This document shows, piece by piece, positions 1-29,029 of a DNA stretch of 29,029 nucleotides (position 1 is the first letter of the stretch; each line of letters starts with the position of its first letter). Source of the DNA: a virus; the IMG/VR virus record IMGVR_UViG_3300006737_000125, positions 1-29,029 of that record; one strand, given 5' to 3'. A program made the translations under genes and the position numbers. A model generated the notes under the pieces. The model made no database searches. It was given only the letters and a program-made list of their open reading frames with translations, and was not told the origin of the DNA.

Positions 1-1079
1 CTCATCCGCTCCGTAGGGCTCGATGCACCAGCGGCGGTGGTGGAAAATACGAGACGGCCAGGTTTGTCATTAGCGGCATGAGCACCGCTTGCTTGACAAG
101 CAATGCGAGCAACTTTTTGAGACCCCCCATCGGTTGAACGAAAGTCAATAATTCCGATAAAATCGTCAGCAGCTACTGAACTATCTTCTCTTCCAAGTAG
201 TAACTTACCTGCGCTTGAGGTAAATATTTGAACTTTAGCGTTTGCATCGCTTTCTGATTGGTCACTGCTGGTTCCCAGTAACATCCGGCCACTTGAGTCG
301 ATTCGTAGCGCCTCAACCGATGAAGTACGAAACTGCATTGAATTATCAGCGTGATCGTATCTCAGCATTCCTGCAAATTCAGCAGAAGTTGCTGTGTTAT
401 CTCCAAAATAAATGGAGCCTTTGCCGGAAGTTGAAGTTTGGAGAGAGATTATTTCACTTGCAGACGTATTATCACCAAGCTGTAAGTCACGGACAGGCGA
501 CGCCGTGCCTATACCAATCCGATCATTTCCACCATCGACAAACAGCATGTGAGTCTGGCCATTTGACTCGACGCGGAAGTCAACATCATTGCTGCCGTCG
601 TTGAATACAACTTCAGAACTGCCAATCTCTAAACGCTCAACACCACCTGTGGTGACATTCACCTTATCTGCTGCACTACTGAACAGACCACTATCAGTGC
701 CGCCTAACTGAAGGGACGAAGTAGCAGCTGAACCGTCAGCTAAATTAACAGTAAGCCCACTTGCAAGCTTTGAAGTAGTGACGGTCGCATCACCAGGAGT
801 ATTAGTATCTGTTACGTCGCCCTGAATGACACCAAAGAAATCAAGGCTGGCTGCAGGAGCCGTGGTAAAAGTAATCTGATTACCTGCGATGGTGAAATCA
901 GTGAGAGGGTTCTGGATTATACCGCCAACTGAAATCCACAACTGGAGGGCACTTCCAACACTTACGTTCTGGCTTGCGATCTGTAACGTGAATGTCGTCT
1001 GGCTACCATTAAAGCCACCGGAAATGTCGTCTAACTTACGGTTCTGGCCACGAACCAGCTGCTTTCCAATGTAAGGCAC
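1..1079 (-). CDS. Tail fibre protein, N-terminal part (cut by window edge)
   Basis: The reading frame opens with GTG (VPYIGKQLVRGQ...) and runs off the left edge without a stop, so only about 359 residues are seen. The first ~100 residues match the plan of the neighbouring 1036-residue fibre (starts V/M-x-YIG, then DISxxFNGSxTxF, ISxxGxIQ, FFGVI), and a second shared block reads FNDxSNDxDFRVExNG ... GNDRxGIxTxxP. This points to a common virion-attachment domain followed by a different shaft. The body (LRIDSSGRMLLGTSS, DNTSASEIISLQTSTSGKGSIYFGDN) is the beta-strand-rich style of phage fibres that often end in an S74 chaperone, but the C-terminus lies outside. A rho-independent terminator lies just upstream, so this gene probably has its own promoter. 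The start is inferred from the homologous N-terminus, because no ATG fits. Confidence 0.8.
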   Translation of the reverse strand, partial: MPYIGKQLVRGQNRKLDDISGGFNGSQTTFTLQIASQNVSVGSALQLWISVGGIIQNPLTDFTIAGNQITFTTAPAASLDFFGVIQGDVTDTNTPGDATVTTSKLASGLTVNLADGSAATSSLQLGGTDSGLFSSAADKVNVTTGGVERLEIGSSEVVFNDGSNDVDFRVESNGQTHMLFVDGGNDRIGIGTASPVRDLQLGDNTSASEIISLQTSTSGKGSIYFGDNTATSAEFAGMLRYDHADNSMQFRTSSVEALRIDSSGRMLLGTSSDQSESDANAKVQIFTSSAGKLLLGREDSSVAADDFIGIIDFRSTDGGSQKVARIACQASGAHAANDKPGRLVFSTTAAGASSPTERM

Positions 1080-1100
1080 TTTCTAACTACATCTAGATAG

Positions 1101-1114
1101 ATCTATTCTAAAGG
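1101..1114 (-). promoter_or_regulatory. Leader element upstream of the left fibre gene
   Basis: The minus strand carries CCTTTAGAATAGAT here, identical over 14 nt to the block in front of the only plus-strand gene (7829-7842). A perfect TTGACA lies upstream at 1129-1124, but the spacing to TAGAAT is 13 nt, too short for a normal sigma-70 promoter. A -10 with about 17 nt spacing would be the weak ATAGAT. The TAGAATAGATCT core also resembles the TAGGATAGATCT ribosome-binding leader of other fibre genes. It may be a promoter, a translation leader, or both. Confidence 0.4.
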
Positions 1115-1130
1115 TCTTATTCTTGTCAAT

Positions 1131-1157
1131 AAAAAACCACCCCTTGAAGGGATGGTT
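1131..1157 (-). terminator. Rho-independent terminator between the two fibre genes
   Basis: On the minus strand AACCATCCC, loop TTCAA, then GGGGTGGTT forms a stem of nine pairs or more with one G-T pair, followed directly by TTTT and ATT. It lies right after the 76-residue gene and in front of the left fibre gene. It should end the transcript that carries the large S74 fibre. Confidence 0.8.
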
Positions 1158-1164
1158 CAAACGA

Positions 1165-1395
1165 TCAGGCTGCACCACCTCGAGTGACAGCATCATTAAG
1201 AGGATCAAGGTCTTCACTCGTCCAGTAGGTCTTAGTAACCATAATCTGAAGATGCTCGACGTTGCGTGAAACTGTTGCTGTTTCTTCTTCGGTACGGCTG
1301 GACAGGTCCATCAAGTCATTAATGAGATTGACGGAATCCAAAGCTGCAGAATAGTTTTTGGCAATTTCTGCAGCGGTCAAAGTTTCTTCGGACAT
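1165..1395 (-). CDS. Small acidic helical protein following the S74 fibre
   Basis: A 76-residue protein, mostly helical by composition, with an acidic N-terminal half (SEETLTAAEIAKNYSAALDS) and a C-terminal segment MVTKTYWTSEDLDPLNDAV. I recall similar small proteins with a YW-[TS]-x-EDL ending next to fibre genes of marine phages, but no function is known to me. It is the last gene before the terminator and starts about 20 nt after the fibre stop codon, so it is co-transcribed with the fibre. A role as fibre chaperone or assembly helper is only an inference from position. Confidence 0.7.
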   Translation of the reverse strand: MSEETLTAAEIAKNYSAALDSVNLINDLMDLSSRTEEETATVSRNVEHLQIMVTKTYWTSEDLDPLNDAVTRGGAA

Positions 1396-1416
1396 TGTTG
1401 TGTTAAAAAGTAGAGG

Positions 1417-4400
1417 TTAGATGCCTGCAGCATCCAGTCTAGCTTTGAGCGCAGTATTTTCTGCAGACAGTTCCTGCACAGCTTTTACCAGCGGCATCAC
1501 GAACATCTCGTAGCTGATGCCTTGGATGTCTTCATTGTCAACAGTCCAACCAGCAAAGTCAGTGACGTTGTGATCATCTAAGGCTTGCTTTACCTCTTGA
1601 GCAATAAAGCCATACATCTTGTTGGTGTAGCTAGCTTCGGTCTTGCTTGCGTCGTAGCCGTACAAGTCGCTATCAAGCTCAGACGGTGCTTTCCATTTAT
1701 AAGTAACGGTTCTGAGGTCGTTAATAAAACCAAGACCCAAATCAGCATTGGTTTGAATGTCTTTCTTTAGGCGAACATCGGAGCTGCGAGTCCACGATGC
1801 GTTTGATGTGAACTGGTTGTAGACCCTGTTACCTGAGCTGCCAAAAGTAAAATAATTATCGCCTATAGCCGAAATGCTTGTACCGATTGTAATTGAATAT
1901 ACTTGGCTATTTGCAGCAGCGTCAGCGTTATAACCAACGCAAATATTTGAAGCGCCAGTAGTAATTGCGACACCCGCACCTTTGCCAATTGCAGTGTTGT
2001 TATTGCCAGTGGTGACGTTATAAAGAGCACTTAAACCAACCGCTGTGTTATTAATAGCACTGGTATTGTTATAAAGAGCTTCTTTTCCAAAGGCTGCGTT
2101 GCTGTGACCAGTTGTGTTGGTAAACAAAGCAGCACGTCCGGTAGCCGTATTATCTGAAGCAGTGGTGTTGTTATAAAGAGCAGCCCATCCAGCGGCGGTG
2201 TTTTTACTTCCAGTGGTGTTGCTATATAAAGCTTGATACCCATTAGCTGCACATTCAGCGCCAGTAGTGTTTGTATAAAAAGCTTTATATCCGACAACAC
2301 TATTAAAGCTGCCAGTAGTATTGTTAAAAGAAGATTGAGAACCGACCGTAACATTTCCCGTGCCAGTGGTGCTATAAACCAAAGAATTAAATCCAACAGC
2401 TACATTGTCAGATCCAGTGGTGTTAGCAGTAAGAGCACCTTGTCCTATGGCAGTGTTTTGATCAGCAGTAGTGTTTGCGTAAAGAGCTTTTCGTCCAACG
2501 GCTGTGTTGCTATCACCACTGACGCTGCTATAGAGAGCCTTAAACCCGATGGCTGTGTTGTTATCAGATTGGGTATTTGAATAAAGAGCTTGTCGCCCAA
2601 CAGCTACGTTGTTACCACCAATGGTGTTAGCCCAAAGAGCTTGGTAACCAATAGCTTCGTTGTTAGCGCCAGTGGTATTGGTATAAAGGGCTTGGTATCC
2701 AATGGCGTTATTTTGAGCACCAGTGGTGTTGTTATACAGGGCTCTATACCCGTGAGCGGCGTTGTTAGCAGCAGTAGTGTTGGATCCGAGAGCGCCTTCT
2801 CCGGTAGCTGTGTTTCTAATGCCAGTGGTGTTGGCAGTAAGAGCTAAGTATCCATTAGCCGTGTTATCAGAACCAGTAGTGTTGGCGTATAAAGCGTTAA
2901 ATCCGTTAGCTACGTTGTAATTACCAGTAGTGTTGCTATATAAAACTTGGGCTCCGTTAGCTGTGTTTCTAATGCCTGTGGTGTTGGAATAAATGGCTCG
3001 GTATCCGCTAGCTGTGTTCTCGACGCCAGTGGTGTTTGCCTGGAGAGCACTGCTTCCAGTAGCTGTGTTATTAGCTCCAGTGGTGTTTGCTTCTAAAGCT
3101 CTAAAACCGAGGGCAATGTTAGATGCACCTGTTGTATTTGCTTCTAACGCTTCTTGGCCGAACGCGCAGTTAAAATCAGCAGTGGTTGTATTTTCTCCAG
3201 CTAATGTGCCAAAAAAGCTATTGTTAGATCCCGTTGTAACTGATTTTCCAGCATGCTTACCAAAGGCACTGTTGCTGCCACCAGTGGTGTTTGAATCAAG
3301 CGCTTGTGAACCGACTGCAGTGTTACTGCTGCCAGTGGTGTTCTCTTCTAAAGCTTGATAACCCACAGCCGTATTATCGCCAGCGGTCGTATTCTTTTGC
3401 AGTGCTTCATTGCCAACTGCTACGTTATTGTTTCCTGTAGTTACTGTGTCTAAAGCGATATAACCGACGGCAACATTATGCGTTCCAGTGGTTAAGTTTG
3501 CTAAAGCATTGCTACCTAACGCTGTGTTTTCGCCCCCCGTAGTGCAATCGGTAAGAGCCGATCTGCCGACAGCAGTGTTGTTATCTGCAGTAGTGTTTGC
3601 ATCGAGAGCAAGATAACCAACGGATACGTTGCTAGCACCAGTGGTGTTTGCTCCAAGTGCATCTGCGCCAACAGCAACATTTTTTAAACCTGAAGTATTT
3701 GCATCTAGTGCGTTGTTGCCAACAACCGTGTTTGTCGCAACGTCACCCGCTCCACGGCCAACAGTGACCTCATGGATTAAGGCGTCTCCACCATCAACAT
3801 CAAGAAGTGCTGAAGGAGTTGCAGTAGAGATACCTACCCTGTCATTACCTGCATCTATGTGTAGAAGGTTGGCATCACCATTCCCTTCAACGCGGAAATC
3901 TAAATCATTACTTGCATCGTTAAATACAATTTCTGCGCTGCCAAACGAAGCACGCTCAACACCACCTGTCGTGATGATAATTTCATCAGACGCAGGACGT
4001 GCAAGGCCTGTGTTCGTATCTGACGTGAAAAAGATGCTTGGACTAGCAGCAGATCCGTCAGCAAAGCCACTGCTCAGACCAGTCGCACTAAATACACCAA
4101 CCTCAGTACCAGCACATGCAATGCCGATTTCATTAGCTGCTTTTGAGAAGAACCCAGTATCTTTGTCCGTGACGAAGGTGATAGAGGGCGCGGCGACACT
4201 GCCTGCCGGGAAATCAACACCTACATTGACATAATCAGCACCAGCAAGAATTACACCAAAGAAGCTTGCACCACCTGATGGTGCTGAGCTAAATACAATA
4301 TTACCGCCGCTAAGATTAAAACCTGATGAGCCTGTAGGATCAGGCTCTTGAATAACACCAGCGATTGAAATTAAACATTGCTGGGGGTTAATTGGTAAAG

Positions 4401-4527
4401 GTACAGGTGCTGCACCACCTACTTGTAGGGCAAAACTTGTAACACTGCCATTGAAAGAAGAACTAATATCATCAATGATCAGATAACTTTGAAAAGCTAC
4501 CTCAAGGTCGTTACCGATGTAAGCCAT
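1417..4527 (-). CDS. Large tail fibre with 17-residue repeats and C-terminal S74 chaperone
   Basis: A 1036-residue fibre. Residues 1-105 form the attachment-type N-terminus shared with the left-edge fibre. Residues ~110-260 are beta-rich spacers (SIFFTSDTNTGLARP, DFRVEGNG, GNDRVGIST). Residues 276-870 hold about 35 tandem 17-residue units of the type xNTTGxxNTAxGxxALx, resembling the left-handed parallel beta-roll heads of trimeric adhesins. Residues ~913-1036 are a Peptidase_S74 intramolecular chaperone: SDVRLKKDI, then YGFIAQEV, ISYEMFVMPLVKAVQEL and a C-terminal coiled coil. Ser916 and Lys921 have the five-residue spacing of the known S74 Ser-Lys dyad, so autocleavage just before Ser916 is expected after trimer folding. 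It most likely forms the long receptor-binding fibre. The start ATG gives MAYIGND, matching the paralogue. Confidence 0.92.
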   Translation of the reverse strand: MAYIGNDLEVAFQSYLIIDDISSSFNGSVTSFALQVGGAAPVPLPINPQQCLISIAGVIQEPDPTGSSGFNLSGGNIVFSSAPSGGASFFGVILAGADYVNVGVDFPAGSVAAPSITFVTDKDTGFFSKAANEIGIACAGTEVGVFSATGLSSGFADGSAASPSIFFTSDTNTGLARPASDEIIITTGGVERASFGSAEIVFNDASNDLDFRVEGNGDANLLHIDAGNDRVGISTATPSALLDVDGGDALIHEVTVGRGAGDVATNTVVGNNALDANTSGLKNVAVGADALGANTTGASNVSVGYLALDANTTADNNTAVGRSALTDCTTGGENTALGSNALANLTTGTHNVAVGYIALDTVTTGNNNVAVGNEALQKNTTAGDNTAVGYQALEENTTGSSNTAVGSQALDSNTTGGSNSAFGKHAGKSVTTGSNNSFFGTLAGENTTTADFNCAFGQEALEANTTGASNIALGFRALEANTTGANNTATGSSALQANTTGVENTASGYRAIYSNTTGIRNTANGAQVLYSNTTGNYNVANGFNALYANTTGSDNTANGYLALTANTTGIRNTATGEGALGSNTTAANNAAHGYRALYNNTTGAQNNAIGYQALYTNTTGANNEAIGYQALWANTIGGNNVAVGRQALYSNTQSDNNTAIGFKALYSSVSGDSNTAVGRKALYANTTADQNTAIGQGALTANTTGSDNVAVGFNSLVYSTTGTGNVTVGSQSSFNNTTGSFNSVVGYKAFYTNTTGAECAANGYQALYSNTTGSKNTAAGWAALYNNTTASDNTATGRAALFTNTTGHSNAAFGKEALYNNTSAINNTAVGLSALYNVTTGNNNTAIGKGAGVAITTGASNICVGYNADAAANSQVYSITIGTSISAIGDNYFTFGSSGNRVYNQFTSNASWTRSSDVRLKKDIQTNADLGLGFINDLRTVTYKWKAPSELDSDLYGYDASKTEASYTNKMYGFIAQEVKQALDDHNVTDFAGWTVDNEDIQGISYEMFVMPLVKAVQELSAENTALKARLDAAGI
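1918..3702 (-). repeat. About 35 tandem 51-bp coding repeats in the fibre gene
   Basis: Units of 17 codons run without a break from residue 276 to 870. The consensus is xNTTGxxNTAxGxxALx; the Gly and the first Asn/Thr positions are the most constant, while the two residues after TTG and the residues after the second Gly vary most. DNA copies have diverged (GTTNTA, AGTGGTGTT and AAGAGC words recur on the plus strand), so the array is old but still a substrate for unequal recombination that would change fibre length. Confidence 0.9.
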
Positions 4528-4536
4528 TTAAAATTT

Positions 4537-4833
4537 TTACAGACTGGGCTGGACAGGCCAACTGATATCTTCTAATCTAGCAGCCTGATAAGTTTGAGGA
4601 AGATCACGAAGTGCTTGTCTGTATGCAGCCCAAGCGGCCTGATCAATGGTAGAGCCTGGGGTCATCACCCAGTCAGTGGAACGTAAGAGAGCGTCCCTTT
4701 TCTGTCTTACTACTCGCCAAGAAGAATCTTCCTGCGAAAGAATTGCGACAGGATTAAGAAGAGCTTCCAGCTCCTCTACACGAAGAGTTAACGCCTTTAC
4801 TAATTCTGTAGCTTCATTAGTTGTTAAACCCAT
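4537..4833 (-). CDS. Tail assembly chaperone-like protein (Phage_tail_APC type)
   Basis: 98 residues. An N-terminal coiled coil (ELVKALTLRVEELEALL) is followed by the signature RQKRDALLRSTDWVMTPG, WAAYRQALRDLPQTY and DISWPVQP. The RDxLLxxTDW...WxxYRQALRDLP...WP pattern is that of the phage tail assembly chaperone family APC (pfam16778), often encoded beside fibre genes and thought to help fibre folding or attachment. It sits between two fibre/structural genes with 9 nt to the downstream fibre and 6 nt from the upstream gene. Family assignment is from the motif; the exact partner is inferred to be the 1036-residue fibre. Confidence 0.8.
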   Translation of the reverse strand: MGLTTNEATELVKALTLRVEELEALLNPVAILSQEDSSWRVVRQKRDALLRSTDWVMTPGSTIDQAAWAAYRQALRDLPQTYQAARLEDISWPVQPSL

Positions 4834-4839
4834 GACCTA

Positions 4840-5184
4840 TTAAGGAGTCTGCTCTAAGTAGCTAATTGATAGATCTAGAGCTGTTGCCGTATTGCTACGC
4901 GCTCTAAGTACATCATTTGATTCAAGAATAATTTTTGATCCCGAAATCACCTCGAGGGTAGAACCCGCAGGAACTGGCGCATTACGAATTAGATAAACAT
5001 CGTCGCCGGTGTTTGTGACCAAATAAATATCAACATCAGCGCTACTACTGGCTTTATTTGAAACAAGACAGCTAAGCAAAACCAAGGTTGCAGTGTTTCC
5101 TACAGTAAGAACGTTAGTTGCGGAATCTGTGATTACCGTAGTAACGAGGCTTGACTTGGTGTCGATTTTAAAAGTGTTTGCCAT
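4840..5184 (-). CDS. Small beta-rich virion protein of the fibre module
   Basis: 114 residues with alternating hydrophobic strands: TKSSLVTTVITDSATNVLTV, ATLVLLSCLVSNKASSSADVDIYLV, and VLRARSNTATALDLSISYLEQ near the end. No catalytic motif and no membrane segment. The pattern fits a single beta-sandwich domain of the kind found in small marine-phage structural proteins. The start is preceded by TTAGGATAAT, the same ribosome-binding leader found upstream of the 134- and 393-residue genes. The gap to the upstream gene is 1 nt, so translation is probably coupled. Function is unknown beyond a likely accessory tail or baseplate part. Confidence 0.7.
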   Translation of the reverse strand: MANTFKIDTKSSLVTTVITDSATNVLTVGNTATLVLLSCLVSNKASSSADVDIYLVTNTGDDVYLIRNAPVPAGSTLEVISGSKIILESNDVLRARSNTATALDLSISYLEQTP

Positions 5185-5185
5185 A

Positions 5186-5590
5186 TTATCCTAAGGCGAC
5201 AATCAGAGCGAGGTTTTCGGATGAATCGAATGCACCGCTTACTGTCAAACTTCCAGTAATCGTGACATTACCAGGAACGCTAATAGCGCCAGCTGAATCT
5301 ATTGTAAGCCTAGCAACACCACCCGTCACGAATGACACTTGGTCAGGTCCCGGTGAAATAATTCCGGTGTTGGGATCAGAGGCAAATTTTAAAGCGCAAC
5401 TACTTAATGAGCCTAAAGCAAGTTGAGAATTACTCCCATCATCTCTGAGAAGAGGAAAGCCTCCTACTGTTGCTGCATCGTGTATTACGCATGCATTCTT
5501 ATCAGTGTCGACAGTAACTTCACCAGCAGCGCCTGTAAAGACTGAATGCTGGACAGTTGTGCCTCTGCGGAATTGTACTTGGGTTGCCAT
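5186..5590 (-). CDS. Fibre protein with Mtd-type N-terminal domain
   Basis: 134 residues. Residues 1-50 (TQVQFRRGTTVQHSVFTGAAGEVTVDTDKNACVIHD, split by GG-FPL) match the Major tropism determinant N-terminal domain family (Mtd_N): Q-FRRGT, H-x-F-TGAxGEVTVDTDK, V-HD. This small intertwined domain attaches receptor-binding trimers to phage tails. The rest (FASDPNTGIISPGPDQVSFVTGGVARLTIDSAGAI, then VPGNVTITGSLTVSG) is the short beta-shaft common in fibres. The protein is too short to hold a separate receptor domain, so it may be a stub fibre or adaptor. The start is set by the leader TAGGATAGATCT directly before ATGGCAAC. Confidence 0.82.
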   Translation of the reverse strand: MATQVQFRRGTTVQHSVFTGAAGEVTVDTDKNACVIHDAATVGGFPLLRDDGSNSQLALGSLSSCALKFASDPNTGIISPGPDQVSFVTGGVARLTIDSAGAISVPGNVTITGSLTVSGAFDSSENLALIVALG

Positions 5591-5594
5591 AGAT

Positions 5595-6776
5595 CTATCC
5601 TAATGCAACTGCAATTGCGGTAGCAAAATCTTCTGTAGCGATTGTTCCGCTCGAATTAGGAACGGTCATCGTTCGAGTTGTCGAGGATGCTATACCAGAA
5701 CACTCGAAAGCAAGTTGTTTTGTGTTGTCTGAATCATCTCTAACTCTAAAGCCACTATCGTTAGTCACTAATGCAGCTGAAGTTATTGATGTCAAGCCTG
5801 CAATAGTCGTGGCTGAACTACCTAAAGCAATTGAGGTAGAGCCAACCGTCACTGTGGAGTTTGCTAGTTGAGAATTAGGTATTGCATTTGTACCGAACTC
5901 CCCTGTCGAGCTGTTATACGTAAGCCCCGATCCTGATGCAACACTTAAATGAGCACGTACTTCACTAGCACTCGGCCCTGTGTAAGTTATTACTCCTGTC
6001 GAGTTGTTATAAGCAAGACTTCCATCCCCACCAGCGTCAGTGACTGAGATTTCACCTCTTATGTTTGCAGCTGTAACTTTTGTATAAGTAAAAGCACCTG
6101 TTGAATTGTTATACGCTAAAGATCCATGTCCCGTTCCGCTGTTACTTGCGCTTAGAGAGGTGAGTAGCGCTACAGTGCCACCGGCATCTGGAAAAAGTAT
6201 TGAACGATCTGCAGTGGCATTCGTTACTGAAATAGTTGTTTCGTTCGCATCAGCACTAGAACCTTCAAATGTAATCCCAGAGGAATTTAGAAGTATTCCG
6301 TTTGCTGCATCTGCTGCACCAACTCGTACGGTAGTTGTACCTTCAAGTGTGGTGGATGTGAGAGACGTAAGACCAGCAACTGTGGTTGCAGTGGCACCAA
6401 GTGCAATGCTTGTCGAACCAACCGTTAACGAGCTGTTTGCTAGCTGGCTATTAGGTATTGCACTTGTACCAAATTCTCCTGACCCGTTGTTATACGTAAG
6501 CCCCGATCCTGATGCAACACTTAAATGAGCACGTACTTCACTTGCACTTGATCCTGTATAAGTAATTACACCGGTGCTTGAATTGTAAGCAAGAGACCCA
6601 TCGCCTCCGGAATCAGTAACAGATATTGCACCTCTTGCTCTGGCATTTGTAAAGTACTGATTAGTGCCTTCAGACAGATCAGAAGTACTATTTCCAGCAA
6701 GATTTAACTTATCCGAAGAGGTGTTTAGCTCCTGGATAAACCCTGAATTTAGGATTAATGAGTTTTTTGTTGCCAT
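5595..6776 (-). CDS. Tail fibre protein with internal duplication
   Basis: 393 residues. After a short head (LILNSGFIQELNTSSDKLNL) comes DLSEGTNQYFTNARARGAIS, a widespread marine phage fibre motif. A ~92-residue module (ISVTDSGGDGSLAYN ... ASEVRAHLSVASGSGLTYN ... IPNSQLANSSLTVGSTSIAL ... AGLTSLTS) occurs at residues ~50-142 and again at ~242-334, exactly 192 codons apart. A linker with SVTNATADRSILFPDAGGTVAL lies between. The C-terminus (RTMTVPNSSGTIATEDFATAIAVALG) resembles the end of the neighbouring 134-residue protein (ENLALIVALG). No enzyme motif is seen. It is preceded by TAGGATAGATCC and starts ATGGCAAC. Confidence 0.82.
   Translation of the reverse strand: MATKNSLILNSGFIQELNTSSDKLNLAGNSTSDLSEGTNQYFTNARARGAISVTDSGGDGSLAYNSSTGVITYTGSSASEVRAHLSVASGSGLTYNNGSGEFGTSAIPNSQLANSSLTVGSTSIALGATATTVAGLTSLTSTTLEGTTTVRVGAADAANGILLNSSGITFEGSSADANETTISVTNATADRSILFPDAGGTVALLTSLSASNSGTGHGSLAYNNSTGAFTYTKVTAANIRGEISVTDAGGDGSLAYNNSTGVITYTGPSASEVRAHLSVASGSGLTYNSSTGEFGTNAIPNSQLANSTVTVGSTSIALGSSATTIAGLTSITSAALVTNDSGFRVRDDSDNTKQLAFECSGIASSTTRTMTVPNSSGTIATEDFATAIAVALG
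5913..6542 (-). repeat. Pair of 54-bp perfect direct repeats inside the duplicated fibre
   Basis: Positions 5913-5966 and 6489-6542 are identical over 54 bp and lie exactly 576 bp apart (192 codons, in frame). They encode SEVRAHLSVASGSGLTYN in both copies. The rest of the duplicated module is similar but diverged, so this block has been homogenised by recombination or kept under strong constraint. Confidence 0.9.
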
Positions 6777-6801
6777 GGATCTATCCTATCAGTGGTAAAA
6801 A

Positions 6802-7263
6802 TTAACTCAGAAGAATCGGAGGTTCTAATTGAATGATTAAGTTTGCTGTTGTAGACGCCTCACCTACTCTCACTAGATATTGTCCAGCTGTCGATGGTGG
6901 TGTTGCTGTTATACCCCCGTAGCCTGTAGCAAGGTAAAACGGATCTCCTGCATCTAAACCAGAAGTAGCGAGGACACCGATCGTAAGAACACGAACTTCT
7001 TCGCCTGCATTCTTTGCGGTCTGAGCAAAACCGACAACCGTAGCTTCATCAAGCGTTCCCGCAGCTCGCGCTAAACCAACCTTGCCATCTGAAGAACGTG
7101 AATAAAGAGCTGCACCCTGAGTCACATTTTCAAAGGCTAAAGCACCAAAACCAGCAACTGCATAGACAGTTTTACCTGCCATGGTGTCTTTCAAGTCAAT
7201 GAGTACTTGAGTAAACCCCTCGGCATTTGAAGAGTATGGTTTGTAATTACTGACTCCTGCCAT
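6802..7263 (-). CDS. Fibre/decoration-type virion protein, paralogue A
   Basis: 153 residues. It starts with SNYKPYSSNAEGFTQVLIDLKDTM and continues with FENVTQGAALYSRSSDGKVGLARAAGTLDEATVVGFA and GDPFYLATGYGGITATPPSTAGQYLVRVGEASTTA, ending IIQLEPPILL. The order SSDGKVG, DEAxVVGFA, GDxxYL, PPS-G-YLVRVGEA, QLEPP is repeated almost exactly in the upstream gene, so the two are tandem paralogues. The GDxxYLs...PP..G.yvvrVGea pattern occurs in beta-sandwich proteins decorating phage heads or tail fibres. Its ATG overlaps the stop of the upstream paralogue (TGATG), so expression is coupled. Confidence 0.78.
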   Translation of the reverse strand: MAGVSNYKPYSSNAEGFTQVLIDLKDTMAGKTVYAVAGFGALAFENVTQGAALYSRSSDGKVGLARAAGTLDEATVVGFAQTAKNAGEEVRVLTIGVLATSGLDAGDPFYLATGYGGITATPPSTAGQYLVRVGEASTTANLIIQLEPPILLS

Positions 7264-7790
7264 CAGTTCAGTCTCATTGGAGGTTCAAGTTGAATGCTAA
7301 ATTTGGATGTAGTTGCTCCTTCACCAACACGTGCTACAAATTCACCAGATCCTGTAGGTGATGATGTGGCTATAGCTCCAGGCGTCGTGCTGAGAAAGTA
7401 CACATCGCCTGGGTCGATAGCGCTTGGATAATCAAGTAATCCAGCAACAAGTACTTTTACAATTGCACCTGATGCCGCAGCATCATCTGCAAAACCAACA
7501 ACAAGAGCTTCGTCCTGTGTACCATCAGCCTGAGCTTTACCTACTTGCCCATCACTACTTCTCATATACAGTGCGTCGCCGTCAGCCACGGACTCGAAAG
7601 TGGTGGCGTCAAAACCGATCCTTTCTGGTGAAAATACAGGGAAACCTTCTTTTAGATCGATAACTGCATCAACCAGGCCACGATAGTTTGGCTCGTAAGG
7701 TTGCCGAGTCATTGTGAAGGCATTGGCAGTCATTAGGTCTACTAAGACTGCAATTGCGCCTTCTACATTGGGCTCATAGCCGGTTGCCAT
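7263..7790 (-). CDS. Fibre/decoration-type virion protein, paralogue B
   Basis: 175 residues. The N-terminus contains two copies of a short motif: YEPNVEGAIAVLVDLM and YEPNYRGLVDAVIDLKE, a third version of which opens the downstream paralogue. The main domain follows: FESVADGDALYMRSSDGQVGKAQADGTQDEALVVGFAD, then GDVYFLSTTPGAIATSSPTGSGEFVARVGEGATTS and IQLEPPMRLN. It probably forms homo- or hetero-oligomers with paralogue A. It is the first gene of the leftward fibre module, facing the divergent plus-strand gene across 69 nt of AT-rich sequence, so a leftward promoter may lie between them. Confidence 0.78.
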   Translation of the reverse strand: MATGYEPNVEGAIAVLVDLMTANAFTMTRQPYEPNYRGLVDAVIDLKEGFPVFSPERIGFDATTFESVADGDALYMRSSDGQVGKAQADGTQDEALVVGFADDAAASGAIVKVLVAGLLDYPSAIDPGDVYFLSTTPGAIATSSPTGSGEFVARVGEGATTSKFSIQLEPPMRLN

Positions 7791-7828
7791 ATTTCAACCC
7801 TATAATTAATAATTCTAAATTGATTGAC

Positions 7829-7842
7829 CCTTTAGAATAGAT
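7829..7842 (+). promoter_or_regulatory. Leader/promoter element of the plus-strand gene
   Basis: CCTTTAGAATAGAT, 17 nt before the ATG of the plus-strand gene, is a 14-nt perfect match to the minus-strand block before the left fibre gene (1114-1101). TTGATT (7820-7825) with TAGATA (7842-7847) gives a weak 16-nt-spaced promoter. A perfect TATAAT also stands at 7801-7806 without a good -35. TAAGAGAAG just before the ATG can serve as a ribosome site. Confidence 0.45.
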
Positions 7843-7859
7843 AGATAAGAGAAGCAAGC

Positions 7860-8102
7860 ATGTCACCTGAATTGATAACTGCTGTAATCACAGGTGGCAT
7901 TGGCGCCTTTACGGGACTTTCGCGTGCCTTGAACAATTTTAACAAGAAAATCGAAAAACGTTTTGAACGTCTTGAAAAGGATTACGATTCTCTTTATGAC
8001 AAAATTACAAAAGAATATGTGCTGAAAGAAGATTTCAGACGTGAAATTGGATCAGTGCACACCAAGCTTGACCGAATACTGGACCACTTACTATCTCGTT
8101 AG
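7860..8102 (+). CDS. Membrane-anchored coiled-coil protein (only plus-strand gene)
   Basis: 80 residues. An N-terminal hydrophobic helix (residues ~4-24, LITAVITGGIGAFTGLSRAL) is followed by a charged coiled coil (KKIEKRFERLEKDYDSLYDKIT) and YVLKEDFRREIGSVHTKLDRILDHLL. The same plan, a short anchor plus coiled coil ending in a [DY]V-KED-x-RE motif, occurs in small proteins I recall from marine phages, sometimes suspected of lysis roles (holin or spanin-like), but function is not established. It reads against all its neighbours and its TAG stop overlaps the TAA stop of the convergent gene by two bases. An independent promoter is therefore needed, consistent with expression at a different time from the virion genes. 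Confidence 0.8.
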   Translation: MSPELITAVITGGIGAFTGLSRALNNFNKKIEKRFERLEKDYDSLYDKITKEYVLKEDFRREIGSVHTKLDRILDHLLSR

Positions 8103-8512
8103 AGTGTGACCCAGGCAGCAGCATCTGCGTCATACATAAGAAAATTAGAGGCGGCGCTGTCATAGTGAAGCTGCCCATCGACAGGACTTGTAGGCTGGCC
8201 TGCACTTCTTGATACAACAGCCTTCACCGTCTTAAAACTGGTTCCATCATTAATTTTAAGTATCTGCGTACTTGCTGTATCCAGCCAAGACTCACCTTTA
8301 CTGTTACTCGTGAAGCCAACACCAGAGGCATTGGGTGCTGTAGCTCCTACAAACGTTGGGCCTGCTTTGATTAAACCAGTGCCTGAATCTTTGAAAAATA
8401 AACCTGGCTCTCCTACATTTGTATTGATAGCAAGTTCACCGTCACCAAGTCTTGTGGGAAACGGGCGGTCTCTTAAAACTGAGGAGCGTCTGGAGAGTAT
8501 TTGTACCGACAT
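8099..8512 (-). CDS. Small tail protein with Mtd-N-like start
   Basis: 137 residues. The N-terminus SVQILSRRSSVLRDRPFPTRLGDGELAINTNVGEPGLFFKD follows the plan of the short phage attachment domains (basic-residue start, LxDGELAxNTNxxEPGLFFKD) found at the N-termini of marine phage fibres. The middle has GFTSNSKGESWLDTASTQILKINDGTSFKTV, and the C-terminus has GQPTSPVDGQLHYDSAASNFLMYDADAAAWVTL, which resembles strand-rich fibre tips. It follows the 765-residue gene with no gap (TAA then ATG) and ends tail-to-tail with the plus-strand gene. It is probably a tail or collar appendage. Confidence 0.75.
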   Translation of the reverse strand: MSVQILSRRSSVLRDRPFPTRLGDGELAINTNVGEPGLFFKDSGTGLIKAGPTFVGATAPNASGVGFTSNSKGESWLDTASTQILKINDGTSFKTVKAVVSRSAGQPTSPVDGQLHYDSAASNFLMYDADAAAWVTL

Positions 8513-10810
8513 TTAAGTATTGATGTATGCACCAGCATCAACTATTCTATCTTGATCAGTCAATGGGCTGTAAGTACTAGCTTCAATCGTCACAACGGAT
8601 GCTGTGCTTTCTGTGGGAATACCACTGAGATATTCTCCTCCCTCCACAAAACCTTGCTCAAATTCATCGGTGTACTCACTCAAAGGTTGGTCAATCAATC
8701 CAAACTTTGCGTTCTCAATTACCTCAGGTTGTAAGTTAAAAAGCTTGTTCACCAGCTGCGCAAACCTGCTAGTTGTGTTAAAAACAGTACCTGATCGGTC
8801 AAGCAAACCTTGAGCGTTACGTCTGATATCGTCTGTCAATAACATCGAAGGTGCCGAAGCTCTGAAGTCAGCAACATCTTCAGGATTATTGTTCTGCCCT
8901 GTGATGTTTTGCGTTCCAGCCCAGCCAAAAAATTGCCTATCGAGCACATATTTCTCAGCTGCTTCTTTTAATTTGATTGATTCTTTTTCAAAATTTTTGT
9001 AGAAAGTTTGTAAACCTTTGCCAACAGGTTGATCACTTGGTTCTAAAAGCCAGGTCCCGACATACTCATGTGGTTGAAGGTTTGAAACATCACAATATCC
9101 TGCTGTCGTATCACTAAATGGGTAGACAATCACAAATACATTAGAGTCTGTTACTGACGAGACCACATAATCGCCGTTAAGGGCTGCTCCGCTGGTAAAA
9201 GTAATTTTTACGCGCTGATTCTGCTCCAAACCGTGGTCAACTGCATTAATTGTGATGTTAGGACCACTCTGTGTGTACGACGAAGACAATGAAATCGGCT
9301 GCCCACCTTCATCATGAATCAACGCCCACATGGAGGCATATATATGTTTACACCAACGGGGCTGATAGTAAAGCAGTGTTTGAGAAGCAAACTCCGCTGT
9401 ATCTTCGTACTCAGGTAGTTGGTAAAAATTGTTTACAGTTGTATAGCCAAAATCCTCGAAAACACCTGGGTTGTCCCTACTATTACTGAGCTCATTGTTT
9501 TTATTTATTGTCTGTCCTGGGCTTAAGTTCTGTACAGGTGTAACAGGAAACCTCTTTTTATTTTTGTCTGCAAAAAGATTGTATCCTCTTCTTTTTGTAT
9601 AGTCTTGACAACTACACTGCCATCTCAATTCAGTGGTAAGGTATCTTCCAACTGTAAATCCTCGGTGCGCTGGGACAACTGTGGCGGTCTGTCCCGATAT
9701 GGTTTTAGCCCCGTAGCTATCTTTACGTTGAAAAATTATTTCCTTTGTTGTCGCATCAGAGCCTGTGACTGTAAAACCAACATAATCAGTGTAATCAAAC
9801 CCTCTTATAAGACGATTGACTTTTACATTACCGCTCGTAGAGCTACTCGTAATAGTTAAGAAAGTAAAAGTAGTTGTTGAGGTGACAGTAATTGAATAAC
9901 GACCTGATGGGACATCTCCGGTAGAAACATCTAGAAACACTTTGTTTCCAGTAGCAAGACCATGGGCAGAACCAGTGGTGACTGTTACTGTCGAGGCAAA
10001 TCTGCTATATGTCGAATCAATACCAGGATCGCGTTCGACAATACGGTCAGTCATCCGCTCATCCTTCAGAAGACTGACCTGTTCAGGCAATTCGCGAAGC
10101 TTTACCCTGGTGCTTGTCCACCTTGTATCAGTAAAGATTGTCGATAAGTAATAAGTGACGTTGCCACTTGTCGTGGCAGAGGTTGCTGCTGTCAGCGTAA
10201 ATGTATTCTGCGTTCTAGAAACAATCGCCAAGGTGTCATCAGTAGCCGAACCTGTTGTGAAGTCAAGATATATTTGGTCACCTATAAAATAATTATGATT
10301 TGACTGTGTAACAGTGATGGTAGTCCCTGATTGTGCGTAAGTTGCACCTACTCCAGCTGATAAATAACGTACTTCATCAATAGGAATGCCAATATCGTAA
10401 AAAGAAAACGAATTTGTATCACGCATTCCTACCAGCTGCTCACCTATCTCATTACTTGCTGATGGATAGGTGAAAAGGCGAGCAGGAACAAAGATACCTG
10501 GGAATTGTTGGAACGAAAAATATAAACGATAGTCCCCACGGGCGTTTCTTTCCCTGAAAAGCGAGCCTAATGTGCTTTGAGTAATGGAATACAGCTCAAA
10601 CCCCCTTCTCCAGCGAGACCAAAGGGAATCCTGGTTATAAAAACGGATTTCACTAGCGTCTTGAGGATTATTGGTCGTGTCAAATGGGTTTTCTACTGCA
10701 GCACGACGATTTGGGCCTTCGAAAGACGTTAATCTGCCGAAATTTTTGTCCTGATTACGGTCAAAAGGCCCAGACGAAGAGCTTTTGAACTTGTTTAGTC
10801 CAAAAGGCAT
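8513..10810 (-). CDS. Large virion protein with FCCH-like repeats and a CxC...CxH cluster
   Basis: 765 residues. Residues ~1-150 are globular (LWSRWRRGFELYSITQSTLGSLFRE, QQFPGIFVPARLFTYP). Three beta-rich repeats at ~155-222, 266-333 and 508-573 share the pattern TxTxxxHGLxxGxxVxLxF-TG-xxxGxYxVxSVTxxTFT, like the FCCH-type module common in phage structural proteins. Between repeats two and three stand Cys399-x-Cys401 (RWQCSCQDYTKRRGYNLF) and Cys487-x-His489 (QPRWCKHIYASMW), the CxC...CxH order of a SWIM zinc site. A long helical part follows (~600-640), then GLLDRSGTVFNTTSRFAQLVNKLFNLQPEVI. It is the largest gene between the head genes and the fibre genes, so a tail hub, nozzle or adsorption-apparatus protein is plausible. 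No known family is claimed for the full length. Confidence 0.8.
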   Translation of the reverse strand: MPFGLNKFKSSSSGPFDRNQDKNFGRLTSFEGPNRRAAVENPFDTTNNPQDASEIRFYNQDSLWSRWRRGFELYSITQSTLGSLFRERNARGDYRLYFSFQQFPGIFVPARLFTYPSASNEIGEQLVGMRDTNSFSFYDIGIPIDEVRYLSAGVGATYAQSGTTITVTQSNHNYFIGDQIYLDFTTGSATDDTLAIVSRTQNTFTLTAATSATTSGNVTYYLSTIFTDTRWTSTRVKLRELPEQVSLLKDERMTDRIVERDPGIDSTYSRFASTVTVTTGSAHGLATGNKVFLDVSTGDVPSGRYSITVTSTTTFTFLTITSSSTSGNVKVNRLIRGFDYTDYVGFTVTGSDATTKEIIFQRKDSYGAKTISGQTATVVPAHRGFTVGRYLTTELRWQCSCQDYTKRRGYNLFADKNKKRFPVTPVQNLSPGQTINKNNELSNSRDNPGVFEDFGYTTVNNFYQLPEYEDTAEFASQTLLYYQPRWCKHIYASMWALIHDEGGQPISLSSSYTQSGPNITINAVDHGLEQNQRVKITFTSGAALNGDYVVSSVTDSNVFVIVYPFSDTTAGYCDVSNLQPHEYVGTWLLEPSDQPVGKGLQTFYKNFEKESIKLKEAAEKYVLDRQFFGWAGTQNITGQNNNPEDVADFRASAPSMLLTDDIRRNAQGLLDRSGTVFNTTSRFAQLVNKLFNLQPEVIENAKFGLIDQPLSEYTDEFEQGFVEGGEYLSGIPTESTASVVTIEASTYSPLTDQDRIVDAGAYINT

Positions 10811-10819
10811 GGCAATTAA

Positions 10820-11608
10820 TCAATAGAAGCCGCCTTGGACCCCGACATAGAAGCCATTTGTAAGAGCGGTAGACCCACTTACAGCCGCGTATAGGGCTTG
10901 CCCACGCTTGAGCATCAATCCACGGCTTTTCAGTGCTTTACTGCTATTTGCGCTACCCATATTTGTACCTGCCTGCACCACTGGGTGATTAATAAAAGGT
11001 AAATCCTCTTTATCAGTTAGGCTATAAACTACTTCGGAGCCCGACGCCTCAACGCTGGAGACAAAAAGTGGAAAGAATTGGTTGGTGTTACTGACAGTAC
11101 CAACGTTTACTAAATAGAAACAGATATCAATAGGAAGGCGCACGCTCACGTTACCGGTGATAGTGCCACCAAGGCTCGGAATGGCTGCGGTGAACGTCGT
11201 CGGGGTAACTGTAGCGATAGTCAATTCAGCATCGATGGGCACGGCGCCTGAACTGTAAGTGGTGAAATCACACCACACCTTTTGTCCAACTCGTGCATTA
11301 TGACCACCAGCGATGGTCACAGTTACCGTCGTGCTATTAGCAGAATAGGTCCCTGTGGTGGCAGCCTGTGCGTCAATAAACTCAAGACAACGCTTTGTAT
11401 AACGCAGCCAAATTTCATCGATGTAAGCACCAGAAATAGACGTGTTCGTCGCACCGGAGTCAACATCAAAAATCTTTGTTGCGTTACCAACAGCAGTAGG
11501 AACAAGGTTTGTGCTGAAGGCCTGGCCTGAAGCAACGGTCAACAACGTCGAGGTTGTTGCCGGGCGATCGACCATCAATGGTTGCTTATTAGAACTACTG
11601 CTTGACAC
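10820..11608 (-). CDS. Beta-rich structural protein with one FCCH-like repeat
   Basis: 262 residues, starting at GTG (SSSSSNKQPLMVDRP). Residues ~85-150 (YSANSTTVTVTIAGGHNARVGQKVW, then CDFTTYSSGAVPIDAELTIATVTPTTFTA) are a copy of the repeat type found three times in the next gene. The C-terminal part (FFPLFVSSVEASGSEVVYSL, SSKALKSRGLMLKRGQALYAAVSGS, GFYVGVQGGFY) is strand-rich and resembles beta-sandwich proteins of virion surfaces. It probably works with the 765-residue protein, from which it is separated by 9 nt. A TATAAT and two overlapping palindromes lie right upstream. The start was chosen because no ATG precedes the conserved region. Confidence 0.75.
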   Translation of the reverse strand: MSSSSSNKQPLMVDRPATTSTLLTVASGQAFSTNLVPTAVGNATKIFDVDSGATNTSISGAYIDEIWLRYTKRCLEFIDAQAATTGTYSANSTTVTVTIAGGHNARVGQKVWCDFTTYSSGAVPIDAELTIATVTPTTFTAAIPSLGGTITGNVSVRLPIDICFYLVNVGTVSNTNQFFPLFVSSVEASGSEVVYSLTDKEDLPFINHPVVQAGTNMGSANSSKALKSRGLMLKRGQALYAAVSGSTALTNGFYVGVQGGFY

Positions 11609-11611
11609 TTC

Positions 11612-11640
11612 TATCAGCTGATAACGTTATTTGTATTATA
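11612..11640 (-). promoter_or_regulatory. TATAAT with two overlapping palindromes before the 262-residue gene
   Basis: On the minus strand TATAAT stands at 11640-11635. Downstream of it are ATAACGTTAT (11621-11630) and TATCAGCTGATA (11612-11623), both perfect palindromes sharing three bases. They cover the expected transcription start and end 4 nt before the GTG codon. No convincing -35 is seen. The arrangement looks like a -10 with an operator, or a stem that hides the ribosome site. Confidence 0.45.
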
Positions 11641-11651
11641 GCGGAATAGGT

Positions 11652-11816
11652 TTAGTCTTTCTTTTTCTTCTCTTCCATACGCTTACGTGCCTTGGAGAGA
11701 GCATCCTTATGCTTCTCCTTATCACTCATCTTGGATTCTTTATCGGAGCCCTCCTTTCCTTCCTGTTTCTTCTTGAAGTGAGCCAGGAGCTCTGGGGGCA
11801 TTTTATTTTTAGCCAT
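11652..11816 (-). CDS. 54-residue lysine-rich protein
   Basis: A short gene starting MAKNKMPPELLAHFKKK and ending RKRMEEKKKKD, with about a third of its residues Lys. It is very basic, probably helical or disordered, with no hydrophobic segment. It could bind DNA or the acidic inner capsid surface. I recall small proteins with the same MPPE-x-LxxFKKK start in marine phage head regions, with no known role. It starts 2 nt after the stop of the upstream 95-residue gene, which supports it being real, and a -10-like box for the next gene follows its stop by about 10 nt. Confidence 0.7.
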   Translation of the reverse strand: MAKNKMPPELLAHFKKKQEGKEGSDKESKMSDKEKHKDALSKARKRMEEKKKKD

Positions 11817-11818
11817 GA

Positions 11819-12106
11819 TTAAAAGCGTGAATAGATATTGCCAGCACTAGATAAATTATTGCCAGCTCCTTGTAGGTATCTTGAACGTGTCTGTTTAGAC
11901 ACCCTGTCAGGGTTGTAAGAACTACTGAATTGTTCATCCAAAAGATCAGGCATGCCGATGATGTCTTTAGGTCCAGTACCCAGCGCTTGTCCGGCTAAAC
12001 GATCAACAACTTGCTGAGCGTCTGCGGCCAACCCTGGTGCCTCGACAACGATACGGTCACCTTGAGGCGATGGTTTCCCTGATGGGGATGATTTAGCTTG
12101 ACCCAT
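11819..12106 (-). CDS. Hypothetical small virion-region protein (95 aa)
   Basis: 95 residues. A disordered, polar N-terminus (GQAKSSPSGKPSPQGDR) is followed by a likely helix (GLAADAQQVVDRLAGQAL) and a C-terminal segment IIGMPDLLDEQFSSSYNPDRVSKQTRSRYLQGAGNN. I do not recognise it. It lies in a run of small co-directional genes between the transglycosylase and the structural protein, with 4 nt to the gene upstream and 2 nt to the gene downstream. A minor virion or assembly part is likely from position alone. Confidence 0.65.
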   Translation of the reverse strand: MGQAKSSPSGKPSPQGDRIVVEAPGLAADAQQVVDRLAGQALGTGPKDIIGMPDLLDEQFSSSYNPDRVSKQTRSRYLQGAGNNLSSAGNIYSRF

Positions 12107-12110
12107 TTAC

Positions 12111-12338
12111 TTAATTAACTGTTTTTAAGTAATTTCCGCGAAGTTCATCGCGCAAGTCGGAGCCAGAAACATATGGCTCAGGACTAGAACCTGGCACTAA
12201 TAATTCTAACGGAAGTCTATCTCCTGCCATTCTTGTACGAGTCCCTACTCCGAAAGTTGCTTTTCCTGCAGGTTCAGTTGGTATATCGCTCCGGCGTAAG
12301 CCCAGCATGTAACCCACATTAGTCCGAGGTTTGACCAC
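12111..12338 (-). CDS. Hypothetical protein (75 aa)
   Basis: Starting at GTG 12338 gives VVKPRTNVGYMLGLRRSDIP and on to DLRDELRGNYLKTVN, basic in the first half, acidic near the end. The frame stays open to a GTG at 12392, but that start would overlap the upstream gene by 53 nt; an ATG at 12308 is also possible. None has a clear ribosome site. No family is recognised. Its place among small head-tail genes suggests a minor structural or assembly role. Confidence 0.6.
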   Translation of the reverse strand: MVKPRTNVGYMLGLRRSDIPTEPAGKATFGVGTRTRMAGDRLPLELLVPGSSPEPYVSGSDLRDELRGNYLKTVN

Positions 12339-12339
12339 A

Positions 12340-12687
12340 TCAAAGCGCTGCCACAATAAAGTCAACCGTTGCGGCTGTACCTCCAGCCTCACTTACAAAA
12401 ACAGGACGAATATATTTAACAGGTCGACCATCGACACTATAAAAATAATTACCGTTTGAAGTGATGGTTTGATCAGCAATGATGTCAGCCCAGTCACTAT
12501 TGTTAAGGCTTCCTTGCAAGGCAACTATTACGTTAGTGTTGATCGATGCAACCTTTACAAACAAGTTATAGCTCGAAGTCGAGAAATAATTATTAACGGC
12601 AACCTGAACCTCACTGCCATTACCAGGAGCAGTCAGCTGCGTACTGGTATCAAAAATAGTATCTTGAAAATAGGTTACGCCTGCCAT
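12340..12687 (-). CDS. Small beta-rich structural protein (115 aa)
   Basis: 115 residues with strand-forming segments: GSEVQVAVNNYFSTSSYNLF, VASINTNVIVALQGSLNNSDWADI, FYSVDGRPVKYIRPVFVSEAGGTAATVDFIVAAL. The VALQGSLNNSDWADI part resembles jelly-roll or Ig-like domains in phage decoration or neck proteins (a strand, then SxDGxxW-type turn). Its start overlaps the previous gene by 13 nt. No enzyme motif. A neck, connector or decoration role fits, but the family is not certain. Confidence 0.68.
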   Translation of the reverse strand: MAGVTYFQDTIFDTSTQLTAPGNGSEVQVAVNNYFSTSSYNLFVKVASINTNVIVALQGSLNNSDWADIIADQTITSNGNYFYSVDGRPVKYIRPVFVSEAGGTAATVDFIVAAL

Positions 12688-12965
12688 CGCGCTTGTATAG
12701 GTCTTTTGTTAAGAATAACAGGGGGAATGTTATCAGCGTAGGACCTCGTAACTTCCCGCATGTATGCAGGATTATTTAATTGAAAACGCGGATCATCTTC
12801 ACCTGTGTATGACACCACGAAATCACAGGGGCTGTGTTGTTCCTTTCGTGTCATGTTAAAAGGATCGCTAAATCCTGCAGTCTGCATCTGATAATCATTG
12901 TACATATTCCTGTATGTCACAGGAAATGATTGACTATAGCCAGGAACCGCAGCAAATCTCATCAT
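12675..12965 (-). CDS. Hypothetical protein (96 aa)
   Basis: 96 residues, rich in Tyr, Asn, Gln, Met and Arg (AVPGYSQSFPVTYRNMYNDYQMQ, NMTRKEQHSPCDFVVSYTG, NNPAYMREVTRSYADN). Starts with ATGA overlap on the transglycosylase gene and itself overlaps the next start by 13 nt, so it is part of a coupled cluster. I do not recognise it. The tyrosine and asparagine-rich make-up is typical of small capsid or tail fitting proteins, but that is weak evidence. Confidence 0.62.
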   Translation of the reverse strand: MMRFAAVPGYSQSFPVTYRNMYNDYQMQTAGFSDPFNMTRKEQHSPCDFVVSYTGEDDPRFQLNNPAYMREVTRSYADNIPPVILNKRPIQARWQA

Positions 12966-13600
12966 TTCATAAACTCTGGTGCTTTAAAAGCACCTTGCAA
13001 TAATTGCAATACATTTAAAGATTTAGGAGCTGCTGGGGTATCAAGAGTACGATTAATTCCTAAACCAGCTCCGCTCCTTCTTTTCTGAGCTTTGCTGACT
13101 GCTGTACGTGCTTTTTCCGAACTCTCAATGTCTACCGGAGGGGGTGCAGTTGGTTCTGGCATAGAAGAAGAGACTCCTGCTGCTTGCTGAGCACCAGGTA
13201 GATATTCTTTATACTTGCCACTCTTGTAAACAGACCAAGCCCCTAAACCTTGAGAGTCAAGAATTGATTTTGCTGCGCGGACATTTGTTTTGGGATCATA
13301 TAGCTCCTCATTTGCCTTCAAGCCTAAGTTGCGACGACGCTCAGCACCTAGCATGTAACCAGGCTCATCAATCATATTGATTTGATAAAGCCCAAAAGAG
13401 TAATCTCCGGTGCTCCTGTCAGGATTTAAAGCCTTAGGATTCAAGCCGGATTCAGCTTGACTAATCGCGACCATTGTCGGAATTAAATCTTCTTTTACAC
13501 CTTCTTGTCTAAGAAGCCCTGCAAGTTGTGACTGAGATACTGACTTCACGGTACTATCGATGATTGGTTTCGAGAATGAGACGGGTGCCGACAGCAACAT
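12962..13600 (-). CDS. Lytic transglycosylase (SLT/GH23-like)
   Basis: The core LLRQEGVKEDLIPTMVAISQAESGLNPKAL, broken only by normal turns, then GDYSFGLYQINM, YDPKTNVRAAKSIL and LGAWSVYKSGKY follows the lysozyme-like SLT fold: catalytic Glu in QAESG, the (Y)SFGLYQIN motif, and the NVRAA helix plus W-xxY-xxG end. It should cleave peptidoglycan between MurNAc and GlcNAc, either as a virion enzyme for DNA entry or as the endolysin. The C-terminal ~70 residues are disordered and Pro/basic rich. The start is uncertain: ATG 13600 (chosen), GTG 13549 four bases after the upstream stop, or a start at 13690. The longer forms would include RRFLALLMLLSAPVSFS, which looks like a signal sequence but lies in frame overlap with the connector gene. 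Confidence 0.8.
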   Translation of the reverse strand: MLLSAPVSFSKPIIDSTVKSVSQSQLAGLLRQEGVKEDLIPTMVAISQAESGLNPKALNPDRSTGDYSFGLYQINMIDEPGYMLGAERRRNLGLKANEELYDPKTNVRAAKSILDSQGLGAWSVYKSGKYKEYLPGAQQAAGVSSSMPEPTAPPPVDIESSEKARTAVSKAQKRRSGAGLGINRTLDTPAAPKSLNVLQLLQGAFKAPEFMK

Positions 13601-14033
13601 CAGCAGGGCCAGGAAGCGCCTGAATAAATTCTGCGCCTTCCCTGTTAAAACGGTAGCGGGCCTGCTCAGGATTTCGGTAATTAGGTACATATAAGTGCAA
13701 CGCCAAACGATCAGTCTCGTACATGTAAATCTGAGTCCACGTTTTCAACGTTTCTTTGAAATCTGTGGTTGCGATCGTACGATCGACATCACCAGCGATT
13801 GACTCAATTCGACCACGTGGCACCGTCGCGTTGTTCATGGTGCCAGTCATATCCGTGCGCTTCTCTGCCTCGTCACAACGCTCTACTTGCTCAACAATCT
13901 TGCCGTACCAAAAAGAGTCCGGAACGTTGTCCAAAGCCTCTTCTAAGCGGGCTAGATCACCTGCTGGGATTGATGTGGTGTTATACCCCAGGTGCCAACG
14001 CACTTTAGATTTTAGAAAATTATCAAGCTGCAT
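13554..14033 (-). CDS. Putative head-tail connector protein
   Basis: 159 residues: VRWHLGYNTTSIPAGDLARLEEALDNVPDSFW, then IVEQVERCDEAEKRTDM, IAGDVDRTIATTDFKETLKTWTQIYMYETDRLALHLYVPNYR and ARYRFNREGAEFIQALPGPADVAVGTRLIL, split by short loops. It is mostly helical with a strand-rich end, like adaptor proteins that sit under the portal. I recall the YHLGYN-TSIPAGD-x-RLEEA and LPGPADxxVGTRxxL motifs from structural genes of marine phages near the capsid genes. The position just after the capsid/HhH genes supports a head-completion role. It could also be a neck or tail-terminator protein. Confidence 0.7.
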   Translation of the reverse strand: MQLDNFLKSKVRWHLGYNTTSIPAGDLARLEEALDNVPDSFWYGKIVEQVERCDEAEKRTDMTGTMNNATVPRGRIESIAGDVDRTIATTDFKETLKTWTQIYMYETDRLALHLYVPNYRNPEQARYRFNREGAEFIQALPGPADVAVGTRLILETNHR

Positions 14034-14101
14034 TTAACACTGCCAAAGCGTTACTGTGCACGTCTTACATGCATCAATAACAGATTAACACGCGCACATA
14101 A

Positions 14102-14542
14102 TCACTCGACACGCACAATGTTTTCCTTGAAAATTTCTTCCCAATCAACACGTTTGATTGATCTTAATTGCTCAAGACGTTGAAAGCGCTCGCCTGGGAG
14201 AGTGAGCTGAAGATCTTTGATGTCACGAGCTGTTTTAAGACCGACACCAGGGATTGAATCTGCGATTTGTCGAGCAGAAGCCATATTGATATTCACTCGC
14301 GTATCAATTGGGAAGGTTTCCTTCTTTGTAGGCTTTGCTGGCTTTGCACCTTCAGCTTTGAGATTCTCAGTTAAGCGAACTTCATTACGCTCTTGCTCCA
14401 CCGTTGCATCTAGATGTGGAACGAGGTCGTCTTCATTAATGTAAAAAACTTCTTCGTTCGCATCCAGGCACATCAGAATACCTTCACCATGCTGAGATAC
14501 AACCTCGACAAGACCTCCAGTAACACGGTTCTGATACAACAT
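14102..14542 (-). CDS. Helix-hairpin-helix protein in the head operon
   Basis: 146 residues in two parts. Residues 1-45 are strand-rich (QNRVTGGLVEVVSQHGEGILM, then EEVFYINEDDLVPHL), like a small SH3-type barrel. A charged linker follows (KAEGAKPAKPTKKE). Residues ~83-111 (VNINMASARQIADSIPGVG, LKTARDIKDL) are a helix-hairpin-helix of the ComEA/RuvA type, with the N-x-A-[ST]-xx-x-L/I-xx-x-PGVG-xx-x-A-xx-I signature that binds DNA backbone without sequence specificity. The final part adds more helices (RLEQLRSIKRVDWEEIF). A DNA-binding protein placed directly after the capsid genes could contact the DNA end near the portal, but this is inference. Confidence 0.78.
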   Translation of the reverse strand: MLYQNRVTGGLVEVVSQHGEGILMCLDANEEVFYINEDDLVPHLDATVEQERNEVRLTENLKAEGAKPAKPTKKETFPIDTRVNINMASARQIADSIPGVGLKTARDIKDLQLTLPGERFQRLEQLRSIKRVDWEEIFKENIVRVE

Positions 14543-14560
14543 AGCGATAGACGATTACTG

Positions 14561-14570
14561 ATATAGCATA
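14561..14570 (-). promoter_or_regulatory. Possible extended -10 before the HhH gene
   Basis: TATGCTATAT on the minus strand, 19 nt before the ATG and just after the capsid-unit terminator. TGCTATAT resembles the TGCTATAAT in front of the capsid gene. No good -35. It would let the HhH/connector genes restart after the terminator. Confidence 0.35.
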
Positions 14571-14593
14571 CCAAAATTAATCTAAGTGGACAA

Positions 14594-14619
14594 TAAAAAG
14601 CGGGCCGTGAAGACCCGCT
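14594..14619 (-). terminator. Rho-independent terminator after the capsid unit
   Basis: Minus strand AGCGGG, a 9-nt loop, CCCGCT, then TTTTATT. It lies 23 nt after the stop of the 273-residue gene, the second member of the capsid unit. A strong GC-rich stem and U-tract make it convincing. Confidence 0.85.
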
Positions 14620-14641
14620 GTGTTGATATTGTGAGTAACGA

Positions 14642-15463
14642 TCAGGAATCGCTACCGCCCACTTGAGAGGCGAAGTCCAGGCTGCCAATGATATCCATGA
14701 AGGAAGTAGCAGCGGCAGGACGCAGGTAGTTAACGCGGCAGATGATGTAAGCAGCTTTACCGGCGTCCTTATCATCAGAGCTGATGAAGACACCGTCGCC
14801 GTCCACAGATGTGGAGGTCACAGCGTTGACGTTATACACCTTGAAGGTGGTGTCAGCAGTGACGCGGAACATCATGGCGTTTGCAGCATCCTGGTCGTCG
14901 ATACCGGCGGTGGTAACGGCGGTCCAGAAAGGTGCTTCTGCAACGGAAACATCGGATTCACCCTGGGCGATAGTGCCTGAGGAGAATGCTGTCGTGACGG
15001 CGGTTGCAGCAGCCAGACCGTTGGCCTGAGTTGCAGGAACGCCGAAAGGAGAACCACTGTTGTCGGGACCGAACAGCAGAATCTCGGTGTTGGTGCCGTC
15101 GATATCTGCAGTCAAAGGAGTAGCAGGATAGGAAGGCTCACCAGCGGAAGGGATGTCCTGGCCGATAGCAATCGAAGCGCTGTAAATGTAAGCGGGACGA
15201 TCAGCGTCAGCTTGAACAACCAGTGAAGTGCGGTCATCACGCACACGGTCGTCAGGACGACGGTCGGGTGAAGGAACCGTCAGGTTGAAGCTCTTGTTGT
15301 TGGCTTTGTCAGCAGTCAGGTTACTGACTTTGACATAACCAACCAGCTCGTAGAGCTCGAAGCCAGGCCAGCCAAAAACACCTTCGGTGTTATAGGAGGA
15401 CAGGCGATTGATTTGATTACCGGGCTGCAAAATTGCGCCCTTTTCAGCAGTGTAAGATGCCAT
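14642..15463 (-). CDS. Abundant structural protein partnered with the capsid protein
   Basis: 273 residues, no membrane segment, Asp/Ala/Thr-rich and strand-rich (LYELVGYVKVSNLTA, DRTSLVVQADADRPAYIYSASIAIGQ, TNTEILLFGPDNSGSPFGVP, TADTTFKVYNVNAVTSTSVDGDGVFIS, AAYIICRVNYLRPAA). A very strong ribosome site (AAAGGAGGT, 8 nt before ATG), C-ending codon preference like that of the capsid gene, and a terminator immediately after all point to a major virion component. A head decoration (cement) protein is the likely role; a major tail protein cannot be ruled out. I do not recognise a named family. Confidence 0.78.
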   Translation of the reverse strand: MASYTAEKGAILQPGNQINRLSSYNTEGVFGWPGFELYELVGYVKVSNLTADKANNKSFNLTVPSPDRRPDDRVRDDRTSLVVQADADRPAYIYSASIAIGQDIPSAGEPSYPATPLTADIDGTNTEILLFGPDNSGSPFGVPATQANGLAAATAVTTAFSSGTIAQGESDVSVAEAPFWTAVTTAGIDDQDAANAMMFRVTADTTFKVYNVNAVTSTSVDGDGVFISSDDKDAGKAAYIICRVNYLRPAAATSFMDIIGSLDFASQVGGSDS

Positions 15464-15482
15464 TAGTTACGTACCTCCTTTA

Positions 15483-16628
15483 TCACTCAGTAATGGTGAA
15501 GGCGGTGGTCACGAAGTCCTTATTCAGGTTCGCGAAACCGGCGTACAGCTGCCAAATCAAGATGATAAAGCGGCTGAAGTCGTCATTGTTGTTGATCAGG
15601 ACCTGAGCATTCGGGCCGCCGATACCAACACCGACTGCCTGAGGACCGAAGAACAATCCAGGAGGCGTCGAACGACCTGCAACAGCGCCAGAACCATCAC
15701 CGATGTCAACAGTTGCAGTTTTGCTTGGCATGTTGGTGGTCTCGAAGAAACGCACACCCTCGAACACGAAGCCGGAAGGCATGACGGGCTCTCCAGCCAC
15801 GAATTGTGCCTGGCCAAACTGACCGCCCTGGTACAGAGCAGCGTTAGGAGCAGACATACCCATTAGAGGGTTGGGGGCACCCATGCCAGGATAACGAGCC
15901 ACTTCACGGAAGCCCTGGTCAGCACGGAGGTCCTTCATGAAGGAAGGATCAGCGATACAACGGTAGTAACCGTCTTGGAACACAGGGACGTTGCGCTTAC
16001 GCAGGCTCTTAACAACGTTTAGAAGGTCCGTCTTAACGTTGAACTTGAAACGCTCAGAGGCGTATTCGGTTGCGGTATAGGCACCAACAGTGACACCAGT
16101 TTTGGTGTGGTCGTTTGGATAGTAGTAGCCGCCTTGGGTGTCGCCGGACTGGCCACGAGACTCAGCCTTGAACAGCTCGTCCAGGAACACACGATCGCGC
16201 CAACGACGATAGTCGTCAAGCAGGGTCAGTGAACCGATGGACTGGTGGAACATGTTAAGGTTCCCAGTGTCCAACAGAAGACGCTGAGCGGTCATCAGGG
16301 TCTCACGAGCAATCTTGAAGGTGCTCGGAAGATTGGTGTTATTTGGATCCGCAGGGCCGGTGTACTCACGCAGAGACACAAGCACCTTGTCTTTAACGAT
16401 GGAACGGCTGTTGGCAGTACCGATCGTTTGGTCTTGGGTACGCTCGCGGCTGGTCTTGGTGCCTGGGTTACCGAAGAAGCGGTAACGATCCAGCTGCACG
16501 GTTTGACCAGGCTGCTTGGTGAAGTCGTGGACTACAACGGGCTCGCAAGCCATCTCCACGACATAAGCTGGATGGGGACGGTATAGTTCCGCACCCAACA
16601 GCTTCGGAAAGTCGTTATCGATGAACAT
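15483..16628 (-). CDS. Major capsid protein
   Basis: 381 residues, in the right size range for a mature HK97-fold shell protein. Seen features: TVQLDRYRFFGNPG and DQTIGTANSRSIVKDKVLVSLREYTGP in the N-arm region, a helical middle (ARETLMTAQRLLLDTG), VVKSLRKRNVPVFQDGYYRCIADPSFMKDLRAD, GEPVMPSGFVFEGVRFFETTNMP near the A-domain, and a hydrophobic end with QLYAGFANLNKDFVTTAFTI. The plan (IADPS/THP-x-xxDLRxD, GxFxGVRFFExTN) reminds me of the N4-gp56 family of coat proteins, which infer the same HK97 fold. It follows the portal and scaffold-like genes, has a C-ending, high-expression codon bias, and is served by its own extended -10 promoter. Confidence 0.87.
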   Translation of the reverse strand: MFIDNDFPKLLGAELYRPHPAYVVEMACEPVVVHDFTKQPGQTVQLDRYRFFGNPGTKTSRERTQDQTIGTANSRSIVKDKVLVSLREYTGPADPNNTNLPSTFKIARETLMTAQRLLLDTGNLNMFHQSIGSLTLLDDYRRWRDRVFLDELFKAESRGQSGDTQGGYYYPNDHTKTGVTVGAYTATEYASERFKFNVKTDLLNVVKSLRKRNVPVFQDGYYRCIADPSFMKDLRADQGFREVARYPGMGAPNPLMGMSAPNAALYQGGQFGQAQFVAGEPVMPSGFVFEGVRFFETTNMPSKTATVDIGDGSGAVAGRSTPPGLFFGPQAVGVGIGGPNAQVLINNNDDFSRFIILIWQLYAGFANLNKDFVTTAFTITE

Positions 16629-16710
16629 AATAGTTTCTCAGCTAAATTTTAGGCGCTGATACTTGAGGAAAAAATCCTCCAAATATGGAAATTTTCATTC
16701 CATTAAAAAA

Positions 16711-16719
16711 ATTATAGCA
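16711..16719 (-). promoter_or_regulatory. Extended -10 promoter of the capsid gene
   Basis: On the minus strand TGCTATAAT is a perfect extended -10 (TGnTATAAT), followed by a T-run. Transcription would start near 16704, giving a ~75-nt leader. TTGATA lies only 9 nt upstream of the -10, too close to act as -35. The leader contains a small hairpin, GAGGA-T5-TCCTC, about 40 nt before the ATG. A perfect box just before the most highly expressed genes makes this a good candidate. Confidence 0.65.
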
Positions 16720-16747
16720 ATGCTTTATCAACCTGGTTATTTAAGTC

Positions 16748-16954
16748 TCAACGAAAATTTCTGAAATCTCCTACCGAACGGTACTCTTCTCCTTCAGAGG
16801 GTGATTTGACTTCACCTGCCATACGTGGAACGGTAGGTTTGCCTTCATTTATCAGACTATCCCTTAGAGTCTGGTTCATGCCTAAAATACCTTCTCCTCT
16901 CTTTGCAGCATCACGCGATGCTTTCACTGCACCAGGTAAACCTTTGCCCATCAC
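16748..16954 (-). CDS. Hypothetical small basic protein (68 aa)
   Basis: 68 residues: MMGKGLPGAVKASRDAAKRG, then EGILGMNQTLRDSLINEGKP and SPSEGEEYRSVGDFRNFR. Net positive N-terminal half, polar C-terminal half, no hydrophobic segment. Its ATG overlaps the upstream stop (ATGA), so it is translationally coupled to the 86-residue gene. Position between scaffold-like and capsid genes suggests a capsid assembly or minor head component. Not recognised. Confidence 0.65.
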   Translation of the reverse strand: MMGKGLPGAVKASRDAAKRGEGILGMNQTLRDSLINEGKPTVPRMAGEVKSPSEGEEYRSVGDFRNFR

Positions 16955-17211
16955 ATCGCCTCCGGGTTAACAAACTGCATCGTGGGATTGCCACCAACCA
17001 TATTCCCAGGTGAATACTGTGTAGGAGGAACAGTGCCCATGCGCCCCATTGGATTCACATAGCCATCAATGGGCTGAAGAGCTGGGCTCATCGCTTGAAT
17101 CTCAGGGTTAATAGGACCCTCGGCAGCTGCTTGCTGCGCTGCAGCTTCTAAAACTGCCTTAGCCATCATGGCTTTACTAACTGCTTTCTTAGCTTTACTA
17201 GAGTCCATCAT
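16951..17211 (-). CDS. Hypothetical small head-region protein (86 aa)
   Basis: 86 residues. An alanine- and lysine-rich helix (SKAKKAVSKAMMAKAVLEAA, continuing AQQAAAEG) is followed by a disordered Pro/Met/Gly-rich tail (MGRMGTVPPTQYSPGNMVGG). It overlaps both neighbours by 4 nt (ATGA junctions). The amphipathic helix plus flexible tail resembles small scaffold or core proteins, but this is only a compositional likeness. Not recognised. Confidence 0.65.
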   Translation of the reverse strand: MMDSSKAKKAVSKAMMAKAVLEAAAQQAAAEGPINPEIQAMSPALQPIDGYVNPMGRMGTVPPTQYSPGNMVGGNPTMQFVNPEAM

Positions 17212-17642
17212 TTCTTAGCTTTTTGAATAGGCATAGGAGGGTAACCAAGAGGAAGTTGACCCGTTGGAGGCATCATCTGCATCAGTTGATATTGCTGCTC
17301 AACACCAATTTGGTTTTGCACCATCTCAGCGGAGCTCAACATTCCAGGGACAAATAGACCATTCCGAGGAAGGGGAGAACCAGGGAGATTGAGTTTGAGA
17401 TAAGAGTTATCCAAATCACGTGGCATCCTGGGCTGAGGAGCATTTGGATTGCCAACCTGCGTCTGCATGTCTTGCATGCGGATAGGCGCATATTCATCGG
17501 TATTGCCAGCCATGATCTGACGTGCAGTGTCGCCAGCACCAAAATGAACAAGACCGGGAGCACCAATCGGGCCACCTGCAGTACCGATCGCCTCCAAAAA
17601 CTGATCAGTCTTCTCTCTTGCTCCTGCCTTTTTTTTTGCCAT
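17208..17642 (-). CDS. Hypothetical head-region protein (144 aa)
   Basis: 144 residues: basic start (AKKKAGAREKTDQFLEAIGT), Gly/Pro-rich middle (GAPGLVHFGAGDTARQIMAG), and a Met/Gln/Pro-rich end (QQYQLMQMMPPTGQLPLGYP). Largely disordered. A terminator hairpin lies in the 63 nt upstream, ending only 8 nt before its ATG, so it needs read-through or a promoter I cannot see. It begins a three-gene overlapping chain (144, 86 and 68 residues) leading to the capsid promoter. Function unknown. Confidence 0.65.
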   Translation of the reverse strand: MAKKKAGAREKTDQFLEAIGTAGGPIGAPGLVHFGAGDTARQIMAGNTDEYAPIRMQDMQTQVGNPNAPQPRMPRDLDNSYLKLNLPGSPLPRNGLFVPGMLSSAEMVQNQIGVEQQYQLMQMMPPTGQLPLGYPPMPIQKAKK

Positions 17643-17650
17643 AACTTGAT

Positions 17651-17680
17651 AAAAAATTAGGGGCAGTTTCCTACCCCCTA
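17651..17680 (-). terminator. Terminator after the scaffold-like gene
   Basis: Minus strand TAGGGG, 11-nt loop, CCCCTA, then AA and TTTTTT. It lies 26 nt after the stop of the scaffold-like gene. The U-tract ends 8 nt before the next ATG, so it could also lower expression of that gene. Confidence 0.72.
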
Positions 17681-17705
17681 TTTTAGACTAAGTGAAGTCT
17701 AGGGA

Positions 17706-18704
17706 TCACTCCATCACCAGGAGCTTGTTGCGGAACACCTCAGGATTCTGCTGAGCAGAGTTCAGATAACGCCAGGCGTTAGAGGGGTCACGATCGGCTA
17801 GGTTGCCGAAGCTATTCCAGAAGTCACCAGCATTAGCGGCTGCTTGGGGCTGGGGAGGGATAGGCATCTGAGGACGGGCAGGCGCAGCTTGTTGCTGATA
17901 CTGCTGGCCTACTTGCTGAGCACCTTGAGGTGCGACAGGAGCGGCTTCATCAGGGATAGGATGAGGGCCGTTCGCGCCAAAGAACTCACAGGTGTAGTCA
18001 GCGAGCACGTCGGGGTCAGTCAGGATGGCTTCATAAGCCTTGTGCTCGTTAGAGAGCTCCTGTAGGAGTTCACAAGCTTGGATCAGTTGCTGATTGGTCT
18101 GGATTAGAGAATCCTCAACTGAGCAGGCATAATCATTGAGAACCTTGGGAACATCAGGACCAAAGTGGTCAATGATCTCAAGACTTGCTTCGCTTACTCC
18201 GTTTGCTCGGAGCTGCTCCGGGCTGATCTCCAGAGAAGTTAGGGAAGAGTCGTTGGAGAATGCCTGGTTGTTGTTGATCGAAGGCGAAGAGGTCTGCATC
18301 CCCAGGCTGCTGAATTGGGGAGCCTGTTGGGAACCGTAGCTGGCCGGGTCGATTGCCGGAGTCTGAGTCGATTGTTGACCCAGGGTTGGGAATTGGACGG
18401 GCGAACTCAGGAGCCCGACCACCTTGTTGAACGCTTCCCGATAAGGGTTCTCCGCTTGTGGAGTCGCCTGGTACGCCTGGGGCGCGGACTGAGTAGGGAG
18501 TGAGGCCTGCATCTGCGCTGCCATCTGGGCCGGCATTTGCGGGGCTGGGGCCGTCACTTGCTGGTATGGCGCCACCCATTGGGTATTCGTAGAAACCACC
18601 GGAGCCTGTGCCGCCGTCTGCGCTACCGGAGCCGCGTAGCTGGTCGGTTGGGTCGGGGATGTTTGGGGTGCCGATTGGGTCGGCATTGCGGTATCGGCCT
18701 GCAT
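17706..18704 (-). CDS. Scaffold-like protein overprinted on the portal gene
   Basis: 332 residues. Residues 1-150 are disordered, Gln/Pro/Ala-rich (APAPQMPAQMAAQMQASLP). Residues ~155-245 are helical (ISPEQLRANGVSEASLEIID, VEDSLIQTNQQLIQACELLQ, LSNEHKAYEAILTDPD). A second Gln/Pro-rich linker leads to a C-terminal segment DFWNSFGNLADRDPSNAWRY...FRNKLLVME. The disordered-helical-short C-terminal plan and the place between portal and capsid genes suggest a scaffolding or capsid-assembly protein. The start is well supported by AGAGGT 5 nt before the ATG, inside the portal frame. The first 527 nt lie in the +1 frame of the portal gene. No protease motif is visible. Confidence 0.8.
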   Translation of the reverse strand: MQADTAMPTQSAPQTSPTQPTSYAAPVAQTAAQAPVVSTNTQWVAPYQQVTAPAPQMPAQMAAQMQASLPTQSAPQAYQATPQAENPYREAFNKVVGLLSSPVQFPTLGQQSTQTPAIDPASYGSQQAPQFSSLGMQTSSPSINNNQAFSNDSSLTSLEISPEQLRANGVSEASLEIIDHFGPDVPKVLNDYACSVEDSLIQTNQQLIQACELLQELSNEHKAYEAILTDPDVLADYTCEFFGANGPHPIPDEAAPVAPQGAQQVGQQYQQQAAPARPQMPIPPQPQAAANAGDFWNSFGNLADRDPSNAWRYLNSAQQNPEVFRNKLLVME

Positions 18705-20436
18705 AAGTTACCTCTTTTTGTAGGCTTTCGAGTGTGCGATAAAGGAAGGGGGTGAGATCTAATCTCGGATCCGCAGCCATCGGAAGATTCGGTTGCTGCG
18801 GATGTGGTGTCCGCATTTCTTGATTTATAAGATCAATAAATGTGGAGTAAGCCCTCTGTACTTCCCCTACCACACGGAATGGGAAACCGGAGAGCATGCC
18901 CGCGATTTCGTCATCCGTTTTAGAAGGGAATAGATACTTCAGTGCTTCAATGCTATCAACACCTAACTCTTGCAAGTTTCTGGTGAAAATAGACTGGTTG
19001 AGTTTATCCTGTGTTGTATCTTCGTACACAGGTCCAAGCCAACGCCAAAGAACAGTTCTGTCACCGTCCGGGGCTAAACCAAGAACGCCTGGAGGCAGTT
19101 CCTGATTTTCAATTGCTGCGTCAATTGCAACTTGAAGTTTTTTCTCGTAACGAGCTTTTGATTTTTCGTATTTTTCAAGTGCTTTTTCGTCAACTTCTTC
19201 AGGCAAAACGGGATATTTAATCCCGCTCTCGTAAGCCATTGACTTACGGAAAATTTGTTCTTCTTGGAAGATAATCAGCTCGAGACAGCGGTTGATACCG
19301 TAGGTGTACAGCTGTAAGCATTTCTTCTTAGCTGTAGCACTGACTCGACCATAAGCCGATTTGTATTCAGTGGCAGTGACGTTGGTAATGCTGAGATCAT
19401 CAATACCACCAAGGGCTAATCGAATCTCACTGCGCAGTTGTTCAGCGAATCGAGCTTGATCCGTGCTGACTGCGTTCGGCGTAATAAAGCCGACCCTATC
19501 AGTAGGTTCTAGGTTCGCAATGACACGCGGAACACGCATGCCTGACCCAGGTTTGCCATTGTATCCAGGTGAGTCACGAGTGACATTGTCTTGCTTAAAC
19601 GTCGAGCTTGAAAGAAAGAAATCTGACTGAAAGCCTGACTGACTTGAAATACTTGGCCGCTGCGCTGGATCACTTGAGTCGTACTCAACAATGTCTTGCT
19701 TTGGGCGAGATGACAGTAACGTTGGGTTGCCAAAGAAAGAAAGGTTGGCCCTGATGTTCTTTACCATCTCATCGTGAGCGATGATTTGGTTAGCCATCAT
19801 GTCGAATTCGCCAGCGCCTTCAGTACCGAAAGCATCAGGGTTATTCAGAACCTCGACACATGGAATGAACTCCATGCTATTTTTCACCACCTTCTTGTCA
19901 GTGAAGGCGAAGTCCATTGCCTCGTTGTCAAACGAGATCTCTTGTTCGCTATGGTATTCCTCAATCTCCTCGGCAGTAATACGAAGACGCATATACCGCT
20001 TGTTTGTATTCAGGCCAACACCGCTAAACCCTTTTGACGTTTTGACTTTATACGGATAGATAATGATGACTTCTTCTAGGTCACCTTCGGGAGAGTAATA
20101 AGCACGATAAGAATCCCGATCAAACCAATAAATACGATAAGTTTTCTCAGTCGGTCGGATATAGAACAGGCCTTTACCGTAAGCCAGGAAACGTTCCCAG
20201 ATAGAGTCGAGCCGTGCATCGAGACGATTGAACTTAATGACTTGCTGGATAAAATCGTAGCGCTGCGTACCAAAGTTATCCTGCAGCGGATAAAACTCGA
20301 CGCCCTGCCTGATCCCAAACATTTTCATTTGGGAAAGGTGTGCGCTCACCAGCATGGTGTCCGCAGGGCCTGTACTATCGCGTGAAACTACCGATTTGAG
20401 GATAGAGTCAAGTTGAGATTTAGCACTATCGCCCAT
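18178..20436 (-). CDS. Portal protein
   Basis: 752 residues. Recognisable portal architecture: helical clip/stem region with QLRSEIRLALGGIDDLSITN, VTATEYKSAYGRVSATAKKK, a wing rich in strands (YRIYWFDRDSYRAYY, EEVIIIYPYKVKT), and FFGNPTLLSSRP. The helical EYKSAYGRV...RCLELIIFQEEQIFRK section fits the portal crown. After about residue 575 the sequence becomes a low-complexity Gly/Ser/Pro/Asp tail ending in a basic SKRSKRSKS. That whole tail overlaps the scaffold-like gene in another frame. Position after the large terminase is the standard phage order. The portal forms the 12-fold DNA channel of the head. Confidence 0.9.
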   Translation of the reverse strand: MGDSAKSQLDSILKSVVSRDSTGPADTMLVSAHLSQMKMFGIRQGVEFYPLQDNFGTQRYDFIQQVIKFNRLDARLDSIWERFLAYGKGLFYIRPTEKTYRIYWFDRDSYRAYYSPEGDLEEVIIIYPYKVKTSKGFSGVGLNTNKRYMRLRITAEEIEEYHSEQEISFDNEAMDFAFTDKKVVKNSMEFIPCVEVLNNPDAFGTEGAGEFDMMANQIIAHDEMVKNIRANLSFFGNPTLLSSRPKQDIVEYDSSDPAQRPSISSQSGFQSDFFLSSSTFKQDNVTRDSPGYNGKPGSGMRVPRVIANLEPTDRVGFITPNAVSTDQARFAEQLRSEIRLALGGIDDLSITNVTATEYKSAYGRVSATAKKKCLQLYTYGINRCLELIIFQEEQIFRKSMAYESGIKYPVLPEEVDEKALEKYEKSKARYEKKLQVAIDAAIENQELPPGVLGLAPDGDRTVLWRWLGPVYEDTTQDKLNQSIFTRNLQELGVDSIEALKYLFPSKTDDEIAGMLSGFPFRVVGEVQRAYSTFIDLINQEMRTPHPQQPNLPMAADPRLDLTPFLYRTLESLQKEVTYAGRYRNADPIGTPNIPDPTDQLRGSGSADGGTGSGGFYEYPMGGAIPASDGPSPANAGPDGSADAGLTPYSVRAPGVPGDSTSGEPLSGSVQQGGRAPEFARPIPNPGSTIDSDSGNRPGQLRFPTGSPIQQPGDADLFAFDQQQPGILQRLFPNFSGDQPGAAPSKRSKRSKS

Positions 20437-20450
20437 TCTGTTAAAAAGGT

Positions 20451-20633
20451 CTACTGATCAATATCGTAACCAGCTTCGAGTCTTTTGAAAATAATTGTCC
20501 CGTCTTCAACCTCTACATCAAAACGTTCGTTTGGTTGTAGGGCCATGTCGTGACAAAGCTCATCCGGCAAAGGCAGGATGGCAGAACCATAAGCATCTTG
20601 CTCAAGTTCTACTTCAAAATAGCTGGGAGACAT
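20451..20633 (-). CDS. AbrB/MazE-like small protein between terminase and portal
   Basis: 60 residues. SPSYFEVELEQDAYGSAILP, PLPDELCHDMALQPNERFDV, EVEDGTIIFKRLE follows the swapped-hairpin AbrB/MazE fold: a G-xxxLPLP strand, D-E-L helix, L-P-x-E-xx-xVE-D-G-xIxxK/R. Family members are DNA-binding dimers acting as regulators or antitoxins. No partner toxin gene is adjacent, so it is not a toxin-antitoxin pair by context. It sits in the packaging operon with only 14-27 nt on each side. The acidic character and place suggest either a virion or assembly use of the fold, or a late regulator. Confidence 0.7.
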   Translation of the reverse strand: MSPSYFEVELEQDAYGSAILPLPDELCHDMALQPNERFDVEVEDGTIIFKRLEAGYDIDQ

Positions 20634-20660
20634 CGCGATGAATACCTATAGTTTAAATCG

Positions 20661-22190
20661 TCAATACTCTAACTCTAGTTTTCCCCTTGTCATTAGTCCA
20701 TTACATAACCAGACAAGGGCGTCAACACAGTCATCATGGGATGAAACTCCGAAGTTAACGATTTCATCTTTTAGTGCCTGGAATTTTCTGTACTTATTGA
20801 AGATTAGCTTGCGTTGCTCAAATAGCCCCATAATGCCACGGAAGCGTGCGACCTTGTCCCCTCTAAACCCTTTGACTGCGTGCCAGTTCATGTTGTAGAG
20901 ACCATGTTCACCGAGACATATTCGTTTGAAGTCAGCCTCCAGTGAAGCCTGGTATGCAACGGCTTCTGACCAAATTTCGATGTTGGTGCCAGTAGGAAAA
21001 TATTGATTCTTTTCTTTGTGCACGACACCCCATTCTTCCATCATCTCCATCATGGCTTCTAATTTTTCTAAGTTACCCATAATCCTTAAACGTTTACAGT
21101 CGATAATGTGTATCTTCCCTCCCACTCGCCCTCCCATCACGAAGGCGGTATAGTCGTTTCGTTCTCGAACACCTGCGGAAAGGTCAACGCCGATTCCTAA
21201 ACAATCGAATTGTGTTTCGATGGTTCCTTTGATAATTAGATCAGGAGAAAGCGAAAGCTCGCTCGTTTGTACAACTTGATTTTGGTACTGAAAAGAAAAA
21301 GCGATTGGTGCCTGCCGCCGGCGGTCGCGCAGATAATCGAGTGACCACATAGCCGGCCAATATGATTGTTCATCACCATTTGCATCAACAGAAATCGCGG
21401 ATTGGACGATCTGTACCCAGTTGTTGGCTGGAATGAATGTGGAGTTATGGATATCGTCATGACGGAAGCGGGTGCCAAGACAGATCGCCCTGCCGCCTTG
21501 GAACATCGTCGGAACGATGACTGAATTCCAGTTGTCCTCCATCGCTTGCCGGATATCCCGGTTCTTGATGTCGTCAGCACTCTTGATAGCGTCATCAATG
21601 ATGCAAAGATGTGAACGCTTGGAGGTCACAGCGCCCTTAAGACCTGCACAACACACAGTGAATTCTTCTTCACCTGCTGTTCGGATGCCAGCAAACTTCC
21701 AATCAATACTCCAGTACTCGTTCGAATTAATCCCCTTGGCGATCTTTACAGTAGGGAAGATCTCCTTATAAGCTTTACTCGATTCAATGATCCTTTTAAT
21801 AGCTGCGCTTTTAGGACGTGCCACATCCACCGTGTAGGAGATGTAGAGGATTTTCAAAGGTTTCCGCGCCAGTGCATGAATACCAACCGCCCATGCTGTG
21901 TACAAGCCAAGGATCGTGGACTTCGCACTACCCCGTGGCGCCAAGATATCAATATTTGGTCCGCCAATACCAATCAAACATTCACTGTCCTCCCCTGTAC
22001 AAAGATATTTATGCCATTCTTTATGATGCTCAGCAGGTGGTTTATCACCTACGACATCACAGAAATATGCAAAATCCTTTCGTGCACGTTCAATATCAAT
22101 ATTTGAAGTCTTCTTAACAATCCGTTGCTGTGCTGCAGCACGTGCAGTCCTTCGATATACGCTATGAATACTTGTTCCTGCCATGCACAA
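20661..22190 (-). CDS. terL: Terminase large subunit
   Basis: 509 residues. ATPase: LAPRGSAKST at residues 83-92 (Walker A), HLCIIDD at 194-200 (Walker B, with DD in place of DE), and ICLGTRF at 236-242 as coupling motif. Nuclease (RNase H-like): Asp336 in GIGVDLSAG, Glu409 in EIWSEAVAYQ, and Asp486/Asp487/Asp490 in HDDCVDALVW. All the expected acids are present. It cuts concatemeric DNA and drives it through the portal. Two close ATGs exist (MCMAG); the first is used here. It is preceded by the 137-residue gene and a putative small subunit, and followed by the AbrB-like gene and the portal. Confidence 0.95.
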   Translation of the reverse strand: MCMAGTSIHSVYRRTARAAAQQRIVKKTSNIDIERARKDFAYFCDVVGDKPPAEHHKEWHKYLCTGEDSECLIGIGGPNIDILAPRGSAKSTILGLYTAWAVGIHALARKPLKILYISYTVDVARPKSAAIKRIIESSKAYKEIFPTVKIAKGINSNEYWSIDWKFAGIRTAGEEEFTVCCAGLKGAVTSKRSHLCIIDDAIKSADDIKNRDIRQAMEDNWNSVIVPTMFQGGRAICLGTRFRHDDIHNSTFIPANNWVQIVQSAISVDANGDEQSYWPAMWSLDYLRDRRRQAPIAFSFQYQNQVVQTSELSLSPDLIIKGTIETQFDCLGIGVDLSAGVRERNDYTAFVMGGRVGGKIHIIDCKRLRIMGNLEKLEAMMEMMEEWGVVHKEKNQYFPTGTNIEIWSEAVAYQASLEADFKRICLGEHGLYNMNWHAVKGFRGDKVARFRGIMGLFEQRKLIFNKYRKFQALKDEIVNFGVSSHDDCVDALVWLCNGLMTRGKLELEY

Positions 22191-22206
22191 AGCATAGCGC
22201 CATAAA

Positions 22207-22620
22207 TCAACTAAGTCTCTCTTCTAAATATCGCCTAAGAAAAAGATTCTCAAGTGCGTCTTCAAAATTACCATCGTATGAAGAGAAAGCAGGTGGTGTG
22301 ATGGGATCAAATTCACGTTTTATGGTAGAACCACGTATGGGATCAAATTCACTTTTTATGGTAGAACCACGTGGTGTGATGGGCTCAAATTCACGTTTTA
22401 TGGTAGAACCAGGCGGCGTCAGTATCTCAATCTTTCCTTGCTCGGTAGATCCTGGAGGGGTCAAGATGCCAAACTTGTTCCGATCGGTTAATCCACCAAC
22501 AGGAAGTCCAAGCCCAAGATCAGTCTCAGTTCTTGTTTGATTACCGACAGGACCGGAGTAGTTAATACCGATTACTTTTCCGTCTTTAAAATATCTGTCT
22601 TGATACGGATCTACAAGCAT
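22207..22620 (-). CDS. Repeat-containing protein between the terminase subunits
   Basis: 137 residues. N-terminal part VDPYQDRYFKDGKVIGINYS, then a run of 14-residue units (GSTEQGKIEILTPP, GSTIKREFEPITPR, GSTIKSEFDPIR, GSTIKREFDPITPP) at residues 57-110, and a charged C-terminal helix (NFEDALENLFLRRYLEERLS). The repeats are disordered or a short beta-strand chain. Position suggests a packaging accessory, perhaps linking the terminase subunits, but I recognise no family. Not essential-looking; unit three is two codons short, so the number and length of units may vary among relatives. Confidence 0.7.
   Translation of the reverse strand: MLVDPYQDRYFKDGKVIGINYSGPVGNQTRTETDLGLGLPVGGLTDRNKFGILTPPGSTEQGKIEILTPPGSTIKREFEPITPRGSTIKSEFDPIRGSTIKREFDPITPPAFSSYDGNFEDALENLFLRRYLEERLS
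22291..22452 (-). repeat. Tandem 42-bp coding repeats
   Basis: Four units coding for GSTxKxEFxPITPx. Three are nearly identical in DNA; one of them is 36 bp instead of 42 (six bases missing, in frame). The fourth (GSTEQGKIEILTPP) is diverged. A fifth, weaker unit may precede them (TDRNKFGILTPP). Confidence 0.88.
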
Positions 22621-22646
22621 ATTTACAGATAATTTTTATCAGTCTA

Positions 22647-23132
22647 CTAAGACTCCTCTTGAAAGATCTTTGTCCAGACTCCCATTGATGCTTCTTGAAG
22701 GGGTCCTTCAATTGGATCATCACGAAAGATCGTTAACATCTCCCGAATCGCACGGTCAGCACCAGCAAGAATTAAACCTTGCTTGTCAAGCAAGATGCGC
22801 TCATCATTCAACTGCTTGATCGTGCCTCGCAGTTCCTTTTGCATCATCGCGATACGGGAGGCACCCATGTCCTGCTTGATCATCCCCATATCAATACCAT
22901 CCCGTAGCTTTGAGATATCCATCGTCATGGCGTCAATCTCAGCTTCTAATACACCACCAAAATCCCGCTTCTTGTAGCTCTCCTTTGACCATTCATCACA
23001 TTGGACGATTGATCCGGTGAACCCTAGGAAGCGGGCATACAAGTAAATCTGGATTGGACTTACTGCTCGTTTGCTAAAGGCTAGAAAGGATTCACGGTCT
23101 TTTTCAGTCAGCTCGTGAATCCAATCAATCAT
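22647..23132 (-). CDS. Putative terminase small subunit
   Basis: 161 residues. The first part has LAFSKRAVSPIQIYLYARFL followed by GFTGSIVQCDEWSKESY, which could be a helix-turn-helix-like DNA-binding domain. The middle is a long charged helix pair (EAEIDAMTMDISKLRDGIDM, ASRIAMMQKELRGTIKQLND, ERILLDKQGLIL) of the sort that makes small-terminase rings. The C-terminus IREMLTIFRDDPIEGPLQEA could contact the large subunit. It lies two genes upstream of the large terminase and has an ATGA overlap with the gene upstream. Assignment rests on size, fold pattern and position, not on a sequence family I can name. Confidence 0.62.
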   Translation of the reverse strand: MIDWIHELTEKDRESFLAFSKRAVSPIQIYLYARFLGFTGSIVQCDEWSKESYKKRDFGGVLEAEIDAMTMDISKLRDGIDMGMIKQDMGASRIAMMQKELRGTIKQLNDERILLDKQGLILAGADRAIREMLTIFRDDPIEGPLQEASMGVWTKIFQEES

Positions 23133-23821
23133 GACCGATATTGGCTCTGCGCCTGTTCGAAATCCCTGTTCTCTTTATAGCGCCGGAACATCTCTTGTTG
23201 CAACGCAGTAGTTCGTTGCTCAGATCCGGTCTCTCGGATGCCAGCACGTTGCTCAACACCTGTGGCAGCGATGCCCAGTCGTTGCTGACGACCACGCTCT
23301 GCTTCGCTGAGTCGCGTCTCAGATCCGGTTTCACGGATGCCAGCACGTTGCTCAACTCCAGTGGCTGCAATACCAAGACGTTGCTCAGCACCTCGTACAC
23401 GCTCAGTCGCTCGTGTCTCGGTTCCAGTGGTTCCAATGGTACGACGCTCTTCCTGGCCAGCGGTTGCGAGGCCAGCACGATATTCAGCACCAGTGGCTGC
23501 AATACCTGATCGTTCCTCTTGACCGCGAACACGGGTCAGTCCTGTCTCGATATCACCAGCTTGTTTCTGGCTGAGCCGTTGCTCAGCAGAGGCAGACTGT
23601 GAACGGCGAATGTCCTGACCAGCAAAGAACTCAGCATTGGTGCGATCTAATTGTGCACCTAACTCCATATTCAAGCGGGTCTGCTTACCGCTCACCTCAT
23701 TCAATGCAGTCTGCGTTGTGACCGACTGTGTAGGAACAGAGGTCGGCGGCGCAGGTGGTGGCGGCGCAGGACTATAAACAATAGTCGGAGGAGGTGGAGG
23801 TGAAGGTCTAGAACCGCCCAT
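23129..23821 (-). CDS. Proline-rich protein with eleven-residue repeats
   Basis: 230 residues. The N-terminus contains two poly-proline stretches (PSPPPPPTIV and PAPPPPAPPTSVP). From residue 104 to 202 there are nine 11-residue units, each beginning with Arg: RSGIAATGAEY, RAGLATAGQEE, RRTIGTTGTET, RATERVRGAEQ, RLGIAATGVEQ, RAGIRETGSET, RLSEAERGRQQ, RLGIAATGVEQ, RAGIRETGSEQ. A period of 11 makes a long amphipathic helix (hendecad), as in coiled coils and membrane-lying helices. The C-terminus is charged and helical (EMFRRYKENRDFEQAQSQYR). Function unknown; it precedes the putative small terminase with an ATGA overlap. A structural or ejection role is possible. Confidence 0.75.
   Translation of the reverse strand: MGGSRPSPPPPPTIVYSPAPPPPAPPTSVPTQSVTTQTALNEVSGKQTRLNMELGAQLDRTNAEFFAGQDIRRSQSASAEQRLSQKQAGDIETGLTRVRGQEERSGIAATGAEYRAGLATAGQEERRTIGTTGTETRATERVRGAEQRLGIAATGVEQRAGIRETGSETRLSEAERGRQQRLGIAATGVEQRAGIRETGSEQRTTALQQEMFRRYKENRDFEQAQSQYRS
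23216..23512 (-). repeat. Nine 33-bp coding repeats (hendecad units)
   Basis: Repeat unit RxGIxxTGxEx, 11 codons. Units five to seven and eight to nine are almost the same pair (RLGIAATGVEQ then RAGIRETGSE), a 99-bp higher-order repeat at the DNA level. Confidence 0.9.
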
Positions 23822-23850
23822 AATTATACCTTTGCTTTTGTTAGTTTAAG

Positions 23851-24558
23851 TTAGGCAATACGACGCCCGGCGTAACGACCCGTTCCTAATTGACCGAATC
23901 CAGTCGCAGCTTGTTGCTGGTTTGCAATTGCCTGTGCTTCTGTAGCGAAGGCATTAGATGCAGCTTGCATCTGCTGTTGCTTGGACGCCATGATGGCTTG
24001 GATGCTGGAGGGCAGCTGCTCTTTGAATGCTCTGAAACGTTGGCTTGCATCCAGGGCACGCTCAGTGCTGCGACGTCCAGCTTCATCTAAATAAGGAAAC
24101 AGGGCTTGCGTTTGTTGTACGGATTGTTGAACAGCTAGGTTGCTGGCTTGTTTCTGAAGTTTGGCAAGATTTTCGTACTGACTCTCAAGAATCTCTTTAT
24201 CGCGCTGTGTAATTGCATCACTATCAGCAGCGTCTTGCTCCCTGACCTTTTGCAAGGCGGCAGTGTTTTTTGCCTCTTGCTCTGCTTGATTTGCTTTGAG
24301 AAGATCTTCTTGAGCTTCAAGTATGGTGGCTTGACGGCTCGCATCAAGCTGACGACGCTCTAATCCTGTGAGCCTTTCATAAGGATTGGCCTTTGGAATT
24401 AGCTCACCTGTTACGTTGGCAGGTAAGTCTTGAATAAATTCATTAAATTTCTCTAGTGTGGTTTTTGGACCACCGTAATCAGGCTCCAAAGAAAAATCAG
24501 CCGGCAAGCCACCTTTTCTTTTTAAATATTCGAGTGTTGCGTCTGATGTCTTAGACAT
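23851..24558 (-). CDS. Coiled-coil virion protein (235 aa)
   Basis: 235 residues. After a short globular start (ATLEYLKRKGGLPADFSLEP and TLEKFNEFIQDLPANV) comes a long helical, Gln/Ala/Lys-rich section from residue ~65 to ~215 (LERRQLDASRQATILEAQED, NTAALQKVREQDAADSDAIT, LAKLQKQASNLAVQQSVQQT, SIQAIMASKQQQMQAASNAF). The last residues are basic and Gly-rich (GFGQLGTGRYAGRRIA). The length and heptad-like pattern suit an extended internal or ejection protein, or a core protein. No enzyme motif. The gene is one nt away from the upstream 291-residue gene. Confidence 0.7.
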   Translation of the reverse strand: MSKTSDATLEYLKRKGGLPADFSLEPDYGGPKTTLEKFNEFIQDLPANVTGELIPKANPYERLTGLERRQLDASRQATILEAQEDLLKANQAEQEAKNTAALQKVREQDAADSDAITQRDKEILESQYENLAKLQKQASNLAVQQSVQQTQALFPYLDEAGRRSTERALDASQRFRAFKEQLPSSIQAIMASKQQQMQAASNAFATEAQAIANQQQAATGFGQLGTGRYAGRRIA

Positions 24559-24559
24559 A

Positions 24560-25435
24560 TCACTGATACTGGTATTGGCTGGTCAGAGCACCGCCAGCCT
24601 TTTGAAGTGCGTCAAGACCTGCCTCGAGACCTGCTGTCTGAGCTCGCTCTTGCATCGCAGCCCGAGTCTTGATGTTCTGGCGGATGCCAGCAGCAGCCAT
24701 CTGGCGCTCCATTTCCTTTTTGGATCTTGCTTCTGAGGCAGCTTCGATTTCAGGCAGCAGTGTGCGGAGTACATCCCGCTGGGTCTGTGCAGTCTTCAAT
24801 AACTCAAGACGGCGACCCATTCCGCTGGGGCCGAGCACGTCAAGCGGCATCCCCTCAGGAGAGGTCGCTCCGTATTGACCAAGTCCAGGAGGTAATGCGG
24901 CGCCACCGTAGACAGGGGCACCATCGGCGGTATAACCAATAACGCCGGCACCTAACTGACCGCCGCGTCCAACAGCACTGCCTGTAGGACCAGCAAGGTT
25001 AGCCGCTGCAGTACCGGCGCCCGGAGCTAATGCCAGTGCCGCCCCTGCACCGAGGCCAAGAGGAATTGCATTCGAAAGAATTTGTGCGCCACCCATTTGC
25101 TGTGCAAGTGGAGCTGCCATCCCGGCTTGCTTAACAGCTTGCGAGATACCTGCTGGACCCATACCTGCCATCAGTGCTTTCGCACCTGCACCTGCCTTGA
25201 ATGCTTCAGGGGCAACTCTTGCGGCGAGGCCAGTTCCAGCAAGTTTGGCACCTGCAAAACGCAGAGGGCCTCCCAAGCCAGCCAATGTAAGTGCTCCAAG
25301 TCCGGAACCCAAAGCAGCAGAACCTAAATTTCCACCGCTTTCTTGAAAACCCTTTACGCCACCGATTGCAGCACCGAGAGCTGGTAAATATTTAAGTCCA
25401 GCGACTACAGGTGCTACTGCTAGAGGGATTGCCAT
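24560..25435 (-). CDS. Gly/Ala-rich hydrophobic protein (291 aa), possible ejection protein
   Basis: 291 residues. Residues 1-175 are very rich in Gly, Ala and Leu with many GxxxG/GxxxA pairs (LGSGLGALTLAGLGGPLRFA, IPLGLGAGAALALAPGAG), implying several membrane-compatible segments. A linker (GVIGYTADGAPVYGGAALPP) leads to a charged helical C-terminal third (LLPEIEAASEARSKKEMERQ, AAMQERAQTAGLEAGLDALQ). A hydrophobic part joined to a coiled coil is the plan of internal virion proteins that form a channel across the envelope. It lies in a block with three further Gly/Ala-rich proteins. No known family is claimed. Confidence 0.72.
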   Translation of the reverse strand: MAIPLAVAPVVAGLKYLPALGAAIGGVKGFQESGGNLGSAALGSGLGALTLAGLGGPLRFAGAKLAGTGLAARVAPEAFKAGAGAKALMAGMGPAGISQAVKQAGMAAPLAQQMGGAQILSNAIPLGLGAGAALALAPGAGTAAANLAGPTGSAVGRGGQLGAGVIGYTADGAPVYGGAALPPGLGQYGATSPEGMPLDVLGPSGMGRRLELLKTAQTQRDVLRTLLPEIEAASEARSKKEMERQMAAAGIRQNIKTRAAMQERAQTAGLEAGLDALQKAGGALTSQYQYQ

Positions 25436-25486
25436 GCCTAAATACTTCTTCTTATGTTAATTAGTTTAGATTAGGTAACTTTTGGA

Positions 25487-25999
25487 TTAACTGAATAATC
25501 CGCCGAGTCCGCCAATGACAGCACCCACTGCTGCACCAGGTAAGCCAAGGACGCTGCCCATACCTGCGCCAGTAGCAGCCCCACTCAGCGCACCTGTCGC
25601 AGCGCCTGCTAGACGTTGGCCTGTCGATTTACCACCAGACACACCTCCGCCGCCGCCAGGGAAAACAATCGGTTCAAAAGAGTCTGGACTGATTTGAGTC
25701 AGGCTACCGTCAGCAAGGCTTGTGGTTCTTCCAGCTAATCCTGCGCCACCAAAGGGACTCGCTTTCTTATTAAAAAGAGCGTCCATGACTGATTCTCGCT
25801 CTCGTCTTTTCTCAGCATTTTTAAAAACCTCTTTGACTAATCCACCGGCTGTTTCAAGAAAACCTGTCTTCTGGCCAAAATTGCCCTTGGCTGCTCTTTC
25901 TAAAGCGTTTACACCACCGTACGTTGCTGTATTGCCATCAGTATCGTAATAACGTACTGAATCGTCGTCATCGTCTCTGCCGAAGTAACTGCTGCTCAT
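25487..25999 (-). CDS. Glycine-zipper protein (170 aa)
   Basis: 170 residues. An acidic start (YFGRDDDDDSVRYYDTDGN) leads to a charged middle (GGLVKEVFKNAEKRRERESV) and a Gly-run (FPGGGGGVSGGKS). The last ~42 residues (LAGAATGALSGAATGAGMGS, VLGLPGAAVGAVIGGLGGLF) form a classic glycine zipper, with small residues every four, such as occurs in membrane-inserting or pore-lining helices. A role in DNA delivery across the host membrane, or as a lysis helper, is suggested by the zipper but not shown. Confidence 0.72.
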   Translation of the reverse strand: MSSSYFGRDDDDDSVRYYDTDGNTATYGGVNALERAAKGNFGQKTGFLETAGGLVKEVFKNAEKRRERESVMDALFNKKASPFGGAGLAGRTTSLADGSLTQISPDSFEPIVFPGGGGGVSGGKSTGQRLAGAATGALSGAATGAGMGSVLGLPGAAVGAVIGGLGGLFS

Positions 26000-26005
26000 G
26001 ATTAA

Positions 26006-26551
26006 TTAGTACTGAGGTGTTCGACCGTAGATTTGTTGTCCCATAGCCATAGGATCAAATAACCCGGCGCCAGACATTGGTTGGTTGCGTGGCGTCAATG
26101 CGTCAGCGCGTGCCTGCTGAAGCATCAGTTGCTGCTGAAACTTTTGCTCATTCATTTGCATATAGCCTTGCTGACGCACAAGATCTGCTTGAAGCTTTTG
26201 GTCAATAGACCCCATAGCACCAGCTTGTCTAATAGCAATCTCTTCTGCTGCGGAGCTCGGTCCACCTTGGCTCAACTTATCAATAAGGAGCGGGGCCGCA
26301 GCGCCTGCTACTGTCAGGCCAAGAGGAGCAAATTTACCTACTTTTGCTGCCAGCCCTGCTGAAGCACCTAATTTTCCTGCGACTTTTTCTGCTCCTTCTC
26401 TAACCGCTCCTCCAACCGTTTCTGCGCCTTTATTGAGAGCTACTCCGAGGCCAAGATCTCCTATAAAACTTCCAAGTAAATCACCAGCCTTACGACTAAC
26501 TGCTCTACTAACATCTCTTTCAAGGTAACTAACAGGGGTAGGTGTAGCCAT
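26006..26551 (-). CDS. Gly/Ala-rich helical protein (181 aa)
   Basis: 181 residues. The middle (LLGSFIGDLGLGVALNKGAE, VGGAVREGAEKVAGKLGASA, AAKVGKFAPLGLTVAGAAAP) alternates Gly/Ala/Val with Lys/Glu and is amphipathic or membrane-active; the C-terminal third is Gln/Met-rich (MQMNEQKFQQQLMLQQARAD) and probably coiled coil. Its start overlaps the previous stop (TAATG). Like its neighbours it suits an internal, membrane-interacting virion protein, but there is no family signature. Confidence 0.7.
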   Translation of the reverse strand: MATPTPVSYLERDVSRAVSRKAGDLLGSFIGDLGLGVALNKGAETVGGAVREGAEKVAGKLGASAGLAAKVGKFAPLGLTVAGAAAPLLIDKLSQGGPSSAAEEIAIRQAGAMGSIDQKLQADLVRQQGYMQMNEQKFQQQLMLQQARADALTPRNQPMSGAGLFDPMAMGQQIYGRTPQY

Positions 26552-26997
26552 TAAACATTAACTCCATTGGCGCCAGGGAACTTGCCGGCAGTGTTTGGAC
26601 TTCGTTCCATTGATGCGGCGTACGCATCCTGTGAAATTATTCTATCTAAGTTTTCCGGCCTAACCTCATCTTCCGGTGCAATAAATCCCCGGACAACACC
26701 ATCGCGATACTTGTTTAAGAAAGATTGAGCGAAACTGTTATCTCCGTCATTACCAAAAGAAGGGGACTCAGAAAACCGAAGATCATCAATCTTCTGTTGC
26801 GAAGCGGGGGCAACATCAGAGAAAGTACGACTATCGGAATCAAAGGTCGCCTGACGGGGATTTGTCTTCTTCAGTCCGCCAGCATATCGGCTGAAGATAT
26901 CCGCAGACTTGTTTGGCCCCAAAGTCCCTTCATAGGGAGACTTTCCGCCTAAAAATTCTTCGTCGCGCTTATTTGTTCTTCGGTTAAAAGTGACCAT
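26551..26997 (-). CDS. Hypothetical polar protein (148 aa)
   Basis: 148 residues, polar, Asp/Arg/Ser-rich with no hydrophobic segment: TFNRRTNKRDEEFLGGKSPY, ADIFSRYAGGLKKTNPRQAT, SFAQSFLNKYRDGVVRGFIA and PENLDRIISQDAYAASMERS. The SFAQSFLNKYRDGVVRGF part might be a helix. No family is recognised. It is translationally coupled to both neighbours (1 nt on each side), so it shares their expression and likely their virion or assembly context. Confidence 0.65.
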   Translation of the reverse strand: MVTFNRRTNKRDEEFLGGKSPYEGTLGPNKSADIFSRYAGGLKKTNPRQATFDSDSRTFSDVAPASQQKIDDLRFSESPSFGNDGDNSFAQSFLNKYRDGVVRGFIAPEDEVRPENLDRIISQDAYAASMERSPNTAGKFPGANGVNV

Positions 26998-26998
26998 C

Positions 26999-27391
26999 TC
27001 AGGAAGCAGTATTCACTTTGGCGGTGATGTCTTCTGCGGCCTTGCGTTGTTCAGAAGGCATACCGTTTTGTTCTAACAGACGTACCTTCTGCGCAGCTGC
27101 ACCGGGAAGCCAGGATTGCGCCATGTGCACAGCCAGCTTCTTGATTTCAGCAGCAGTCAGTTCGCCATCAGCAACAGATTCAACTGCAAGCTCAAAAGCT
27201 TTATCAACTTTGGAGCCGTCCCAGTTGCCAAGGTTTTTATCAAGGACAGGATCAATGATGTCGTAAGCTTTCTCTACGAGAGGACCGTATTTGAGAATAG
27301 CTGCGGCAGTCATATTCTTCTTCAGGAACACCGCGAGAGCAGTGACCGCTGCACCTAAAAGGGACGCAATTACCGGTTCGAGGAAGGACAT
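26999..27391 (-). CDS. Holin-like protein (130 aa) with one N-terminal membrane segment
   Basis: 130 residues. Residues ~4-24 (LEPVIASLLGAAVTALAVFL) form one membrane helix, followed by a soluble domain: LKYGPLVEKAYDIIDPVLDK, SKVDKAFELAVESVADGELT, AAEIKKLAVHMAQSWLPG. A single N-terminal membrane helix followed by a short helical soluble domain with a VEKAYxIID-type helix resembles the superfamily-6 (LLH-type) holins. Holins open the inner membrane for lysis. The similarity is general, and a membrane-anchored virion protein is equally possible given the neighbours. Confidence 0.6.
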   Translation of the reverse strand: MSFLEPVIASLLGAAVTALAVFLKKNMTAAAILKYGPLVEKAYDIIDPVLDKNLGNWDGSKVDKAFELAVESVADGELTAAEIKKLAVHMAQSWLPGAAAQKVRLLEQNGMPSEQRKAAEDITAKVNTAS

Positions 27392-27425
27392 GGTTCTAGG
27401 TTACTTATCAATATATTACTCTGAA

Positions 27426-28781
27426 TCACATACTGCTCATAAAATTCTGAACTACAGTTTCATACGCTGGATGACCTAAACCAACCGTCTTACGCGCTCT
27501 TTCTTCAGCCTGCATTCGTTTTGCGTCAACTTTTGGTTCAGCAGCAGGTGCTTGAGCTTTCTGGAGGAGTGCGCCAATCTCACGACCTCTGTTACTTACG
27601 AAAGGACCTACAGTTTCGGACGTAGGAACAAATGAGCGGTCACCACTGGACATCTGCTCAATGGCGTCAGGCAATACGTTGCCACGCTCCAACATTTCCG
27701 ACATCAACTGGCGATTAGACGTCATTTGGGTAGAAGGAGAAGGTTGAGTTGTTTGAGGCTGTAAAAGATTTCCACGTTCAGCCATCTTGGCCATAAGACC
27801 GCGATCAGCTGAAAGTCCACCACGAGGAGCTTCGTCTAGAGCATCAGCCATACCAACATAAGGTTCTTGATGAATTCCTGCATGAGGATCGCGGATACTG
27901 CCACCCTTGTGCTTTTTATCGATGGGCATATTGCTCTTGTACTGAACTTGATCACGTTCAGCATTCATCGTCCGCTGCACAGCGGCCTGCGCACCAATTT
28001 CCTTCAGGTCGAGTTTGGCAACATTACTAAGGTCGGTCGTTACAACACCACTGGAAGGTTGCTGACGAACAACAGGAGTAGGGTCTGGTGGCAAACCTAC
28101 AGATGCCTGCTGAGCTGCAGTGCTCTCGTTCGCAATATTGATATCAGCCTGAGGCACAACTGATTGACTCGAAATCCGGTTTGCTAGGAAGGCTTCAGCC
28201 TTTGCTTTCTGTTCTGGCGTAATATCAAGTAATACGTTTGGATCGTCATAAACATCAGGATTTTCAGCTGTGGAAGTAATCGCACCTGTCCTAAACCCTT
28301 GAGCACCAGCAGGGATCTCTGCTGCTGCAGGAGCAGTCGGCTGACCTTGTGCTACTAATTCAGAAATAATTTTGTCACCAGTATCTTTGACCATGCCGCG
28401 ATATGCCTTTGCATCGCTTGCCTGCAATGCACGTGCACTGGCTGTAGCTTCTCTTTCTCTCGCACCTTGTGCTTGCAAATTTTCTATAAGATCCGTAGCC
28501 TCTTTTTCCTTCGAATCTTCTTGAGGAGCTAAGTCTTCTTGAGAAGCTGAATCTCCTCGTTTGCCTGAAATCTGTGACAAAAGTGCAGCACCAGCAACAG
28601 CACCCCCTGCAAGAGCGGCTGCTTTACCAGCGCCAGAAATAAAATCACCTACTTTGCTAAGAGGACTACGCCGCATGGCATAAACCTGTGGTGCAATAGC
28701 CATTCGTCCCGCAGGAGTATTAGGAATGGGCTGCCCGGTCATCCGGGAGTAAAACTCAAAGTCTGCCGGAGATACAGGCAT
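27426..28781 (-). CDS. Internal virion-type protein (451 aa)
   Basis: 451 residues. The N-terminus (PVSPADFEFYSRMTGQPIPN) is followed by a Gly/Ala hydrophobic patch at residues ~44-70 (FISGAGKAAALAGGAVAGAA). Then comes a long charged, mostly disordered or coiled region (EDSKEKEATDLIENLQAQGA, ITPEQKAKAEAFLANRI, IDKKHKGGSIRDPHAGIHQE) with two similar segments LMAKMAERGNLLQP and LMSEMLERGNVLPD. It ends KTVGLGHPAYETVVQNFMSS. It is the first gene after the non-coding leader, so it is likely the first translated from that leftward transcript. An ejection or core protein is likely, given the neighbours; no family is recognised. Confidence 0.7.
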   Translation of the reverse strand: MPVSPADFEFYSRMTGQPIPNTPAGRMAIAPQVYAMRRSPLSKVGDFISGAGKAAALAGGAVAGAALLSQISGKRGDSASQEDLAPQEDSKEKEATDLIENLQAQGAREREATASARALQASDAKAYRGMVKDTGDKIISELVAQGQPTAPAAAEIPAGAQGFRTGAITSTAENPDVYDDPNVLLDITPEQKAKAEAFLANRISSQSVVPQADINIANESTAAQQASVGLPPDPTPVVRQQPSSGVVTTDLSNVAKLDLKEIGAQAAVQRTMNAERDQVQYKSNMPIDKKHKGGSIRDPHAGIHQEPYVGMADALDEAPRGGLSADRGLMAKMAERGNLLQPQTTQPSPSTQMTSNRQLMSEMLERGNVLPDAIEQMSSGDRSFVPTSETVGPFVSNRGREIGALLQKAQAPAAEPKVDAKRMQAEERARKTVGLGHPAYETVVQNFMSSM

Positions 28782-28843
28782 AACTATCTCTATTCATCAC
28801 GATATTCATTAGTTTAAGTTGACTCAACTCCCTACAGCGGGAT

Positions 28844-28879
28844 CCCCCAAAGTGACCTATATCAAGGTCAAAATGGGGG
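28844..28879 (-). promoter_or_regulatory. Imperfect dyad, operator-like
   Basis: CCCCCA / TGGGGG outer arms and perfect TGACCT / AGGTCA inner arms around the 6-nt centre ATATCA, with three mismatched pairs between. It is not followed by a U-run on either strand, so it is not a terminator. A regulator-binding site is more likely. Confidence 0.5.
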
Positions 28880-28947
28880 AAAAAATCGGAGAGACATCTG
28901 GCGACCCTGTCACATAACTTTACATGAGAGGAAAAAAAGAACCTATA

Positions 28948-28974
28948 TGTAACAGGTTTGTAACAGTGTTACAA
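28948..28974 (-). promoter_or_regulatory. TGTAACA half-sites, one as a dyad
   Basis: TTGTAACA-G-TGTTACAA is an inverted repeat with 8-nt arms; TGTAACAG is repeated directly at 28948-28955, 11 nt upstream on the plus strand. A further weak AGTAACA follows near 29000. This spacing of about one helical turn fits a cooperative regulator site. Confidence 0.5.
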
Positions 28975-29029
28975 CGGCTTCATGAAGCGCTTTACATTCA
29001 GTAACAAAGCACGTCGCTTCTATATATAA

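Follow-up and report, generated by a model that had tools for sequence, protein, structure and literature searches.

Do two head-assembly genes of a phage read the same 527 nt in different frames? The question is raised by IMGVR_UViG_3300006737_000125, a 29,029-base IMG/VR virus contig that was analysed over its whole length and is referred to here as the window. In the overlap (18178–18704), the final 175 codons of the portal gene share their DNA with the initial 175 of a scaffold-like gene, whose frame is +1 relative to the portal frame, one base downstream. The inner gene begins at portal codon 578 with an ATG (18704–18702), and a Shine-Dalgarno sequence, AGAGGT, lies 5 nt before it. A preliminary description of this DNA had reported this ribosome-binding site and a G+C content above that of the surroundings, and both were borne out. 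The G+C content reached 61.1% in the overlap; the window as a whole had 47.0%, the portal core 46.1% and the part of the scaffold gene outside the overlap 54.3%. The head and packaging genes around the overlap were all on the minus strand, in the order terminase large subunit, portal, scaffold-like gene, small genes, major capsid:

20661–22190, minus strand: terminase large subunit gene (PHROG 38, Pfam PF17289)
18178–20436, minus strand: portal gene, 752 aa (PHROG 20475; Foldseek matches to portals; low-confidence tail)
17706–18704, minus strand: scaffold-like gene, 332 aa, ATG start, acidic product (from its position between the portal and capsid genes and from predicted helices)
18178–18704, minus strand: overlap of 527 nt, both frames putatively coding (openness in relatives; purifying selection in four clades)
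18710–18715, minus strand: Shine-Dalgarno AGAGGT of the inner gene, within portal codons (sequence; conserved context)
18708–18710, minus strand: TAA stop in frame with the scaffold-like gene, two codons upstream of its ATG (sequence)
18408–18449, minus strand: scaffold-frame motif NPYREAFNKVVGLL within the overlap, predicted helix 89–100 (conserved in four clades)
18376–18411, minus strand: portal-frame motif PEFARPIPNPGS within the overlap (E, P and G positions kept in four clades)
18181–18207, minus strand: basic end of the portal tail, SKRSKRSKS (sequence)
15483–16628, minus strand: major capsid protein gene (PHROG 1357 major head protein, E 2.6e-16)

By gene order, the portal gene was located between the terminase gene and the scaffold-like and capsid genes. 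The structure model of its product was of low confidence (mean pLDDT 44.7), and all 23 Foldseek matches of this model in the PDB at E ≤ 0.001 were portal proteins or portal complexes (best 1.0e-7). The earlier assignment of the protein as a portal is supported by these fold matches, on which its identity rests. A PDB sequence search with profiles of the portal and scaffold-like proteins gave no convincing match. Directly past the stop of the scaffold-like gene, a terminator-like stem with a T run was observed (17659–17678, minus strand), which may end or thin the portal–scaffold transcript. Elsewhere in the window, short NTTG-type repeats were seen by eye to form a long array in a 1036-aa protein (1417–4527, minus strand), whose C-terminal segment resembled a tail-fibre chaperone domain. 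The ORFs at 12962–13690 (lysozyme-like) and 13554–14033 overlapped by 137 nt in different frames (13554–13690, minus strand); the start of the ORF 12962–13690 may have been annotated too far upstream.

Whether a second open frame could arise by chance was assessed by random synonymous recoding with the codon usage of the window. Recoding of the scaffold half introduced a mean of 10.5 stops into the portal frame, which did not stay open in any of the 20,000 trials. When the portal tail was recoded, the scaffold frame was open in 16.5% of the trials. Because of the latter value, openness in a single sequence is insufficient as proof of two genes, and the case for them therefore rests on the comparison of relatives. 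The same value favours the view that only one frame is translated, the other being open by chance, and that the second gene starts past the portal stop. This is how it is annotated in Synechococcus phage S-EIV1, whose record lists only the 3′ part of the second gene (14327–14728 of locus L082). The recoding of the scaffold half, which never left the portal frame open, speaks against this view, as does the comparison of relatives below.

Relatives were obtained by portal searches of IMG/VR, 584 with the portal of the window and at least 598 with that of S-EIV1. S-EIV1 (KJ410740) was the only full-length portal match among phage isolates. Its portal and capsid proteins were 51% and 71% identical to those of the window, and it had the same +1 overlap, 554 nt long, with the same start context. 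Further phage-like contigs, some of them with only 42–55% identity, came from scanning the genome contigs of bacteria and archaea, and from these two additional clades were seeded. The portal cores of the resulting four clades were 45–62% identical to one another. Some of the contigs with phage genes (L171, L173–L178) were binned as Bacteroidetes, Euryarchaeota, Crocinitomicaceae and Blastopirellula; since these bins are so different, this suggests misbinned phage contigs rather than true hosts.

The same +1 register with both frames open was found in 552 of 554 evaluable relatives (416/416 and 136/138, the latter set including loci sampled solely through a conserved portal motif). In the same 416/416 and 136/138 loci the second frame spanned the portal stop and contained the scaffold match. 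Some loci repeat one contig, and the relatives comprised 402 distinct portal 3′ ends. The open span of the overlap ranged from 452 to 680 nt. Both exceptions were frame-broken metagenome contigs. In L452, the portal and capsid genes were broken by several frameshifts, while in L491 one deletion in the overlap, around 3580–3600 in reverse-complement coordinates, swapped both frames at once. The L491 deletion joins each frame to the downstream half of the other and may reflect either a fault in assembly or a defective genome. The scans of viral contigs by portal queries or portal motif, and the scan of genome contigs, turned up no intact relative that lacks the overlap. Homologues with one frame interrupted had been proposed as the finding that would speak against two genes; the search for them returned these two broken contigs, and the claim stands. 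Since its portal and capsid genes are ordered as in S-EIV1 and encode homologous proteins, the phage of the window is assigned to the S-EIV1-like lineage. Judged from the sequences sampled, the overlap is common to a widespread group of aquatic viruses related to this cyanobacterial phage.

Synonymous and non-synonymous change in both frames, a check suggested in the preliminary description, was compared in the closest independent sequence pairs of each clade. Each difference and each possible change was classed as synonymous or not in each frame, with transition/transversion weighting and bootstrapping over codons. In the overlap, dNN/dNS of the scaffold frame was 0.27, 0.31, 0.41 and 0.38 in clades 1–4, and dNN/dSN of the portal frame was 0.49, 0.59, 0.54 and 0.52. 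All 95% intervals were below 1, in both frames and all four clades. Single-coding DNA served as the control: in the portal core, the scaffold-frame ratio was 0.99, 1.02, 0.94 and 1.00 in clades 1–4, and in the scaffold gene outside the overlap, portal-frame dNS/dSS was 1.12, 1.11, 1.23 and 1.19. Imperfect controls were dSN/dSS in the clade 4 portal core (0.75) and portal-frame dNN/dSN in the single-coding part of the scaffold gene (1.6–2.5), the latter because its denominator draws on the scaffold codon positions under the strongest constraint. Changes that are synonymous for the portal and nonsynonymous for the scaffold occurred at a rate of 0.22 in the core versus 0.04 in the overlap for clade 1, and 0.24 versus 0.05 for clade 2, a comparison less strict than the ratios, with pairs picked separately per region. 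The substitution pattern indicates that both frames of the overlap are under purifying selection in every clade, and that the unused frame is near neutral in the flanking single-coding regions.

The selection on both frames in four clades with near-neutral controls, together with the conserved start, Shine-Dalgarno sequence and N-terminal motifs, makes translation of a single frame extremely improbable. The 527-nt overlap of two genes reported in the preliminary description is confirmed by the open frames in 552 of the 554 relatives and by the substitution evidence in four clades. We consider it very probable that this is a true overprint in the sampled S-EIV1-like lineage, in which the portal tail and the N-terminus of the scaffold-like protein share DNA and are initiated independently.

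The inner Shine-Dalgarno sequence is written in Lys-Glu codons of the portal. It was strong in clade 1 (start context CAAAAAGAGGTAAC(C/T)T-ATG), clade 2 (CAAAAGGAGATGAG(T/C)T-ATG) and clade 4 (AAGGAG(T/C)TAAGTTACA-GTG), and weaker in clade 3. The Glu codon at this site was GAG in every portal of clades 1, 2 and 4 (282 of 282; cores: 33–44% GAG), a count that is inflated by relatedness and that holds separately in the three clades. In the scaffold frame, a TAA or TGA was located two codons upstream of the start in all loci of clades 1 and 2 and in most of clade 3, and three codons upstream in clade 4; in a few members of clade 3 the upstream stop was farther away. Promoter-like sites near the overlap were no more frequent than expected by chance.

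It had also been proposed that a frameshift in the overlap could make a portal–scaffold fusion, and a +1 shift anywhere in the overlap would indeed join the portal to the scaffold frame. However, nearly all relatives share an in-frame stop two or three codons upstream of the inner start, which argues against such a fusion and for independent internal initiation. Nucleotide conservation was highest at the start site or where conserved amino-acid motifs are encoded, and no slippery site was recognised among the most conserved nucleotides of the overlap. Selection acted along both full frames, and the RNA around the inner start, folded as that stretch alone, was ordinary and no better than shuffles (z −0.83). 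The proposed fusion is not supported by these results, and a programmed frameshift as the function of the overlap is very unlikely.

Under independent initiation, one polycistronic mRNA would carry the portal and scaffold-like genes. Ribosomes would enter at the inner Shine-Dalgarno sequence without depending on completion of the portal, because the portal stop lies 527 nt further downstream. Ribosomes translating the portal would have to cross the inner start site, so the protein ratio, which the preliminary description suggested the overlap could fix, may depend on the strength of the Shine-Dalgarno sequence.

The strongly conserved portal domain ended at about residue 583, six codons after the inner start. 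The portal gene would thus extend past its conserved domain into a basic-ended tail of approximately 170 residues. The scaffold-like gene would start inside it, in the +1 frame and with its own ribosome-binding site in portal codons, so that the 175-residue N-terminal part of the scaffold-like protein and the portal tail would come from the same DNA. Both segments had been described as flexible, in line with their low confidence in the structure models, and the portal tail is probably disordered. Within the overlap, the motif E.....(P)..G of the portal frame and the motif NP(W/Y)..AF of the scaffold frame were kept across four clades. The basic portal end noted earlier recurred, as the last 20 residues were net positive on average in every clade, and the end was basic in all representatives shown except L427, which has a shorter one.

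Evidence on which of the frames is older leaned in two directions. The codon usage of the scaffold half was about as atypical as that of the portal tail in clades 1 and 2 and more atypical in clades 3 and 4, which leans towards the portal tail being older. That the inner start lies where the conserved portal domain ends suggests instead a portal that was read through into an existing scaffold gene. The portals of phages T7 and P-SSP7 (536 and 522 aa) end before the scaffold gene or within one base of it; no alignment tying their ends to that of the present portal was found by sequence comparison. Saving space is an unlikely motive for the overlap, since the S-EIV1 genome is 79 kb. Once present, the arrangement would persist because neither tail would be free to change without altering the other.

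The identity of the second protein as a scaffold is plausible, based on its position, its acidity and its predicted helices. Like its S-EIV1 counterpart, the gene was located between the portal and major capsid genes. Its product was acidic (clade-mean pI 4.15–4.23; clade 1 mean 4.18), and its structure model, of low confidence overall and in the N-terminal half, predicted helices at residues 185–229, 231–245 and 292–331. These features would fit the earlier designation as scaffold-like; neither sequence nor fold matches gave it support. The protein had no family match in PHROGs or Pfam, no convincing match in the PDB and no sequence match to gp9 of T7 or P-SSP7. Scaffolds diverge fast, and sequence similarity to a known scaffold is not a required feature. 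With both frames real, the second protein might also be another head protein, such as an internal head protein, a decoration protein or an assembly factor. Such a protein would fit the lack of a sequence match to known families and to the scaffolds of T7 and P-SSP7, as well as the presence of small uncharacterised genes between the portal and capsid genes of the window. Since the gene comes immediately after the portal gene, an order also seen in T7 and P-SSP7, and the protein is scaffold-sized and acidic with predicted C-terminal helices, we regard this alternative as unlikely.

If the second protein is a scaffold, both products of the overlap would act in procapsid assembly. Portal C-termini usually point inward, into the capsid. 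With an acidic second protein and a basic portal end, this makes a contact between portal and scaffold a reasonable idea. Our tentative suggestion, which we hold to be possible rather than probable, is a binding contact at procapsid initiation between the basic, flexible tail of the portal and the strongly acidic scaffold, with one DNA encoding both of its sides. If true, contact between partner tails would tie portal and scaffold together across an old phage lineage. The overlap also allows the idea that interacting partners are encoded by overlapping genes to be tested concretely, and the approximately 400 distinct sequences are a large natural data set on two proteins evolving in one DNA.

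The annotation of S-EIV1 and of many uncultured relatives changes with this result. In the S-EIV1 record only the 3′ part of the second gene is annotated (AHV82225), so that 192 codons are missing and the full overlap was missed. Separately, the major capsid homologue of S-EIV1 was found to be the ORF 15323–16474 (plus strand) of L082, in the region L082:15248–16474 (KJ410740 60784–62010), where an antisense CDS (AHV82227) and a short 3′ piece (AHV82228) are annotated instead.

In virus genomes, the median length of same-strand +1 overlaps is 14 nt (PMC8903798). An overlap of about 450–640 nt shared by two head-assembly genes, with its register kept in four diverged clades, is therefore unusual. 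No report of a portal–scaffold overprint was found in a partial literature search, with the S-EIV1 genome paper outside it. Long out-of-frame overlaps and nested scaffolds are already known kinds. In T7 and P-SSP7, the portal gene (gene 8) is followed by the scaffold gene (gene 9) and then the capsid gene, as here, and T7 gp8 was a fold match to the portal of the window; no sequence link to the portal or scaffold proteins of either phage was found. The portal and scaffold genes are 99 nt apart in T7 and overlap by 1 nt in P-SSP7, compared with 527 nt here. In phiX174, gene B, which encodes the internal scaffold, is overprinted out of frame within gene A. Like the window, phiX174 thus carries a scaffold gene out of frame on another gene, but it is a small single-stranded DNA phage with unrelated proteins, and B lies wholly inside A. 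In lambda Nu3/C and similar systems, the scaffold is made from an internal start in the upstream head gene, in the same frame and with shared amino acids, whereas the pair in the window is out of frame.
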